Source: Candidatus Hermodarchaeota archaeon (GTDB taxonomy: Archaea; Asgardarchaeota; Hermodarchaeia; Hermodarchaeales; Hermodarchaeaceae). From it: DNA of 64,000 bases. The translations under genes and the position numbers were made by a program. Positions 1 through 64,000 of the stretch are shown piece by piece. A model generated the notes under the pieces. It was not told the origin of the DNA. It was given only the letters and a program-made list of their open reading frames with translations, and did no database searches. The DNA is taken from positions 1 through 64,000 of the forward strand of contig JAEOTO010000033.1 of assembly GCA_016839805.1 (NCBI GenBank), in the 5' to 3' direction. Positions within the stretch are counted from its first letter, which is position 1. The number at the start of each line of letters is the position of its first letter.

Positions 1-101
1 ACATCACGGAAAAAGGCAATCGCCTCCTCCTGATTCGAGACAAACACCCGAACTGTCCAAACACGGTGAATAAAACTGACTGAACTCTTTTCAGAAGGCA
101 T
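1..101 (-). CDS. VOC/glyoxalase-like protein, N-terminal fragment cut by window edge
   Basis: Reading leftwards from the ATG at 101, the frame stays open to the window edge and gives about 33 residues. After a short polar start, the peptide has a beta-strand-like run VWTVRVFVSN followed by QEEAIAFFRD. This is the usual opening of vicinal oxygen chelate (glyoxalase/bleomycin-resistance/dioxygenase) proteins, where the first strand is followed by an acidic-AI-x-F/Y helix. An in-frame stop lies nine codons upstream of the ATG with no other start between, so the start is well defined. The metal ligands and specificity lie outside the window. The family call is an inference from one strand-helix unit. 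Confidence 0.5.
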   Translation of the reverse strand, partial: MPSEKSSVSFIHRVWTVRVFVSNQEEAIAFFRD

Positions 102-258
102 AACAGCCCACCAAATACATCCTCGTTATCCTGAGTCATAACTGTTGCTCCTTTCAAAGAACCGTTGCACTGGAAATTCTTGTTCACCACAAAGCCTTAA
201 TAGGAAGCACGTCGTGAGTGGCGCCAGTTAAAGTTGAACTCCATGAGGAGGCATACAC

Positions 259-1488
259 ATGGATTTTGAATTCAGTCAAGAGGAAGAAATGTTTCGAAAG
301 ACCGTTCGGGATTTTGCCCAGAAGGAGATTCGCCCATATGTGCGAGAAATGGACGAAAAGGGTGAAATGCCAAAGGGTCTTGTGAAGAAAATGGCAGATC
401 TCGGTCTCTTAGGCATTACGATTCCTGAAAAGTACGGTGGACCCGGTGGTAATTTCATGTTAGCCTGTATTGCCGCAGAAGAACTCGCACGGGCTGACCT
501 CAGTATTGCCATACCTGTATTTTACCTTGTCGAAGCCAGCTGGGCCTGTGTTTTTGCGCGCTATGGCACCGAAGAAGCTAAACAAGAAATTCTCCCCAAA
601 GTTGCTTCTGGCGAATATTTCTTTGGAATTGCTACAACAGAGCCCGCTGGAGGCAGTGATATCGTCGGGGCGACGAAAACCACAATCGATGAGAAAGGTG
701 ACAAATACGTTGTAAACGGGGAAAAAGTCTACATTAGTGGTGTCAAAGAATCAACAACCCTGATGAAAGGACGTTACTTTACCACAGCATATATGGACAA
801 AAATGCATCACCACGCCATCGTGGTATCTCAGCGTTTATTTTACCTGTAGAAAAAGATACACCAGGCCTTACCCCAACTCTCTTCGAAGATTGGGGACGT
901 ATGGGGATCAGTACTGGTGGCTTTGCCATGGAAAACGTGGAAATTCCTAAGCATTGGCTCATCGGCGAACCCAACCGTGGCTTCGTCTATTCAATGGAAG
1001 GCTTCTCCGCAGCACGGGTCATCATTGGCGCCACTTGTATTGGTGCGGCGCTTGGTGGACTCGAGATTGGCATGGATTATATCAAACAACGCAAGGCCTT
1101 CGGCAAAGAACTGGGTAAATACGAAGGCATCAGCTTCCCACTCGCCGATTGGTACAGTAAACTCATGGGTGACCGCCTGGTCATGTATCGAGCCGCTTGG
1201 ACCATGGACAAAATGTATGCAGGCAACGAAAAATACAGTCACTTTGACGTCGCCCTCTGGACCGCCATGGCTAAACTCCGCGCTCCAATCGACGCCTTTT
1301 CCATCCTAAATGAGGTCGCTGACTGGCACGGAGCATTTGGCTATACTAAAGAGTGCGAGATCGACCTCGGTATTCGTGGTGTTCGCAGCTACTCAATCGG
1401 TGCTGAAGGTGGCATGAATATCATGCGACTCATCATTGCTCGCGAACTCCTAGGTAAGGAGTTCGTCCCGTATGATCGTCAGAAATAG
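259..1488 (+). CDS. acyl-CoA dehydrogenase
   Basis: This 409-residue protein has the full length of an FAD-dependent acyl-CoA dehydrogenase, which makes the alpha-beta double bond in acyl-CoA thioesters. It opens with a helical domain typical of the family (FSQEEEMFRKTVRDFAQ, then GITIPEKYGGPGG). The middle beta-domain carries the FAD/substrate motif FGIATTEPAGGSD near residues 119-131. The C-terminal helical domain ends in AEGGMNIMRLIIAREL, where E383 aligns with the catalytic base of the classical YEGT motif. The start is supported by AGGAGG a few bases upstream. No electron-transfer flavoprotein genes are adjacent, so the electron acceptor and chain-length preference are unknown. Confidence 0.93.
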   Translation: MDFEFSQEEEMFRKTVRDFAQKEIRPYVREMDEKGEMPKGLVKKMADLGLLGITIPEKYGGPGGNFMLACIAAEELARADLSIAIPVFYLVEASWACVFARYGTEEAKQEILPKVASGEYFFGIATTEPAGGSDIVGATKTTIDEKGDKYVVNGEKVYISGVKESTTLMKGRYFTTAYMDKNASPRHRGISAFILPVEKDTPGLTPTLFEDWGRMGISTGGFAMENVEIPKHWLIGEPNRGFVYSMEGFSAARVIIGATCIGAALGGLEIGMDYIKQRKAFGKELGKYEGISFPLADWYSKLMGDRLVMYRAAWTMDKMYAGNEKYSHFDVALWTAMAKLRAPIDAFSILNEVADWHGAFGYTKECEIDLGIRGVRSYSIGAEGGMNIMRLIIARELLGKEFVPYDRQK

Positions 1489-1616
1489 ATTATCAAACGA
1501 GCATAATTAGGGAAAAAAGAGGAACAGGTTAGCGTAGCGAAGAAAATTAGATTGAGCTTCTTCTTGTTCACTCCCGTAATATAGAGGCGCAAGGTGCCTT
1601 GGCTATTCCTGGTGAG

Positions 1617-1892
1617 TTATTTACCAGGTTGATGCCATTCTCGTGTTTGGTGAATGAATCGTTTTGCCTGAATATATCCTAGTACCAAGAAGAGGAATGC
1701 TACGATCCAAAGTGGCATGGTGATTGATAACAGTGGTGTCGTCAATGGTTGAGGGAATTCAGGGGGGTACCAATATTCCCACATGAGAGCAGGGTAGAGA
1801 AAGGCTGTGGGAATTAGAGTGAATCCGATGCTAAAGAGGAGAATTACTATCAGAAATTTCTGCATCCAACCTGGTGGTAATTCATTATCCAT
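1617..1892 (-). CDS. small two-helix membrane protein
   Basis: I do not recognise this 91-residue protein. It has two predicted transmembrane segments, roughly LIVILLFSIGFTLIPTAFLY and a second around LWIVAFLFLVLGYIQA, joined by a loop rich in Trp, Tyr and Pro, and a short basic tail. A longer frame begins at 1910, but that region contains GGAGG, which is well spaced to serve the internal ATG at 1892, so I use 1892. It stands alone on the minus strand between the acyl-CoA dehydrogenase and a divergent regulator gene. Confidence 0.6.
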   Translation of the reverse strand: MDNELPPGWMQKFLIVILLFSIGFTLIPTAFLYPALMWEYWYPPEFPQPLTTPLLSITMPLWIVAFLFLVLGYIQAKRFIHQTREWHQPGK

Positions 1893-2156
1893 TTTTAGTC
1901 CTCCAATCATACATTAGCATTGGAACTGTAAACGTATTATTGATACATTCTTTCTTAAAAAATAACAATCCACGGAATTCTTTGTATTAGAACAACTGGC
2001 TGGTTCTCCTAAGTCATATTTCGCTTGCCGAACCAGTTTTATGTCCCAACATAGTAGAGAGTTTGGATTCGAACCCTTAAGGTATTATTTAGAGGGTTAA
2101 TCCAAAGAAATCCACAGCATTGATCAACAGCGAATAGCTGCCTTGGAACACTTTGT
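1893..2156. other. intergenic region with an imperfect hairpin
   Basis: No coding frame is convincing here. The stretch separates two divergently transcribed genes and must hold both promoters. It contains an inverted repeat with arms CTGGTTC (2000-2006) and GAACCAG (2030-2036), and a tRNA-like GGATTCGAACCC at 2065-2076 that does not extend into a T-stem. Nothing else stands out. Confidence 0.4.
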
Positions 2157-3137
2157 GTGGTGACCATGGACCTAATTGATAAGAACATCATGTTTGAACT
2201 CTTAGTCAATTGTCGAGTGTCCTATCAGACGCTAGCCAAAAAAATGAAGCTCTCCGTCAATGGAATTAAAAAACGAATTGAAAAATTAACAGATACAGGA
2301 ATAATACGTGGATATAGTATTCGACCAAGTCTTGCTATGATGGATGCTGAAGGTGTTCTAGCCCTTATCACCACTGAAGACCCAACCAAGAGTGAAACCA
2401 TACAGGATATCATTGGAAACCATCCGATGATTTATGCTGTGTCTCTACAAACTGATGGCAGTATCATTTGTTATGGATTTTATCGGGGTTCACAAGGACT
2501 TGATGAACTGGGTACATTTCTTCGGCAAGTACCTGGAGTAACGAATGTAGAAATCCACACCATAATGGCGGAAAGGGGGAACAAATGCGAATTAAAACAA
2601 GCTCACCTAAAGGTCATTCAATGTCTTCGAGAAGACACGCGAATGCGTATTGGTGAAATTGCGACTCGCAGCAGACTCACGCCGCGACGCGTCCGTAAAA
2701 CCCTCAAAGAACTGACGACGGAAGGTGGTTCAAAGATGATCGGATACCTTCCGGGAAAAGGTCCAAGCGATATACGGACCATGCAAGCTTGTTTTTATCT
2801 CCGTGTGGACTGGGATTTGAACGCAGGCGGTTACACTGCCGTCGTTATTCGCATTGACCATGATGAAGGCACAGAAGAAAGGAGTAACCTCGTAGAATGG
2901 CTTAAAACCCAGTATCCGTTCGCATTCTGGTACGCCTATTCATCCGCACCAAGTCCAACCATTTTTAGTGTCTTTGTCGTGGAACATATCCGTGAGGTAG
3001 GTAAAATTGTCAGTGAAACCACACGTGCTCCTGGTGTTACCTCTGTGAAACCCCTATTAGGGTATCCTACGAAATCTTATCCAGGATTGCGTGAAAGTTA
3101 CTTCGACGAACTAAGACAGAAACTCGAAAGCAAATAG
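2157..3137 (+). CDS. Lrp/AsnC-like transcriptional regulator with two winged-helix domains
   Basis: This 326-residue protein begins with an Lrp/AsnC-type helix-turn-helix: YQTLAKKMKLSVNGIKKRIE, then LTDTGIIRGYSI as the wing. A region with alternating strands (about 60-140) resembles the RAM ligand/oligomerisation domain. A second helix-turn-helix follows at about 150-190 (RMRIGEIATRSRLTPRRVRK) with another alpha/beta region to the end. The two-HTH arrangement recalls the four larger paralogs at 36-51 kb. Starts at GTG 2157, GTG 2160 or ATG 2166 are all possible; no strong ribosome site decides. The ligand and target genes are unknown. Confidence 0.8.
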   Translation: MVTMDLIDKNIMFELLVNCRVSYQTLAKKMKLSVNGIKKRIEKLTDTGIIRGYSIRPSLAMMDAEGVLALITTEDPTKSETIQDIIGNHPMIYAVSLQTDGSIICYGFYRGSQGLDELGTFLRQVPGVTNVEIHTIMAERGNKCELKQAHLKVIQCLREDTRMRIGEIATRSRLTPRRVRKTLKELTTEGGSKMIGYLPGKGPSDIRTMQACFYLRVDWDLNAGGYTAVVIRIDHDEGTEERSNLVEWLKTQYPFAFWYAYSSAPSPTIFSVFVVEHIREVGKIVSETTRAPGVTSVKPLLGYPTKSYPGLRESYFDELRQKLESK

Positions 3138-3249
3138 AGAACCCAGATTATTCCACAACAAGTGATTCCGCTTGTAAAAGAGCTTATTATCGATTATTGA
3201 ACATTTTTAAGGAGTATCAACTCCTAATATTCGTGGAGGGATGTTTCCT

Positions 3250-3384
3250 GTGAACTGGCCCCCAGGTGTCTTACCAGAACCGTATTGGTGGACGAGCTGG
3301 GGTGAGATGTTCGTTGGCATCATGGTCTTGATCATACTCATCCTCGTCCTTATCTGGTTCGCTAAAAATTACAAGAAATGGTAG
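3250..3384 (+). CDS. single-pass small membrane protein (44 residues)
   Basis: This short frame is too small for automatic ORF lists. It encodes a Trp/Pro-rich head (NWPPGVLPEPYWWTSWGE), one strongly hydrophobic segment (FVGIMVLIILILVLIWF) and a basic end (AKNYKKW), the layout of a single-helix membrane protein. An ATG at 3241 directly abuts GGAGGG, so it is too close to be used. The in-frame GTG at 3250 sits nine bases after GGAGGG and is the better start. A terminator-like hairpin follows at 3404. Its function is unknown. Confidence 0.6.
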   Translation: MNWPPGVLPEPYWWTSWGEMFVGIMVLIILILVLIWFAKNYKKW

Positions 3385-3403
3385 ATGAACACATAATCTT
3401 GAA

Positions 3404-3447
3404 GGGAGGGTAAACCTAGACCTCCAACCCTCCCCGCTTCTTTATTT
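3404..3447 (+). terminator. hairpin plus T-rich tail
   Basis: Arms GGGAGGGT (3404-3411) and ACCCTCCC (3427-3434) pair perfectly around a 15-base loop and are followed by the T-rich run CTTCTTTATTT. It lies just after the small membrane protein gene and before the peptidase gene, so it probably ends the small transcript. Confidence 0.5.
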
Positions 3448-3547
3448 AAGGAAGTTTGGAATATCAATTGCACTTCACACGTCTAGTATTTGGGGAGCCG
3501 ACAAATATGGTATACAATAGATTATGGATACTTTGGAGGGATGGATT

Positions 3548-6500
3548 ATGGTTGAAAGGAAGACACAAGCCACAATCCTAATGATAGTATTAGTGTTAAT
3601 TTATCCGATTTTCTCACCGTTATTCCTTCAAATTCCTTATTCACGTGGACCGTTAATCCCGTCACCCCAATCCACTCCAAGTATTGCAGCAAATTCCGAC
3701 AGAAAGGTTGAGTCACACAATGTGAGGAAGTATCCTGGTGGGAGTACATGGTTGAATTTCACAGACGATGTAACACGAGGAAAGCCTCCTGACATATTTG
3801 TGAAATCATCTGATCATCAGCGAATCGTTATTGGAGCAAAATTCTTTGGAATGTGGAATTGGACCGAGTATCACAATCTATCGCCCACTAAGACAATCAG
3901 ATTTGACACTTTTGAAATGCCCTTAACTGGACATAGAACGGAAATTGGTGACCCTGAACTTCCAATGGTGACTCGATTCATCGAAGTCCCCAGAGACGTC
4001 GATGTCACTGTTGAGCTTCTGTATAATACGTCTGTAATGCTGCAAAGAAATAATTTTGTATATCCCTATCAGGGGTTTGAAATTCCAATAAATTGGAGTG
4101 GTGCTCCCCCCACCTACGTGAATTTGAGCATTGTCTACAATCCCTTCCATCTTTATTTTTACCCAACTAATCGAGTTCAACTTTCTGGGGGAAATTCTGT
4201 AGATCCGATTATCATTCGTGGACATCGCGTAGTGGCCTTGAATATTTTCCCCGTTACATTTTCAGCCTTCACTAATGATTCTCTCGTATATCCGAATATG
4301 GAAATTGCCCTTAAGTATGATCGTCAAGCCACAATCCAAAGCCCTCCTGCTAATCTGGTCTCACCGATTTTTGATGAACTATTGAAAGCCATAATTTTGA
4401 ATTATGCGTCGTTAGCACAACCATATCCAGATTCTAACCAACCTCGAATGAAATCACAATCCATAGGGGCGGCAGCTGATTACCTCATCATTACTACTGA
4501 TGCCTTCAGAGCAGCGGTAGAACCACTTGCTGCCTGGAAACAGCGAAAAGGTCTCTTAACAAAAATTGTTACCGTTCAAGAAATCACGCAGGAAACTTCG
4601 AGTGATGCTATTCGGACAGCAATTTCTGGTTACATCGAAAATTCTTATTATAACTGGCAGTTAACTCCTACCTATATTCTCTTCGTTGGTGATGTCACAG
4701 ATATCCCAACCCATTATGCATTCCCCTATAATGTCTTACATGGGGAAAATATTAGTTCAGACCTGCCATATTTCACCCTTACTTATGGAAGTTACATTCC
4801 TAACTTCTTCTATGGCCGTCTATCCGTAGATACCGAAGAAAACGTCACCTCAATGGTGAATAAAATCCTAAACTATACGATAGAGCCAACTTCGAATCCA
4901 GATTTCTACAGTAGTATTGCGTCTTGCGCGTGTCTAAACTTCCTTGAACCCCAACTCTTCGCAACTGCAAATTTCGCTGCGGATTTTCTTAGAGGTCAGG
5001 GATACTACGTACACGATGTTGAAGGTTTACTTCCTTATTGGGACTCTGTTCCTTACAGTTTGGAAGATGGTCGAATACTCGCGTATTATTTCGGTCATGG
5101 TAAATCAAAGAATTTCGAAAGAAACCCCCCATTTCATAGGGATGACAGTGATGGCTGGGGCGCCCCTTCTTTTACGGTTGAGGAGGATTTTAAGTTTCTA
5201 AACATTCCTGATCGCATGTATCCACTAGTTCTGAGTATGGCCTGTAATACTGGCTGGTTTGATGGAGAAACAGATCAGGACAATCTGCGTGATCAAGGTC
5301 ATTCTGGATTCTTTGATGAGGATTATGACTGTTTTTGTGAAGAACTAACTCGTCTGGAAGAAAATGGTGCAATCGCGGTCATTGGAGCTACGCGACCCGC
5401 TCCCTTTCAAGCCACTCAATTGGTGTTTTTTGGGATGATTGGTGCGCTTTTTCCCGAATTTATTCCTCGTTATGTAATGGAAGGCCCACTGACTTTAGGT
5501 CAAACGCTTTATTTTGGTCAGATGTGGACTTTTAGTGGTTTTCATTTCTTTTCTGACATGCCGTTACATGGTTTTCTACAATTTCACCTCTTTGGAGATC
5601 CTGAGATGACCATATATACACGTCTACCAACCGAGTTGGCTGTGGAGTTCCCCGAAGCAATTGGATCACAAGGATTGCAATCCTTCGTAGTGAAGGTAAC
5701 GAATGAAAGTTCAGGAGCAGCAGTTCCAAAGGCAATGGTGTGTCTCCAAAACGCAGAGATTCATGAAGTCGCTTATACAAATACACATGGTCATGCTTTC
5801 TTTTTTGTTGAACCTGAGTTTGCTGGTGAATTGAATATCACGGTAACCTTGGATAACTGTAGGCCCTTTTTGGATGTCATTCGTGTGACAGCCTCTGGTG
5901 CTTATGGATTTTTGATTCCTGATCGGGGAGATGCAACCACCGAAATTACGTTTCAGGGCTATGAATTTCGAGCAAGCGAGCTAGTCACAGTAGAGGTTGA
6001 CGGGAAAAGTTTTGGGGAAATGAGAGCTGATGGGCAGAGGTTTGTTGAAATCGTAGCAAATCTGCCTGCTGGAGTAGGTTCAGGTCCCGTGAATTTTATT
6101 GCCTCCCAAGAAAATCCAGAACGGACGGCGGTTGTGTTATTTGGTTTTGATGAACAACCGGATCCTTTCATTTATTGTCAGTGGGATAGTACCACTTGGA
6201 ATATTGACTCAGAGGAAGGCGAGAGTAGTTTCCCGCGATGGGACAATCCCGATATCCAGGTAAGGAGTCTTACTGATTTCAATCCGGTTGGGACTTATAA
6301 TCTGAATGCACTTAACCCTTACGTGATTGATGCCACAATCCATAATGGTGCCCCAGCTGATGCTACTGGCACATGGATCATTTTTGAGTGGGCGGAATGG
6401 GGAATTGGCGCAATTCAATGGACAACTATTTCCGACCATTGGATTCCACTGATTCCCGGATACCAAAGCGTGAACATCACTTCCCTGCCCATTTTCCCGT

Positions 6501-7000
6501 TCCCAGGCAGTCTTCAGCGATGTGTGCGGGTACGAATTGAACATCAATATGATCTAAATCCCCATAACAACATTGGGACGGAGAACCTGGCTTTTATCTA
6601 CGTTGATCCCCACCTTTCTGGTGAGGTGAACATCGATTTCGCTCTTCTTTTCGTTGATGGCATTCAACCTGAATTGAACCTTATTGATAGTCAATCCGGT
6701 GATTTAGATCCGAATTGGCATGCCATTATACAAGCTCCATCTGCCTCGGAAATTACTGCTGAAGCATCTTTAGGGATGGCTAGTGTGACAGTGTCTTTGT
6801 CTTCTGATGTTCAATTATTCGAAGAACGAACGTATCTTATTATAGGTAGAATCGGAGACCAATTAGTTGGGGGCCTTGAGTTATACATCATCAAAGCAGT
6901 ACCTCCTCCCCCGCCTTGGTGGATCCTCCTCCTACTACTCGTCATAATTCTAATCATAATTTGTGTGATAATACTCATTCGGAGAAGACTCAGACCATAA
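3548..7000 (+). CDS. secreted, membrane-anchored C25 (gingipain-like) cysteine peptidase
   Basis: This 1150-residue protein has an N-terminal signal/anchor segment, a long beta-rich N-terminal region, and a caspase-fold C25 peptidase domain. The domain starts at DYLIITTDAFRAAVEPLAAW and includes ILFVGDVTDIPTHYAF. The catalytic His is in YYFGHGKSKNF (H517) and the catalytic Cys in LSMACNTGWF (C566). Several beta-sandwich-like modules follow. A Pro stretch, a Trp pair and a hydrophobic helix then lead to a basic tail, so the enzyme is likely held outside the cell by its C-terminus. A start at 3524 is possible, but GGAGGG spaced for the ATG at 3548 favours the latter. Its likely role is extracellular protein digestion or surface protein processing. 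Confidence 0.85.
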   Translation: MVERKTQATILMIVLVLIYPIFSPLFLQIPYSRGPLIPSPQSTPSIAANSDRKVESHNVRKYPGGSTWLNFTDDVTRGKPPDIFVKSSDHQRIVIGAKFFGMWNWTEYHNLSPTKTIRFDTFEMPLTGHRTEIGDPELPMVTRFIEVPRDVDVTVELLYNTSVMLQRNNFVYPYQGFEIPINWSGAPPTYVNLSIVYNPFHLYFYPTNRVQLSGGNSVDPIIIRGHRVVALNIFPVTFSAFTNDSLVYPNMEIALKYDRQATIQSPPANLVSPIFDELLKAIILNYASLAQPYPDSNQPRMKSQSIGAAADYLIITTDAFRAAVEPLAAWKQRKGLLTKIVTVQEITQETSSDAIRTAISGYIENSYYNWQLTPTYILFVGDVTDIPTHYAFPYNVLHGENISSDLPYFTLTYGSYIPNFFYGRLSVDTEENVTSMVNKILNYTIEPTSNPDFYSSIASCACLNFLEPQLFATANFAADFLRGQGYYVHDVEGLLPYWDSVPYSLEDGRILAYYFGHGKSKNFERNPPFHRDDSDGWGAPSFTVEEDFKFLNIPDRMYPLVLSMACNTGWFDGETDQDNLRDQGHSGFFDEDYDCFCEELTRLEENGAIAVIGATRPAPFQATQLVFFGMIGALFPEFIPRYVMEGPLTLGQTLYFGQMWTFSGFHFFSDMPLHGFLQFHLFGDPEMTIYTRLPTELAVEFPEAIGSQGLQSFVVKVTNESSGAAVPKAMVCLQNAEIHEVAYTNTHGHAFFFVEPEFAGELNITVTLDNCRPFLDVIRVTASGAYGFLIPDRGDATTEITFQGYEFRASELVTVEVDGKSFGEMRADGQRFVEIVANLPAGVGSGPVNFIASQENPERTAVVLFGFDEQPDPFIYCQWDSTTWNIDSEEGESSFPRWDNPDIQVRSLTDFNPVGTYNLNALNPYVIDATIHNGAPADATGTWIIFEWAEWGIGAIQWTTISDHWIPLIPGYQSVNITSLPIFPFPGSLQRCVRVRIEHQYDLNPHNNIGTENLAFIYVDPHLSGEVNIDFALLFVDGIQPELNLIDSQSGDLDPNWHAIIQAPSASEITAEASLGMASVTVSLSSDVQLFEERTYLIIGRIGDQLVGGLELYIIKAVPPPPPWWILLLLLVIILIIICVIILIRRRLRP

Positions 7001-7148
7001 TAGCCCCTTAAAGAGAAAGATAACACCCTGAATATGAACAACAGAAGGAATGCGAATCAGCTGCATATCAGATGATTCAAGCATTTGAAAATTAGCATTA
7101 TGTTCATGAATAATCTTATACAAACGAATGCGTAGATATTCTACCACT

Positions 7149-7892
7149 TTATTTTCGATTGTATCGGATTAGTATTAATATCGTGACTAAGATTGTTGGA
7201 ATGATTACCAATAGGGAAAAACCCATCAGACTACCAATGAATCTGGCCTGATCTTCAGTAAAGATGCCATAGATGTGCATGTTATGGTCGATGAGTTCAC
7301 GCGTAAATTTGTAGGTATAAATGGCATGCTGCGAGGCCTTGAGTTCACTGGTGTGTTTCAGAAGCACGCCATGGGTATTCTGGAAATACCAGGTTTCTTC
7401 TGTTAGTGCGTAATCATCGTCTAGAGACAGGAACGCAATGGAGTGGACTTGCCAACAAGAGTAGGTTCCTGAGGATAAGCGTAGGTGTTCAGAGGATACG
7501 TAATATTCACCTGGAATTGTAGGGATTTGAACGGTGACTCGATTGAACCATGATTGAGTGTTTATCCAGAGTGGAGGTTGTAATTGGGAGCCTGTCTGGG
7601 AACCGTTTTCGAATAGGGTGTTCCAGGTGTTTATGTCAAGGTAGATTGTTTCATTTAATGTATCTGTCCTGTTTGAATAAAAATCGACAAGTAGAACGTG
7701 CTCACCATGTTCTAGTGCCCATCGCTGAATGGTATACTGTTCATCCCAGTCTTCATAGGCACCATGGGTTACATGATATTCCAACGTTAAGCCAATTGGA
7801 AAAGAATTAGCCAATGAAGTACAATGGAGTAATAAGAAGGTAATTAGGAACAGCAATGAGAGTCCCATGATACATTTTAAGTGGGTCTTCAT
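7149..7892 (-). CDS. membrane-anchored extracellular protein of unknown function
   Basis: I recognise no family. The 247 residues begin with a basic start and a hydrophobic stretch (GLSLLFLITFLLLHCTSLA) that looks like a signal peptide. A soluble, beta-rich region with N-glycosylation-type sequons (NRT, NET, NGS) makes up the middle. A single transmembrane helix (LMGFSLLVIIPTILVTILILI) and a short basic tail finish the protein. GGGAG lies a few bases before the ATG. It faces the C25 peptidase gene tail to tail, and the 148 bases between them hold nothing I can name. Confidence 0.65.
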   Translation of the reverse strand: MKTHLKCIMGLSLLFLITFLLLHCTSLANSFPIGLTLEYHVTHGAYEDWDEQYTIQRWALEHGEHVLLVDFYSNRTDTLNETIYLDINTWNTLFENGSQTGSQLQPPLWINTQSWFNRVTVQIPTIPGEYYVSSEHLRLSSGTYSCWQVHSIAFLSLDDDYALTEETWYFQNTHGVLLKHTSELKASQHAIYTYKFTRELIDHNMHIYGIFTEDQARFIGSLMGFSLLVIIPTILVTILILIRYNRK

Positions 7893-7975
7893 ATTGACTC
7901 CCGCTTTTCCGTTTATTATGACTTGGAAGCTGAAGAATATATCTAGCTAACAGCAATATAGATTGCTCCTCATTG

Positions 7976-8110
7976 AAAAGAAAAAAGGTCACCGGGCCTT
8001 CAGGATTCCCTTCCCCTCCATTCTGGCACTTCCCGGTCCCAACAAATGGGTGGCACTGGACCTTTTAGGACACGGATTAGTGTCCAAGCCGAGTTAACCT
8101 GAAGGCCCGG
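7976..8110 (-). ncRNA. structured non-coding RNA candidate closed by a 13-bp helix
   Basis: Two perfectly complementary 13-base arms, CCGGGCCTTCAGG (7992-8004) and CCTGAAGGCCCGG (8098-8110), enclose about 93 bases. This is strikingly GC-rich for its surroundings. Internal helices are also visible, including GGACAC/GTGTCC around a six-base loop (about 8068-8085). Read on the minus strand, the second arm is followed by a T-run (complement of 7981-7986 and 7976-7979), the typical archaeal terminator. A TTTAAA box lies about 17 bases upstream of the helix (8125-8130). No reading frame spans it. It lacks the conserved loop residues of 5S rRNA and the SRP core motif, so I cannot name it. A riboswitch-like or guide RNA remains possible. 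Confidence 0.55.
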
Positions 8111-8176
8111 CTTTGCGAGCAGCGTTTAAAGGTCCTGTCCCTGGAAGTCGGTGGTTCGGTTGTTATGTAATCGTGA

Positions 8177-8320
8177 TTAGCGACGAGAAGTTGTTATGGC
8201 AAAGTTGAATCGATCTCGGGGAGTGCCGCGGGGATTTTTCGCACCAGTTGCAGCACGTTCTGCAACAGGCATTTTCGCGAATTGATTTTTCTTCTGTTTG
8301 GTTTCTTTCTTATCGGTCAT
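8177..8320 (-). CDS. 47-residue basic protein, twin of the one at 8677
   Basis: This short frame begins at an ATG preceded by a good ribosome site (GGGAGGTG). It encodes a Lys-rich head (MTDKKETKQKKNQ) and a motif MPVAERAATGAKNP, then an Arg-rich tail ending SRR. The frame at 8677-8820 encodes a protein of exactly the same length with the same pattern: Met, then ER, Gly, NP, Arg and Ala at matching spacing. That two neighbouring small frames share motif, length, strand and strong ribosome sites argues that both are real. The basic charge suggests nucleic-acid or ribosome association, but this is inference. I know no family. Confidence 0.6.
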   Translation of the reverse strand: MTDKKETKQKKNQFAKMPVAERAATGAKNPRGTPRDRFNFAITTSRR

Positions 8321-8333
8321 TTTTGTTCCACCT

Positions 8334-8349
8334 CCCTGACGGATCAGGG
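8334..8349 (-). promoter_or_regulatory. hairpin touching the ribosome site of the 47-residue protein
   Basis: Arms CCCTGA and TCAGGG pair around a four-base loop. On the minus strand the second arm runs directly into the GGGAGGTG ribosome site of the 8177-8320 gene. The stem therefore shares bases with the Shine-Dalgarno and could limit translation. A TTATAG box (complement of 8357-8362) lies upstream. Function is inferred from position only. Confidence 0.3.
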
Positions 8350-8437
8350 CAATGGACTATAACCATCAAATCGCATATTATTCGATGGGAGCTTAGCAGT
8401 GCAAGATATGGAAAAAAAAGAACGCCAGGTGACCTGT

Positions 8438-8459
8438 TTTTGCACCAAGTGGTGCAAAA
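8438..8459. repeat. perfect 10-bp palindromic dyad
   Basis: Arms TTTTGCACCA (8438-8447) and TGGTGCAAAA (8450-8459) are separated by two bases. The dyad lies between the two twin small-protein genes, upstream of the 8177-8320 gene. Its symmetry and short spacer look like a dimeric repressor site, but no bound protein can be named. Confidence 0.4.
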
Positions 8460-8676
8460 TGTATACCACAAGAATTTTCTCCAAAAATGGATAACGGGTC
8501 TACAGAAACCCCAGATTTATGGATCTGTGGGATTGGGTGACTCTTCGGTTGCTGAATCGCTTCAATACCGATCTACCAACAACAGAGGGTATCCGTACTG
8601 GAGTTTTTGAAGACCCGCTAAGAGCTAGACAGTGATGGGAGCCGGTGAAATTCATGTATTCCACCAAGGTTTTCTC

Positions 8677-8820
8677 TCACACCCGTCGGCATAAGGCGAC
8701 CATCGCAGCATATCGGACACGAGGTTTAGCAACCGGAGATGGGTTACTGCATCCGGCAATGAAGCGCTCGATCGCTGACATTTCAACCAGTTTCCTTTTT
8801 TCAGGTTTGTACTTAGCCAT
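8677..8820 (-). CDS. 47-residue basic protein, twin of the one at 8177
   Basis: The frame starts at an ATG with GGAGGGAT upstream at normal spacing. It encodes MAKYKPEKRKLVEMSAIERF, then AGCSNPSP and an Arg/Ala-rich tail ending RRV. The ER, G, NP, R and A positions line up with the neighbour at 8177, and both proteins are 47 residues. Their first halves are Lys-rich and their second halves Arg-rich. The 350 bases between the two genes hold a dyad but no other frame I trust. No known family comes to mind; a small ribosome- or RNA-binding role is a guess. Confidence 0.6.
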   Translation of the reverse strand: MAKYKPEKRKLVEMSAIERFIAGCSNPSPVAKPRVRYAAMVALCRRV

Positions 8821-9066
8821 TTTCTGATCCCTCCAATCGTGTTTTCAATCCGGGTCCCGTTCAGGTCCCGCATTGCACATGGATACTGTGTTTCTTATGA
8901 TATGAATCGATGGAAACCGAAGAGTGCAAAAATCTGGAGAACAAGCATCATGTTTGAGAAGGTTTGAACCGGCGGGTGAAAAATCAGTTGAAAACCCTTT
9001 ACGTTTTACTTAAAATGGAACCGAAAGATTATATTTTAAATCGTTTTATGGGTGGTCGGTGACCCC

Positions 9067-9588
9067 ATGAACAAAGTCGAAAAGGAGCCCGTTATGGGGA
9101 TTTTTGCGTTACCCGCGTTTCCCGTGGTACTAGTTACTGTCGAAGAGAACGTGATGACTGCAGCCGCATTTCATTTTTACTCTTTTGACCCGCCACATGT
9201 CATGGTGGGCATTCGTCCTCAAACCCTCACATATCAACTGATATTGAAACAACAAGAGTTTGGTATAAATATACCCACAACTAAACAGCTTGATATTGTC
9301 CGGACTTGTGGGGCAATTTCGGGTCGTGAGGAGAATAAATTTCAAAAAACCGGTTTAACCCCTAAGAAAGGAAAGGTCATTGATAGTGTGATGGTAGAAG
9401 AATGTCCCGTCAGCTTAGAATGCCGTGTGGTCCATGAAGTTCAGTTTGAGGGAAGTCATCGCTGGTTCATAGGTGAAGTAGTAGCTGTACAGGTTGATGA
9501 ACATTATTCACGGGATCAAGCTCTGATGTTTTGGATACGTCAATATCGAGAAGTCGGTAAAGTGCTGCTTGAAGTGGAAAGGAGATAA
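9067..9588 (+). CDS. flavin reductase-like (FMN-binding split-barrel) protein
   Basis: This roughly 173-residue protein matches the flavin reductase-like split barrel. It opens with a strand pair around FPVVLVTV, then NVMTAAAFHFYSFDPPHVMVGI (residues about 28-49), which corresponds to the flavin phosphate region. The motifs EFGINIPT and ISGREENKFQKTGL are also typical. A longer start at GTG 9052 is possible. A TATA-like ATATTTTAAAT about 30 bases upstream, with GGTGA close before it, fits the ATG at 9067. It stands alone, so whether it reduces free flavin or acts on another substrate cannot be told. Confidence 0.8.
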   Translation: MNKVEKEPVMGIFALPAFPVVLVTVEENVMTAAAFHFYSFDPPHVMVGIRPQTLTYQLILKQQEFGINIPTTKQLDIVRTCGAISGREENKFQKTGLTPKKGKVIDSVMVEECPVSLECRVVHEVQFEGSHRWFIGEVVAVQVDEHYSRDQALMFWIRQYREVGKVLLEVERR

Positions 9589-9602
9589 TGACTTTGATAC
9601 CA

Positions 9603-10334
9603 TTACTTTATTCTTAACAACTGGTCAATTTGAGGGAGAAGAACCCCCGCTTTCCCTTGTAGGTGCACATTTGCTATGGGAGTTAACGATGTTGTCTCAA
9701 CATTGACTTCGATGACATGCCCACCTTTCTGTTTCACGAGTAGTGGAAAGGATGCACTGGGTTGAACCAGGGCAGAAGTTCCAATTACTATGATGGCATC
9801 AGCGAGTTCAATTTCTTTAAGGACCTGACCCATTACCTGCTGGGGAAGGCTTTCACCAAACCAGACCACGTCAGGTCGGAGTTGTGCTCCACATTCCGGA
9901 CAGGGTGGGATACCTGTGGCAGGGCTAGTTAACTGGCTTTTATACGCACATTCAGTGCATTTGATCATCCAGATATTTCCATGTACCTCTAAAATTTTAG
10001 TTGAACCAGCGGTACGATGAAGGCCATCAACGTTTTGGGTAATTAGTGTCTTGAGGAATCCTTGTTCTTCCCATTTTGCCAGAGTAAGATGAGCTGGATT
10101 AGGTTGACATTTTGAAATAAGGTTTTGCCGCCAAGAGTACCATTCCCAGACAAGTGTTGGATTTTTGTTAAACGCCTGAGGTGTGGCTAGATCCATGGCG
10201 TTATATTGTCGCCACATTCCGTCTTTTCCGCGAAAAGTGGGAACATTGGACTCCTTGGAGATCCCTGCACCGGTTAATGTAATAAGATGGTTAGCTTTCC
10301 GTAGAATTTCAACACTTTGAGATAAGCGGTTCAT
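9603..10334 (-). CDS. NAD-dependent protein deacylase (sirtuin)
   Basis: The 243 residues carry every sirtuin landmark: GAGISKESNVPTFRG for NAD binding, TQNVDGLH, the catalytic His in LEVHGN (H118), and four zinc Cys (126, 129, 145, 148). The region WEWYSWRQ holds Y66 and R69 in the Y-x-x-R spacing that lets SIRT5-class sirtuins bind malonyl, succinyl and similar acidic acyl groups. This enzyme may therefore remove acidic acyl groups as well as acetyl. AGGAGA precedes the ATG. The sirtuin product O-acyl-ADP-ribose is a typical substrate for macro-domain proteins, one of which lies at 25358, though they are not neighbours. Confidence 0.93.
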   Translation of the reverse strand: MNRLSQSVEILRKANHLITLTGAGISKESNVPTFRGKDGMWRQYNAMDLATPQAFNKNPTLVWEWYSWRQNLISKCQPNPAHLTLAKWEEQGFLKTLITQNVDGLHRTAGSTKILEVHGNIWMIKCTECAYKSQLTSPATGIPPCPECGAQLRPDVVWFGESLPQQVMGQVLKEIELADAIIVIGTSALVQPSASFPLLVKQKGGHVIEVNVETTSLTPIANVHLQGKAGVLLPQIDQLLRIK

Positions 10335-10504
10335 GGTTACTGCTTCTCCTAGAATGTAAAAAACTGATTAGTGAATTTCGAATATTTAGGTTACTCTTTC
10401 ATTATCCATGAAAAGGGTACATTTTTTAATAGGAGAAATCACGGAAGGCAGAACTGAAGGTAATTAACCATAAATGAAGTGCTAATACAAACACTTGGTG
10501 ATAA

Positions 10505-11065
10505 ATGATGACAGAAACGTCGCGTCAGGGCTTGAGATTGCGAATCGTAATCGTTTTTCTACCTAATATTCTTTATTTTGTTATTTTGGCGATTGCCATT
10601 ATTCTTACTTGGATGTTTCCTCAGATTCCATGGCAGTTGCTACCCGGAGCAAGTCTGCTCTTTCCTTGGCCTTTACGGTTTATTGAGCTCTTTGGCGGCA
10701 TGATTCTTCTGATTCTGGCTGTCATGTTTATTGTCTGGGGTGTTATCTCACTTGGACTCCAACGTGCTCAAGGCAGTGAACTAGGTTCATCTAAACGTGG
10801 ATCATCCCTCATTACTACAGGTGCCTACGCGTATTGTCGCCACCCACAAACCCTGGGGTTCATCTTTGCTACTCCGGCTTTTGCGCTGATCTTTGACTTC
10901 GTCCCACTTCTTATTCTCGCTCTCCTCTATACTCCCCTCTTACTAGCCTTGCTGGGCTATGAAGAGGTCGAGTTATTACGTCGATTTGGCGATAGCTACG
11001 GAGTGTACCGTGAAACAGTTCCATTCATTATTCCTCGAAGAAAACGGATAGTTCCTCAGAAGTAG
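10505..11065 (+). CDS. membrane methyltransferase of the ICMT/PEMT type
   Basis: The 186-residue protein has about four or five hydrophobic segments. Its C-terminal half carries the signature of isoprenylcysteine carboxyl methyltransferase and phospholipid methyltransferase families: LITTGAYAYCRHPQTLGF around residues 100-117, and later GYEEVELLRRFGDSYGVYRETVPFIIPR. These elements bind S-adenosylmethionine and the substrate head group at the membrane face. The substrate could be a lipid, quinone-like molecule or prenylated peptide. GGTGAT lies just before the start. It faces the sirtuin gene head to head. Confidence 0.75.
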   Translation: MMTETSRQGLRLRIVIVFLPNILYFVILAIAIILTWMFPQIPWQLLPGASLLFPWPLRFIELFGGMILLILAVMFIVWGVISLGLQRAQGSELGSSKRGSSLITTGAYAYCRHPQTLGFIFATPAFALIFDFVPLLILALLYTPLLLALLGYEEVELLRRFGDSYGVYRETVPFIIPRRKRIVPQK

Positions 11066-11121
11066 AAATGAACCATCATTAGTCTGAGCCTACTCGATGA
11101 TTAATACACTGAGGATATGGA

Positions 11122-12720
11122 CTATTCAAAACGCCAGCGACGTCGAATTGCAAAAAATAACGTCAACGCGATTATTACAAGAAGACCAAGAACAAGGATT
11201 GTGGGAGCAAGCCAGGGGTTGAAGACTGTTGGCGGAATAAGCGACACTACAGCAGTACCTAAGTTACTCCATGGACCATAGAGACTGGCATTATCGCGAG
11301 CTCGTACGCGAAAATAATATGTGCCGAGTGGAAGGTTCGAAACGAGGACGTTCGTTGAATTGATGATCCAAGTAATATCAGGACGATTGAAACTAGGGGT
11401 TGAATCCATTTGAAGCTCATAATCTTCGATTACACCATCAGGATCATAAGCGGGAGTCCAGGAAGTGATAAAAAATCCGTAGGGATTGATAGGATTTACA
11501 CTAGGCAAGGCAATAGGACCCGGGGCACTGGCACCATCAGAATCAAACTTAACAAGAAACCCATTTGTAGAATTAGTTAACCAGCCACTAGTTGTCCCAG
11601 AAAAATAGAAGTGTTCCAGACCAAGAACCATTTTTGAAGGTCGACAATTACCTGCACCACCCCAATTTCGTTCCCAATTGAGACCACCCGTATCGTTGTA
11701 ATTTAATAGACTGAGACGATAACCGGTACTTGGATCCTCGAATTCCCCTCCGACAAAAATTTGACTTCCCCTCGTTGTGACACTAATTCCTTTATGAGTT
11801 AAACCTGTTTCATCAAACTCAATCCAGAGAAGGGTTCCCGAAGTATTATATTTTTGCAAGAAGAGTACGGGGGTAGTACTAATATTTTCAGAGAGTAAAG
11901 AGCCAGTGACATAAACGGCGCTATTATTCACTGCGATTCCACAAGCTTGATTATAAGTTTCGGAAAATCCGGTCACGTTCCACATCATAACACCAGTAAA
12001 GGAAAATTTTGCCAAAAAAGCATTAGCAGCCATACTTGTGGATTGATCAGTATAATCTCCTACAAGATATACCCCATCTGAACCCAGAGCAATATCCGCT
12101 CCACGATTTACTGGAGCTATTCCCCATGTTTCGTTCCAGATTTCTATACCATTAAAATCATACTTGACGATAAGCGCATCCACATTATCCTCAGAATGTT
12201 CCACCAGTCCACCAACATAGATACCATCGAATCCAACCACGACGCATGTAAACTGTTCAGCCGATTGATCCCCATAAGAGACATTCCATAACTGATTACC
12301 ATTGAAATCTAACTTCACGAGCAGCCCATTTGCTCCATTAATAATTGATTTAGTTATTCCTGCGAGATAAAGTGCATCTATATCTGATGCTAATGCATTT
12401 GCAGATTCATCAAAGTGTGTCTGCCACGTCTGGTTCCATAGATACTCCCCTTCGATAGTATATTTGACAAGAATAACATTCGATGAAGCACTCAAGGAAG
12501 GAGATTGCGTCGATCCTCCAACGAAGACAAATCCAGGAATTGTTATTACCGCGTTAAACGTTTCATTAGGTGGCTGCATCCAAAGGATACCCCACGGATC
12601 ACCTAACGCAAGGTCATCTATAAGCAATTGTCTAGGGTTCGGAAAACAATTGGCAGCAGGGAAAGTAAAACCTAAAACTAGTAGGGAAAGAATCAAGAAC
12701 CATAATCCACGCTGCTTCAT
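11122..12720 (-). CDS. secreted, membrane-anchored beta-propeller-like repeat protein with FN3 domain
   Basis: The 532 residues begin with a signal peptide (LWFLILSLLVLGFTFPA) and end with a transmembrane helix and an Arg-rich tail. Between them run repeats of about 45-50 residues built on patterns such as FLVKFDSDG and WNVSYG, with GIYVGG between them, resembling the repeat seen in many secreted archaeal and bacterial beta-propeller proteins. Near residues 400-490 a fibronectin-III-like domain follows (GFFITSWTPAYDPDG, then GTYYFRVRARD). Many N-x-S/T sites suggest glycosylation. It probably acts on the cell surface in binding or adhesion; no catalytic residues were seen. Confidence 0.7.
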   Translation of the reverse strand: MKQRGLWFLILSLLVLGFTFPAANCFPNPRQLLIDDLALGDPWGILWMQPPNETFNAVITIPGFVFVGGSTQSPSLSASSNVILVKYTIEGEYLWNQTWQTHFDESANALASDIDALYLAGITKSIINGANGLLVKLDFNGNQLWNVSYGDQSAEQFTCVVVGFDGIYVGGLVEHSEDNVDALIVKYDFNGIEIWNETWGIAPVNRGADIALGSDGVYLVGDYTDQSTSMAANAFLAKFSFTGVMMWNVTGFSETYNQACGIAVNNSAVYVTGSLLSENISTTPVLFLQKYNTSGTLLWIEFDETGLTHKGISVTTRGSQIFVGGEFEDPSTGYRLSLLNYNDTGGLNWERNWGGAGNCRPSKMVLGLEHFYFSGTTSGWLTNSTNGFLVKFDSDGASAPGPIALPSVNPINPYGFFITSWTPAYDPDGVIEDYELQMDSTPSFNRPDITWIINSTNVLVSNLPLGTYYFRVRARDNASLYGPWSNLGTAVVSLIPPTVFNPWLAPTILVLGLLVIIALTLFFAIRRRWRFE

Positions 12721-12803
12721 TGATACGAAAACACCCTATTTGATACAGTGTTTATGACAGTTTTTAGGTATTTGAGGATTCGTTTCGGGGCAGAATTAAT
12801 CGA

Positions 12804-13247
12804 TTACGCTTTCTTAAGGGCATCACGGATTTTCTTAGCCTGTTTTTCTAATTCCTTATTCGGAGGCGTTTGGCCATAATAAGGACCAGCTTCTATACGA
12901 ATACCGTCTCCTGAGAACCGGGGGATGACATGGATGTGAATATGGGGGATCTCTTGAAAAGCAGCTTTACCGTCGGCTAGCCAAACATTAATTCCCTCAC
13001 AACGTATCCCCGATTTGCGTAAAGCTGCCGCAATTTGTCCAGCCACTTGAAAGAGCCGACCCGCAAGTTGAGGATCAAGAGCTTCAAGGTTCGCAGCGTG
13101 AGACTTAGGTATCACCAAAGTATGACCAGGGTTGATAGGACGAATATCAAGAAAGGCAATGATTTCGTGGTTTTCAAAAACAACATGGGCAGGAAATTTT
13201 TTTGTGACGATGTTACAGAAGACACAATCGTGGGATTGTTTACTCAT
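12804..13247 (-). CDS. HIT family nucleotide hydrolase/transferase
   Basis: The 147-residue protein has the HIT motif HIHIHV with H102, H104 and H106, where the middle His is the nucleophile for nucleotidyl transfer. It also has CVFCNI (C8, C11) near the N-terminus and NPGHTLVIPKSH further on, both typical of histidine-triad proteins that bind zinc. The usual activity is cleavage of adenylyl conjugates or dinucleoside polyphosphates. Its gene is single on the minus strand, downstream of a secreted protein and next to a gene remnant. Confidence 0.92.
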   Translation of the reverse strand: MSKQSHDCVFCNIVTKKFPAHVVFENHEIIAFLDIRPINPGHTLVIPKSHAANLEALDPQLAGRLFQVAGQIAAALRKSGIRCEGINVWLADGKAAFQEIPHIHIHVIPRFSGDGIRIEAGPYYGQTPPNKELEKQAKKIRDALKKA

Positions 13248-13305
13248 ACCTTTGACTTACACGTTCTTTCTCATAAATGTCTATGTTCTTCGAATGCTAT
13301 GGCTT

Positions 13306-13560
13306 CTAGGTTTCTGGACGAGCCTTATTGAGAATGGGAAAGATTTGTTCAGAATTTTTAATTTTATCTCCGTCAACTTTGAATTCGGCTGGATGAATGA
13401 GGATGGCGTGGGTTTGGTCTCCGCCAACTCCGCCATGATTTCCAATTAACTCCTCATATGCGGCCACAGAACCATCAGGATAGACTGGGCTAATCAGAAT
13501 CAGAGCTCCACTATCAGGAAATTCTGCAAGTCTTCTTGTGTATCTGCGAAAGCTATTTGT
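13306..13560 (-). pseudogene. C-terminal remnant of an alkaline-phosphatase-superfamily phosphodiesterase
   Basis: The minus frame encodes FRRYTRRLAEFPDSGALILISPVY, then VAAYEELIGNHGGVGGDQTH and a short end with FPIL. The GxHGGxGGxQTHxxxxxP core is familiar from the C-terminal end of membrane-linked type I phosphodiesterase/nucleotide pyrophosphatase-like proteins. Only about 85 residues are recognisable. Further upstream, the frame runs into the start of the divergent AOR gene and loses similarity, so the N-terminal catalytic part is missing. I call it a truncated remnant with moderate confidence; a short expressed protein is not excluded. Confidence 0.5.
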
Positions 13561-13608
13561 GGAGAACCTGCTGACTGACAGTAAGATTTTGCGTTTGGTG
13601 GTTTGAGT

Positions 13609-15441
13609 ATGAAGGCGTGGACTGGTCAACTGTTACGTGTGAATCTGTCAAGTAAGGAAGCAAGCATTGAGTCTTACCCCAAGGAATTGGCTCTGCAATT
13701 CGTGGGTGGACGCGGGTTTGCCATGAAAATACTTTGGGATGAAGTGCCAAAGGGGACTAATCCTCTCTCACCGGGAAATAAGTTCATTGCCGCTGTGGGA
13801 CCGTTATCGGGGTTAGCAATGCCCAATGTGGGAAAGACCATCGTAGCGGCCAAAAGCCCGTTAACTGGTGGTTACGGAGATGGTAATCTGGGTACCCATT
13901 TTGGTTCACAGCTAAGACGTGCAGGATATGATTTGGTTGTCGTTGAGGGGAAAGCTGATGCCCCTTCCTATATTCTGATCGAAGATGCGGAAGTGAGTAT
14001 TCTTGATGCTGATAACCTATGGGGGATTGGTGCTTATGAAGCGGAGCAAAAACTTGAGGACCTTCATGGAAAGAACATTGGTACGCTGATGATTGGTCAA
14101 GGTGGCGAGAATCTCGTCAAATATGCAACTGTACGTTCTATGATGGGAAGGTCCGGTGGACGTCCAGGTATGGGTACTGTTATGGGATCAAAGAATTTGA
14201 AGGCTCTCGTTGCCAAAGGGTCAAAGTCCCCTGAGATTGCAGATCCTCAAGCATTCCGGCAATTGGGTCGAGATGGGTTCAAGGATATTCGGGATAAACC
14301 CAGTTATGATGAATGGATGTCTCAGGGTACTATGCTCATCCATGCCTGGTGTCAAGAATTCAGCGTACTACCCAGTTATAATTTCCGTGAGGGTCAGTTT
14401 GAGCATGCAGAAGCCCTGAGTGGTGACACAATGGAGAAAATGAAGGAAAAGACGCGGGGTTGTCCTTCATGCACAATGCAGTGTGGTCATTGCATTAAAG
14501 ATTCAGAAGGGAAATCTGCTGAGCTAGATTATGAAAATGTATCACTTCTTGGATCCAATATTGGTATGCGAGATCTTCGGGAAGTCGCTACTCTTAACCG
14601 CCTCGCAGATGAGTATGGATTAGACACTATATCACTGGGTAATACGATAGGTTTTGCAATGGAAGCATCTGAAAAGGGGATTTTAGATGAGAAACTGGAC
14701 TGGGGTGATTTCCATGCCACAAGTCAACTCATCACCGATATTGCCTTTCGAAAAGGTAGTCTTGGATCTGACTTGGCAGAAGGCACTCAGCATTTAGCCA
14801 AAAAGTTAGGAAAAAGTGCCCTTGATTTTGCGATGCAAATTAAAGGATTAGAAATTTCGGGATATGATTGTCATGCTGCACCGGGAATGGCTCTTGCCTT
14901 TGGTGTTTGCTCGATTGGGGCGCATCATAAGGAAAGCTGGGTAATCACCCACGAAGTTGATGTGGGTCGAGATACCTATGATGAAGGCAAAGTCGATAAA
15001 ATCATTGAGTTGCAACGAATTCGCGGTGGGATGTTTGAGCAGCTAGTTGGTTGTCGCTTCCCATGGATTGAACTTGGCTTTAACCTGGAATGGTATCCTA
15101 AATACTTCAATGCAGCAACAGGATTGAAATGGACTCTAAACGACTTTTGGAACCTAGCTGATCGCGTGTATTCTTTGATTCGGTCTTATTGGGTTCGTGA
15201 ATTTAATGGCGAATGGGACCGAACCATGGACTATCCACCTCAACGCTGGTTTAAAGATCCTCTCTCAGTAGGTCCTTTAGCTGGAGCGAAGCTTGACAAA
15301 GAGGGTTATGACAAAATGCTATCATGGTATTACAAGAAACGGGGCTGGGATGAGCGGGGTATTCCAACCAAGACTCAACTCAAGGAACAGCAATTGGAGT
15401 GGGTTATCCCTGAGCTAGCACGAGTCACAGACCTTACGTGA
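13609..15441 (+). CDS. tungsten-dependent aldehyde:ferredoxin oxidoreductase
   Basis: The 610-residue protein has the N-terminal AOR domain (GQLLRVNLSSKEASIESYP, then FVGGRGFAMKILWDEVPKG) and the pterin-binding motif LTGGYGDGNLGTHFG. The [4Fe-4S] cluster ligands are C285, C288 and C292 in CPSCTMQC, with C482 (GCRFPW) as the fourth. AOR enzymes use a bis-pterin tungsten centre to oxidise aldehydes to acids with ferredoxin as acceptor. A TTG at 13603 lies in frame, but GGTGG spaced seven bases before the ATG at 13609 favours that start. Its electrons could serve the ferredoxin pool shared with the KorDABC genes. The exact aldehyde is unknown. Confidence 0.93.
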   Translation: MKAWTGQLLRVNLSSKEASIESYPKELALQFVGGRGFAMKILWDEVPKGTNPLSPGNKFIAAVGPLSGLAMPNVGKTIVAAKSPLTGGYGDGNLGTHFGSQLRRAGYDLVVVEGKADAPSYILIEDAEVSILDADNLWGIGAYEAEQKLEDLHGKNIGTLMIGQGGENLVKYATVRSMMGRSGGRPGMGTVMGSKNLKALVAKGSKSPEIADPQAFRQLGRDGFKDIRDKPSYDEWMSQGTMLIHAWCQEFSVLPSYNFREGQFEHAEALSGDTMEKMKEKTRGCPSCTMQCGHCIKDSEGKSAELDYENVSLLGSNIGMRDLREVATLNRLADEYGLDTISLGNTIGFAMEASEKGILDEKLDWGDFHATSQLITDIAFRKGSLGSDLAEGTQHLAKKLGKSALDFAMQIKGLEISGYDCHAAPGMALAFGVCSIGAHHKESWVITHEVDVGRDTYDEGKVDKIIELQRIRGGMFEQLVGCRFPWIELGFNLEWYPKYFNAATGLKWTLNDFWNLADRVYSLIRSYWVREFNGEWDRTMDYPPQRWFKDPLSVGPLAGAKLDKEGYDKMLSWYYKKRGWDERGIPTKTQLKEQQLEWVIPELARVTDLT

Positions 15442-15479
15442 CCTAAAAAAGAAGTAAAAACAAATTTTCTTAGACATAA

Positions 15480-16028
15480 TTACTCAGCAAAGTGGATTCG
15501 AAATTCACACGCTGGATCGCCTTGGATGCGACTTGCTGTTTGTGTAACTCGGGCAGTGTACGGCAGGCTGAGATTATCAATCCAGCTTTGTAGAAGGCCT
15601 TCAAGCATTCCTGAAACAACTTCACAGTATCTTAGGTCAAGAGTAGCCTCGAAGCTGTCCTGTTGGCAGATTGGACAGGATTCCGAGCGAAGTAGAAGAG
15701 TGCGATCATCCGTGAATTCAAGGGAGTCAGGTATTGTTCCAGTTGCTAATTCCCAGTTCTTTGACAAGAACTCGTCTACGCGGTTGAGGAAGAGGTCAGG
15801 AGAATTGGGAAAGTAGTTATCTGGGGGTTTTCCGTAACGACTGACGAGTCCCAAGAGGAGTTGTGTTGCCATGGATTTTCCTAATGCATGGAGGGCGCGT
15901 TCGATGGCTGTTGGATTACCTTGGTACTCCACTGAGAGCGATTCCACTAATCGGAGATAGAAAATGGGTAGCAATGGTCCAGAGAATAGGGGTAATTTAT
16001 CAGTGGGTGCAGGATTTTTGGAAGCCAT
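15480..16028 (-). CDS. V4R/TRAPP Bet3-like domain protein
   Basis: This 182-residue protein has the shape of a V4R (4-vinyl reductase) domain, a fold shared with TRAPP subunits of the Bet3 type. Near residues 115-170 it shows SCPICQQDS, YCEVVSGMLEGLL, then RVTQTASRIQGDPACEFRIHF, which matches the family ending with a conserved Cys in G-D-P-x-C-E-F. The N-terminal helical part carries no motif I can name. It could bind a small ligand or act as a tether-like subunit. It opens a run of minus-strand genes that includes SPFH-like, PH-like and Cdc48 proteins. Confidence 0.65.
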   Translation of the reverse strand: MASKNPAPTDKLPLFSGPLLPIFYLRLVESLSVEYQGNPTAIERALHALGKSMATQLLLGLVSRYGKPPDNYFPNSPDLFLNRVDEFLSKNWELATGTIPDSLEFTDDRTLLLRSESCPICQQDSFEATLDLRYCEVVSGMLEGLLQSWIDNLSLPYTARVTQTASRIQGDPACEFRIHFAE

Positions 16029-16070
16029 CTTGTGTGTACCTCGACTTTTGCTTATGAAAAGCTATGCCTT

Positions 16071-17306
16071 TTACTCTTCGTTTGACTTAGTCTCTTCAGT
16101 AGATTTAGATTTGGATACCGTTTCTTTTACAGCAGATTTGACTCGCGCAGCCCGTGAGGCTTTTGCGGGTGCTCGCTCACGGAGCTGACGTTCGGCTTCA
16201 GCAAGTGGTCCTGTAGGAATTGTGGTAGGTAAGGTGGGTGCCTGTCCAGTTAATTGGGCGATTTCAACCGATTTCTCTGCCCACAGAACTTGGGCTGGGT
16301 GGACGCCTGCTACACGCCAGTAAAAGAATCGATCCCAGAGCTTTTCTTCAATAGAAAGAACTCCTGCGGATAATGAAACAAGATTCAATCCTAAACGCTC
16401 AAATGCTGTAGCTACGACCTTACGGACTTCATCGCGGATTTCTGCTTCATCACGTAACGCACTCATGAATTCATGTTCTGAAAATTTGTCACGCATGACA
16501 TTATCAATGAGTGTTTTGAGGTATTCAATGAGTTCCTGCGAGTTCATGGGAATTCGTTGGTCATGTAGCGTCGTGATGAGTTTACGGGAATCTTCGACAA
16601 CAAAGGCAAAGAGTAGCCCATACGGCTCTTGCAGTCGTACAGATCGTTTAAAGTTAGTTTTGCCATCGGCGGTTTGCGTAGGAATGTCATATTCTTCACG
16701 GCGCCAAGACTTTCCAGTCCAGGTTAACCGAGCTAGATCTGATGTTTGGGTGACCCCAGTATTAGCATAGACATGGACCCGACCAGTATAAATGAAAACA
16801 ACATTTGTTTTAAAACCTTGACCTCGCCAACCGGTTTTAATTAACGGTGAAGGGAAGGTTTCAATACTGTATGGAGTTTCACTCGGTTCCCACACTTCAT
16901 ATACTTTGAATTCGCGGTTACCGTTGTTGAATTCCTCGCCATAGGCACAACATAACCAATCTGGAGGAACGTATATTTTGGCATCTTTTTCGATAATTTC
17001 AATTTGCTCCATATCACGTTCCAAGTCGGGGGGATGATAGATAAACTGGGGTAATCGTGCGTCTGATTCAGAAATTTCCGCGCCCGAAGGAAGTGTACGC
17101 GTTACTTTCTGACCCGTTGAGAATCCACCGAATGCAGCGATTCGTGTTAAGCGGCGGATTGATCGAATTGCTTGGGCGCCTCGATCTTTATGTGGAGCTT
17201 GAATCATTTGCGTCCAATAATTTTGTCCACCCAGATCACCGATCGGAATGCTTGGATGCGGTCCTAGTACTGGGTCCGGAGCCATTAAACAGATAGTTTT
17301 TGCCAC
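16071..17306 (-). CDS. SPFH-like protein with Ala/Lys-rich tail
   Basis: I do not recognise the whole 411-residue protein. The middle (about residues 115-330) has the pattern of an SPFH/band-7 domain: a strand-rich part (VPPDWLCCAYGEEF, FKTNVVFIYTGRVHVYA), then RLQEPYGLLFAFVVEDSRKL, and a helical stretch ending near ERLGLNLVSLSAGVLSIEE. Such domains oligomerise on membranes. The C-terminal 60 residues are low-complexity and rich in Ala, Arg, Lys, Ser and Glu. There is no clear transmembrane helix. It lies between the V4R-like and PH-like genes, all on one strand with short gaps, which suggests a shared membrane task. The fold call is an inference. Confidence 0.45.
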   Translation of the reverse strand: MAKTICLMAPDPVLGPHPSIPIGDLGGQNYWTQMIQAPHKDRGAQAIRSIRRLTRIAAFGGFSTGQKVTRTLPSGAEISESDARLPQFIYHPPDLERDMEQIEIIEKDAKIYVPPDWLCCAYGEEFNNGNREFKVYEVWEPSETPYSIETFPSPLIKTGWRGQGFKTNVVFIYTGRVHVYANTGVTQTSDLARLTWTGKSWRREEYDIPTQTADGKTNFKRSVRLQEPYGLLFAFVVEDSRKLITTLHDQRIPMNSQELIEYLKTLIDNVMRDKFSEHEFMSALRDEAEIRDEVRKVVATAFERLGLNLVSLSAGVLSIEEKLWDRFFYWRVAGVHPAQVLWAEKSVEIAQLTGQAPTLPTTIPTGPLAEAERQLRERAPAKASRAARVKSAVKETVSKSKSTEETKSNEE

Positions 17307-17368
17307 ATGAAAGCCTCCTTCTTATAACAGCGATTGATTCCAACCTCAAATAACTTCTGGTATTGAGT

Positions 17369-18217
17369 TTAGAAACCGGTTATTTCATATCGGTCTCCTA
17401 GTTTTTCTTTTTTAGCTTCCTCCTCACTTCGCCATTCTTCGATGTACTGTTGAATTTTTTGTTGCAGAACTTCGTTGCTTGATTGAGCTATCCAGTCGAG
17501 GTTAATATGGACATGGTCACCTCGAAGTGCGAGTGTTCGAGCCACTGAGTCAAAGTAGCCGCCTTGTCCTTTCTTCCCTAGAAACCTGATGAAAGTATTG
17601 AAGGTACCTTGTTTCTTATTTTGATAGCTTTCAAGCATACTTTCGGGGACAATTGACATTTGTTTATTGATGAGTTTACCTACTAATTCATAGATGGCTG
17701 TTTCGACCGTAGCTTTATGCTTCACTCCACTTTCTAGAAGTGTATAGAAGTCAATAAGTCCTGTGAAACATTGTTTGAAGAAATCATGGCTTGTTCGCTG
17801 GAAATCAAGAACTTCACCAGTGGCTTTTATGTACACAACATCCTGCACAGCATCTGATCGCTCAACAACCAGATTCATGTGTTTTTTCCATTTCGTGAAA
17901 CTTTGAGGATGCTCTTGAAGTTCAGGGAGATATACTAGAGGGACATTGATGATGATCCTACTGAGTTTAAGGGCTTTTTCAAGATCACCACGATAAGGTT
18001 CCGTAGGGGGTAATCCTTCCATTTCAGCTACGAAGCATGCGCGATAGCTAGTTAAAATGAAATGTCCGTTTTGACCCCGAACCATGAGAGGTTGAGTACC
18101 AGAACGGACTCCTTTAGCAATCTTTCCCTTTGCCACAAGAAGGAGTGTTTCTTCTTCGCGTGGTAAAATACTTTTGACGAGTTTCAGTTTCTCTGTTGGT
18201 TCCAGTTCCCACGTCAT
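17369..18217 (-). CDS. PH/GRAM-like N-terminal domain protein of unknown function
   Basis: The 282 residues begin with a domain that reads like a bacterial PH or GRAM fold (REEETLLLVAKGKIAKGVRSG, then GHFILTSYRACFVAEM), where the LTSYR segment is the usual sixth-strand signature. A long helical region follows, with GVKHKATVETAIYELVGKL and a charged C-terminal coil (VLQQKIQQYIEEWRSEEEAKK). No catalytic motif is visible. Such domains bind lipids or act as adaptors. It is 59 bases upstream of the stop of the Cdc48 gene on the same strand, which suggests co-transcription. Confidence 0.4.
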   Translation of the reverse strand: MTWELEPTEKLKLVKSILPREEETLLLVAKGKIAKGVRSGTQPLMVRGQNGHFILTSYRACFVAEMEGLPPTEPYRGDLEKALKLSRIIINVPLVYLPELQEHPQSFTKWKKHMNLVVERSDAVQDVVYIKATGEVLDFQRTSHDFFKQCFTGLIDFYTLLESGVKHKATVETAIYELVGKLINKQMSIVPESMLESYQNKKQGTFNTFIRFLGKKGQGGYFDSVARTLALRGDHVHINLDWIAQSSNEVLQQKIQQYIEEWRSEEEAKKEKLGDRYEITGF

Positions 18218-18276
18218 GGCAGTTGACCAGCCTTTGTATGGTTGATTTTTCTACAATATGCTGATTGGATATTAGA

Positions 18277-20436
18277 CTATTGTCCAATGAATCGAGAAGC
18301 GAAAAGGTCAAATTGACTTAGAATTTCATTTGTAATACTGGGTTTTGTATTAGTTAATGCAGTTTTGAAATGAGTCATGGTTACTTGTGATGCTTCCAGA
18401 TTTTGGCGAATCGCGGCTAAGACCGCTTTGCGGCATACATTTTCGATATCCGCACCTGAATATCCACTAGTTTCTGAAGCGAGTTGATCTAAGTTCACAT
18501 CCTTAGCAATCGGCATGCGACGAGTATGAACCGTAAATATTGCGCGTCGAGCTTCTTCATCAGGTGGCGGGGTATAGATGAACATGTCAAATCGCCCTGG
18601 ACGAAGTAGAGCGGTATCAATGATATCAGGACGATTGGTTGCTGCTAAAACGACTACACCTTGAAGTTTTTCCATCCCATCTAATTCAACGAGTAATTGA
18701 TTGACAACCCGTTCACTAACACGGCTATCGAATCCAGAGCCCCGACGAGGAGCAAGATTATCCAATTCATCGATAAAAAGTACAGCAGGAGCTGCTTGTC
18801 GAGCGCGTCGAAAGATTTCAGCGATAATCTTCTCGGATTCACCCACCCATTTGCTCATGACTTCTGCGCCGCGTATAGAAATGAAATTCGCTTGACTTTC
18901 TGTAGCTACTGCTTTGGCAAGAAGGGTTTTCCCGGTTCCCGGAGGTCCAAATAAGAGTACACCTTTTGGTGGATTGACATTGAACCGCGAGAAAATATCA
19001 GGTCGGCTTATGGGCAGCTCCACGGCCTCTCGAATCGCTTGTTTTGCGGTTTCCATTCCACCAACATCATCCCAGTGGACCATTGGAATTTCAATAGCGA
19101 TTTCACGGAGTGCCGAAGGTTCGACGACTTGACGTGCTGTTCTAAAATCTTCAGAGGTTACCACAATTTGATTCATGACTTCAGGAGATACTTGCATTTG
19201 TTGTTCTTCGATTCGTGGGAGTACGCGACGTAAGGCCCCAAGAGCCGCTTCTTTTACGAGGAAAGCTAAATCAGAGCCAACAAATCCATGTGTTCCTTGA
19301 GCAAGTTGCTGTAAATCTACTGATGAATCCATGGGTACCCCACGAGTGTGCACTTGTAATATTTCTAGCCGTCCGCGAGTATCTGGAACGCGAATGTGAA
19401 TCTCACGATCAAAACGTCCAGGTCGGCGAAGAGCGGGATCGAGGGCTTCAAGTCGATTGGTCGCAGCAAGAATATAGACCTGATCGCGATCTTTGAGTCC
19501 GTCCATTAATGTAAGCAGTTGAGCGACAATTCGACTCTCCATTCCACCAGATTCACGGCGTGATGCGATAGCATCAATCTCATCGATGAATATAATTGCA
19601 GGTTTGTTTTTTTCTGCTTCATCGAAGACTTCGCGCAGGAATTTTTCGGATTCGCCATAATATTGGCTTACAATTTCGGGACCGTTGATTACTCGGAAGT
19701 AGGCTTCGCTTTCTGTAGCCACAGTTTTGGCGAGAAGGGTTTTTCCGCAGCCGGGTGGTCCATGTAGAAGAATTCCTTTAGGTGGTTCGATTTTAAGCCT
19801 GGTAAAGAGTTCAGGATGGCGTATCGGGAGTTCTACGATTTCGCGAATTCGATGAATCGCATCATCTAATCCACCGACATCGTCATATGTCACTGTAGCT
19901 ACTGCTTGTATTTCCTCGGGCGCTTCTTTCAGCAATTGAATTTCTGTATTCGCCGTTATGGTGACCGTTCCCGCAGGAACGGTTTTTGCTACATAGAATT
20001 TGGCTTCACCTAATGCAAAAGCTGCTTTTCCTACGGCAATAACTATATCCTTTTTGATAGGTTTGTTGAGTAGGTTGGTTTTCAAGAGCGATGCTGCCAA
20101 TTCTTGGCGATAATGAATCTCCTCACCCTTCAGCGGAGTTAATACAATGCTTCTAGCGGGTTGTGTTTCAGTTCCATGGAGAGTCACCAAATCTCCGATG
20201 CGCACACCAGCGTTAAGCCTGGTGAGACCATCCATTTTGATTACTGAACGATTGTGAAGTTTTTGGTCTCTGTAAGCCATGGCGCATATGCTTTTCTTTC
20301 CTACTATCTCAACTACAGAGCCATCTGGTAGCTGAAGTTGGTCTAAGAAAATAGGGTCAAGACGAACTGTGAAGCGTCCCACATCGACTGCACTGGCTTC
20401 AACAACCCGTAACGATGTCACAGACACTCTGGCCAC
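18277..20436 (-). CDS. Cdc48/VCP-type AAA+ ATPase
   Basis: The 719-residue protein has a Cdc48 N-domain (VEASAVDVGRFTVRLDP, RLNAGVRIGDLVTLHG) followed by two AAA modules. The first has Walker A GPPGCGKT near residue 225 and Walker B IIFIDEIDAIA. The second has GPPGTGKT near 497, VLFIDELDNLA, and the arginine-finger region LLRPGRFDMF. This is the archaeal unfoldase that pulls proteins from complexes and feeds the proteasome. The start is GTG; a TATA-like TATACTAA lies about 35 bases upstream. It is preceded by a divergent IFT52-like gene and followed by PH-like and SPFH-like genes. Confidence 0.93.
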   Translation of the reverse strand: MARVSVTSLRVVEASAVDVGRFTVRLDPIFLDQLQLPDGSVVEIVGKKSICAMAYRDQKLHNRSVIKMDGLTRLNAGVRIGDLVTLHGTETQPARSIVLTPLKGEEIHYRQELAASLLKTNLLNKPIKKDIVIAVGKAAFALGEAKFYVAKTVPAGTVTITANTEIQLLKEAPEEIQAVATVTYDDVGGLDDAIHRIREIVELPIRHPELFTRLKIEPPKGILLHGPPGCGKTLLAKTVATESEAYFRVINGPEIVSQYYGESEKFLREVFDEAEKNKPAIIFIDEIDAIASRRESGGMESRIVAQLLTLMDGLKDRDQVYILAATNRLEALDPALRRPGRFDREIHIRVPDTRGRLEILQVHTRGVPMDSSVDLQQLAQGTHGFVGSDLAFLVKEAALGALRRVLPRIEEQQMQVSPEVMNQIVVTSEDFRTARQVVEPSALREIAIEIPMVHWDDVGGMETAKQAIREAVELPISRPDIFSRFNVNPPKGVLLFGPPGTGKTLLAKAVATESQANFISIRGAEVMSKWVGESEKIIAEIFRRARQAAPAVLFIDELDNLAPRRGSGFDSRVSERVVNQLLVELDGMEKLQGVVVLAATNRPDIIDTALLRPGRFDMFIYTPPPDEEARRAIFTVHTRRMPIAKDVNLDQLASETSGYSGADIENVCRKAVLAAIRQNLEASQVTMTHFKTALTNTKPSITNEILSQFDLFASRFIGQ

Positions 20437-20525
20437 ACACCATTTTCACTACTTGGTATGAAAGGACTTAGTATACCCCTCGCGAGCAGCATATTTAACT
20501 CCGGCGCCTGATAGGAGATTACAAG

Positions 20526-21398
20526 TTGAGAGTTATGTCTACCCCAAAGCCAATTGAGGTTCTTTTTGATACAGGTCATAACGATGAAGTAGCTCCAGAC
20601 GAACCAGAACTTTCCCTGTTAGGAGAACTGCTCAAAAAAAATGCAATTAATTTTAACTTTACTAAGAACCCCCTTACCCCCGATTTATTTGAGAATTGTC
20701 ACGTTTTGGTGCTTGGGAATCCTCTTGACGCAGCATTTACTTCAGATGAAATTTCAGCCATCGTTTCTTTTGTTGAATCGGGAGGAGGACTGTTATTGAT
20801 TAGTGGAGCGACGATATTTGGAAAAGGCGGTGATTCGGCTCGTAGCACTAATCTTAACACAATAACAAAGGAATTCGACTTTGAATTTTCAGATAAGGCA
20901 ATCGCCATTTCGGAGGAACAAATCACAGCCATACCAAGTGCGCAACATCCTGTCGTTAAAGGTATTCGTCAACTTGAGTTTACCACTGGAACAAGTATCA
21001 AACCAGGTGATACTAGCACTCATCTTTTTCGGGCAACAAATATTCCAGGTAGCCCGACAATAGTAATTGCTACAGAGAGTGGAAAGGGACGAATATTAGC
21101 AATCGGTGGTGCTACACCTTTCTTTAATGATCATATTCAGGCTAGCGATCATGACTCATTTATAATTCAAGCTCTTTATTGGCTAGCTGGAGTTTCACCC
21201 ATTCCTTCAGTTACACGGTTAACGACTCCAAGTGAGGAAGTTGATGAAGTCCTAGCCCAGGAGGTAATTGATGACCTTCGGCAACAGCTTGAGCGCTTAG
21301 AACGAGAACTCAATGAGCTTAGAAATACAATCAATACTAGTTTGAAAGAAATGGAAAAAGTCATCCGAGAATTCCAACAAGATGAAGAGTCGACCTAG
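20526..21398 (+). CDS. IFT52/GldG-like amidotransferase-fold protein with coiled-coil tail
   Basis: The 290-residue protein has an N-terminal alpha/beta domain of the class I glutamine amidotransferase-like fold found in IFT52, GldG and DUF4350 proteins: EVLFDTGHND at the start, VLVLGNPLDAAFTSDEISAI, then FVESGGGLLLISG. Around residues 180-215 it has RILAIGGATPFFND. No catalytic Cys nucleophile is seen, as in IFT52. The last 50 residues form a charged coiled coil (LRQQLERLERELNELRNTI). AGGAG is correctly spaced to TTG 20526, so I keep that start rather than ATG 20535. It is divergent from Cdc48. A structural or adaptor role is inferred. Confidence 0.65.
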   Translation: MRVMSTPKPIEVLFDTGHNDEVAPDEPELSLLGELLKKNAINFNFTKNPLTPDLFENCHVLVLGNPLDAAFTSDEISAIVSFVESGGGLLLISGATIFGKGGDSARSTNLNTITKEFDFEFSDKAIAISEEQITAIPSAQHPVVKGIRQLEFTTGTSIKPGDTSTHLFRATNIPGSPTIVIATESGKGRILAIGGATPFFNDHIQASDHDSFIIQALYWLAGVSPIPSVTRLTTPSEEVDEVLAQEVIDDLRQQLERLERELNELRNTINTSLKEMEKVIREFQQDEEST

Positions 21399-21416
21399 TC
21401 GATATTTTCGAAGTTA

Positions 21417-22082
21417 CTATTTGGATGTATAAACAACTAGTTTTTCGATAGCTATTCGCCGCTCTAATTGGATTGCCCCAAGATTTTGTAAAGCCTGAAA
21501 ATCTACAATAATTTGAAAAAGCGGTCGATTCAGTATGGCGGCTAGTTCTTCTATTGATCGATCATCATTAACAGCTTCTAGTAGTGGATGGAGTTTGGAA
21601 GGAACCTGGCTTTCGGTGACAGTATGAACACGAACTGGAACATACCGTTCAGTGACAGCAAATGGTCGAAAAAGATAATCAATTAACGGCTGAAATTCCC
21701 GGAATGGACTTAAATCACCTAACCAATCTTGTAAGAGTTCTCCTTTTTGAAGTTCAATTCTTTTAATAAGCATACGCATTCGCGTTCGAATGGCAGCGAG
21801 GTCATGGGTTGAAAATGCAGCAACGTAGATATTTTGCCCATATTCAATGAGAATCTTCACATCTTCTCGATCGATGACCCGTAACCGTCCATCTTCCCGC
21901 TCTAATGTTCGTAGTTGTTGACCTTCCTCTGAGATGCGCCCAACAAGATCAGATAAAAACATACTCACAGCTGATAGGAAACCGGTAACGAGATCAGGTT
22001 CCATATTTTCAATCTGGAAGTCTTTTTGCAATAAAGTCCGTCCATCCCGATAGACAACATACAGACTATACAGTTGGGCCAT
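21417..22082 (-). CDS. longin/roadblock-like protein with C-terminal winged helix
   Basis: The N-terminal 120 residues (MAQLYSLYVVYRDGRTLL, then DLVTGFLSAVSMFLSDLVG and VKILIEYGQNIYVAAFS) follow the strand-strand-helix-strand pattern of longin or roadblock-type domains, which bind small GTPases in eukaryotes and archaea. The C-terminal part from about residue 165 looks like a winged helix (LLEAVNDDRSIEELAAIL, then VDFQALQNLGAIQL). I chose ATG 22082 because GGTG precedes it; ATG 22109 is also open. Its gene is tail to tail with the IFT52-like gene. The function is inferred from fold pattern only. Confidence 0.45.
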   Translation of the reverse strand: MAQLYSLYVVYRDGRTLLQKDFQIENMEPDLVTGFLSAVSMFLSDLVGRISEEGQQLRTLEREDGRLRVIDREDVKILIEYGQNIYVAAFSTHDLAAIRTRMRMLIKRIELQKGELLQDWLGDLSPFREFQPLIDYLFRPFAVTERYVPVRVHTVTESQVPSKLHPLLEAVNDDRSIEELAAILNRPLFQIIVDFQALQNLGAIQLERRIAIEKLVVYTSK

Positions 22083-22168
22083 ATCAAAGCACCAAGGTCT
22101 AATTCTCATTGATAGGTATGAAAAGAGATAAGCTTTACTAGAAAATAGTTAACGCAATAATAGCGCTA

Positions 22169-24745
22169 CTATGTTCGGGCTTGTGCGATTCGGTGGATTT
22201 CTCTGATGATTTCAGTGGGAGTTGTGAGTTCGTCTCCAATGTAAGTACGCCCTGAAGTGATATACGCCATATAAAATGCTAGAAATGGCACGAGTTTATC
22301 TTCTTTAATTCCAACCTCAATATAGTTGGCTTTATCAAGTTCATGGGCTCTTTTGTGAGCCCAATCTAAAATGACGTTATGATGGCGTTTGCCCTTAATT
22401 TTGAAGAACTCATGATGCAAATTAATTGTTATTAGCGGAATACGGTCACCTGCTAGGAGGAAACATTGGTGAAGCACGTCTGCGATGGCTTCCGGTAATC
22501 CCAAGTCAGGTGTGTCATTGCTGCTTAATTTGATATTCGGTAGGAAATCACTAAAGACGACGATCAGGGGAAGAGTACCAGGATTACGTCGTCGTTCGCG
22601 TTTAATGGTTTCACGAGCTCGTTTTAACCCGGCAGCAAGTGGGGTGTAACCAGAAAGTCGAAGGGTCATCAGTTTGGCCACTAAACGGGTCCAATTTGTG
22701 GTGGGAGTTTGCACTTCTGCAGCCCCCCAATCTTTCAATGCTATAAGTCCAACCCGATCTTTTGTACCCTCGAGACAGTTCTTAAAGGCAATCAGGGAGA
22801 GTTGGAGTTTTTCGAAATTTTTTACCATAGACACGCTTAGATCGACAACGAAGATAATCGTGAGTGGCGTTCGACTACGAAAACGTTTTTCCCGAATATC
22901 ACTTGCTCGAATCTTGACTCGGGGGGTTCGATTCGCTGCAGGATCTTGAAGAAGAGAAGCGGCCGTAATGGTTGCGGGAATATGAATATTCCGTGGCTTA
23001 CCTGAAGGTAGTCTTGAACCTAATAGGACCCCTCCCTGAGCGGTTCTAGAATGTGCAGATCCAGCACGTCGCCCCACTTGTTGAATAGACCATTTCGGGG
23101 CTCGTTGTCGTCCGAAATAACGGGGTTCTAGTAAATCTTCAAGATGAAAGAGAGGTCTACCTTCCTCAAGTCGGATGAGTGAGGAGGCGGAAAAGGGTTT
23201 AGGGGACCTAGGTTGTTGTTGAATCGAGATTTTTGCAGATGATGGGGTTGACGTGCCAATCGTTGGGGGGCTCGTAGATTCACCTCTATGTCTTGCACGA
23301 TGATATTTTCCTCCCGGATCTGGTGGTCTATCTCCAGAGGCGAGAGAGGGCATCACGGAGTACGCACGTCTATAGCGCCGCATTATCCGTTCTAATAAGA
23401 GTACTAATCCTGCAGCAATAATGCCTCCAATTACGAAATTTACGGGAAAGAGCGGGATTAGTAAACCAATTGCTAAGGCGATGACGATGTAGAAACATAC
23501 AAATCCTAAATACGAGCATCGCCCTGGCGGACCTTTGCTAGGTGGGGTTCCAAAAAAACGCTGATCATCCTGATTGCTATCTAGCGGATAGTATTGACCA
23601 AATTTCCGAGTAAGCTTCTGGTGCTTCTCTTTATCAGAAGGGGATTTATCCTTCGATTGAGGGTCTTTCGTCTTAACTTTCTTTTTTGCTTCCTTCAAGG
23701 TGGAACTAATATCTGCACGAGTGGGAGGTTCTAAGATTCCACGTTGTCGGGTTCGATGGCTAAGGGCTAGTGATGCAACTGTTTCAATGTCTTCAACTGT
23801 CACTTTCGTTCGACCATCAAAGGCTGCAAACGCCATGGCTGTCTTTGCGATTACTATATCTGGACGTGCACCATCTACTTGTAAACGTGAGGTAAGATTT
23901 GCGATAAGTTGCATCACGGCCTCAGGAATTACCACGTCTTTCATGCGTTCACGCGCTGCAGCGATTTCTTTGCTTAATTTCTCTTCTTTAGGGGCCCATT
24001 TTGCATTCATTGTTTTCGGATCACGTTCAAATGCAATATTCAACCGAATAATTTCGACACGTTCTTCTTCCGTAAAGGGGCGATGGATGGCAACATGGAG
24101 GGGAAATCGGTCTAGTAATTGGGGACGAAGTTCGCCTTCTTCTGGATTCATTGAACCAATGAAAATGAAACGGGCAGGATGACTTACTGAAATGCCTTCC
24201 CTTTCAACGACATTAACACCTGTGGCCGCAGCATCAAGAAGTGAATCAACGATGTGATCAGGAAGCAAATTCACTTCATCAACGTAAAGCAGATTCTGAT
24301 TCGCATCAGCTAAAATCCCTGGTTTTAATGCAGCGACGCCATCCCGAATAGCTCGTTCGACATCTAAACTACCAACGACCCGGTCCTCAGTAGCACTTAA
24401 GGGGAGATTTATCACGCGCATTTTACGTGTTTCAGTTTCGAGTTTCTCCTTCGCTTGAAGCTTCGTCAAGCAGGCCTCACAAAGGACAGAGTTATCATCA
24501 GTAGAGCAGCGGAATTGACAACCTTTTACGACTGGTATTTCAGGTAATAGAACTGCCAAGGAGCGAACAATCGTTGTTTTTCCTGTGCCTTTAGGTCCAG
24601 TGATGAGGAGACCTCCAATACGTGGATTGATGGCATTGAGTAGAAGAGCAAGTTTCAATTCATCATGATTGACAATAGCTGTGAAAGGAAGCGTTACCCG
24701 CGTTCCAGCCGTCTCATCTAGGACCAACGTGTGACCCTCAACCAC
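22169..24745 (-). CDS. membrane-anchored AAA plus vWA protein of the magnesium chelatase BchI/BchD type
   Basis: The 858 residues hold two halves. The N-terminal half is a ChlI/BchI-like AAA domain with Walker [10 protein letters not shown], a Cys-containing insert ([15 protein letters not shown]) and Walker [11 protein letters not shown], with [18 protein letters not shown]. The C-terminal half is a von Willebrand A domain with the MIDAS DLSVS near residue 632. Between them lies a Lys-rich linker and two hydrophobic segments at about 410-460 ([18 protein letters not shown], then a second), which would place the protein in the membrane. Soluble chelatase subunits do not have these. No BchH/CobN is nearby, so metal insertion is not certain; it may instead act as a chaperone-like MoxR/vWA pair. 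Confidence 0.75.
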
Positions 24746-24861
24746 TCATGCCCTTCTGCCGCTTATAGAATTTTGGGAAGAAGCATCAGTAATTATCTTG
24801 TTGGATATGGAATGGAGGGTTCAAGCAAAAACTTTAGTTCAACAGGCGCAGGGTGTAATCT

Positions 24862-25380
24862 ATGACAACCCAGCCACCAAAGGATTTTCGTAGTGGTCTC
24901 GGAGCAGCTTATGTTGCGACCCGAGATCATCTAAGCTACCTGCTAACTGACTTGACTCCAGAGCAGGCGGCAAAAAAGGCTACTCCAGATTCACGGACTA
25001 TTCTCTATTATCTAACCCATATCGCGAATTCAGAACTCTATTGGCTGGCAGCCACAGGACGAAAAGTTATCGTCTATGCAAAACAGGTTCCCCTTGATAT
25101 CGCAATTGATCTCTTAGACGAAGTCCGTAGTCGTATTCTACGAGAACTAAAAAAGTGTTCAGAGGAAGAACTCAGTTTTCAAGCGCCCACGAAGGGCGAA
25201 AAGCCTAGTCTCGGATGGGTCATATCCCACATTACGCTCCACGCATTATATCATAGTGCAGAGATTATCTTCACACGCTACGCAGTAGGGGGATCAGACT
25301 TACCCAATGATGAAGTGGAAGATTCATGGAGTCGTATGATGAATGCGATGGCGCATCTCATCTTTTTTGTAAAACAGTAA
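24862..25380 (+). CDS. DinB-family protein
   Basis: The 172-residue protein has the four-helix bundle pattern of DinB/YfiT proteins. An early helix is followed by LYYLTHIANSELYWL (with a ligand His), and LGWVISHITLHALYHSAEI supplies two or three more metal-type His residues in the third helix. DinB proteins bind a divalent metal and include thiol-dependent transferases. The gene is divergent from the chelatase-like gene, and its 3' end overlaps the macro-domain gene by 23 bases on the opposite strand. The reaction is unknown. Confidence 0.8.
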   Translation: MTTQPPKDFRSGLGAAYVATRDHLSYLLTDLTPEQAAKKATPDSRTILYYLTHIANSELYWLAATGRKVIVYAKQVPLDIAIDLLDEVRSRILRELKKCSEEELSFQAPTKGEKPSLGWVISHITLHALYHSAEIIFTRYAVGGSDLPNDEVEDSWSRMMNAMAHLIFFVKQ

Positions 25381-25900
25381 ACTCGTTAAAAGCATCTTGA
25401 AAAATCTTGAATGACGCAGGATCAAATAAACAAAATACAATACGACGCAACGAAGTTTTCACTTGATTGAGATATTCTATCGTGGCTGACAAAATGACCT
25501 TCGCGGCCCGTTCTTTGGGGAAACCAAAGATACCTGTACTGATCGCTGGGAAAGCAATACTTCGCAAACCTTTTGCATCAGCAAGTTTCAAACTATTTTG
25601 CACTGCGCTAGCGAGTTTTTGATCTTCTTCACCTTCACCCCAGCGAGGGCCAACTGCATGAATAACGTAGCGTGCTTTTAAGTTTCCACCAGTGGTGATA
25701 ACTGCTGTACCAACTGGTGTGCCACCAATATCATTGCATTCATGTTGGATAGCAGGACCTCCACGACGACGAATCGCTCCAGCGACTCCCCCACCCAATT
25801 GAAGTGATTCACCTGCCGCGTTCACGATCGCATCTGTTGCTAAATCGGTGATATCACCTTGGAGGAGTTCAACCATGACCTTGTTGATAACCCGCCGCAT
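25358..25900 (-). CDS. macro domain ADP-ribose hydrolase
   Basis: The 180 residues are almost entirely a macro domain. It has DAIVNAAGESLQLGGGVAGAI, then GTAVITTGG, YVIHAVGPRW, and IAFPAISTGIFGFP, the phosphate-binding loops of the MacroD type. Such proteins hydrolyse O-acetyl-ADP-ribose and remove ADP-ribose from proteins. The start may be either the Met at 25900 or the Met eight residues later. Its tail overlaps the DinB gene on the other strand. Together with the sirtuin at 9603, the window holds both the maker and remover of O-acyl-ADP-ribose. Confidence 0.9.
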   Translation of the reverse strand: MRRVINKVMVELLQGDITDLATDAIVNAAGESLQLGGGVAGAIRRRGGPAIQHECNDIGGTPVGTAVITTGGNLKARYVIHAVGPRWGEGEEDQKLASAVQNSLKLADAKGLRSIAFPAISTGIFGFPKERAAKVILSATIEYLNQVKTSLRRIVFCLFDPASFKIFQDAFNEFTVLQKR

Positions 25901-25995
25901 GCAACAACACCCATTAGATCAACCACTATTTCCACACACGTTTCTATTTCAACTTAAAAATTATCCCTTGAGAGGAATATCTTTCTCTTAGTAGA

Positions 25996-26685
25996 TTAGG
26001 GTGGAGGCGGAGGAAAGACTGGAGAGTATAACAAACCCGTTAATCCAGCAAAGATGATTAATCCCCAGGAGAGCATGATCAGGAAGAGACTGAAAAAGAA
26101 TGCACCTCTTTGCCCCGGTGGATCAACGAGATTCAGTTCTTCATCCAGGTATTGGGCTTTGAAAGCTGCTCGAACATAAAATATTGCGGCTATACCAAGT
26201 GGCACCCATATCAGGTCGACAAAAGTCCAAACCGTGAACGAAATGGCTGCAATCCCAGCAAGAACTCCTCCAAGCATAGTCCAAAGGTAGAAGTCAGCAA
26301 GAACGAAAGCCCCGGTTTCCCAGAGGACACCAGTAACCATTGCAAATGGTTCGCCATAAGGACTTCCCTTGAAGCGCCGCCCGAGGTATCCTACGATATA
26401 TGCTTCAATTCCGCGGACAGCAACAACACCAGGAATGTATACAGCAGGTAAGCCAGAATATGTGATGAGCAGACCTTTGCCAATTAGTTGACCCATCACC
26501 GTAACGATTAAGCCAATTTCGGGACCGTACAAAATGGCAACAGCAAAAATAAGTATCGATGAAGCGTCATAACTGCCAAGAGGGGTAGGTATCACAATAC
26601 TGGCGAATGAAAAAACCGCCATTAAAGAACCCAGAATCCCAAGGGTGGCGACATACATTGATCGCGGGGATTTGAACTCGATCAT
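25996..26685 (-). CDS. ECF transporter substrate-binding (S) component
   Basis: This 229-residue membrane protein has about six hydrophobic segments. Features of S components are visible: PTPLGSYDASSILIFAVAILYGPEIGL near residues 33-60, PGVVAVRGIEAYIVGYLGRRFKG, and a final region ending in a Pro-run. S components give vitamin specificity to energy-coupling factor importers; EcfT and EcfA lie at 62-64 kb. The divergent neighbour is ThiN, so a thiamine-type substrate is possible, but that is inference from position. Confidence 0.65.
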   Translation of the reverse strand: MIEFKSPRSMYVATLGILGSLMAVFSFASIVIPTPLGSYDASSILIFAVAILYGPEIGLIVTVMGQLIGKGLLITYSGLPAVYIPGVVAVRGIEAYIVGYLGRRFKGSPYGEPFAMVTGVLWETGAFVLADFYLWTMLGGVLAGIAAISFTVWTFVDLIWVPLGIAAIFYVRAAFKAQYLDEELNLVDPPGQRGAFFFSLFLIMLSWGLIIFAGLTGLLYSPVFPPPPP

Positions 26686-26826
26686 AAATCCGTCCTCTCG
26701 GGTTGGTGAGTGTGGTCAACCACGCGTTGTTATACGTGTTGTATATAAGCCTTGTGTAAAATGGCGTAGGTTCATAAGGAAGTATTAATCAAGAACAAAG
26801 TCGGTTCAATGCAGCGAGGGATGTTG

Positions 26827-27372
26827 ATGTCAGAACACCCTGACACCCTGAAAAAAAGGCTGGAAACCAGCATTCATTCTCTCACACCAACCCCTGGGTT
26901 TGCACAACTTATACCGGAGGTAGGAAGTAATTTCGTTGCCTGCTTGCCAAAAGCTTCTCAGTTATCTCAGGTTGCAGGTCTGACAGGTCGAATCATCATT
27001 GTAAAGGGTCAGCCCGAAGCCGTTGGTGAAGTGGATTTTGGATGGGCACCCTTTATGGGTCAGGTGATGTTGAAAGCTTACAGTGTGAATAATCAAATTC
27101 GCTCGGCAATATCTTTACGCTATTCAGCGGCGATTGTGGAAGCAGCTCGAAAGGCTGGTTTACAAGTTGTAGGTTTTAGGTTACCTGAAAACCATCCTGT
27201 TCCTGCGTGTATGACACTTCTGGCATTGTCAAGACTCAAGTTTGTTCCTGAAGTCCTTTTTGATTGGGGAGCTCATGGTCTTGAACCACTGGTTATTGTA
27301 TTCGCTTCTAATCCAGAAGAGATAACCCAACGAGTTCAGGGCATTATCAAAGAATTAGTAATCGATGAGTGA
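26827..27372 (+). CDS. thiN: ThiN-like thiamine phosphate synthase domain
   Basis: The protein matches the ThiN domain, known as a C-terminal module in archaeal ThiD-ThiN and ThiR proteins: FAQLIPEVGSNFVACL, then TGRIIIVKG, VDFGWAPFMGQVM, RSAISLRYSAAIVEAA and VGFRLPENHPVP. In archaea it couples the pyrimidine and thiazole phosphates into thiamine phosphate. Here it stands alone, without ThiD or a DNA-binding domain. GAGGGA sits eight bases before the ATG at 26827, so I prefer it to the ATG at 26809. A TATATAAG box (about 26742-26752) lies upstream. It overlaps the following methyltransferase gene by eight bases, so the two are probably co-expressed. Confidence 0.8.
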   Translation: MSEHPDTLKKRLETSIHSLTPTPGFAQLIPEVGSNFVACLPKASQLSQVAGLTGRIIIVKGQPEAVGEVDFGWAPFMGQVMLKAYSVNNQIRSAISLRYSAAIVEAARKAGLQVVGFRLPENHPVPACMTLLALSRLKFVPEVLFDWGAHGLEPLVIVFASNPEEITQRVQGIIKELVIDE

Positions 27373-28126
27373 TGATTTCTTGTTGACTACGCCAACTACG
27401 AACTCCACACATAAACAGGCTGTAAGTACCGCCTTTGGAGCACTTGCTCCATTTTATGACGCATGGTATCAAACTCCCTTAGGCAAATATGTTTGGACAG
27501 TAGAATCTGCAGCCATAAAGGCCCTGCTTCCTGACCAACTGCAAGGTGTAATTTTTGATATTGGCATAGGAACTGGGATGTCACTGACTCTACTTTCATC
27601 AGAATCTGGTCAAATTGTTGGAATTGATATTGCCTGGGAAATGTTGGATGTCGCTTATCAAAAAAGTCACAACATAACTAGAGTGCATCTTGTTCTTGCT
27701 GATTGCGAAAAATTACCTTTCCGAGAAGAGGTTGCTGATTTTGTATTTAGCATGACTGTTCTGGAGTTTGTTTCCAACCCCGATCAATTCCTACAAGAAA
27801 TTTGCAAGTCTCTCAATCCAAATGGGTGGCTGCTTCTTGGAGTTTTATCTTCTACTAATCTCTGGGCGGCAGAACGTCGAATTCGATGCTTCGTTAAACC
27901 CGATGTGTTTCGTTTTGCACGGTTTCCCAGTCCCTGGCAAGTAACGCGTGCACTTTTCCGAAATGGATTTATCCAGATTCAATATCGAGGTGCCGTTTAT
28001 GCCCCTAGCTTCACTCCCTCACGGCTTTTAGCAAGTTGTGCAATAATTGAAAAAAAACTGAGTCACCGGTGGCTATGGCGTGCTCTAGGAGCGTTTCTGG
28101 TGATACGTGCACAAAGAACCAAATAA
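27365..28126 (+). CDS. class I SAM-dependent methyltransferase
   Basis: The 253-residue protein has the Rossmann motifs of Methyltransf_11 enzymes: VIFDIGIGTGMSLTLL as motif I, IVGIDIAWEMLDVA for the acidic loop, LADCEKLPFREEVADFVFS, and VLEFVSNPDQFLQEI after motif IV. The SAM-binding core occupies about residues 40-165; the C-terminal part is lid-like. The start overlaps the ThiN gene by eight bases, implying one transcript. The substrate cannot be read from the sequence; a role tied to thiamine or cofactor metabolism is only suggested by context. Confidence 0.85.
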   Translation: MSDDFLLTTPTTNSTHKQAVSTAFGALAPFYDAWYQTPLGKYVWTVESAAIKALLPDQLQGVIFDIGIGTGMSLTLLSSESGQIVGIDIAWEMLDVAYQKSHNITRVHLVLADCEKLPFREEVADFVFSMTVLEFVSNPDQFLQEICKSLNPNGWLLLGVLSSTNLWAAERRIRCFVKPDVFRFARFPSPWQVTRALFRNGFIQIQYRGAVYAPSFTPSRLLASCAIIEKKLSHRWLWRALGAFLVIRAQRTK

Positions 28127-28128
28127 CC

Positions 28129-29115
28129 TTACGAAATTTTTGATGTAAATCTTTGATATGGATCTGTACCAGGTTCTAATGGCTTTGACTGATCTGGATA
28201 TTCAATTATAATTCGTTTTTTCCGCGTAAATGTTCCAATGATATCTGATTTCCTACCTGATTCCTTAATCTCTTTGATAAGTTCATCTGCAGATTCGGGT
28301 TTGGCAATGATAAGAAAACTTCCGAAGGAAGAACAATAGAGAGGATCCCAATTCAAATAATTAAAGAGTCGAATACCCAACTCATCCCAAGGAACATTCT
28401 CATACTGAAGCGTGATTCCACGCCCCGTGGTCGCGAATAGCTCCATTAGTGCCAATCCAAGTCCTCCTTCCGCTAAATCATGCATCAATAATATTTGCTC
28501 TTGGGGGAGAGATTGTACTATGGGCACCACAGAAAATACGGATAGATCTTTGGCTATCAATTCTCGTTGTGAGCGGGGAAGAATCGAATCGATGTGTGAG
28601 GGTTCAACATTTGCAACAAACCAAAGTGTTTCTCGCCCAATTGGACCAACAGCGATAATAACATCACCTGGCGAAATTTTAGGTAATTGGCGAGGTTCAC
28701 CGGGTAACATACCAAAACACGTAGTGGCTATGAATGGTACTTGCAGGCCATCATAACCTCCGGTGTGTCCACCAATGATTTGTAGATTAAGCTGTTCTGC
28801 TTCTTGACCGAGTTGTTTCAAAGTATCGGTAAGCCAGGTCTCTTCCGTATTTGGCGGATAGTAAATTCCCAAAGCAAGATACTGAGGTGTTGCCCCAGCC
28901 ATAGCCACATCAGTTGCAGAATAGTGTACGGCGAAGAATCCATAGAATTGATGTGGAATACCTATAACTGGGTCAGTAGAAACGACTAAGTTACCATGAA
29001 CCATAGTGGAACCATAGTCTAAGGTTACTGTTCCAGGGTCTTGAACACGAGGTAAAAGAGGAAAAACAAGACGTTTAAGTTCAGCTAAATTGAGTTTTCC
29101 TTTAGGAAGAGACAT
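28129..29115 (-). CDS. PurM/HypE/SelD-like ATP-binding protein
   Basis: The protein follows the AIR synthase-related fold, with VTLDYGSTMVHGNLVVSTDP (N-terminal nucleotide phosphate site), YSATDVAMAGATPQYLAL, GGHTGGYDG and later LMHDLAEGGLGLALMEL in the C-terminal domain. It is about as long as HypE or PurM, but lacks HypE's C-terminal Cys tail. A longer frame begins at 29163. A TTATAA box and an AGGGG site between there and 29115 make ATG 29115 the better start. It may phosphorylate or activate a small substrate or carry a metal; no Hyp genes are nearby. The substrate is unknown. Confidence 0.7.
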   Translation of the reverse strand: MSLPKGKLNLAELKRLVFPLLPRVQDPGTVTLDYGSTMVHGNLVVSTDPVIGIPHQFYGFFAVHYSATDVAMAGATPQYLALGIYYPPNTEETWLTDTLKQLGQEAEQLNLQIIGGHTGGYDGLQVPFIATTCFGMLPGEPRQLPKISPGDVIIAVGPIGRETLWFVANVEPSHIDSILPRSQRELIAKDLSVFSVVPIVQSLPQEQILLMHDLAEGGLGLALMELFATTGRGITLQYENVPWDELGIRLFNYLNWDPLYCSSFGSFLIIAKPESADELIKEIKESGRKSDIIGTFTRKKRIIIEYPDQSKPLEPGTDPYQRFTSKIS

Positions 29116-29184
29116 TACAAGGCAACCCCTAGAGGAACAACACGTTTTCTTGTTATAATGCATGCGGTTGCAATGAGTGAGTTG

Positions 29185-30138
29185 CTACAATCCATTTTCC
29201 AGTTTTTTCCGTCTCTGGAGCCGTGGTTCTAGAGCAATCAAAAGTGTTGCTAGGAGAATAAGTCCCGCGCCAATAGCTTGCCAAAAAACAACAGGTTGTG
29301 CCATGAAGAAGATGCCAAATATAACTGCACTAATTGGATCAAGTAAAAGAATGATGGAGGCGGCTGAGGCATCGATTTGTTCAACACCAATATTTGTTAG
29401 CGTATAGGGAATTGCGGTTCCAATTAGTGCAAAACCCAGTAGGAGGAGCCACGCTACCGGATGAATGATGAGTTGAAAGCCAATGATTCTAGGATCAGTA
29501 ATGAAAAAACTTAGAATGACTATGACAGGTCCTATCCATAACATTGCAAAGAAGTACCCCCAAAATGTCGTGACAATCGGTCGATAACCTTCATGACCAC
29601 CCCATTTCCGTCCTAGTACCACATAACAGGCTGCAAAAATTGCATTTGATATTGCCAAGATGATACCTGCTAAAGGAATGGGAGCTAAATAGGGAGTTAG
29701 GGGTAGCGAGACTATCACTGCCCCAGCAATCGATAAAGGGACGGCGACAAGTCGAATTGTCGTAAATTGCTCTTTCAAGAAGATACGACTCAGAATGAGC
29801 GTGATTGCAGGATAGAGGTAAGTAAGCGAAACAGCCACAATGACAGGCGTCCCAATTGCTATTGCTGTGATGTAAACGATGATAGAGAGTGCGATGCCAA
29901 TTAACCCATAAATAATGAAGTGACTAAGGTGCTCTCGTTTTATCATGACTGTCCGATACGAATAAGCTACACCCAGGGCAATGAGGAGGTAAAGTACCGT
30001 AAAGATAGCGCGGAAAAGTGATTGCTGTAATGATGGAACACCCATAAGACTAAGATAAAAAGTAAAGACGGGGATGGTTCCAAAACAGACTGCTGCAATA
30101 ATTAAACTCAAATGATTCAGGACCCGTGATTTACTCAT
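29185..30138 (-). CDS. EamA/DMT-family transporter
   Basis: The 317-residue protein has ten hydrophobic segments in two five-helix halves, the hallmark of the drug/metabolite transporter superfamily. The first half includes FGTIPVFTFYL and SLTYLYPAITLILSRIFLKEQ. The second has FALIGTAIPYTLTNIGVEQ and ILLLDPISAVIFGIFFM, the EamA repeat. The last residues are basic, consistent with the cytoplasm. It lies between a PurM-like gene and the Kor operon on the same strand. The substrate, possibly an amino acid or nucleobase-like molecule, is unknown. Confidence 0.85.
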   Translation of the reverse strand: MSKSRVLNHLSLIIAAVCFGTIPVFTFYLSLMGVPSLQQSLFRAIFTVLYLLIALGVAYSYRTVMIKREHLSHFIIYGLIGIALSIIVYITAIAIGTPVIVAVSLTYLYPAITLILSRIFLKEQFTTIRLVAVPLSIAGAVIVSLPLTPYLAPIPLAGIILAISNAIFAACYVVLGRKWGGHEGYRPIVTTFWGYFFAMLWIGPVIVILSFFITDPRIIGFQLIIHPVAWLLLLGFALIGTAIPYTLTNIGVEQIDASAASIILLLDPISAVIFGIFFMAQPVVFWQAIGAGLILLATLLIALEPRLQRRKKLENGL

Positions 30139-30191
30139 CCCAAATCGCCTTTTCGTGCAACTTGTCAGTCAGCATTTTGTTGGTCTTTAGC

Positions 30192-30767
30192 TCAAAACTC
30201 TAGAGGGCTTATGGAGGTAGCACCGCTTTTTAATGCTTGTAAATTCGTTGTCTTGAATCGACGGAGTTTACCATCTTTTGTTACCGTATCCCGAAGCAAC
30301 TTAAGGTCGACGCGGTCGTCAACGGCAGCAAGAGCCCCAAGCGAAGCTATCCCAATATAGCGGACATGACCTAGTTCTTCAGCGATTCTTCGAATCCGAA
30401 CTTGATAGATTTTCATCTTGTTTTGGTCTGGAAGATCTGCTAGCCCCAGTTGAACAGCTGGTTCACCTAGAATATCAGCTTCGAGTATGAGTAGCTCACT
30501 ACTCAAATCTGGACTGATTGCACAACACTTCTTGAAAGCTGGGGTTGATAACGCTATGAGGACATTGGGTTTATGGAAGTTTAATTCATAGATAGGGTCA
30601 GAAGATATGGTAAGATCTGCTGTACAAGCACCTCCACGAGCCGCAGCACCATGTGATTCAGTTTGAAGTACGTGGAACCCTTTCTTTGTAAAACTAAGCC
30701 CTAATATTCTGCTAGCAGTAACTACACCATAGCCTCCATACCCTGCAAAGCGGAGTGTCAAATGCAT
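30192..30767 (-). CDS. korC: 2-oxoacid:ferredoxin oxidoreductase gamma subunit
   Basis: The 191-residue protein has the gamma-subunit pattern: FAGYGGYGVVTASRILGLSF at the start, LQTESHGAAARGGACTADLTIS, then LIALSTPAFKKC. It is the small partner of the TPP-dependent 2-oxoacid oxidoreductase. Its gene follows the beta subunit directly with no gap, so the four Kor genes form one unit in the order ferredoxin, alpha, beta, gamma. The specific oxoacid is inferred as 2-oxoglutarate from gene order and alpha-subunit sequence, but pyruvate or another cannot be ruled out. Confidence 0.88.
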   Translation of the reverse strand: MHLTLRFAGYGGYGVVTASRILGLSFTKKGFHVLQTESHGAAARGGACTADLTISSDPIYELNFHKPNVLIALSTPAFKKCCAISPDLSSELLILEADILGEPAVQLGLADLPDQNKMKIYQVRIRRIAEELGHVRYIGIASLGALAAVDDRVDLKLLRDTVTKDGKLRRFKTTNLQALKSGATSISPLEF

Positions 30768-31670
30768 TTACGCATCACCTTTGTTATTCCAAAGCTCTTG
30801 AAGGTAATCAATTAGTGTGGGACGCTTTTCTTGTTTGAAGACCCCGAGATCAATGGGTTTTTCCTGCAAGGTTATTTGATATCTTGGATGCCCGTTTGTT
30901 ACTCCAGTTTTTTTCCCTTTCAAAGCCTTCAACATCCATGCACCAGGTTGACGTCGAAATTGTTCCTGTTCTTCGGGAGTAAGACCGGTTTGGAATTCAG
31001 TTAGAAACTGTGCGGCATAGGTTGGACATTGTGAAATAATTTCGATGAAAGAAAAGCCTGGATGGATCATGGCTTCCTTAAGAGTGGCAACAATTTCATT
31101 GACATAATAGGTTGTCCAACGGGCGACATAACTGGCTCCAGCTCCCAGCATTAGTTGTGATAGATCAAAGGGAGTTTCAGGGTGTTTAGGATAGGTTGAA
31201 GTTTGGACATGAAGAGGGGTAGTAGGAGCTGATTGACCACCAGTCATTCCATAATTGAGATTATTTACCAAGATGACAGTCATCGGGATATTACGTCGGG
31301 CCGCGTGGATGAGGTGATTGCCCCCAATGGCTGCCCCATCCCCGTCTCCAGTAAAGACAGTGACCTGCAATTTGGGATTCATGATTTTTGCTCCAGTGGC
31401 AAAAGCAATTGCACGGCCATGTGTAGTATGGAGGGTGTCACCCTTAAAATGCGGACTGGGAATCCATGCTGAACAACCAATCCCTGATACACTGAGTATG
31501 TTTTGGTGTTGTAATTGTTTATCTTTGATGAGGTCATCGACAGCTCTTACAAAACAGTTCAGAATTGTGCCATTCCCACAACCTGCACAAAAGGCAGTCG
31601 GTAAATTCCGCAGATATCGTTCACGATAATACTCCTGAGGTTTTCCTAAGTTGTTTTCAGATTTATTCAA
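30768..31670 (-). CDS. korB: 2-oxoacid:ferredoxin oxidoreductase beta subunit
   Basis: The 300-residue protein is the TPP-binding subunit. Near its N-terminus FCAGCGNGTIL gives a conserved Cys motif. Residues about 105-140 hold the thiamine-pyrophosphate motif GDGDGAAIGGNHLIHAARRN, then LVNNLNYGMTGGQ. The family oxidises 2-oxoacids with CoA to acyl-CoA, CO2 and reduced ferredoxin. Its start overlaps the end of the alpha gene by four bases, implying translational coupling. The alpha subunit is on one side and gamma on the other. Confidence 0.92.
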   Translation of the reverse strand: MNKSENNLGKPQEYYRERYLRNLPTAFCAGCGNGTILNCFVRAVDDLIKDKQLQHQNILSVSGIGCSAWIPSPHFKGDTLHTTHGRAIAFATGAKIMNPKLQVTVFTGDGDGAAIGGNHLIHAARRNIPMTVILVNNLNYGMTGGQSAPTTPLHVQTSTYPKHPETPFDLSQLMLGAGASYVARWTTYYVNEIVATLKEAMIHPGFSFIEIISQCPTYAAQFLTEFQTGLTPEEQEQFRRQPGAWMLKALKGKKTGVTNGHPRYQITLQEKPIDLGVFKQEKRPTLIDYLQELWNNKGDA

Positions 31671-32803
31671 GCTGCATCAGCCTCCATTACTGCTTTCAGG
31701 ATTTCCTTGGCATCGTGTACTTCTCCTGCCACCTTTGGGATACTTATGACATCAGCTTGGCAGGCAATTCGAGCGACCTCATGAACCATCATGCCCATAT
31801 TCATCTCCACAACAAAGATTCGCTGAATATCCTTCAATAACGCTCTTAGATGCGCTTCAGGAAACGGCCACAATGTTTTCAATCGGACAAATCCGACATT
31901 CACACCATTCTTTTGAGCAGTTTGAACCGCATGATAAGCCGGACGAGCAGCAGCCCCAAAGCTTACCACAATTGATTCAGCAGAATCAAGATAACTAACC
32001 TCAAGATCCAATTTTTCTTCATATAGAGCCTGACCTGCCTGTTGGCTCTTTTTAAAAATCCATTCAATCGTTGCACGATGAAAGGTAGGAGTGTAATCAC
32101 GAACGCCATTCGGACGGTGTGCGGATCCCGTAACTAGGAGATTGTGTCCATCGCCAAATCGAGGCATTTCGTACCTCAAGAAGATTTCCTCAGGGCGAGG
32201 ATGAGATTTGGTAAATCGCTTTCGATTAAGAACAGGAAATGCACCGGGTTTTGGAATTGTTAGGGGTTCACGCATGTAACAAATCTCACCATCTGCCATG
32301 ACCAAAGTCGGTGTCCGAAACTTCTCAGCGTAGTTGAAAGCGTGAATTGTGAAATCAAACATCTCTTGAACAGACCACGGGCTGAAAGCAATAGGCGCAA
32401 TATCACCGTGAGTGCCATATCGAGCTTGCATGACATCTTGTTGTCCTGGCATTGTAGCCTGACCTGTGCTTGGTCCAGATCGCTGAGCATCAACTACCAC
32501 AACAGGAGTTTCTGTAAGATACGCATATCCTAGATTTTCTTGCATAAGGCTGAATCCTGGACCTGAAGTGGCAGTCATCGTTTTCCCACCAGACCAAGAT
32601 GCTCCTATGATTGCAGCCATCGATGCGAGTTCATCTTCCATTTGTACAAAATAACCCTTAACCTGTGGAAGCCGTAGCGCCATTTGTTCAACTATACTTG
32701 TTGCGGGTGTAATCGGATATCCAGCAAAAAATCGACAGCCAGCATAGATGGCGCCTTCAGCACAAGCAACCCCTCCGTCAACAAAATATAATCCAGCCTT
32801 CAT
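31667..32803 (-). CDS. korA: 2-oxoacid:ferredoxin oxidoreductase alpha subunit
   Basis: The 378-residue protein has the alpha-subunit fold: GYPITPATSIVEQMALRLP at residues 30-48, MEDELASMAAIIGASWSG, then TSGPGFSLMQENLGYAYLTE and RSGPSTGQATMPGQQDVMQA, then RYGTHGD, a pattern I associate with the 2-oxoglutarate branch. Its ATG overlaps the stop of the ferredoxin subunit gene in an ATGA arrangement, and its own stop overlaps the beta start. The complex supplies reduced ferredoxin and acyl-CoA in anaerobic metabolism. Confidence 0.92.
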   Translation of the reverse strand: MKAGLYFVDGGVACAEGAIYAGCRFFAGYPITPATSIVEQMALRLPQVKGYFVQMEDELASMAAIIGASWSGGKTMTATSGPGFSLMQENLGYAYLTETPVVVVDAQRSGPSTGQATMPGQQDVMQARYGTHGDIAPIAFSPWSVQEMFDFTIHAFNYAEKFRTPTLVMADGEICYMREPLTIPKPGAFPVLNRKRFTKSHPRPEEIFLRYEMPRFGDGHNLLVTGSAHRPNGVRDYTPTFHRATIEWIFKKSQQAGQALYEEKLDLEVSYLDSAESIVVSFGAAARPAYHAVQTAQKNGVNVGFVRLKTLWPFPEAHLRALLKDIQRIFVVEMNMGMMVHEVARIACQADVISIPKVAGEVHDAKEILKAVMEADAA

Positions 32804-33048
32804 TCATCTTCCACCTCAACCATAATTGCGGCATCCGGACATCGTTTCTCACATAATCGGCACGCCACACCCTTCTTTCCACGAACTAGCATGCATTTCG
32901 TATCGCCACCTTCACAAAGATGTGGACTATGACCTCCCCACGGCGTTGGAGTATCCTCTTCCAACACCTTCGCCGGGCAAAAGAGAATACATATACCACA
33001 GCCTTTGCAAAGGGTTTTGTCAACACTGAGTTTAATGCTCCGTGGAAT
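32800..33048 (-). CDS. korD: ferredoxin subunit of the Kor complex, start codon unusual
   Basis: This frame is missing from lists that need ATG, GTG or TTG. The 82 residues hold a clean first [4Fe-4S] site, CKGCGICILFCP, and a second with CRLCEKRCPD. The second lacks the Cys expected three residues before CRLC; an upstream Cys in TKCML may replace it. An in-frame stop lies just upstream and no standard start follows. ATT at 33048 sits seven bases after a strong GAGGAGGA site. Alternatively one extra A in the run after the ATG at 33056 has shifted the frame; removing it would give MKIPRSIK. Its stop overlaps the alpha start. Confidence 0.75.
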   Translation of the reverse strand: MPRSIKLSVDKTLCKGCGICILFCPAKVLEEDTPTPWGGHSPHLCEGGDTKCMLVRGKKGVACRLCEKRCPDAAIMVEVEDE

Positions 33049-33145
33049 TCTTCATTCCTCCTCAGTTCACGTAGGTCTGATTCGCGTCGATGAATTTGTA
33101 TGATTACCTAAAGTTTTATGGAAAGACGATACTGACGTTTCTACC

Positions 33146-34501
33146 ATGTCAGAGCCACAATCCCATCGAATACCACGATGGATTACAGCTGTGTTCATGT
33201 TCGCCATTACTATTGTACTCACCACTTTGACATATTTTATTGATATTGTGGGAGCCATCTACTATTATGTTAGTATTCTCCTCGTGCTTATATTCTGGAT
33301 TTATGTTGATCGGCAGCTTCCTGAAGGGTTAGGGTTTCGATTCGAATCACGATGGTGGTTGCAATTACTCCTTGGCATTCTCCTCACTGGAATTGTTCTT
33401 TGGCTCATCATCTGGCTTGAAGTGCTCTTGGGCTGGATCATACTCATCCCAGTTTTTCTCGACCAGACATTATGGCTTATTACTGGAGCTCTTGCCGTGT
33501 ATGCGACAAATCAGGCAATGGTTGCAGTTGGAGAGGAATTGGTGAGCAGAGGATACATCCAACAAAATCTTGCTACCCGCTTGACGATGCCTTTTACAAT
33601 TCTAATTTCAGCGGTCATGTTTGCTATATTTCATGTCCTAAGTATGGTCTATTATTCGCTTCCACTCGTGTTAGCAATCATCATGTTTAGCAATATCATC
33701 TTAGCCGGTATCTTGTTTGGCATAGCGTTTGCTCGGACACGTAATCTCTGGTTACCCATTGGTCTCCATTTTGGATGGAATATGGTGTTATATCATATTG
33801 TAGGCATTAGGGGATATGGACTATTCCAGTATCAAAGTATTAGCCTGGAGATTTTGACTGGGGGGATTATGGGTCCCGAGGCAGGATTGTTAGGGACAGT
33901 TGCCTTTCTGTTCCTTATTGCGATTGTGTGGATTGGTACGAAAGAATCTGGTGGGCTGCTCTTGCGGATTTTTAATCGAAAACCGCTGCTAATGTTTGCC
34001 TTTGGCTTCTTGGTCATTCTAATACCGGTAATATTAGGACTAGTGCTTGCAGGTCTGTGGTTCTTTCTCATAGTGTGGATTATATATGCGATTTTTTTTC
34101 TTCAGGTTTGGGAAAATCGCATCTTATGTAGCCATTGTCCCTATTACGGCTCGGAGGGTCGAACACTACGGTGTCATGCTAACTATGGGTTATTCAAGCT
34201 TTGGAAATATAATCCAGCTCCCATGAGCCGCTCGGAACAGGTTCAAATGGTGATTGGGGTAGCGATTATGATCGGATTCCCCTTTCCTCTCTTATTTTTA
34301 AGTCAACAATGGGTTTTCCTGATTTTCGCCTCATTTGGAGCTATTGTCCTCGGAGCGATTCTTTTTGATTGGTTATGTGTGCGGTGTGTGAACTTTTCTT
34401 GTCCATTTAACCGAGTACCTAAGGATGAAGTCGATGCCTTCCTGAAGGAGCATCCGGAGATGCGGAAGGCTTGGGAAGAAAAAGGTTACCAAGTTGATTG
34501 A
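33146..34501 (+). CDS. CPBP intramembrane protease fused to a Cys-rich domain
   Basis: The 451-residue protein has about eight N-terminal hydrophobic helices with CPBP/Abi signatures: GEELVSRGYIQQNLATRL (the EExxxR motif), FAIFHVLSMV and WLPIGLHFGWNMV, which give the Glu, Arg, His and Asn of the putative zinc site. In eukaryotes this family includes the CAAX protease Rce1. After two more helices, the C-terminus has a distinct region with CSHCPYYGSEGRTLRCHANYG and later CVRCVNFSCPFNRVPKDEVD, with six or more Cys that could bind metal. This fusion is unusual. It stands alone, divergent from the Kor operon. Confidence 0.75.
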   Translation: MSEPQSHRIPRWITAVFMFAITIVLTTLTYFIDIVGAIYYYVSILLVLIFWIYVDRQLPEGLGFRFESRWWLQLLLGILLTGIVLWLIIWLEVLLGWIILIPVFLDQTLWLITGALAVYATNQAMVAVGEELVSRGYIQQNLATRLTMPFTILISAVMFAIFHVLSMVYYSLPLVLAIIMFSNIILAGILFGIAFARTRNLWLPIGLHFGWNMVLYHIVGIRGYGLFQYQSISLEILTGGIMGPEAGLLGTVAFLFLIAIVWIGTKESGGLLLRIFNRKPLLMFAFGFLVILIPVILGLVLAGLWFFLIVWIIYAIFFLQVWENRILCSHCPYYGSEGRTLRCHANYGLFKLWKYNPAPMSRSEQVQMVIGVAIMIGFPFPLLFLSQQWVFLIFASFGAIVLGAILFDWLCVRCVNFSCPFNRVPKDEVDAFLKEHPEMRKAWEEKGYQVD

Positions 34502-34508
34502 TAGGGTT

Positions 34509-35132
34509 TCAGTCTTTGTGGAATTTCATTGCAAGGGATGTGACGCGTTCTCCGACCAGTTGACTGTTGCGAATAGCAATTTCATCTTTGGGGGTTCCTC
34601 GCCACGTAAATCCTTCACTTTGGAGACCCGTCATCCCTGCCCAAGCCTCCGTTACAGGGTTACCAATACCACCTGTCACAATCATTCCTTGTGCTAAGGC
34701 GTAATTTATAATGGCTCCCGCGGTGGGTTCCTGACCACCATGGCGAAGACCAGCCGCTACAATTATGCCCACAATTTTATCCCGAAGTCGATGGTCTAAC
34801 ATTTTCCGGGTTCGCGAACGATCAATGAGATTTTTTAGTATTCCAGGTACAGTAGCAAAATAGGAAGGACTAGCGAAGATGATGGCATCCGATTCTTCCA
34901 TTTTATCCAAAATTTTTGGTATGTCATCTTTAGCATCTTCAGGACAGGGTTTTTGGCGAACACAATTATCGCAACCCGTACATGGAAGGAGTTCATAATC
35001 AGCTAAGCGAAGTAGTTCAGTGTCAACACCCGCGAAAGCTTTGGCAGCATCTAGAGCTTTGGTCAATAAAAACTCAGAACTTGATTTTTCCTTTTTAGGA
35101 GAACCAGAAATCCCCAACACTTTAATTCCCAT
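34509..35132 (-). CDS. iron-sulfur flavoprotein (FMN reductase-like)
   Basis: The 207 residues start with a flavodoxin-like FMN fold (KVLGISGSPKKEKSSSEFLL). A compact Cys motif follows in LPCTGCDNCVRQKPCPED, which can hold a [4Fe-4S] cluster as in archaeal Isf proteins. Later ASPSYFATVPGILKNLIDRS supplies the FMN ring site, and RHGGQEPTAGAIINYALAQ follows. Such proteins pass electrons between ferredoxin and acceptors including oxygen. It lies tail to tail with the CPBP gene, seven bases away. Confidence 0.88.
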   Translation of the reverse strand: MGIKVLGISGSPKKEKSSSEFLLTKALDAAKAFAGVDTELLRLADYELLPCTGCDNCVRQKPCPEDAKDDIPKILDKMEESDAIIFASPSYFATVPGILKNLIDRSRTRKMLDHRLRDKIVGIIVAAGLRHGGQEPTAGAIINYALAQGMIVTGGIGNPVTEAWAGMTGLQSEGFTWRGTPKDEIAIRNSQLVGERVTSLAMKFHKD

Positions 35133-35229
35133 AATATCGACCTCAGCGATTAGATACTAACTGTTAAGGAGTTCCCCAAATAGGTTTCCGGTTCCACACC
35201 GAATCTAAAAAGATCGGAGACAGACAGCT

Positions 35230-35853
35230 CTAGGTTTTCTTTCGAAGAATTTGTTCAATTCGTCGCAAATCAGCGAGAGTATTCACGTTGGTAAATGTTT
35301 GAAGTTTTTTGTCAAACCGTTGTAAAGCATTAGTGGAAAGGTATATGACACGTCCAACATCATCAATCAGACACTGCATTCGAGGATGGTCAGTTCTTAA
35401 ACATTCAGCTGCCACTTCTTTTGCTGCATCGGTCTCAAAGACAGAGTGCAAAGGTTCAACCCAACCATTAGGCCACCGAGGCACAGCCGCATTATGATTT
35501 TCAACCATACTCCACAGTATCTCGAAATACATTGGATGTATAAGAGGAGAATCGCAGGGTAGAAGTTGTGTGTAAGGATGCCGTGCATGTTGAAACGCTG
35601 TTAATGCACCAACCAAGGAACAACGATACTCAGATTTTATATCTGTAAAGATTTGATTTTCAGGGAAATATTTTGCGAATTCATCGCGATCGGATTTCGA
35701 ATGGACTACTACAAGAATTTGATTCGCATAGGCTTCGCAGGCATCGATGACGTGTAAGAAGAGAGGTTTACCAGCTACAAGTGAGAGTGCCTTAGGCTGT
35801 CGAAATCGGCTACTTTGTCCACCGGCAAGAATTGCAACTGTCACTGGTTGCAC
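35230..35853 (-). CDS. mobA: molybdenum cofactor guanylyltransferase
   Basis: The 207-residue protein has the MobA N-terminal signature ILAGGQSSRFRQPKAL (residues 8-23), where the Gly-rich loop and Lys bind GTP. It then has GALTAFQHARHPYTQLLPCDSPLI, matching the Asp site for Mg. MobA attaches GMP to molybdopterin to give the guanine dinucleotide form. The window holds FwdB and FwdD, which use such a pterin, so these could be its clients. It sits alone after the iron-sulfur flavoprotein. Confidence 0.88.
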   Translation of the reverse strand: MQPVTVAILAGGQSSRFRQPKALSLVAGKPLFLHVIDACEAYANQILVVVHSKSDRDEFAKYFPENQIFTDIKSEYRCSLVGALTAFQHARHPYTQLLPCDSPLIHPMYFEILWSMVENHNAAVPRWPNGWVEPLHSVFETDAAKEVAAECLRTDHPRMQCLIDDVGRVIYLSTNALQRFDKKLQTFTNVNTLADLRRIEQILRKKT

Positions 35854-36339
35854 TATTATTCCTCTCAGAAAGGTACAATATTCAATTAACGCCGCTTCAA
35901 TCCGTTCTCAAACTTAAAGGTACTGATGAGATGAATTATCCGAATGAATAAGAAAGATAATGTATATTGGTGTTGTATATTCACTACGAATTTTATTTTG
36001 ACTTAGAAAAGATATTTAGAAAAAAAATGATTGGAGAAGGAGATGGTCTCCCCTCCAAGTCTATCTCAATATCCTCACATACACCTTTAAGACACGAAAA
36101 TAAGGACTTTAACAGTTTTAAAACAGATTTCAAAGATTAAATGACAATATTTCGAGAATAAAACTGTGAAGATTACCCAAATGACGGAAAAAAGGCAAAA
36201 TAGGCTAACTAAGGCTGTTTTTATCTACAGAAATCTAGAAAATATTAGATTAAAATAGCTCTTCTTGGCATAAAAGTCGCTATAGGCTCAATTGGATTTC
36301 CAGAAGTCGACAGGTGCAATTTACTCATGAGGTTTGACC
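35854..36339. other. AT-rich intergenic region with a small hairpin
   Basis: This 486-base stretch is AT-rich and holds no convincing frame. A hairpin with arms GGAGA and TCTCC (36039-36051) sits in a purine-rich patch, and an ATAAAAG box (36269-36275) is placed to drive the following gene. GAGGT before the ATG at 36340 decides that start. Nothing else stands out. Confidence 0.4.
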
Positions 36340-37731
36340 ATGGAATCTGATGAATCGTTAGTAGCTATCGAACAACGGATTTTATCACGGTTAACGGCTC
36401 AAGATCAGAACCAATTGTCTAATTTACTTCGAAACATCATTCTATTCATCAGAGCAGTAAAGGGTGAACCTCTAATCGCGGAGGAGAAAAGCTATCCAGC
36501 TCATCCGTTGTTTGACCATTCAAAGCATTTTGGAGGTCGGGAAGCCGCAGAAACACTCCAGTATCGGTTAAGTCTTATTGACCGCTATGAGGTTACAAGT
36601 GCGCAATACATTGAAAAAATTTTGACCCTTGACTACCCAGCAGCCTATACAAAGAAATTGACAAAGCGTACTGCATTGATTCTTCGAGAGCTTCATGAAG
36701 ACCCATCAATTCCGAAATATAAATTAGCAAAAAAGGTGGGGACCACTTCTCGTGTAATTACTACGGAATTAAAGAAATTACAGCATGAGTTTGCTTTTCA
36801 GATCATTACATCCACAGACCCGCAGAAATTCCGATTAGTGAGTCAAGGTATTTTTTTCCGTTCTAAATCCACCCAGCATTCTGAGCAATTAGAAGATTAT
36901 TGTCGTAATCAACAGGGCTTTCACCGATTGTTTCAGTTAGATCGAGATATGATTAGAGGTGGCATAGCATTTCGATACCCAGATCAGCCTGAATGCCACA
37001 GAATGTTTGAAGAAAAGGTTCGCTGGCTGAGAGACGAATTTCTTGACGAATATTATCTTATTCGAACCAACGGTTTTTACTATTCTTTATCATTTAGTAT
37101 GTATGACCCAGAAACTAACTCATTTTCTTTTGACCCAGAAATCATTTCTGAAGCACTCACTTCGTACATTAAACAACAGCGAGTCACATTACCCGAGATG
37201 AAAGGAATCGACTATTCAAAACCGATTAGATTTGATCGCGCTGATTTTTTACTCGCTCACTCTTTGTATTCCACTGGTATCTTAGCACAGTCTGATTTCA
37301 AACAAAACCTCTTAAGACAACATGGCATTGATTTTTCAAAAAAAACCATTTGGAAACGTGAACAGCGGTTACGCAAAAAGAACGCTGCATATCCCATTAT
37401 TGAGATGCAAATTCCAGGATTTGATGAACACGTCTCTTTTATTGTTACTTGTTCACCTTTGGTTTGCACAACGATTCGCGATTTTGCCTCCTTCCTCCCA
37501 TATGTGATTTTTTTCAAAACTGATTCTGGTTGTATCTTTAACATTCAACGTCCAGCTCACAATCCAACATTATCCAGTCAACTTCTACATTCTATTCATA
37601 ATGAACCTGGTGTTTTAGATGTCAAATTACTCCGATATCAATGGCGCATCCTTTCAACCCGACATATTGACATCGTGGATTACTGGGATGAAGAAGAGCA
37701 GCGATGGAATATTGAAGAAGGCGCGATTTGA
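36340..37731 (+). CDS. large double helix-turn-helix regulator-like protein, paralog 1
   Basis: The 463-residue protein belongs to a family with four members in this window (also at 37757, 42863 and 49281). The shared layout is an N-terminal helical region (LLRNIILFIRAVKGEPL) and an HTH at about 105-150 (SIPKYKLAKKVGTTSRVITT). An alpha/beta segment holding FRSKS follows, then a second HTH near 290-360 (FDRADFLLAHSLYS, FSKKTIWKREQRLRKK). Another alpha/beta segment leads to a C-terminal WDEEEQRWNIEEG. A DNA-binding, ligand-sensing role is inferred from the Lrp-like pattern. GAGGT lies six bases before the ATG at 36340. Paralog 2 follows after 25 bases. Confidence 0.6.
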   Translation: MESDESLVAIEQRILSRLTAQDQNQLSNLLRNIILFIRAVKGEPLIAEEKSYPAHPLFDHSKHFGGREAAETLQYRLSLIDRYEVTSAQYIEKILTLDYPAAYTKKLTKRTALILRELHEDPSIPKYKLAKKVGTTSRVITTELKKLQHEFAFQIITSTDPQKFRLVSQGIFFRSKSTQHSEQLEDYCRNQQGFHRLFQLDRDMIRGGIAFRYPDQPECHRMFEEKVRWLRDEFLDEYYLIRTNGFYYSLSFSMYDPETNSFSFDPEIISEALTSYIKQQRVTLPEMKGIDYSKPIRFDRADFLLAHSLYSTGILAQSDFKQNLLRQHGIDFSKKTIWKREQRLRKKNAAYPIIEMQIPGFDEHVSFIVTCSPLVCTTIRDFASFLPYVIFFKTDSGCIFNIQRPAHNPTLSSQLLHSIHNEPGVLDVKLLRYQWRILSTRHIDIVDYWDEEEQRWNIEEGAI

Positions 37732-37756
37732 AGCATCAGGAAGGTGAAACCGTAGC

Positions 37757-39199
37757 ATGTGCCCCAACCGTCAACCGGATCTAAAGGACCTGAAACCAAG
37801 GCAAGACGAATTCACAATTTTGAAGCAACTAGTAGATACTATTCTGAGAAGAGCACAACCCAAAGAAGACAAAAATGATCTCAAATTATTTCTCACAAAT
37901 GTCCTTCTTTTTATTCAACGAGTGGAGGGATTAACGCTTTCAGAAAAAGAAAAGCAATATCCACCACATTCCCAGTTTTCTCATGCTACTTTTACTAGGG
38001 GCCATCAAACTGCGCAAGGATTGAAGAATCGATTAATGATTATCGACAGATATCGAATCAAGAATGCTCAACGTATAATCAGCATCGTTGCTTCTACAGC
38101 ATTAGCGACACCAAAAGCAAGACTAACTCAACGACAAATCAACATTATCCTTGAACTTTACCAAGAGCCCTTATTACGGCAATATGAATTAGCCCGGAAA
38201 CTATCAACAACTCCACAAATAATCAAACGCGAATTGGATGTTCTACGTCAACATTTTTCTTTAGCAGTGATTCATGATATTGACTATCATAAATTCAAAC
38301 TTGGATTTTTTGAAATTCAGTTTCGAACTAGATCCATTGATGCCTCCAAACGTCTAGAACAGTTCTATCGTAGAACCCCGCCCCTCTTTTTACACCAAAT
38401 TAGATTTGATCAAGACTATCGAATTGGATTTATTACATATATGATACCGGACCAGCCACGTGGAATTCGCCTTCTTGAAGATCGTGTTCAATGGTTGAAG
38501 GATGAGTTTCTTGAAGAATATACCCATTTCCGGTTAACTGGCGAAGCTGTCTCGATCTCCTTTGATAGTTATGACTCGTCTAACGGTGTATGGATGTTAG
38601 GAGCAAGAACCCTTGCTGAAACGATGCTGCAACATGTTCAAAATCGAGCTCAACCATTTAGACAACCACGGGGGTTTTTTTATTCCGAACCAATGCCGTT
38701 CGATCAAGTCGACTATATTCTGGCTCAGACTCCCTATATTTTTGGTAGAAAGAAACGAATTGAAGTGCGGGAAAAAGTCCTTGAACGTCATGGATATTCT
38801 CTATCGAAGGCGGCTATATGGAATCGCGAACAGAAATTATGGAAAGCGGGTGTCTATCATCCCACCATTTGGTTTAATATTCCTGAGTTAGAAGAGCTGG
38901 TCCAATTCAGTATCCAGGGTAGTCCTGAAGCTTGTGAACGAATCCTTCGAATTACATCCATTCTTCCTTATACTTACAGTGTAAGAACGGAGATTGGTGT
39001 GGTCTTTATTTTTCAACGACCAAGTCGCTGTTCTTCAATAACTGGATTATTAACGCGTTTGATTAGTCATGAAGAAGGAGTTTCCAAGGTAACCCTGTTC
39101 CGATTCGAACCCTCCTTTAGTCCACAAATGCTGACTCATACTGCCGATAGATGGGATAGTAGTCGACAACGCTGGATTCTCAGAAAAGACGATATCTAA
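37757..39199 (+). CDS. large double helix-turn-helix regulator-like protein, paralog 2
   Basis: The 480-residue protein aligns along its whole length with its upstream neighbour: helical N-terminus (LFLTNVLLFIQRVEGLTL), first HTH (LLRQYELARKLSTTPQIIKR), FRTRSIDASKRLEQF, a middle part with DEFLEEYTHFRL, a second HTH (YILAQTPYIFG, LSKAAIWNREQKLWK), and the ending RWDSSRQRWILRKDD. AGGTGA is placed before the ATG. A 25-base gap from paralog 1 suggests one transcript and a recent tandem duplication. Their targets are unknown. Confidence 0.6.
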   Translation: MCPNRQPDLKDLKPRQDEFTILKQLVDTILRRAQPKEDKNDLKLFLTNVLLFIQRVEGLTLSEKEKQYPPHSQFSHATFTRGHQTAQGLKNRLMIIDRYRIKNAQRIISIVASTALATPKARLTQRQINIILELYQEPLLRQYELARKLSTTPQIIKRELDVLRQHFSLAVIHDIDYHKFKLGFFEIQFRTRSIDASKRLEQFYRRTPPLFLHQIRFDQDYRIGFITYMIPDQPRGIRLLEDRVQWLKDEFLEEYTHFRLTGEAVSISFDSYDSSNGVWMLGARTLAETMLQHVQNRAQPFRQPRGFFYSEPMPFDQVDYILAQTPYIFGRKKRIEVREKVLERHGYSLSKAAIWNREQKLWKAGVYHPTIWFNIPELEELVQFSIQGSPEACERILRITSILPYTYSVRTEIGVVFIFQRPSRCSSITGLLTRLISHEEGVSKVTLFRFEPSFSPQMLTHTADRWDSSRQRWILRKDDI

Positions 39200-39203
39200 G
39201 ATT

Positions 39204-40109
39204 TCAGCGATAAGAAGATCCACGAATAATAACTTCAAAGAACCGATCAACAAGCCGTTTAACGATATCAACCTTTGTTACCTTCTGAAGTCCCTGCCAC
39301 CCGCTACTACTATTTACCTCTGTCACAACTAATCCCTGGTTGGTTTCGAGGATATCAACTCCTGTGTATTCCAAACCGATAGCCTTTGTGCATCGAATTG
39401 CTAGTTCAGCTAATTCTGAGGTTAGTTTACAGGATTTAGGTTGGGCACCCTGACGGATTGTAGTTTTCCAATCCGAGCCAATACGATACATCGCGGCGAA
39501 AGCTTCTTCTCCGATTACAAAGACACGAATATCCCGGTTTCCATGTTCGAGAAATTCTTGGACATACATCACATACCGATTCGCTTCATGTGCTCGGAAA
39601 ACTCGGCGGGCTATCTCGTGATCTGAGACCCGGGTCATTCCTACGCCCCCGGATCCAAATAGAGGTTTTACCACAACATCTTTGTAGCGTCGGAAGGCTC
39701 GTAATGCGTCTCGGGCGTATTGAGTGACTGTAGTTCGTGGAACTGGAATTCCTGCTTGTTCAAGTAAGCGGAGCGTGTAATATTTGTCTACAGCTTTTTC
39801 GATGGCATGAGGGCGGTTCATGAATGGGATGCCAAGACGTTCAAGGCAATGAAGAGTATCCATTCGTAGAATGACCTGCTCTAATGATCCCCCAGGCACG
39901 GCACGTGTAAAAACTCCTTCAAGTGTGGTCAGATCCTCTTTCTTGTATTGAATCCGAGGTTGTGTACCACCCACTCGAACCACTGTTTCGGCTACATCAA
40001 AGACCACACATTCAGCATTTCGTTTTCGGATATCTGCAACGATACGGCTAGTTTCCCAACCCTCAGGCTCAGCGGAGGCCACTCCCACACGTTGTATTGG
40101 TTTTCCCAT
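39204..40109 (-). CDS. RimK-like ATP-grasp glutamate ligase
   Basis: The 301-residue protein has the ATP-grasp domain of the RimK group: the dimer-like N-terminal domain, RPHAIEKAVDKYYTLRLLEQAGIPVP, then DVVVKPLFGSGGVGMTRV for nucleotide binding, VQEFLEHGNRDIRVFVIG, and EYTGVDILETNQGLVVTEVN for the metal site. Archaeal members add glutamate to F420 (CofF) or tetrahydromethanopterin (MptN). It lies six bases from CofE on the same strand, which makes a cofactor tail function likely, with CofF or MptN equally possible. Confidence 0.8.
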   Translation of the reverse strand: MGKPIQRVGVASAEPEGWETSRIVADIRKRNAECVVFDVAETVVRVGGTQPRIQYKKEDLTTLEGVFTRAVPGGSLEQVILRMDTLHCLERLGIPFMNRPHAIEKAVDKYYTLRLLEQAGIPVPRTTVTQYARDALRAFRRYKDVVVKPLFGSGGVGMTRVSDHEIARRVFRAHEANRYVMYVQEFLEHGNRDIRVFVIGEEAFAAMYRIGSDWKTTIRQGAQPKSCKLTSELAELAIRCTKAIGLEYTGVDILETNQGLVVTEVNSSSGWQGLQKVTKVDIVKRLVDRFFEVIIRGSSYR

Positions 40110-40115
40110 AATCCT

Positions 40116-40895
40116 TCACCTGCGAAAGATATCACGTTCTGCATCACGTAGAAGCATCTGTGCTGACCCCTTACCCCATTCATACGAATAGCCACGAATT
40201 ACAATGACAGCGTTTCCTTCATCCGCTTCGCCCATGAGTAGTCCAGCCGCCGATGCTAGTTCATCCGCTACTGCAACTTTTGTTGTTCGTAATTCGTATC
40301 CAAAAAGGTCCTTGAGACCAATATAATTCTTTAGTGGGAGTAAACCTGCAGTGCCAATAGCTAAATTGATTGCCCCTTCACGGAAAGGGCGACCATGAGT
40401 ATCCGAAATTATAACCGCAACCTCAACCCCACACATTTCATGAATGGTCTTACATAATTGGCTAGCTGAATGGTCTGGATCTTCCGGGAGTAATGTAACT
40501 GAATCCGCATCAGGAACGTTTGATGAATCAACTCCTGCATTAGCACAGATGAAGCCATGTGGCGTTTCGACAATTAAGTGACCTTGTTCTGCACGAACAA
40601 CACGCTTAGAGGCTTGTAGAATTACTTCGATTAACTCTGCACGTTTCTTTAAAACCCGAGCTAAATCCTTGGCAGCATCGGAAGGTGTAACTGTCGATAG
40701 CTTCACAGTTCGTCCTTCAGCACGAGAGATAATCGTCTGGGCAACCACAAGGATGTCACCATCTTCTAAAGGGAATTGATTCTCTTTGCTGGCTTGGCAA
40801 ATCAGTTTCCCTACATCATCACCTTCTTTGATGATAGGTAAACCTGGTAAGGTTTGAACAGTAAACAATGAAGAAGTTGGCTTCGTCACTGGCAT
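40116..40895 (-). CDS. cofE: coenzyme F420-0:gamma-glutamyl ligase
   Basis: The 259-residue protein matches CofE: LPGLPIIKEGDDVGKLI, LEDGDILVVAQTIISRAEGR, ICANAGVDSSNVPDADSVTLLPEDPDHSA, VAVIISDTHGRPFREGAINLAIG and GLKDLFGYELRTTKVAVADELASAAGLLMGEADE. It adds gamma-linked glutamates to F420-0. Its ATG starts the unit with the ATP-grasp ligase. The presence of CofE points to F420-dependent hydride chemistry in the organism. Confidence 0.95.
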   Translation of the reverse strand: MPVTKPTSSLFTVQTLPGLPIIKEGDDVGKLICQASKENQFPLEDGDILVVAQTIISRAEGRTVKLSTVTPSDAAKDLARVLKKRAELIEVILQASKRVVRAEQGHLIVETPHGFICANAGVDSSNVPDADSVTLLPEDPDHSASQLCKTIHEMCGVEVAVIISDTHGRPFREGAINLAIGTAGLLPLKNYIGLKDLFGYELRTTKVAVADELASAAGLLMGEADEGNAVIVIRGYSYEWGKGSAQMLLRDAERDIFRR

Positions 40896-41068
40896 TGTTG
40901 AGGTCCTTCGGCTCTCCGTTATTCCAACTTAAGAGTGTGCCGCCTTAGAAATCAATAACGAGAGGAAAGTTATAAAGACGAGAACAACTGCAGCAGTCAT
41001 AGCACCCGTGAAATTAAATCCCAATATCTCTTCACGGCTCTGCATAAAACCACGAGTGCGTGGATTCA

Positions 41069-41677
41069 ATGAAACACAAATTCATAAAGTACCACATCCA
41101 AAAGGATCAGCTCGTCCGTGTACCCAAAGACTACCTCAACGAATTTGGAACTGGCGACGTCTACCTTTTGGATACAGGACCCAAAATCTACCTATGGGTC
41201 GGAAAAAAATCTACACCGGACGAAAAATTCATTGGCGCAATTACCTCAGTTTGGAAAGATCAAGATCGAAAAGGTGCCGCCAAACTCATAACAGTGAACG
41301 AAGGCGAAGAACCTAAAGAGTTCCTTAACTTGTTAAATGGAAAAATCAGAGTTACGGATCAGGATACCGAAGGAATTCTAAAACGCGTTGCCCTTAAGCA
41401 ACACGAATTCAAACTCTTTCGCATCCACATTGAAGGTGACCTCAACCTCTATTACGAAGTTAAACGCTCCAAAGATTCCCTCGATACCGGTGACGTTTTC
41501 CTTTTAGACACCTATAATAAAATGTACATTTGGCGAGGCCAGAAATCCAGCGCCTTTGAACGCTGGGAAGCCATGACTATTGCTGAGGGCTATGATGACG
41601 AACGAGCTGGACATCAGGAAATAATTATCGTTGAAGAAGACGAAGAGCCGGAAGACTTCCTCCAAAGCCTAAAGTAA
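41069..41677 (+). CDS. two-domain gelsolin-like actin regulator
   Basis: The 202 residues form two gelsolin repeats. The first has GDVYLLDTGPKIYLWVGKKS near residues 27-46, followed by a helix and LITVNEGEEPKEFLNLL. The second has GDVFLLDTYNKMYIWRGQKSS and a long helix (ERWEAMTIAEGYDDERAG), then IIIVEEDEEPEDFLQSL. The D-x-FLLD strand and the W-x-G-x-xS turn are gelsolin signatures, and two-domain forms are characteristic of Asgard archaea, where they bind and remodel actin. The start may be ATG 41069 or GTG 41060. A TTATAA box is near 40970. No actin gene is in the window. Confidence 0.9.
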   Translation: MKHKFIKYHIQKDQLVRVPKDYLNEFGTGDVYLLDTGPKIYLWVGKKSTPDEKFIGAITSVWKDQDRKGAAKLITVNEGEEPKEFLNLLNGKIRVTDQDTEGILKRVALKQHEFKLFRIHIEGDLNLYYEVKRSKDSLDTGDVFLLDTYNKMYIWRGQKSSAFERWEAMTIAEGYDDERAGHQEIIIVEEDEEPEDFLQSLK

Positions 41678-41831
41678 TTAATCAGTTTTGAAAAGATGTA
41701 GGAAGCCAAGTAGGGGCTAAGAAACCCAGGCTTGAAAAGAAATGCTAGTAAACCCAAAGCCCCTCTTAACTTATTTCCCCGCTGGATACTGTTCCACACC
41801 CGTCCAGAATCCACCATTCTAACCCAGTCGA

Positions 41832-41871
41832 ACTCTGCTCCAGTGCAGGCGAGTAACCACTAGAGCAGAGT
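41832..41871. terminator. inverted repeat between convergent genes
   Basis: Arms ACTCTGCTC (41832-41840) and GAGCAGAGT (41863-41871) pair perfectly over nine bases around a 22-base loop. They sit between the gelsolin gene and a gene on the opposite strand, so they could terminate both transcripts. No strong T-run follows on either strand, so this is tentative. Confidence 0.35.
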
Positions 41872-41881
41872 GAATGACTGG

Positions 41882-42229
41882 TTAAGTGGCTTCATTGAGG
41901 ACAAGACTGAGGAACTGTCCTAATCGACCTGTGTGTTGAATAGCCTTGATGAGCCGAGCCTCGTGCGACGCCTTTTTCACGAGAAGATGATTCTCGCGGA
42001 CGACGGCGAGCTCCGTAAGAAGGTCGTAAAGACGACGAAGTTCCATTCGATCTACTTGCTGAGAGAGGCGTTCCAGGAGGCGAAACACATCGTCGAGTGC
42101 AACCTTCTCAAGTTGATCTACATTGTCCGCGACTTTTTGCGACCGTAAATAGGAGCGAGCCAAGCGTAATATTTGGTCGCTTGTATCATTTGTCCCTGTG
42201 GTCACGGCAATTCCCCTCAGGGTCGCCAT
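41882..42229 (-). CDS. small helical protein of unknown function
   Basis: I recognise no family. The 115 residues begin MATLRGIAVTTGTNDTSDQ and then appear almost wholly helical, with a coiled-coil look (ALDDVFRLLERLSQQVDRM, then ELRRLYDLLTELAVVRENH). An upstream start at 42301 is open, but it would overlap the neighbour. The ATG at 42229 begins one base after the stop of that neighbour and follows GGGGGTG. The two are thus one operon, facing the gelsolin gene tail to tail. Confidence 0.55.
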   Translation of the reverse strand: MATLRGIAVTTGTNDTSDQILRLARSYLRSQKVADNVDQLEKVALDDVFRLLERLSQQVDRMELRRLYDLLTELAVVRENHLLVKKASHEARLIKAIQHTGRLGQFLSLVLNEAT

Positions 42230-42230
42230 T

Positions 42231-42494
42231 TTACGCACCCCCAATGCTGGCGACGTTTGAGACTTTTTGACCATTCGGCTCAATACGGACTCGGACACCA
42301 CTAGGAGTTGCCTCCACGGTAATCCGACCGTTCAGGCCGTAGGTATCCTTCACTAACTCTATTAGCAAGGATCCGATTGCTCCGATTTCTCGGAGATCTT
42401 CATCACCTGTCTTAGGGGTAATGTCTATGTCGATAGGATAGGCATCAACAATGCCAATAATTCGCTGGGTTTCTTCCATCAGTTCTGTAGCCAC
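42231..42494 (-). CDS. small alpha/beta protein of unknown function
   Basis: From the GTG at 42494, 87 residues are read: ATELMEETQRIIGIVDA, then YPIDIDITPKTGDEDLREIGAIG, a helix LLIELVKDTYGL, and a two-strand end around ITVEATPSGVRVRIEP. I cannot place it in a family. A longer frame from 42581 is open, but GGTGGAG six bases before the GTG at 42494 sets the start. Its stop is one base from the start of the helical partner at 42229, so the pair is co-translated. The joint role is unknown. Confidence 0.55.
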   Translation of the reverse strand: MATELMEETQRIIGIVDAYPIDIDITPKTGDEDLREIGAIGSLLIELVKDTYGLNGRITVEATPSGVRVRIEPNGQKVSNVASIGGA

Positions 42495-42862
42495 GTTTTT
42501 CTCCACCTTTCTTAACACAACTGGGAAAAAACAGAAGAACGTGAAACCGGTGCTGAGGAGTTCATTAGAGTAACTGAGCAAGCCATACTCAGTCTAGTCA
42601 AAGGTCAGAACGGGAATGGGTTCGTTCCTGGGCACATTTTTCGGTTTTCACATCCGCATTTGCTTTTCCCTTGGCGAGTGTGTTTGCTGGAATCCAAGTA
42701 GACAATGTGCAACAGCCTTTATATGGGGGTCCTTCACTCCTATAACGGAGCTGACAAAAAACCGAATTAAAACAATAGAACCATCCAAAGCTTAGTTTGA
42801 ACCTTAAACGCGATTACCTCTAAGCTTTCTGATAATCGGGATTTGAGTCCTGTTCTACATTT
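42495..42862. other. intergenic region between divergent genes
   Basis: This stretch separates the two-gene operon on the left from paralog 3 of the regulator family on the right. A TTTATATG box (about 42718-42725) is the only promoter-like signal on the plus strand, which would leave a leader of over 100 bases before the next start. No small frame or RNA structure is convincing. Confidence 0.35.
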
Positions 42863-44356
42863 TTGCTGTTTCGTCAAAAGGAAACTTTTTATGGGAGTTT
42901 CTTTCTTTCTGACGATGGTGTGGCGCGCGTGCAATCTGTGGTCGAAGTGGCAGATTTACTCTCCACCTTGAAGCACAACATCCATGAAGTAACCCTCCCA
43001 AGTGAAGAACTTTTCGAAGTTGACCTTCTGCTTGATAATCTTCGGCTATACGCTAAACGGGTTAAGGGTATTCCGTTTGACGAGGATGACTACAAAATTA
43101 AGCCACACCCATATTTTGACGGAATGGTTCTTCCGCCCCGTGAGAGAATGTACAATTCTTTGCTACGACGGCTTAAAGTCATTCTTCGGTTTAACATTAC
43201 CTCATATGAAAAAGTGACGAGGGATTTATTACGTGGTCTAGTATCCGATGAAGTTGATCGGATTACAGGAAGAGAAATTCGCTTACTCACTTTGTTATAT
43301 CAGCGACCCAATACTCCTCAAGCTCAAATGGCTAAAGAGTTGAATATCAGCCTCCCAACTATGCGAAAGGATATCCGGGCTCTTGAGGAAAAAATTGGTT
43401 TGCGGTTTGCCAACCTGATTGACTGGGGCCGGTTCAAATTACGCCATTATGGAATATTCTTCATGACTGCGGATGTTAAAATTTCTCGTCGTCTTCAGAA
43501 TATCTTCAATAAAGAAATGTCAACATATTTGACCAGAGCAGTTTTTGATACAACTTTTCGACGAGGATTTGTTGGTTTTAGGCTTCCTGATCAAGGAAAG
43601 CCGTTGCAACTCTTTCAAGAACAACTCGAATTTCTCAAAGAATATCTGTTTGCGGACTGTCAGGTTCATGAAATTAAGCAATATTTCCAATCAACATGTT
43701 TTGATCACTTTGACTACGATACTAGTACATGGTTAATTGAAAGTGATGTTTCTACCTTAGGATTGTTGAATTTTGTGCGTGAGAACTGGGCGATTCTTCC
43801 TAAACCAAGAGGTTTGTCTAATACAATAGCACGTGCATTCGATCAACTGGACTATTATTTGGCTTCATTTCTCGTTGGTGATGGAAATGCACCAATGAAA
43901 AAGATTTTAGACAGATTGAGTAGCATTGGGGTTGAAGCTCCCCGCACAACAGTTTCTACACGGAAAACTCGCCTTTTGAAAGAACGCACGATGGAGCCAT
44001 ATTTTTGGTTCACTACCCCACAACTACCGTTCTTTATTTCATTCGCCGTTAAATGTGAACCTTATATTGCGGAGCAGATAGCGGTGGCGGTAGCTCAAAT
44101 GCCATTGGCTTTCGCCACAGTCTCTAATATTGGATGCGTAGTAAATGTGAGTGTGCCTGCGCGAAGCCTTGGAACCATATTGAATCTTCTTTCACTTACG
44201 ATTGAAGATGAGGGTGTGGAAGAGGTTTGGCAGATGCAGCAATTTAAGAACGTTGGATCTCCTGATCCAGCTCAAATTGCGCCTAAATGGAATGGTTCGT
44301 ATTGGAATTGGTCTGAAGAAGAATTCGAGATTCCTTCTCTTGGTTTAAAGTATTAG
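42863..44356 (+). CDS. large double helix-turn-helix regulator-like protein, paralog 3
   Basis: The frame is 497 residues from TTG 42863. Internal GTG codons at 42920, 42929 and 42938 are more likely starts, since the family N-terminus (LLLDNLRLYAKRVKGIPF) comes later. It shares the family layout: first HTH (PQAQMAKELNISLPTMRK), a middle alpha/beta part with LRHYGIFFMTADVKIS, a second HTH region (FDQLDYYLASFLVGDG, then TTVSTRKTRLLKE), and an ending KWNGSYWNWSEEEFEI, where the paired Trp residues match those of its paralogs. It is more divergent than paralogs 1, 2 and 4. A nucleotidyltransferase-like pair follows on the same strand. Confidence 0.55.
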   Translation: MLFRQKETFYGSFFLSDDGVARVQSVVEVADLLSTLKHNIHEVTLPSEELFEVDLLLDNLRLYAKRVKGIPFDEDDYKIKPHPYFDGMVLPPRERMYNSLLRRLKVILRFNITSYEKVTRDLLRGLVSDEVDRITGREIRLLTLLYQRPNTPQAQMAKELNISLPTMRKDIRALEEKIGLRFANLIDWGRFKLRHYGIFFMTADVKISRRLQNIFNKEMSTYLTRAVFDTTFRRGFVGFRLPDQGKPLQLFQEQLEFLKEYLFADCQVHEIKQYFQSTCFDHFDYDTSTWLIESDVSTLGLLNFVRENWAILPKPRGLSNTIARAFDQLDYYLASFLVGDGNAPMKKILDRLSSIGVEAPRTTVSTRKTRLLKERTMEPYFWFTTPQLPFFISFAVKCEPYIAEQIAVAVAQMPLAFATVSNIGCVVNVSVPARSLGTILNLLSLTIEDEGVEEVWQMQQFKNVGSPDPAQIAPKWNGSYWNWSEEEFEIPSLGLKY

Positions 44357-44417
44357 ATGCGTTCGGGCGAAAGGATTTTGTTTGTCTGAGTCCAAGCTAT
44401 GGGTCCTTTGATACGTC

Positions 44418-45470
44418 ATGGTGGTGGTGGATGTTATCCAAATTAAAGAATCGATTCGTGAAGGAGATTTCATTGAAACCCAAGAAGGACTCATATTCGA
44501 TGTAAAGGGATTAGTGCACCCACCTAACCGGGTTATTGCTTTTCTTCGTTATTATCCATCGCCAGAGGGTAAGAGAAAACGTGACGGAATCACCTATGCT
44601 AAAGTCTATCATTTAGCTGAACGATTTGACATCCTACGAAACCGGTATCCTCAATATCTGTATCAAGATCCGGTGTTTGGTCGGGAGGTTCAAGGGGTTC
44701 CCAATGAGAACGTAAATCGAGTTTATCGTCCCACTCAGGTGTTAGAGCACTTAAATAATTTAGAGCATCGTGATACCCTGCAACAAGATGTAGTAACCTT
44801 TGCGAACATAATCTGTGAATCTGCTCGGGTTAAGCTATCCGCCTTAGGAATCTCTGGGAGTATCCAAGTGAATTTACATGGACCTAGTTCAGATATCGAC
44901 CTCATTGTGTATGGAAGACGAGCAAGTCGGGCAGTTCAACTAGCCTTACGTCGATCACACCTTGCCCCTGAACAGGGAATTACTGGATACCATTTGGATA
45001 ATTATCGACAAGTGTACAATCTGAGATGGAGTGGAACTGGGATTCCGATTGAGACTATGTTGTTAGTGGATGAATTGAAGTCCATGCACGGAATATTTGG
45101 TGGTTACCACTATTTTATACGAGCAGTCTTGGATCGTGCGGAGGCAAAGGAGAAGTATGGAGACCGTACATATCACCAACTTGGTCAGGCACGGGTACAG
45201 TGTCTGATAACAAATGATCGTGACAGCCTCTTTACCCCCTGCCGGTATGAGATAGATGAAGTGGAATTTATTGAGGGAGAGCAAGTTCAGAATATTCGTG
45301 AGATTGTGAGTTTTCGTGGACGCTTTGCAGAACAGGTAAAACGGGATGAAAAGGTAATCGTGCAAGGGATGTTGGAAAGGGTCGAAGTAGGTAAGAAGTC
45401 ATGGGTACGATTCATACTGGGTGATAGACCAACGGATATCTTAATACCAAGTAGTTTGCTTGGAGTATAG
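44418..45470 (+). CDS. nucleotidyltransferase-like protein, tandem copy 1
   Basis: The 350-residue protein has an N-terminal domain (IREGDFIETQEGLIFDVKG, RVIAFLRYYPSPEG). A central region follows with ISGSIQVNLHGPSSDIDLIVYG near residues 155-176, which is the GS-x(n)-SDIDL pattern of nucleotidyltransferases with metal-binding Asp residues. The C-terminal part, with ACR-like YEIDEVEF and IVQGMLERVE, looks beta-rich. It resembles predicted archaeal nucleotidyltransferases whose substrates are unknown. A near copy lies directly downstream after 18 bases. Confidence 0.6.
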   Translation: MVVVDVIQIKESIREGDFIETQEGLIFDVKGLVHPPNRVIAFLRYYPSPEGKRKRDGITYAKVYHLAERFDILRNRYPQYLYQDPVFGREVQGVPNENVNRVYRPTQVLEHLNNLEHRDTLQQDVVTFANIICESARVKLSALGISGSIQVNLHGPSSDIDLIVYGRRASRAVQLALRRSHLAPEQGITGYHLDNYRQVYNLRWSGTGIPIETMLLVDELKSMHGIFGGYHYFIRAVLDRAEAKEKYGDRTYHQLGQARVQCLITNDRDSLFTPCRYEIDEVEFIEGEQVQNIREIVSFRGRFAEQVKRDEKVIVQGMLERVEVGKKSWVRFILGDRPTDILIPSSLLGV

Positions 45471-45488
45471 TGTGGGTGGGATTATAGG

Positions 45489-46535
45489 GTGTCGCGTCAC
45501 CCAAAAGATAAGGATTTTGTGGAAACCACAGAAGGTTTGCTATTCACAGTAGTTGGATATCTGCATCCTCCAGATGCATATACGGCTTATTTGAAGTACC
45601 GTCCAGATGCTGAAGGGAAATGGGAAAGGCAAGGCATCCATTATCGTAGAATGATGCAAGTTTATAGTGCTGCCGAAGTTCAGTCGAGTATTAATTGGCT
45701 CCAGGAAAACCATCCTGAATATGTCTCACTTGATAGGGTTCGGGGCTTTGAATTAACGTTAGTACCCTGGAAGAATATTATTGCTTACTATTTGCCTGAA
45801 GTTCGACTTGTAGAGATAATAGGAGACCCGCAGGATCCATTAGAATCAAAGACCAGCGCCCTCGTCTCATTACTTTCTGAGGCTAGTGGAGTGCCCACGA
45901 ACCGGTTTGGCATTACAGGTTCATTACTATTAGGGCTTCATAATCCAATGTTCTCTGATATCGACTTACTGGTTTATGGCCGGGAAAATGCTGAACAAGT
46001 CCGTGATTCTATGGATCAAATGTTTGGTGAGAATAAGGTCAAGCCATATTCACCAGACGAGATTAGAGGATGGCAGTATCGCCAAGTGCAAACATTGGGT
46101 ATTCCAGACGAATTTGAAGAGCAGATAGCCTGGTCTTACTGGCAGCGAGGTCGTTTCAACCAAACAGCGTTTTCTATTAATCCTGTATGTACTGATGCGG
46201 AGATAATGGTTGAATATGGACAGGAAACCTATTCTTCGGTTGGTCCAGTTGAATTCACAGCGACAATCATGGAGGATCAAGGAAGCCTTTTCATTCCTGC
46301 TCGATACTTGGTAGGTGATATTACGATGGAATTAGGTGATATTGAACTCCCCGCGTTGACCGATGTCTTGTCATTTGAGGGCATATTTTCAGCGGTCTTT
46401 AATAAAGGCGACCAGGTTCGCATTCGAGGGACAGCTGAAGCGGTTCGAGATAAGGAAGGTAATATCATCCGGAACCAAGTAGTTGTGGGATCGTTATCTA
46501 CTCAAGGATGGATTATTCGTCTCCCATCATCCTGA
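45489..46535 (+). CDS. nucleotidyltransferase-like protein, tandem copy 2
   Basis: The 348-residue protein repeats the layout of its upstream neighbour: KDFVETTEGLLFTVVGYLHPPD at the start, ITGSLLLGLHNPMFSDIDLLVYG in the centre with the SDIDL metal site, and a beta-rich end (LVGDITMELGDIELPALTD, then VRIRGTAEAV). The start is GTG with GGGTGGGAT upstream. The two proteins are clearly similar over the full length, so a tandem duplication with possible paired function is likely. FwdD lies 98 bases downstream. Confidence 0.6.
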   Translation: MSRHPKDKDFVETTEGLLFTVVGYLHPPDAYTAYLKYRPDAEGKWERQGIHYRRMMQVYSAAEVQSSINWLQENHPEYVSLDRVRGFELTLVPWKNIIAYYLPEVRLVEIIGDPQDPLESKTSALVSLLSEASGVPTNRFGITGSLLLGLHNPMFSDIDLLVYGRENAEQVRDSMDQMFGENKVKPYSPDEIRGWQYRQVQTLGIPDEFEEQIAWSYWQRGRFNQTAFSINPVCTDAEIMVEYGQETYSSVGPVEFTATIMEDQGSLFIPARYLVGDITMELGDIELPALTDVLSFEGIFSAVFNKGDQVRIRGTAEAVRDKEGNIIRNQVVVGSLSTQGWIIRLPSS

Positions 46536-46600
46536 TGTTTCGCGTTTTTTTATGACCGTATCAGTTTTGAGTAAGAATTTTATTAGTGGACAGAGTCTAA

Positions 46601-46612
46601 CGGTTGCAACCG
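46601..46612. promoter_or_regulatory. 12-base palindrome upstream of fwdD
   Basis: CGGTTGCAACCG is a perfect palindrome 21 bases before the ATG of fwdD, between it and the nucleotidyltransferase gene. It could be a regulator site for the downstream gene. A GGAGTGAT ribosome site lies at 46618-46625. No protein can be named. Confidence 0.25.
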
Positions 46613-46633
46613 ATAGTGGAGTGATGAATTCTT

Positions 46634-47032
46634 ATGCCTAGCTTGGAAGTCGTATTGTTAACAGGTCGAACTCGACGACAGGGTGTAGGTCTTGAAGTAG
46701 GAAAATTGAGTGAGATATACTTTGAAGCAACAACGCAGATTCGTCTTGATCCTAAGGACCTTGAAAAGCTGAAAATCGAACCTGGTGATATCGTCGAAGT
46801 AACGACGGACCATGGCACCGTTGTGCTTCGAGCTGAGCAGGCACCCCGAGCTAGTGAAGGAATGGGCTTCATACCTTATGGACCATGGGCTAACTGTGTC
46901 ATCGGCGGAGATACAGATAGCACAGGTATGCCCACAATGAAAGGATTGAAGGCAACTGTTACTCCAGCGCCCGATAAACAGGTGTTAAGCCTTCAGGAAT
47001 TATTTGCAGAGATGCGCAGCGCTGCTAAATAG
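46634..47032 (+). CDS. fwdD: formylmethanofuran dehydrogenase subunit D
   Basis: The 132-residue protein matches the molybdopterin dinucleotide-binding subunit FwdD/FmdD: LLTGRTRRQGVGLEVGKLSE, RLDPKDLEKLKIEPGDIVEV, then GFIPYGPWANCVIGGDTDSTGMPTMKG. It forms part of the W/Mo enzyme that reduces CO2 to formylmethanofuran. The GGAGTGAT ribosome site supports the start. The catalytic partner FwdB lies 5 kb downstream (52012), not adjacent; FwdA and FwdC are not in the window. Confidence 0.92.
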   Translation: MPSLEVVLLTGRTRRQGVGLEVGKLSEIYFEATTQIRLDPKDLEKLKIEPGDIVEVTTDHGTVVLRAEQAPRASEGMGFIPYGPWANCVIGGDTDSTGMPTMKGLKATVTPAPDKQVLSLQELFAEMRSAAK

Positions 47033-47065
47033 GTTGGTTTGGTTCAATTCAGATAGGGTAATTTC

Positions 47066-49249
47066 ATGATAACGATAATCATACTAGGTGTGGCGATATT
47101 CGCTGGGTTGCTCGCAATTCTAGTGGCGTTCATTTTCTTTCGATTAGTGATGCGAAGTGATGAAGGTAATGAACGTATGCGCGAAGTCAGTCAGCTGATT
47201 GAGGAGGGAGCACATTCCTTTCTCAGTATTCAATACCGTGTGCTCGCAGGCTTTGTCGTTGTGATGGCGATAATCATTACTCTTGCTGAGTTCTTTTTTA
47301 GTGGAACGGGGCTAGCCTCCGTTGCACTGGCAGTTGCCATTTCGTTTGTGATTGGTGCATTTGCTAGTATGACAGCTGGTTACGTAGGAATGGCGGTGGC
47401 AACCAAGGCCAATCGTCGGACTGCAGCTGCTGCCGCTGCTGGGGGATTAAATCCGGCTTTTCGTGTAGCCTTCCGTGCTGGTTCGGTAATGGGATTAATC
47501 ATTAGTGGTATCGCCTTGATTGGAATTGGAGGGTTGTTTCTTACTTGGAATGTCATTTTCCCCTATTTCGGTCCCGTTGCCTTATGGGAGATTATCGCTG
47601 GTTTTTCCTTTGGTGCAAGTAGCATCGCTCTCTTCGCTCGAGCGGGTGGTGGTATTTACACTAAAACTGCTGATGTAGCAGCTGATATTGTGGGAAAAAT
47701 CGAACAAAACATTCCTGAAGACGACCCGCGTAATCCTGCTGCAATAGCAGATGCAGTCGGAGACAATGTCGGCGACGTTGCTGGAACGGGAGCTGATATC
47801 TTTGATAGCAATATCGCTGCGATTCTTGCGGCAGCCATTCTTGGGGCTTCCATTGATCTCGTTTTGATCTTAAATGGTATCATTACGCCGATTCCTTACG
47901 GTTTAATTCCGCTGATCATAGCAGCTCTCGGGGCGTTAGCGTCAGTGGCAGGTGTTTTTGCTGTTCGGACACATGATTATTGTGAACCTGATTGTTCACT
48001 GAACCGTGGAACCTACTTTGCTACTATTCTCTTTGCTATTCTTGTTGTAATCGTTCTATTCTTACTCCAGATACCCATCGTGATTGCCATTTCCGGCGTA
48101 CTGGGGCTTTTAACCGGAGTACTCATTGGTTTTGTGTCAGCTGTGTTTACCAGCGATTATGGAGCGGGACGATTCCAACCGGTTCAGAGCATGGTCCGAT
48201 CATCGGAAACCAGTCCTGCCACTCTTGTGTTATCCGGTTATTCCTATGGCTTGCTCAGTACGATTCCATCTGTTGTTGGGATTGTTATTGCGCTGGTTGC
48301 ATCGTTTGTCCTTGGAGCTCTGATTCCTGTTCCGGGTAATATTGGGTTCTGGCAAGCGGGAGTATTTTCTGTGGCTATTGCGGCTGTTGGCTTGCTTGCA
48401 ACCAATGGTCTTGTAGTGAGTTCTGATGCTTATGGGCCAATTGTTGACAACGCCCGTGGGATTATCGAACAATCAGGAGCCCCGGAGGAAGCTATTGAAG
48501 CATGTGATAAGCTTGATGCTTTAGGGAATACGACGAAGGCGATAACGAAGGGTTTTGCCATTGGAGCGACAGGATTCACGGTAATTGCACTTTTTGCCGC
48601 GTATATTCAACTTGCCTCTAATATGACTGGAGGGATTATCTTCATTGATTTGCTAAATCCCGTCGTACTTGCGGGAGCCTTGATCGGTGGAATTTTGCCA
48701 GCGGGTTTCTCTGCTGCATTGATTCTTGGTGTCCAAAAAAATGCAGATAAACTCATCCGGGAGATTCGACGTCAATTCCGAGAAGACCCAGGTATACTCG
48801 AAGGCACAGCAACCCCTGATTACGATCGTGGCATCAAAATTGCGACAGCAGGTGCGCTTCGGGAACTTCTTCCAGCAACCATTGCCGCGATTGTCGTCAC
48901 TATTATTACGGGCGTCGTGTTGGGATTAGAAGCCTTGGCCGCGTATCTAGCAGGAGCGGTGATTACTGGATTGATCCTCGCGCTGTTCATGGATAATGCT
49001 GGGGGAGCTTGGGATAATACAAAGAAATTCATCGAATCGCCAGAATACAATCATGACCGAGAAGATTATCACATCGTTCATTCCGCTGCGATAACGGGTG
49101 ACACTATTGGTGATCCCTTCAAGGACACGGCAGGCCCATCAATCAATACGTTGTTGACTGTAATCTCACTTACAGCAACCCTCTTCCTACCACTAATTTT
49201 TGCTGGTCATCTTTGGATTCAAAGCCTTATCCTCATTCTAATCCCATGA
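47066..49249 (+). CDS. hppA: membrane-bound proton-translocating pyrophosphatase (K+-independent type)
   Basis: The 727-residue protein has about 16 hydrophobic helices and the pyrophosphatase signatures GGGIYTKTADVAADIVGKIE and DDPRNPAAIADAVGDNVGDV, whose Asp residues bind Mg-pyrophosphate, and later GAPEEAIEACDKLDALGNTT. The sequence GNTTKAITKG has Lys where K+-dependent forms have Ala, which marks the K+-independent subclass, usually a proton pump. It would turn pyrophosphate from biosynthesis into an ion gradient. It starts 33 bases after fwdD on the same strand. Confidence 0.95.
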   Translation: MITIIILGVAIFAGLLAILVAFIFFRLVMRSDEGNERMREVSQLIEEGAHSFLSIQYRVLAGFVVVMAIIITLAEFFFSGTGLASVALAVAISFVIGAFASMTAGYVGMAVATKANRRTAAAAAAGGLNPAFRVAFRAGSVMGLIISGIALIGIGGLFLTWNVIFPYFGPVALWEIIAGFSFGASSIALFARAGGGIYTKTADVAADIVGKIEQNIPEDDPRNPAAIADAVGDNVGDVAGTGADIFDSNIAAILAAAILGASIDLVLILNGIITPIPYGLIPLIIAALGALASVAGVFAVRTHDYCEPDCSLNRGTYFATILFAILVVIVLFLLQIPIVIAISGVLGLLTGVLIGFVSAVFTSDYGAGRFQPVQSMVRSSETSPATLVLSGYSYGLLSTIPSVVGIVIALVASFVLGALIPVPGNIGFWQAGVFSVAIAAVGLLATNGLVVSSDAYGPIVDNARGIIEQSGAPEEAIEACDKLDALGNTTKAITKGFAIGATGFTVIALFAAYIQLASNMTGGIIFIDLLNPVVLAGALIGGILPAGFSAALILGVQKNADKLIREIRRQFREDPGILEGTATPDYDRGIKIATAGALRELLPATIAAIVVTIITGVVLGLEALAAYLAGAVITGLILALFMDNAGGAWDNTKKFIESPEYNHDREDYHIVHSAAITGDTIGDPFKDTAGPSINTLLTVISLTATLFLPLIFAGHLWIQSLILILIP

Positions 49250-49280
49250 ATCTATAATAAACTAAATGCTCATTTCAATG

Positions 49281-50696
49281 TTAGATATCGCCCTCTTTGA
49301 TGAGCCATCGTTGACGGCTTTCATCCCATCGAGTATAGGTGTCAACTGCCGAGGGTGTGCCGATGTTATCTCCCCGGCGAACAGCTACTACGTCCGTCAC
49401 ACCAGAGTAATTGCTCAAAGCCTGTACAAGCTGACCGGTGATTGCTCCACAGCGACTGGGTTGATGGAAGGAGATGAAGACTCCGGAATCAAGAATGGAA
49501 ATAAAGGAATATGGCAAAAGGGAGGGTAAAAGAGCAACTTGATCACGGATTTCGTTGTTGCATTGAACAAGTAGTGTAACAAAGGATTCGAAAAACGGCG
49601 CTTCGTAATAGACCATAGGCGCGTGGATTTCTTCGTTGCGAAATCGGAGAAGTTTTGCCCAGATAGTTTTTTTGGACAGTTCGAATCCGCGTTTATCTAG
49701 TTCCTTCTTGATGAACTCGATGTTTAATGGTCGTACATGGTTGCGTGCTAGTTGTCCAAGCAGAAAATCTAGTTGGCTAAAATGCATAGGTTCAGAATAT
49801 TTCAATCCATGGGGTTTGGGGATAGAATAACTATGAGATTGGATAAATTGCAGCATGGCTTCTGAGACGAGTGGAGAATCGCATATCCATGAATTAGATT
49901 TAGTATCATAGGCATCAAATGACATAGTATAGGCGGCGTCGAGAGTCCTCGCGATTGTCAAATCTTGAAAAAACGCATTCTGAAGCCAGGTTAATCTTTG
50001 ATTAAACAACTGGTGTCCTTTGGGTTGATCTGGAATTGTGAAAGTCATGAACCCAATACGATAGTCTTCATCAAAGGTGAAAGCTCTTAGAAACAGAGGT
50101 CGTTCGCGCTGGATAAATTGCACTAATTCCTTTGAGTGGTCAAGTGATTTTGTGCGAAAGATTATGAGCATATGCGCGAGTTTGAATTTATGATAATCAA
50201 GAAAATTTGCGACGGTAAAACCAAAGTAACGGCGAAGATCCTCTAACTCTTTTCGAATGGTGCGAGGAGTTGAATTAACTTTTCTCGCTAATTGGCTACT
50301 AGGAATAACAGGGTCATCATAGAGGTGAAGTAGAAGTCGAACTTTTCGTGGAGACAACCTGAGTTCTAGTGGATAGGGAGGTAAGTAGGAGAAGGCTGTC
50401 ATGATGTCGATGATTCGGTGAACATCAGTTATTTCGTACCGTTCGATTAGATCAAGTCGTTGTTCAAAGAAATCAGCTAACTCAGGGCTAGAATCTAGGT
50501 GCGCAGCAAAGGAAATGCGAGGATGTGGAGGAGGAAACTTTTCAGAATCAGGAATCGGTTCGCCTCGAGCCTTTTTGATGAATAAGAGAGCATTTGCTAA
50601 AAAGAGTTCAAGACTTTTCCTATCTCCTTTAGGCTGAGCCTTCCGAATAATGCGATTCGTTCGTTCTTCCAGTGACGTCTCTGAAACAAGCTTCAT
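49281..50696 (-). CDS. large double helix-turn-helix regulator-like protein, paralog 4
   Basis: The 471 residues match paralogs 1 and 2 throughout: KSLELFLANALLFIKKARG, a first HTH (VIPSSQLARKVNSTPRTIRK), FRTKSLDHSKELVQF, FDEDYRIGFMTFTIPDQPKG, the second HTH (LDFLLGQLARN, LSKKTIWAKLLRFR), and RWDESRQRWLIKEGDI at the end. It faces the pyrophosphatase gene tail to tail. A perfect dyad (50707-50722) is placed just before its ATG, where it could be bound by the protein itself. Its ribosome site is weak. Target genes are unknown. Confidence 0.6.
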   Translation of the reverse strand: MKLVSETSLEERTNRIIRKAQPKGDRKSLELFLANALLFIKKARGEPIPDSEKFPPPHPRISFAAHLDSSPELADFFEQRLDLIERYEITDVHRIIDIMTAFSYLPPYPLELRLSPRKVRLLLHLYDDPVIPSSQLARKVNSTPRTIRKELEDLRRYFGFTVANFLDYHKFKLAHMLIIFRTKSLDHSKELVQFIQRERPLFLRAFTFDEDYRIGFMTFTIPDQPKGHQLFNQRLTWLQNAFFQDLTIARTLDAAYTMSFDAYDTKSNSWICDSPLVSEAMLQFIQSHSYSIPKPHGLKYSEPMHFSQLDFLLGQLARNHVRPLNIEFIKKELDKRGFELSKKTIWAKLLRFRNEEIHAPMVYYEAPFFESFVTLLVQCNNEIRDQVALLPSLLPYSFISILDSGVFISFHQPSRCGAITGQLVQALSNYSGVTDVVAVRRGDNIGTPSAVDTYTRWDESRQRWLIKEGDI

Positions 50697-50706
50697 TAAA
50701 GAAATT

Positions 50707-50722
50707 CAAGGAATTTTCCTTG
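50707..50722. promoter_or_regulatory. perfect 7-bp dyad before the paralog 4 start
   Basis: Arms CAAGGAA and TTCCTTG (50707-50713 and 50716-50722) flank two bases. The site lies 11-26 bases upstream of the ATG of the paralog 4 gene, overlapping its ribosome site position. Autoregulation is plausible because the gene encodes an HTH protein, but it is not shown. Confidence 0.35.
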
Positions 50723-51180
50723 TTAAAAAGGTCATTAAACTGGCAAGAGAAACAAGCTGAAATTACTATGCGAAAGCCTAAACCTCTACAGAGAGTGGCG
50801 TAGATTACTAGAAAACGGAGATTAATGCGGATTAAATTAATAAAAAACCGCTGTTTAGTCATATTTTCTCAAAAAATAGTTATTAAACCACTCAATCGCG
50901 AATTCAATACCTATTGGGAGTCTATTACCCGATTTTTATACTCTTCCAGGATTAATTCGTATTAGTCCTAATGTTTGGAACTACTGTTGGACAACGCGTA
51001 CAAAACAGAAGTCAGGATCTATGGCGGAATAGGTTGGGTTACTACCAGCCAATCGGAAGGGAATTTCAAAGCCATTAGTGAATTTACCTATTCTAAATTA
51101 ACAGTCTAAGATTTTTTAGAAAGAGGGAAAAAGTACCCGTGATAAATTTTGGACACAAGTAACTTATGAAGTGAATAACT
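50723..51180. other. AT-rich intergenic region between divergent regulator genes
   Basis: This 458-base stretch separates paralog 4 from the mini-TFB genes. It has no convincing frame. A TTTTTATAC box (about 50934-50942) and a TTTTTTAG run near 51112 are visible, but neither can be tied to a transcript. It probably carries promoters for both sides. Confidence 0.35.
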
Positions 51181-51465
51181 ATGTCATTATCAAACCAATC
51201 TCAATATAACATTTCACCCTATGTCAATCAACTCCAACTGTCCTCTAATACACAAAAACGCGCTGAAGCCATTCTCTTTGACGTGGACCGAGCAGGTCTA
51301 ACATCTAGGAAAACTCCTGAAAGCCTCATTGCAGCGGCACTCTATATTGCATGTATCTTAGAAGATGAACGGCGGACTCAGAAGAAGATTGGTCAGGTAA
51401 CAGGGGTTTCACCACAGACGATTCAAACACGCTACAGGCAACTCGTCCATGAACTTGAAATTTGA
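51181..51465 (+). CDS. mini-TFB: single TFIIB-type cyclin repeat protein, copy 1
   Basis: The 94-residue protein matches the second half of a TFIIB cyclin repeat: QKRAEAILFDVDRAGL, then RKTPESLIAAALYIACILE and the helix-turn-helix end QKKIGQVTGVSPQTIQTRYR. Full archaeal TFB has a zinc ribbon and two cyclin repeats; here only one partial repeat exists, with no zinc motif. It could bind BRE-like DNA or TBP as a competitor or partner of TFB, but this is inference. A second, similar gene lies 107 bases downstream. Confidence 0.75.
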   Translation: MSLSNQSQYNISPYVNQLQLSSNTQKRAEAILFDVDRAGLTSRKTPESLIAAALYIACILEDERRTQKKIGQVTGVSPQTIQTRYRQLVHELEI

Positions 51466-51532
51466 TCGGGCTAGCCTCTTATTTAATGTGTTCTGAGAAG
51501 TAAGTGGTCATGTGACCTAGAAATCCAAGCCC

Positions 51533-51539
51533 TTATAAG
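51533..51539 (+). promoter_or_regulatory. TATA-like box before mini-TFB copy 2
   Basis: TTATAAG is placed so that transcription would begin near 51560, about ten bases before the probable start of mini-TFB copy 2. This position supports a protein start near 51573 rather than the TTG at 51672. Confidence 0.4.
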
Positions 51540-51572
51540 CAGCGTGAAGCGAACTTTTTCTGAGGTTTATCA

Positions 51573-51869
51573 ATTATACCTCAAATTTCTCAGACTCATC
51601 TCGATATTTCTGATTATAGTAATCGACTTGATTTTTCTCCCTCAACACAGTCACAAGCAGAAGATATCCTCTTGAAGATCCGGGAATCGCAAATTAATTT
51701 AAAAAAATCCCCTAACACCCTTATTGCAGTAGCCCTCTATATTGCGGGTATCTTAGAAAACGAGCCCCGAACAATGGCTCAAATCAGTCAGGTCACTGGT
51801 GTGTCCCAAGGTACGATTCAAAAACGGAAGACCGAGATTGTTCGTGAGCTTGGAATTCGAAGAGAATAA
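51573..51869 (+). CDS. mini-TFB copy 2, start codon unusual
   Basis: From TTG 51672 the frame gives 65 residues with the TFIIB-like LKKSPNTLIAVALYIAGILE and RTMAQISQVTGVSQGTIQKR. The same frame is open back to a stop at 51561 and encodes ISDYSNRLDFSPSTQSQAED, which matches copy 1 (ISPYVNQLQLSSNTQKRAEA). The true N-terminus is therefore upstream. There is no ATG, GTG or TTG there. ATT at 51573, a few bases after GAGGT and about 37 bases after the TATA box, is the best candidate. A frameshift or decayed start cannot be excluded. The function should parallel copy 1. Confidence 0.65.
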   Translation: MIPQISQTHLDISDYSNRLDFSPSTQSQAEDILLKIRESQINLKKSPNTLIAVALYIAGILENEPRTMAQISQVTGVSQGTIQKRKTEIVRELGIRRE

Positions 51870-52011
51870 CTAGGTCAGGATTATATTCCGAGTTGGAAAA
51901 CTTGGAACCCCCTCTTTTTCTTATTGACACTTGGTCAGGGCGAACCGCTTAAATGACAGAACCACAATGTACATTTACACCGGAGCTAAGGTGCTAATTG
52001 AGGTTCAAGGT

Positions 52012-53409
52012 ATGACTACGAAAGACACTGATGCAATTCTAGCAACCCCTCGGACTCGCATCACTAAGCATGTAATATGCCCATTTTGTGGTTGTCTCTG
52101 TGACGACATTGAAGTTGCGGTAACCATGACCGGACCCCTCCCACGAGTTCCTGAAGGCACCATTGTTGAAGCCTTGAATGCGTGTCGAATCGGACATACT
52201 AAGTTCTTGAAGGTTCGAGATGAGTATCGTATTTACAAACCAGAGCTACGGTCCGGTTCGGATAAATCCGAGGTAAAACATGTGTCCATTGAAGAGGCTG
52301 TACAGGCAGCAGCAAAGATACTTGCGAATGCTAAACGCCCTGTGATCTATGGCTTGGCGAGTACCTCTAATGAAGCAAATGTCAAAGCCTTAGAACTGGC
52401 TGAAGTATCAGGCGCTATTGTAGATAATACCTCATCTGTGTGTCATGGTCCAGGGATTGAAGCGGTCCAACGTGTAGGGATTGGCACCGCTACCTTAGGT
52501 AAAATCAAGAACTATTCAGATTTGATTATTTATTGGGGTTGCAATCCAATTGCCGCCCATCCACGTCATACACGACGGTATTCGCAATTCATTGAAGGTC
52601 TCTTCCGACAGGTCGAAGATCGTAAGATCTATCACATCGATGTTCGCCCTACACGGTTCTCTGATCAAGTCACTAATTTCATTCAAGTTGAACCTAACAA
52701 AGATTATGAGTTATTACAAGCGGTACGATCTTTGCTTCGTGGACATGAATTACAGGCTTCAGAAGTTGCAGGAGTTCCCATGCGACAGGTTCGTGAGTTA
52801 ACAGCGGATTTAAAAAACGCCCAATTTACCACGATATTCTTTGGATTAGGACTAACACAGAGCCACGGAAAAGACCATAACATCTCAGTTGCCATCGACC
52901 TGACAGCCGATTTGAATCATTATACTAAAGCAGTAATTATGCCCTTGCGTGGACATTTCAACGTCACTGGATCTAACCATGTATCAACATGGACCTATGG
53001 GTATCCTTTTTCAGTTAGTCTTGAACATGGTGCTCCATATTACATGCCCGGTGAAACCAGTGCAGTGGATGTATTAGTCCGGGGAGAAGCAGATGCATTC
53101 TTTGCAATCGCGGCAGATCCTGCAGCCTCATTTCCCGCATCCGCGGTCAAGCAAATGCTCAACATTCCTGTGATTGTCCTTGATCCGAAGCGGTGTGTTA
53201 CAACAGAAATCGCTGATGTCGTCTTGCCTTCGGCGTACGTAGGGATTGAGGCTGATGGTGTTCAAACAGCATACCGAATGGATGGCATTCCCTTGCAACT
53301 GAGTAAAATTGTTGATGCTCCTGCAGGCATCAAAAGTGACGATCAAATCCTTGATATGCTAGTCCGCGAGGTCTGCAAGCTAAAGGGCATAAAACGCTAT
53401 CCCTATTAA
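52012..53409 (+). CDS. fwdB: formylmethanofuran dehydrogenase subunit B
   Basis: The 465-residue protein is the catalytic W/Mo subunit. It has the [4Fe-4S] motif CPFCGCLCDD (C23, C26, C28, C30) and a metal-ligand Cys in SSVCHGPG (C144). The position is a selenocysteine in some methanogens. Later motifs are LIIYWGCNPIAAHPRH and RGHFNVTGSNHVSTW. An open frame begins at TTG 51931, but the family N-terminus and a GAGGT site seven bases before ATG 52012 favour the latter. With FwdD it would reduce CO2 or oxidise formylmethanofuran. Confidence 0.93.
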   Translation: MTTKDTDAILATPRTRITKHVICPFCGCLCDDIEVAVTMTGPLPRVPEGTIVEALNACRIGHTKFLKVRDEYRIYKPELRSGSDKSEVKHVSIEEAVQAAAKILANAKRPVIYGLASTSNEANVKALELAEVSGAIVDNTSSVCHGPGIEAVQRVGIGTATLGKIKNYSDLIIYWGCNPIAAHPRHTRRYSQFIEGLFRQVEDRKIYHIDVRPTRFSDQVTNFIQVEPNKDYELLQAVRSLLRGHELQASEVAGVPMRQVRELTADLKNAQFTTIFFGLGLTQSHGKDHNISVAIDLTADLNHYTKAVIMPLRGHFNVTGSNHVSTWTYGYPFSVSLEHGAPYYMPGETSAVDVLVRGEADAFFAIAADPAASFPASAVKQMLNIPVIVLDPKRCVTTEIADVVLPSAYVGIEADGVQTAYRMDGIPLQLSKIVDAPAGIKSDDQILDMLVREVCKLKGIKRYPY

Positions 53410-54077
53410 ACTTCCAACTTTTCAAGGATTTTAGTAATTGTCCAACTTTCAAAATTTGAGATAATGAAATCAGCTTCTGAAAGGTCATTTGACGGATTAG
53501 TAGTTGTCAGGGCAACACATCGCATCTTCGCAGCTTTGGCAGCGGCTACACCAATCGGTGAGTCTTCAAAAACAAGACATCGCGAAGGTCTAACCCCTAA
53601 TGTTTGAGCGCCAAGAAGATAGGCTTCAGGATCTGGTTTCAATCGAGTGACTTGAATTCCATCAACAATAGGATGGTTTCCTTCCAAACCTTGACTTTTC
53701 AGAGCCGCAGCAATATTTTGAGGGTGACCCGTGCTTACAAAGGCGATAAGCAATTTGGCATCTACAACCGAGTGATAGAATGCAAGAAATCCTGGAACCG
53801 AGTTTAGGTCACCGGATGCCACATGTTCACGGTAAAGGGCACGGCGTTTATCAACCCAAAGCTTGTAATCTTCAGTGATTCCATGTTCTTTGAATAGAGT
53901 GGTCATGATTGAGACTGAACCCACTCCGAGAAACCGTGATTTCCATTCCTTCTCGGTAATATGTATATCTAGAGAGGCTAATAACTCATTGAAGGTCGCT
54001 AGGTGAAGAAGTTCACTTTCAACCACAACTCCGTCAACATCAAACAAAACAGCTTCAATTTGTTGTCTAGTGAACAT
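53406..54077 (-). CDS. HAD-superfamily phosphatase, beta-phosphoglucomutase-like
   Basis: The 223-residue protein has the HAD nucleophile motif in VLFDVDGVVVES (D13 and D15), a helical cap domain, FVSTGHPQN with the conserved Thr, KPDPEAYLLGAQ with the Lys, and CLVFEDSPIGVAAAKAA with the acidic motif IV. This is the subfamily that includes phosphoglycolate phosphatase and beta-phosphoglucomutase. The substrate is unknown. Its stop shares bases with that of FwdB on the opposite strand, and another HAD gene lies upstream. Confidence 0.88.
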   Translation of the reverse strand: MFTRQQIEAVLFDVDGVVVESELLHLATFNELLASLDIHITEKEWKSRFLGVGSVSIMTTLFKEHGITEDYKLWVDKRRALYREHVASGDLNSVPGFLAFYHSVVDAKLLIAFVSTGHPQNIAAALKSQGLEGNHPIVDGIQVTRLKPDPEAYLLGAQTLGVRPSRCLVFEDSPIGVAAAKAAKMRCVALTTTNPSNDLSEADFIISNFESWTITKILEKLEV

Positions 54078-54085
54078 GGATTAAA

Positions 54086-54868
54086 CTATCTCCGTTCATG
54101 ATTGAAAAGAAAGTGTTCGAGGTCCTCCAAGGTTCCCGAACCATCGATTCGATATTGAAAGCGTTTAGCTTCTTTTTTAGCAGAATTGCCAATCTCTTTG
54201 GATAGAATACCTAGCCGTCCCTTTTCTTGATCAAGATCCACAAGGAAAGTTGTCATACTCAAAGCCGAGGCAGACATATCGCTGATGGAATCATTGCCTG
54301 CCATGAGGCATTCCTTGGGTTTTCGATTGATAAGGTCTAAGATGGTTTGATAGTATTCTGGACGGGGTTTACAGTAAGACATGTTTTCAGCGTGTGTCAT
54401 AAGGGTGATCTTCAAATCCGCAATATTTGCCCATCCAAGTCTGGTGCGAGATGCTAGTTCAGGGAAGATAGGATTGGTGGCAATCACCACTTGAATTCCA
54501 GCGTCTAATACTCTTTTGAGCAATTCCCGCCCATAAGGAACCACAATTACAGTATCTCCCAGTTCATGAAATTTCTCTTCATAGAATTGCTTAAATCGGT
54601 TATTACATTCTTCGTAGCCAAGGGACAGCGTGTCTGCAATGAAATTATTGGTGAAAGCTTCAACGTTAGTTTGGCTACCATCATTTTGAATCATCTGCAG
54701 CGTGGATTTGAGAAGTTTTTGAAAGAAGGTGGCTTCATCAAAAAATTCCGAAAGGTAAGGATAAGCGAGTTTGGCATAGGCAACGAGGAACTGGTCCTCA
54801 TTGAAAAGCACAAGGGTGTTGTCGAAATCGATTAGTAGAGCCTTGATTGTCAAATGATGGTGCCCCAT
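54086..54868 (-). CDS. HAD-superfamily hydrolase
   Basis: The 260 residues hold the HAD motif in LLIDFDNTLVLF, a helical cap of about 120 residues, IQVVIATNPIFPELA with the Ser/Thr position, CKPRPEYYQTILDL with a Lys, and CLMAGNDSISDMSASA with two Asp for metal. The layout fits a phosphatase of the haloacid dehalogenase superfamily, perhaps acting on a sugar or nucleotide phosphate. The gap to the neighbouring HAD gene is eight bases, so the two are likely one unit, perhaps with different substrates. Confidence 0.85.
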   Translation of the reverse strand: MGHHHLTIKALLIDFDNTLVLFNEDQFLVAYAKLAYPYLSEFFDEATFFQKLLKSTLQMIQNDGSQTNVEAFTNNFIADTLSLGYEECNNRFKQFYEEKFHELGDTVIVVPYGRELLKRVLDAGIQVVIATNPIFPELASRTRLGWANIADLKITLMTHAENMSYCKPRPEYYQTILDLINRKPKECLMAGNDSISDMSASALSMTTFLVDLDQEKGRLGILSKEIGNSAKKEAKRFQYRIDGSGTLEDLEHFLFNHERR

Positions 54869-54912
54869 TGTTAGCGATTATTCATAAAAGGAGGCAAGGG
54901 TGTTTTTTATTT

Positions 54913-55341
54913 TCAGGATTCACTAACACCTTTGACCTCGATGTTTAATTTTGATGCGATATTTTGAATAAAGAATGTAATAGCAAAAGGAAGCGCGTTA
55001 TATTCTTCTTGAAACCCTTCAAAGCTAAGCGAGTGAACCCCTTCATGGCCAATCACACCAACTCCCCCATCCGATGAGACGAAATATTTTACTTCAGCTA
55101 ATTGTCCATTTGCTTCAAGAAGCGCCTTATACAGTTTGAGTTTATCCACTGATTTTACTGCATCAGCATCAACGATAGTAACGAAGAACCGCACCCATTT
55201 ATCACCACGGTCAATAATTAAGAAGAATCGTCGTTCTTCGATTTGGTATGGGAGTATAATACGATCCTCAGTTGAAATTACGCGGTAGGTTAGATTCATT
55301 TCTTTAAGATAGCCTTCAATTTTTTCCATTGTTGTCGTCAT
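54913..55341 (-). CDS. YbjN/chaperone-like small protein, tandem copy 1
   Basis: The 142-residue protein has a helix, two strand regions (TYRVISTEDRIILPYQIEE, then FFLIIDRGDKWVRFFV), a helix with LYKALLEANGQLAEVKYFV, and a last part VIGHEGVHSLSFEGFQ. The fold looks like the YbjN or type III secretion chaperone family, which bind partner proteins, but this is inference. A longer frame starts at 55368; GAGGT before the ATG at 55341 decides the start. A clear paralog lies upstream. Confidence 0.55.
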   Translation of the reverse strand: MTTTMEKIEGYLKEMNLTYRVISTEDRIILPYQIEERRFFLIIDRGDKWVRFFVTIVDADAVKSVDKLKLYKALLEANGQLAEVKYFVSSDGGVGVIGHEGVHSLSFEGFQEEYNALPFAITFFIQNIASKLNIEVKGVSES

Positions 55342-55425
55342 GAAATTAACCTCAGTAGAAAGAACCATTCATGTCCAGCGTTAGAAAAACGTTTCTTCTC
55401 ATAAGCGGTTAACGGGGCTCTGGAA

Positions 55426-55890
55426 TCATGAGTAAATGGATAAATCATCATGGGAAGGTGGTTTGAGAGAAAGATTCAGGTTCTTCGCAATAGTGGTTAT
55501 GAAGTAGACAACTCCATAGGGAATGGCTCCAAATTCTTCGCGAAATCCATCAATGGTCAATATCTTTACACCTTCATGTCCTACGATTCCTACATCGCCC
55601 TTTTCGGTAATGAAATATTTCACTTCAGCTAATTGTTCATTCGCTTCCAAAAGTTTGCGATACAACGTGACCTGCTTTTTCTTGCTCTGTATCAGGTCAT
55701 GTCGCATAACGAGAGTCCAGAAGCGGACGAAATGCTTTGAAACATCAATTATTACGTCATACTTCAGCTTCTCTTCAGGCACTGAATAGGGAACTATTAT
55801 CCGCTGGATTTTCCCTTCAACGGGTTTGATCTCATAGGAGAGCTTCATTGATTTGAGGTAAGTGGTCACGATATCAAGGATTTCTGACAT
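55426..55890 (-). CDS. YbjN/chaperone-like small protein, tandem copy 2
   Basis: The 154 residues align with the downstream copy: SYEIKPVEGKIQRIIVPYSV, then KYDVIIDVSKHFVRFWTLV, LYRKLLEANEQLAEVKYFIT and VGIVGHEGVKILTIDGFREEFGAIPYG. The shared core LLEAN-x-QLAEVKYF and GHEGV makes the tandem pair certain as paralogs. The ending is more Lys/Ser-rich. The two may act as a heterodimer. No partner gene can be named. Confidence 0.55.
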   Translation of the reverse strand: MSEILDIVTTYLKSMKLSYEIKPVEGKIQRIIVPYSVPEEKLKYDVIIDVSKHFVRFWTLVMRHDLIQSKKKQVTLYRKLLEANEQLAEVKYFITEKGDVGIVGHEGVKILTIDGFREEFGAIPYGVVYFITTIAKNLNLSLKPPSHDDLSIYS

Positions 55891-56011
55891 TGAAGCTTCT
55901 CCATGAGTTAACGAATAGTCAACAGAACTTAAACGGGTTAAAAAATGCTATCTAAGAATCATCAGATCAGTAAAAAATTAGAGAGAGGTGCAATACTGCA
56001 CCTTGAGAAAG

Positions 56012-57346
56012 TTATTCTTGAACAGCTAGCTTTTCCTCTTCACCAGCTTCCCCACTTTTCACTCCTAACATTAGTAGAAAAGCGATGATAAGGACAACGA
56101 CGCTAAATGGCCACATTAGAACGTAGTTACCAAGTGGTTGTCCAATCAGGACTCCACCATACCAAATGATTGCTCCGCAAAGCACTGGACCCACCATAGC
56201 AGCTAGCGATGCAAAGAGATAGTAAATTCCGGTAAAGGAACCCATTCGACGTTTCCCAATCTCCCATACTAGTACGATGGATTGGACGTTAATCATCGCC
56301 CAGAATATACCAGCAATTAGGAGAAGTGCCATTGTAAAAATGTAGATCATAGTCGGAGCGAGAATTGGTACAAATGGAATTATCCCGATGCAGATAGCAA
56401 AACCAACGATGCCTATCATAATCGCTTTTTTCCGGCTAATCACATTGGCTATGAAACCAGCTGGGATGGCAAAGAGAACGAAGGTGAGTGCAAAGGCAGT
56501 GAGCATGAATCCAGCACTGGCACGATCGATTAGCAAGACGTTTTCACCATATAAGGTGAAGAAAGCCTCCAGAGCCTGATAAGCCAGAAACCAGGAGAAG
56601 ATAGCAAATAGAATGTAAATACCTGTTCGATCTTTACTTCGAAAGACTTCTTTGACGGCAGGCGCGATACCAAGGTCTTTTCGCTCTTCAACATCCTCTG
56701 GTACTGGGGGTTCCTTGAGACGCCACATTATAATGAGGAGACTAAGTACCATGATTAGTGATGCAAAACTGAAAGAGATGAGCGGTCCAATGGGAATCCA
56801 ACCGATATAACCTGGAAGTCTATAGAGAGTTGTACCCACAGCGAATGCAATGATTGACCCAATTCCACCCATGAGATTAATGACACCGTTCGCTTTAGTT
56901 CGGTGTTCGGAAGGCGTGAAATCCGGCATTAATGCAACGGTTGGTGCGCGATAGATAGCCATGGACACATTAAAGATAGCAATTATTGCAATAAGTACCC
57001 AGAAGCCCCAAGTATAGGGAATAGCTCCTGCGATGGGAATGAAGATGAAGAAGACGGAAGCCAGGGGAATACCCACCAAGAGATAGGGCATTCGTCGACC
57101 CCATCGTGTTCGAGTTTTATCTGATCTACCCCCGATAATAGGCTGCAAAATAAACGCGGTAATATTATCGAGAACCATTACCAGACCAATAATCAAAGGA
57201 ACAGGGATTAAGAAAGCGAACACACCAATGAAATCCTGAATATAGGGTCCCAGGAATGTGTTGTAAAGTGACCAAGAAAGAGCAGTCGTGAAAAAGCCCA
57301 GTCCAATGATGAATGTAAGACTCCAACTGAATTTTTGTTCAGCCAT
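56012..57346 (-). CDS. MFS transporter (GPH/SLC45-like)
   Basis: The 444-residue protein has 12 hydrophobic helices, and its first half holds GGRSDKTRTRWGRRMPYLLVG (residues about 72-92), the D-x-x-R-x-RxGRR loop of the major facilitator superfamily in the glycoside-pentoside-hexuronide or SLC45-like branch. The halves are joined by a loop with PPVPEDVEERKDLGIAPA. The C-terminus is acidic. The substrate could be a sugar taken up with a cation, by analogy. It stands alone on the minus strand. Confidence 0.85.
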   Translation of the reverse strand: MAEQKFSWSLTFIIGLGFFTTALSWSLYNTFLGPYIQDFIGVFAFLIPVPLIIGLVMVLDNITAFILQPIIGGRSDKTRTRWGRRMPYLLVGIPLASVFFIFIPIAGAIPYTWGFWVLIAIIAIFNVSMAIYRAPTVALMPDFTPSEHRTKANGVINLMGGIGSIIAFAVGTTLYRLPGYIGWIPIGPLISFSFASLIMVLSLLIIMWRLKEPPVPEDVEERKDLGIAPAVKEVFRSKDRTGIYILFAIFSWFLAYQALEAFFTLYGENVLLIDRASAGFMLTAFALTFVLFAIPAGFIANVISRKKAIMIGIVGFAICIGIIPFVPILAPTMIYIFTMALLLIAGIFWAMINVQSIVLVWEIGKRRMGSFTGIYYLFASLAAMVGPVLCGAIIWYGGVLIGQPLGNYVLMWPFSVVVLIIAFLLMLGVKSGEAGEEEKLAVQE

Positions 57347-57454
57347 TGCTTCACACCATCATCTTAACATAAGCTCCTCTTAGCATGTAGAGAAGCGTAA
57401 CCAGCAATCTAGAAGGTTCTCCACTTAAGTGTAACACCATAGTGGACAAAAAAA

Positions 57455-57640
57455 TTAGGCTGAAAGAGGGATTGATCGCCCGCAGTTGCGACATCGGGCG
57501 TGTTTCTCTTTGGTGAGTAGCCAGTTGTATAGTTTGCGGTGGATTAGGTTGATATGGCCGCAGACAGGGCAAGTGATGGGTTTTGTGACAGCGCGTTGTT
57601 TGGAAGAAGTCACGCTGGACTCCATCACAGTTATTTTCAT
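57455..57640 (-). CDS. small zinc-ribbon protein
   Basis: The frame reads 61 residues from ATG 57640: ITVMESSVTSSKQRAVTKP, then a zinc ribbon with CPVCGHINLIHRKLYNWLL and later CRNCGRSIPLSA. Two Cys-x2-Cys pairs separated by about 30 residues form a zinc site. Such small proteins in archaea are often linked to transcription or RNA. GGGA lies just upstream. I do not recognise a named family. Confidence 0.6.
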   Translation of the reverse strand: MKITVMESSVTSSKQRAVTKPITCPVCGHINLIHRKLYNWLLTKEKHARCRNCGRSIPLSA

Positions 57641-57643
57641 CAC

Positions 57644-57943
57644 GTCCCTTTTTTTTCACTCAATCTAATCGCTTTCGGGCGGATATTTAAACCCTTGCTT
57701 TTCGGTATACGGCGACATTATCCCCTGATTCCCGTAAAATAGACTTATCCTGTGTTTTTTCGTGTTTTGAAGGATTTAAGCCGACTAAGAGGCGTATTCG
57801 GGATTTAAGGAATTCTAAAAGCATTATTTTTATACTCAGTAATACCCGGAACACTTCATACACACCACACTGACAACCGACGAGCTATTATAGGTAGCTG
57901 TCAGAAAAGAATCGCCCCCACTAGTTTTGGATGAGGAGCAGAA
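57644..57943. other. intergenic region
   Basis: No convincing frame is present. A TTTTTATAC box (57828-57836) lies about 110 bases upstream of the cytidine deaminase start, and GAGGAGC directly before its ATG at 57944 is the ribosome site. This region holds the promoters of the two divergent flanking genes. Confidence 0.4.
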
Positions 57944-58342
57944 ATGTCACTAAGCAATGAAGATCTAATCGTACGAGCTCGACACGCCCAACAAAATGCT
58001 TATGCACCATATTCTCAGTTCAAAGTTGGTGCTGCCATAGTTACCGAGGATGGACAGGTCTTCACCGGTTGTAATGTGGAAAACTCGACATTCGGAGCGA
58101 CAAGTTGTGCGGAGCGAAATGCTGTGTATTGTGCGATTTGTGCTGGTGCTCAAGTCTTTACTAAGATCGTAATAGTGACTGATTCCGAAGAACCAGTGAT
58201 GCCCTGTGGAATTTGTCGACAGGTATTGTACGAATTCAACCCCGATATAGAAATCATAGCTGTTAATGCGTCTGGGAAAAAAGATCGTGTACGCCTTTCG
58301 GAGATTTTGCCTAAAGGCTTTGAATTGGAAAAAAAGAGGTAA
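57944..58342 (+). CDS. cdd: cytidine deaminase
   Basis: The 132-residue protein is a standard tetrameric cytidine deaminase. It has AYAPYSQFKVGAAIV, GCNVENSTFGATSCAERNA with C55 as zinc ligand and E57 as the catalytic base, and MPCGICRQ with C88 and C91 as the other zinc ligands. It turns cytidine and deoxycytidine to uridine forms in pyrimidine salvage. GAGGAGC precedes the ATG. Confidence 0.96.
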   Translation: MSLSNEDLIVRARHAQQNAYAPYSQFKVGAAIVTEDGQVFTGCNVENSTFGATSCAERNAVYCAICAGAQVFTKIVIVTDSEEPVMPCGICRQVLYEFNPDIEIIAVNASGKKDRVRLSEILPKGFELEKKR

Positions 58343-58343
58343 A

Positions 58344-58703
58344 CTAAGCGTTTCGCGTCATTGTGGTGCGAATGTACTTGAAAACTAGCACAAGCAATTC
58401 TATGTCCATCACGGGTCCGAAGGCGATGCGTTGGGTATCGTTGGGTTCGGCGTAAAGGAAAACATTGGCGTTCTTCTTCACGATGACACTAGCTTGGTTG
58501 GCTTCAGCGTAGACATCCATGCCTTGAAAGAATTGTTTAACGTATTCGATATCAAGAGGCCGGCTGAGTTGGATGTTAGCATAGCCGGATTCAGTACAGT
58601 GAATTTTCATTTTCCCTAGAAAGAGCGCGTCATCAGCGACGGCGGGTTCAGCCTCCTGTAAAAGGGAGAGGAGGGTTTGTTTAACCAAGTCTTTCCTCGC
58701 CAT
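58344..58703 (-). CDS. small protein of unknown function
   Basis: I recognise no family. The 119-residue protein begins ARKDLVKQTLLSLLQEAEP, then alternates strands and helices (KIHCTESGYANIQLSRPLD, VKQFFQGMDVYAE, SVIVKKNANVFLYAEP, MDIELLVLVFKYIRTT). The size and pattern are roughly like small regulatory alpha/beta domains of the roadblock type, but no clear motif supports that. It faces the cytidine deaminase gene tail to tail, one base away. Confidence 0.45.
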   Translation of the reverse strand: MARKDLVKQTLLSLLQEAEPAVADDALFLGKMKIHCTESGYANIQLSRPLDIEYVKQFFQGMDVYAEANQASVIVKKNANVFLYAEPNDTQRIAFGPVMDIELLVLVFKYIRTTMTRNA

Positions 58704-58851
58704 TATCATCCCGCCAGCTATAGTGTTGGTTCTCCATTATTTCAACGATGTCATGCTATGCCTAGTTTTGCGTCCAATTAAGTTTTCTCGTAGCGCATCA
58801 GTCGGGTTTTAATACGACAGGTAAACGCAGGAGAATCCGTTATTGTATTGC

Positions 58852-58859
58852 TATATAAG
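58852..58859 (+). promoter_or_regulatory. TATA box of the cupin gene
   Basis: TATATAAG is centred about 28 bases before the ATG at 58884. The expected transcript start would be almost at the ATG, so the mRNA may be nearly leaderless. This box lies inside the longer open frame beginning at 58848, which shows that frame's start is wrong. Confidence 0.6.
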
Positions 58860-58883
58860 TATTCAATACCCGGTGATAAAACG

Positions 58884-59225
58884 ATGATTGCTGACCGTTA
58901 TGATGAACGTCCGGAAGAAACTGTCACAATGTATGGTGCGACGGGCACCACGATTCGATGGTTAATCAATAAGGATAATGGGGCCAGGACCTTTGCGATG
59001 CGCCGGTTTGAAGTACAACCGGGTGGAGAAATCCCCTTGCACGATCATGATGCAGACCATGAGATTTACATTCTCTCAGGAGAAGGGATTGCGTTTACCG
59101 AGGAACAGGAAATTACTATTAAACCAGATATGTTTGTATACGTTCCACCAAATGAGGCACATGGCTATCGGAATACAGGTGATAGCCCCTTGATCTTTTT
59201 GTGTGTGATTCCGCTCTTAGAGTAA
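58884..59225 (+). CDS. cupin-domain protein
   Basis: The 113-residue protein has a single cupin fold with LHDHDADHEIYILSGEG at about 51-67 (metal-type His in the H-x-H and Glu pattern) and PPNEAHGYRNTGDSPL, the second motif with its His. Small archaeal cupins bind a metal and act on sugars, quercetin-like compounds or as storage and sensor proteins. The TATA box and a GGTGAT site support ATG 58884. Substrate unknown. Confidence 0.85.
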   Translation: MIADRYDERPEETVTMYGATGTTIRWLINKDNGARTFAMRRFEVQPGGEIPLHDHDADHEIYILSGEGIAFTEEQEITIKPDMFVYVPPNEAHGYRNTGDSPLIFLCVIPLLE

Positions 59226-59245
59226 TAGCATGGAAAACGCGATTA

Positions 59246-60106
59246 CTAAGTCAGTTTTCGCCGTAATCGTCGTCCCGTAGGCGTGTTAGCTAGTCCACCA
59301 AGAGCAGTTTCACGTAGACTCTCAGGCAAGGCTTGACCGACTTCTCGCATTGCTCCGATTACTTCATCAACAGGAATACGGCTTTTTATGCCTGTTAAGG
59401 CTAAATCAGCAGCAAGGAAAGCCTGCATGAGAGCTCCTGCGTTTCGAAGGATGCAGGGTACTTCAACTAGACCCGCTACGGGATCACAGACTAAACCTAA
59501 CATGTTAATTAACGTAAGAGCCACAGCGTGTCCGACCATAGTGGCGCTTCCTCCGGATAGTTCTGTCAATGCCCCTGCCGCCATAGCAGCGGCGACACCG
59601 CATTCGGCTTGACATCCGCCTTCAGCCCCCGATATAGATGCATTCATCGAGCATACTATTCCAATACCTGCCGCTGTGAACAGGGCAGTGATAATCGTTT
59701 CTTCATCGATTTGTAGTCGTTCTTTAGCAAATAGTAAAGCCGCTGGAACGATTCCACAACTTCCCGCAGTGGGACAGGCTACGATCTTCCCCATGGCAGC
59801 GTTGACTTCAGCCACCCCTAAAGCTCTAGCAACTGCTTTGCCAACATCTGGGTTAAGGAATTTAGGTGTCCGAGCGAAGAACAGTTTGGCATCCCCTCCA
59901 CTTAGACCACTGACAGAGCGAATGTTGTCAGTGACTCCACGGTCGAGTGCTTGTTTCATAACTTCCCATGAGATCACCATTTGTCCACGAATAGTACTTG
60001 GTGATTCATTTTCCTGTTCAGCTTCGATAGCCAGAACGATTTCACCGATAGGTTTTTTCTGGCGTCCAGCTAATCTGATGAGTTGTTTTATCGTCTCATA
60101 ATACAT
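59246..60106 (-). CDS. sdaAA: L-serine dehydratase alpha subunit
   Basis: The protein is the iron-sulfur catalytic subunit of two-part serine dehydratases: VACPTAGSCGIVPAALLFA near the middle, CSMNASISGAEGGCQAECG and LVCDPVAGLVEVPC supply Cys for the [4Fe-4S] cluster. It deaminates serine to pyruvate. The 286 residues from ATG 60106 fit the family length; GAGGTG before it decides the start over 60121. The beta-subunit stop lies 11 bases upstream. Confidence 0.93.
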   Translation of the reverse strand: MYYETIKQLIRLAGRQKKPIGEIVLAIEAEQENESPSTIRGQMVISWEVMKQALDRGVTDNIRSVSGLSGGDAKLFFARTPKFLNPDVGKAVARALGVAEVNAAMGKIVACPTAGSCGIVPAALLFAKERLQIDEETIITALFTAAGIGIVCSMNASISGAEGGCQAECGVAAAMAAGALTELSGGSATMVGHAVALTLINMLGLVCDPVAGLVEVPCILRNAGALMQAFLAADLALTGIKSRIPVDEVIGAMREVGQALPESLRETALGGLANTPTGRRLRRKLT

Positions 60107-60117
60107 CTTAAAGCACC

Positions 60118-60789
60118 TCAATAAATGGGAGGAATAATTCGGACGATTTGCGCTTTTTCCTCTAATTCCTTAATCGCCTCGGGTGGAAGAGGTTGGTCCA
60201 TTTCGATAGCCATAGCGGCAAGACCACCTCGACGTTGCCGGCTGAGATTCATGGTGGAAATATTGACTTTGTGCTGAGAGATGATAGAAGTAGCTTTAGC
60301 TACTATGCCGGGTCGATCACTATGGATAGTGATGAGGGTATGGTATTCACCTGAGAGTTGAATAGGCAAACCATTGAACTCTACAATACTGATGTTCCCT
60401 CCTCCAACAGAGATAGCTGTGATTTCAAAATGCATTCCACTGACACCAGCAATGAGAAGTCGAACAGTGTTGGGGTGATAGTCATCACCTAAGTCGACTT
60501 TTTGAAAATCTAATTTCATGTTCTGTTGTTTCGCAATTGCGAGGGAATCCTTAATTCGTTCATCAGCAGCATCAAAGCCTAGCAGCCCAGCCACAATTGC
60601 TTTGTCAGACCCATGACCCTTTCCGGTAAGCGCATAAGATCCATGGAACTGAATAATAGCCTCGTTAACGGGTTCTCCGAGGATGGCTAAGCTGATTTGT
60701 CCGATCCGCACAGCCGCAGCCGTGTGTGAACTCGATGGACCGATCATGATTGGCCCAATAATTTCGAAAACACTGTCAGCTTTGCCCAT
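60118..60789 (-). CDS. sdaAB: L-serine dehydratase beta subunit
   Basis: The 223-residue protein has the beta-subunit pattern: IIGPIMIGPSSSHTAAAVRIGQ, FHGSYALTGKGHGSDKAIVAGLLGF, and a C-terminal ACT domain (HTLITIHSDRPGIVAKATS, then NISTMNLSRQRRGGLAAM). ACT domains bind amino acids and could give serine feedback. The start at 60789 is preceded by AGGTGGTGG at good spacing. It is followed at once by the alpha gene. Confidence 0.93.
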   Translation of the reverse strand: MGKADSVFEIIGPIMIGPSSSHTAAAVRIGQISLAILGEPVNEAIIQFHGSYALTGKGHGSDKAIVAGLLGFDAADERIKDSLAIAKQQNMKLDFQKVDLGDDYHPNTVRLLIAGVSGMHFEITAISVGGGNISIVEFNGLPIQLSGEYHTLITIHSDRPGIVAKATSIISQHKVNISTMNLSRQRRGGLAAMAIEMDQPLPPEAIKELEEKAQIVRIIPPIY

Positions 60790-60863
60790 TATATCCACCA
60801 CCTATTGCTGGGTAAAATTTGTTCTTAAACGATTCGTCACTTCTTTGAAAGAAACCACCACTC

Positions 60864-61217
60864 TCACAAGGTTGCACAGAATCCCCGTTGACAATCTTCG
60901 AAGATTTCGATGAAGACGTGGTGAAAATACTGACAGGCTTTGACTAGACCCGTTCGACCGGATTCCGTGAGTTGATATTGAATCTCCCTTCCAGATCGAT
61001 GCCCTTGGATCAACTTCTTGCTTTCAAGGTCCTTGAGGGCAGGATAAAGGGTTCCAGGAGTAGGTTTGGTTCCGCGACGGGCTTTAAGTTCTCGTGCAAG
61101 TTGTTGCCCATTCATTGGTCTTTTACTAAGCAACCATAGGAGCTGAAATGACAGAAAACCGCGCATGTCGCAGCAGTCTGGAGGGCAACATTGTTGGTCC
61201 TTGGTTTGGGAGGTCAT
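60864..61217 (-). CDS. PadR-family regulator with Cys-rich ends, probable arsenic sensor
   Basis: The 117-residue winged-helix protein has the PadR core: FLSFQLLWLLSKRPMNGQQLARELKARRG, then TPGTLYPALKDLESKKLI. Before it is CCPPDCC (C10, C11, C15, C16), and the C-terminal tail has C109 and C114. PadR proteins normally lack such Cys clusters, so these could bind arsenite or another thiophilic ion. The gene is divergent from an arsenite methyltransferase, and the dyad at 61224 lies between them. Arsenic as the signal is inferred from Cys residues and context. Confidence 0.75.
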   Translation of the reverse strand: MTSQTKDQQCCPPDCCDMRGFLSFQLLWLLSKRPMNGQQLARELKARRGTKPTPGTLYPALKDLESKKLIQGHRSGREIQYQLTESGRTGLVKACQYFHHVFIEIFEDCQRGFCATL

Positions 61218-61223
61218 AGGACA

Positions 61224-61239
61224 TATTGGACGCCCAATA
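61224..61239. promoter_or_regulatory. operator candidate between the arsenic genes
   Basis: The dyad TATTGG-ACGC-CCAATA is perfect in its arms and lies seven bases from the PadR-type start, next to an ATTTAAAT box at 61241-61248 that could serve both directions. It is well placed for the divergent regulator to repress both genes. Confidence 0.5.
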
Positions 61240-61290
61240 CATTTAAATATTCTGATACGTTATCGGTCAAACAAGAGTTGGCGACTACGT

Positions 61291-62064
61291 ATGACTCAAG
61301 ATAAGCCTGTTAGCAAAATGAACGATGAAGAACTCAAAGAAGAAGTCAAACGAGCTTACGCAGAGCTGGCGAAGGCTTCGAAAGGCTGTTGCACTGATAA
61401 GAGCTGCTGTGATAGTGGAAGTTCATGGTCACCTAGACAGAACAGGGCTCGACTCTTTGGATATCCGGTCGATGAACTCCCTAAATCATTAACTGAATCC
61501 TATGCCGGTTGTGGAAACCCAGTAGCTTTGGCTAGTTTGAAGGAAGGAGAGGTCGTATTAGATCTTGGATCCGGAGCAGGACTCGACGCCTTCATGGCAG
61601 CTGAGACTGTTGGGGAGACTGGTAAAGTAATTGGCGTCGACATGACCCCAGAAATGGTCCAGAAAGCCGAAGAAAATGCAGAAACCATTGGAGTGAAAAA
61701 TACCGAGTTTAGGCTGGGTGAAATTGAGAAGCTTCCTGTTGAAGATGAAATGGTTGATGTAATCATCAGTAACTGCGTAATAAATCTCGCTCCGAATAAG
61801 GCGAAAGTGTTTCAAGAAGCGTTTCGCGTTCTACGCCCAGGAGGGAGACTCATGGTCTCCGACATGGTTATTATCAAGCCACTCCCCGAGGATGTCCGTG
61901 AATCCATAAATTCATACACTGGATGTGTCGCAGGTGCGGTTTCAGAAACCGAGTATCTTGCTATAATTCGAGATGCTGGATTTGAACGGGTTAAAATTGT
62001 TGAGAAATCTGGAGCAGGATATGTAGCGAGCGCTAAAGTGGAAGCGTTTAAACCTCAAAATTAA
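61291..62064 (+). CDS. arsM: arsenite methyltransferase
   Basis: The 257-residue SAM-dependent methyltransferase has N-terminal Cys (C33, C34, C39, C40), VVLDLGSGAGLDAFMAAE (SAM motif), YAGCGNPVALASL with C74, ISNCVINL with C162 and YTGCVAGAVSE with C212. These Cys positions correspond to the thiol ligands that bind arsenite in ArsM enzymes. It methylates arsenite. A longer open frame starts at 61165, but it overlaps the divergent PadR gene and the operator, so ATG 61291 is used. Confidence 0.93.
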   Translation: MTQDKPVSKMNDEELKEEVKRAYAELAKASKGCCTDKSCCDSGSSWSPRQNRARLFGYPVDELPKSLTESYAGCGNPVALASLKEGEVVLDLGSGAGLDAFMAAETVGETGKVIGVDMTPEMVQKAEENAETIGVKNTEFRLGEIEKLPVEDEMVDVIISNCVINLAPNKAKVFQEAFRVLRPGGRLMVSDMVIIKPLPEDVRESINSYTGCVAGAVSETEYLAIIRDAGFERVKIVEKSGAGYVASAKVEAFKPQN

Positions 62065-62129
62065 TCGGGTAATTCTTTTTGATGGTCCATTGTCGTCTAA
62101 AAGTTAGTTCCCTGTGAATAATACTGCCT

Positions 62130-62960
62130 TTATCCAATGATGTGGGGTAATGGGGCGACGAAGAGAAAATACCAGAGAAGGAGGCTAGTCAAGAAGATAC
62201 TTACGCAGACGATAAGCCAATCTTTGATGACAAAATTGGGGAAGATGAGATAAGTTCGGGTTGGCGCATAACCAAAACCTCGTCCATCCATAGCTAACGT
62301 AAGCGCGTCGATGCGTCCTAGTGCGGAGAAGAGCAGGGGCATAAATGTAAATCTAACTCGTCGAAGGAATCCCCGAATAATTCCCTGATCAACTGGGATG
62401 CCTCGTGCTCGTTGAGCGGCCTGGACGGTGTTCGATTCTTTATCGAAAAGTGGAACTAAACGAAGGGCAAGAACAAGCGTATATCCATATCGATAAGGGA
62501 TTCGGAGTGATGTTAAGGCTGCAACGAAGCGGCTAGGATCTGTGATGGCCACGAATAGTGCACTTGCTAAGACGATGTTGATGAGCCGAAAGGCGAGATT
62601 GATCGCATTTGCGATGCCTGTGATTGTAATTGGGAAAAAGGGACCAAATCCTGGGGCAAGGGGCGGAATGAGATAGAAGAGGATGATGCCATAGGATGTG
62701 AAGAGGAGTTGTACCATGGCAATGAGGAGGATGAAGGCGATGAGGCGACGGAGTCGCCCAAATGCATATCTGAGATTGATACCAGCACCAATATAACCGA
62801 GGAGGAGAAACACGAAGATGGATAGGGATACGATATCAGAGACTAATGTGACTGTGAGGATTACAAGAAGGATAAGTACAGCGAATTTTGTCAGGGGGTT
62901 CAGCCGATGGATAAACGAATTCCGTTGAAGGTAGCCAAAGGAGGATGTGCGCATTTTCAT
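62130..62960 (-). CDS. ecfT: ECF transporter transmembrane (T) component
   Basis: The 276-residue protein has about six hydrophobic segments and EcfT features: FIHRLNPLTKFAVLILLVILT at the start, IPYRYGYTLVLALRLVPLF, and RRVRFTFMPLLFSALGRIDALTLAMDGRGFG, the Arg-rich coupling helices that contact the ATPases. Its ATG overlaps the EcfA stop by one base (TAATG), giving translational coupling. It works with S components such as that at 25996. Confidence 0.9.
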   Translation of the reverse strand: MKMRTSSFGYLQRNSFIHRLNPLTKFAVLILLVILTVTLVSDIVSLSIFVFLLLGYIGAGINLRYAFGRLRRLIAFILLIAMVQLLFTSYGIILFYLIPPLAPGFGPFFPITITGIANAINLAFRLINIVLASALFVAITDPSRFVAALTSLRIPYRYGYTLVLALRLVPLFDKESNTVQAAQRARGIPVDQGIIRGFLRRVRFTFMPLLFSALGRIDALTLAMDGRGFGYAPTRTYLIFPNFVIKDWLIVCVSIFLTSLLLWYFLFVAPLPHIIG

Positions 62961-64000
62961 TATTCGGATTCGACCTCCAATAGCTTTGGTTCGTGACCGT
63001 AGGCTGTTTGTTCGAACATGGTTAGGTATTCGAGTCCTTGTTTGACGGGGGCATCGATGAGCAGGCGACCATCGTAGAGGAAAAGGAGTCGAGTACAGTA
63101 TGTTTCAGTAATTGCGGCGTCATGGGTAGCCAACAAGATAGCTGACCCTTGTGATGCTTCCTCATGAACAATGGTCATGAGGCGATGAACGTTGTGATAA
63201 TCTTGACCGATGAAAGGTTCATCTAGTAAGAGGACTTGCGGTTTGTGTAATAAGATGGATGCAATTGTAAGACGCCGTTGTTCACCCAAACTCAAAGTGT
63301 AGGGCGATTGATCTTGGTAGGGGAGGAGTCCGAATGCATCCAGTACTTTTTCGGCTTGAAGTTCAGCTTCGTTGGGTTCTGGAATCCCAAGATGTTTTGA
63401 AGCGAGCAGCACTTCTTCTTTCACAGTGGAAGCGAATAGTTGGTGGAGTGGATTCTGAAAAATTAGCCCAATACTGCGGGCTAGCTGAGAAACTGGTTGT
63501 TCATGGATATTCTGCTGATTAAGATGTATTGTTCCAGAATCAGGTGTAAGCAATCCCATGAGTTGGAGTAACAATGTCGATTTTCCTGATCCATTGGCTC
63601 CCATTAACGCGACAATTTCTCCCGGATGCAATGAAAAGGTCAGATTCTGCAGTGCTGGTCGTGGTGTTGATTGTTCCTCGATTCTTGGATAAGTAAAAGT
63701 GAGGTTCCGAATTTTTAATAAATCCTGTTCATGGGGAGCTCCGGAGGGAACTACCTCTGAATATGATAATGGGTGAAGGGCAACCCCCAAGTTTAATAAA
63801 GTCGTAGGCAAGGCAGAAAGCTGGTCGGGTCTTCCATCGTAACTGATGCGTCCTTCATTCATGAGTAGGATACGAGAAGCCAGAGCTAGAAAAGGTTTGA
63901 TTCGGTGTTCAATTACCAGAATCGTTCTACCCTGTTTGTGCAGATCTTGAAGAGTGGTGATAACTTCGTTTGTAGTCTGAGGATCGAGTCTTGCCGTGGG
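62960..64000 (-). CDS. fused double-ABC ECF ATPase, N-terminal part beyond the window edge
   Basis: The frame from 63862 reads a full ABC domain: Walker A GANGSGKST, signature LSLGEQRR, and LLLDEPF, with a switch His in LATHDAAI. The same frame continues upstream to the window edge as PTARLDPQTTNEVITTLQDL, then HKQGRTILVIEHRIKP, which is the end of a first ABC domain (D-loop and switch His). So this is one protein with two fused ATPase domains, cut at the window end. The two halves probably form the whole motor for EcfT. The start lies outside. Confidence 0.85.
   Translation of the reverse strand, partial: PTARLDPQTTNEVITTLQDLHKQGRTILVIEHRIKPFLALASRILLMNEGRISYDGRPDQLSALPTTLLNLGVALHPLSYSEVVPSGAPHEQDLLKIRNLTFTYPRIEEQSTPRPALQNLTFSLHPGEIVALMGANGSGKSTLLLQLMGLLTPDSGTIHLNQQNIHEQPVSQLARSIGLIFQNPLHQLFASTVKEEVLLASKHLGIPEPNEAELQAEKVLDAFGLLPYQDQSPYTLSLGEQRRLTIASILLHKPQVLLLDEPFIGQDYHNVHRLMTIVHEEASQGSAILLATHDAAITETYCTRLLFLYDGRLLIDAPVKQGLEYLTMFEQTAYGHEPKLLEVESE

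Follow-up and report, generated by a model that had tools for sequence, protein, structure and literature searches.

Gene models and genomic neighbourhood

The DNA analysed here (the window) is a 64-kb stretch on contig C23 of a 2.3-Mb Hermodarchaeota (Asgard) MAG, G000. It carries two tandem neighbouring genes on the plus strand, mini-TFB 1 (mini1) and mini-TFB 2 (mini2), with one TFIIB-type cyclin repeat in each open reading frame (Table 1). The coordinates and length first proposed for mini1 were confirmed. The second gene had been given a TTG start at 51672; nevertheless, its open frame begins upstream of this codon, at 51564, and the protein read from ATA 51576 aligns with the ATG start of its ortholog in H03M_Hermod_104 (G001), IPQISQTHLDISDY vs MPNVSQTHVDISDF, which places the start at 51576. 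Either an unusual ATA/ATT start is in use in mini2, or the start codon has been damaged in G000.

Table 1. Coordinates of the mini-TFB genes, their recognition helices, the adjoining genes and the single-repeat genes of Asgard family f6
Feature	Position	Strand	Remarks
471-aa regulator-like gene	49281..50696	-	Divergent neighbour; paralogous family; arrangement also in G001
mini-TFB 1 (mini1)	51181..51465	+	94 aa; one complete C-terminal-type TFB cyclin repeat
mini1 fifth (recognition) helix	51412..51456	+	Residues 78-92; AlphaFold2 model and column counts
mini1 Gln82 codon	51424-51426	+	Replaces the Arg of 75/75 TFB repeats
mini-TFB 2 (mini2)	51576..51869	+	97 aa; one complete cyclin repeat
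mini2 recognition helix	51807..51851	+	Residues 78-92; AlphaFold2 model and alignment columns
fwdB, formylmethanofuran dehydrogenase subunit B	52012..53409	+	TIGR03129 523.7 bits, cut-off 327.8
f6 single-repeat protein	G018:C44:58815-59099 (L172)		Intact
f6 single-repeat protein	G020:C146:4798-5085 (L173)		Intact
f6 single-repeat protein	G021:C134:5541-5828 (L174)		Intact
f6 single-repeat copy	G032:C15:448096-448380 (L171)		Internal TAA

In G000 and G001, the genes are ordered fwdD, hppA, the divergent 471-aa regulator-like gene, mini1, mini2 and fwdB. The original prediction had read the tandem copies beside regulators and FwdB as a local control device, a proposal that lacks support, since the synteny is not conserved in related genomes. 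FT1_005 (G002) and Ca. Hermodarchaeum yapensis (G004) have a Rce1/CPBP-like protease gene between hppA and fwdB; the sister genus has fwdD directly beside fwdB; and the FT1_005 mini-TFB is on a different contig from the fwdB region. Because relatives carry different genes at this place, the neighbourhood is recent and lends little weight to a fwd-specific role. A search for operators near the minis by inverted repeats returned only weak ones, none of them convincing, and scanning for sigma-70 promoters is not informative in archaea.

The fwdB start at ATG 52012, not TTG 51931, aligns with those of the orthologs. The fwdB leader (51870-52011) is likely the promoter of this gene, as predicted from its sequence; it is 93% identical to that of G001 over 51870-51973, and G002 and G004 share its GGGCGAACCGCTTAAAT motif. 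On the other side of the minis, the 50860-51136 segment is frameshifted in the window and corresponds to an intact 98-aa ORF in G001 (L096:4405-4701), with no Pfam match. In the genus of the window, and not in the sister genus, fwdD is separated from fwdB by an inserted hppA gene (47066-49249), which encodes a membrane pyrophosphatase. Regulator-like paralogs of 465-497 aa with weak HTH matches lie at 36334-37731, 37757-39199 and 42863-44356 on the plus strand and at 49281-50696 on the minus strand; a fifth copy is located at G000:C21:185316-186704, and related genomes have up to six. Directly 5′ of fwdD, a tandem pair of related genes (44418-45470 and 45489-46535; about 30% mutual identity) is conserved in both genera. 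The gene at 41060-41677, near the fwd region, encodes a protein with a gelsolin domain, one of the eukaryotic signature proteins of Asgard archaea; its syntenic place is kept in relatives.

Domain identity, fold and coding evidence

The Pfam TFIIB repeat model PF00382 (cut-off 23.6 bits) matches mini1 with 59.8 bits over model positions 10-91 of 92 and mini2 with 46.3 bits over positions 7-90 of 92. The prediction of two single-cyclin-repeat proteins was thus correct, and its view that each protein retains just the end of a repeat has to be revised, since this coverage makes both repeats complete. The NCBIfam TFB model (cut-off 384 bits) aligns at its C-terminal end only, at positions 222-308 of 312 for mini1 (77.5 bits) and 224-309 of 312 for mini2 (54.1 bits), both scores being below the cut-off. 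In a profile comparison with Pyrococcus TFB (1ais), repeat 2 obtained 78.8 bits and repeat 1 obtained 29.3 bits. Based on the near-full PF00382 coverage, the C-terminal NCBIfam match and the preference for repeat 2, each mini is, as read from its sequence, exactly the second (BRE-side) TFB repeat, in complete form.

AlphaFold2 models of both proteins have five helices (pLDDT 87 for mini1 and 83.8 for mini2). The best PDB matches of the mini1 model were the second repeats of 1ais_B and 1d3u_B (TMq 0.87, rmsd 0.6-0.7), and that of the mini2 model was 1d3u_B (TMq 0.85), with an alignment that spans one repeat. The predicted fold is that of a TFB repeat rather than a different one. The HTH helix is present, the invariant core residues P46, Y55, R65 and T66 are retained, and the last 30 residues are slightly positive, with a charge of +1 to +3.

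A Pfam Zn_Ribbon_TF match is present in the C27 TFB of G000 and absent from both minis, whose ORFs are too short to include an N-terminal zinc ribbon. The B-reader and B-linker are also missing, the proteins starting about 10 residues ahead of the repeat. The earlier description of the minis as TFB-derived, HTH-containing proteins with no zinc ribbon therefore stands. Each ORF holds a single repeat in place of the two-repeat TFB architecture. A heterodimer of mini1 and mini2, or a homodimer, that imitated the two-repeat core of TFB would fit the adjacency of the two tandem copies in G000 and G001; however, both copies are of the repeat-2 type rather than one of each type, and G002 yielded a single copy, which makes this arrangement extremely improbable.

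By codon usage, the minis score in frame as ordinary genes of the window do, and their other frames score negative. Between G000 and G001, dN/dS (omega) is 0.33 for mini1 and 0.23 for mini2, and non-synonymous changes fall short of expectation in both (Fisher p 0.005 and 6e-6, respectively). For mini1, the comparison of G000 with G002 gave a pS of 0.86 and a pN of 0.24 (p 2e-19), synonymous sites being saturated; its orthologs are 83% (G001) and 64-66% (G002) identical. With omega values of 0.04 and 0.05, respectively, fwdB and the C27 TFB evolve several times more slowly than the minis. Taken together, the coding signal and dN/dS values show from comparative sequence data that both minis are functional, fast-evolving genes under purifying selection. 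The low pN against a saturated pS ruled out a pseudogene in the case of mini1, and the omega of 0.23 makes it unlikely for mini2. The Hermod relatives were likewise found intact and under purifying selection, not decayed.

Another reading is that the minis, and especially mini2 with its ATA start, are relics of a duplication that do little or nothing and are on their way to being lost. Their fast evolution, the ATA in place of ATG in G000, their absence from G003-G007 and the stop codon in the f6 copy of G032 (see below) would agree with such a fate. Nevertheless, dN/dS is well below 1 in both minis, mini1 is conserved as far as G002 despite saturated synonymous sites, and codon usage is normal; we consider a relic quite improbable.

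Distribution and origin of the single-repeat proteins

Among 228 genomes of the phylum, Hermod minis were found only in G000 and G001, with two copies each, and in G002, with a single copy recovered, whose gene sits at a contig end. The five Hermod minis form a single clade with a support of 100/100. In the tree, mini2 joins the mini1 genes of G000 and G001; the AU test does not reject a clade uniting the three mini1 genes (p 0.45). As a tandem copy of the mini1 kind, mini2 has diverged further, possibly toward a different target. The C27-type TFB is a candidate parent: placing the minis with it gives a slightly better fit, by 3.3 lnL units.

Other single-repeat candidates were discarded. The look-alikes G053, G038, G005:C254, G004:C10 and G000:C26 are genes cut at contig edges, and the 198-aa frame G121:C1:518170, beside a masked N stretch, carries part of repeat 1 and is not stand-alone. 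No viral relatives were confirmed in viral contigs and none were present in phage records; the viral, phage and plasmid searches returned only two matches annotated as TFIIB, on archaeal plasmids, and the viral fold library gave no match below E 0.001. A viral origin of the minis was rejected on these grounds.

Of the TFIIB-repeat matches listed for 16 near-complete Asgard genomes, nearly all lie in frames of 297-372 aa; one exception is in G032. This copy belongs to a second single-repeat set, in Asgard family f6 (Table 1). The f6 proteins of G018, G020 and G021 are 95-97 aa long and, like the Hermod minis, consist of a single repeat of the repeat-2 type and are under purifying selection. Unlike them, they keep TIRNRY in the recognition helix together with the SG loop, and their genes lie near tfb and glyS. 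The f6 gene is located 3′ of tfb and ahead of glyS in G018, G020 and G032; in G021 it adjoins glyS, and tfb is found on the same contig at a distance of about 1.7 kb. A single-repeat gene is absent from other f6 members, which do have tfb and glyS. The position next to tfb in f6 suggests that the single-repeat proteins were born from tfb by a partial tandem duplication that copied its 3′ end.

In a free tree, the f6 proteins are not grouped with the Hermod minis, and a joint clade is not rejected (AU p 0.47). The separate locations and the restricted distribution of the two sets favour two putative origins.

Recognition-helix replacements, proposed function and known systems

We aligned the five Hermod minis with 75 TFB repeat-2 domains, mostly from Asgard archaea, together with other archaea, P. 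woesei and human. Positions are numbered by human TFIIB, in which we take V283 and R286 to be BRE-reading residues. The R286 equivalent is Arg in 75/75 TFB repeats vs Gln in 5/5 Hermod minis, and the Gly of the 'SGK' loop (G247 equivalent) is Gly in 75/75 TFB repeats vs Arg or Lys in 5/5 Hermod minis. The V283 equivalent is Val in 66 of the 75 TFB repeats and Q, H, N or G in the Hermod minis; the f6 proteins have Ser at this position. The residue following the R286 equivalent is Asn in 73/75 TFB repeats (Gln in human) vs T, S or K in the Hermod minis. Accordingly, the conserved BRE-reading helix V-T-[VI]-R-N-R of this alignment is not found in the Hermod minis. The recognition-helix Gln has been maintained, as it is common to the G000 and G002 copies, between which synonymous sites are saturated.

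In TFB, the second cyclin fold binds the BRE and the third HTH helix lies in the major groove (PMC7289017, PMC8131849). Competition with TFB, as the original prediction proposed, would have a mini occupy the BRE and block TFB. The part retained is indeed the HTH that binds the BRE in TFB, and the f6 minis keep Arg-Asn-Arg-Tyr in the recognition helix. Nevertheless, the invariant Arg and the neighbouring Val and Asn are replaced in all five Hermod copies, which weakens this proposal, and the minis lack repeat 1, which aids the grip on TBP/DNA in TFB (PMC8131849). With the Gly replaced as well, these changes make a simple BRE decoy less likely than a small DNA-binding factor of altered specificity, and we regard the decoy as very improbable.

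The best explanation of the minis is that they are small DNA-binding regulators with non-BRE specificity, for which we see about an even chance. Each gene would give rise to a free-standing C-terminal (BRE-side) cyclin/HTH repeat devoid of the zinc ribbon, B-reader/linker and first repeat. Without the ribbon, B-reader and repeat 1, the minis cannot act as TFB, and a mini-TFB by itself would not recruit RNA polymerase in the canonical way, a consequence of the missing zinc ribbon. The detached repeat may still bind DNA through its HTH, with a specificity differing from that of the BRE, and may regulate transcription as a small repressor or co-regulator. The retained HTH repeat is slightly basic and its reading residues are changed, which points to such a regulator. 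The loss of the Arg may also mean that sequence-specific DNA binding was lost rather than newly directed.

The main rival to a non-BRE regulator is a modulator of the promoter complex, that is, a mini that docks in trans on TBP-TFB-DNA or on TFB/TBP and activates or inhibits initiation without reading DNA. Cyclin folds bind proteins as well, and in the Hermod minis the core residues named above are kept while the BRE-reading residues are lost. TFB3, a truncated TFB paralog that works with canonical TFB, offers a precedent (PMC7289017, PMC3189178). Its architecture is reversed, however, with the zinc ribbon kept and the HTH missing (PMC2246294), and we hold this modulator to be rather unlikely.

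In a broader and more tentative reading, which we rate somewhat short of even, Asgard archaea would have carved the BRE-binding repeat out of TFB at least once, and probably twice, as a free regulator, with the Hermod residues rewritten toward a new specificity.

TFB paralogs are common, and TFB copies are numerous in the Asgard lineage, the one nearest to eukaryotes. Compared with archaeal TFB and eukaryotic TFIIB (1ais, 1d3u), the minis correspond to the whole second repeat including the HTH, with 43% identity to P. woesei TFB over 84 columns of a structural alignment. They differ in lacking the zinc ribbon, the B-reader/linker and the first repeat, and in the replacement of the recognition-helix Arg and the 'SGK' Gly. 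In the literature searched, which left most subscription journals uncovered, we met with no description of a free-standing C-terminal TFB repeat from archaea. Arabidopsis AtBRF5 has one cyclin fold repeat and no N-terminal zinc domain (PMC7865254); it resembles the minis by this description, but it is a plant Brf-type factor and retains the linker.

The Sulfolobus and Thermoproteus TFB3 proteins resemble the minis as truncated TFB paralogs in which one cyclin fold is missing or abbreviated. TFB3 of Sulfolobus has retained the zinc ribbon but not the HTH (PMC2246294), that of Thermoproteus lacks one cyclin fold (PMC3189178), and TFB3 is thought to work alongside canonical TFB (PMC2246294, PMC3189178, PMC7289017). 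The minis, with only the HTH-bearing repeat and no zinc ribbon, are its mirror image, and would add a second type of truncated TFB paralog in the lineage nearest to eukaryotes. According to one proposal, sigma factors and simple HTH regulators descend from the HTHs of the TFB cyclin folds (PMC8131849). A free-standing TFB repeat, under selection and with altered recognition residues, would make this route from a TFB HTH to a regulator directly testable.
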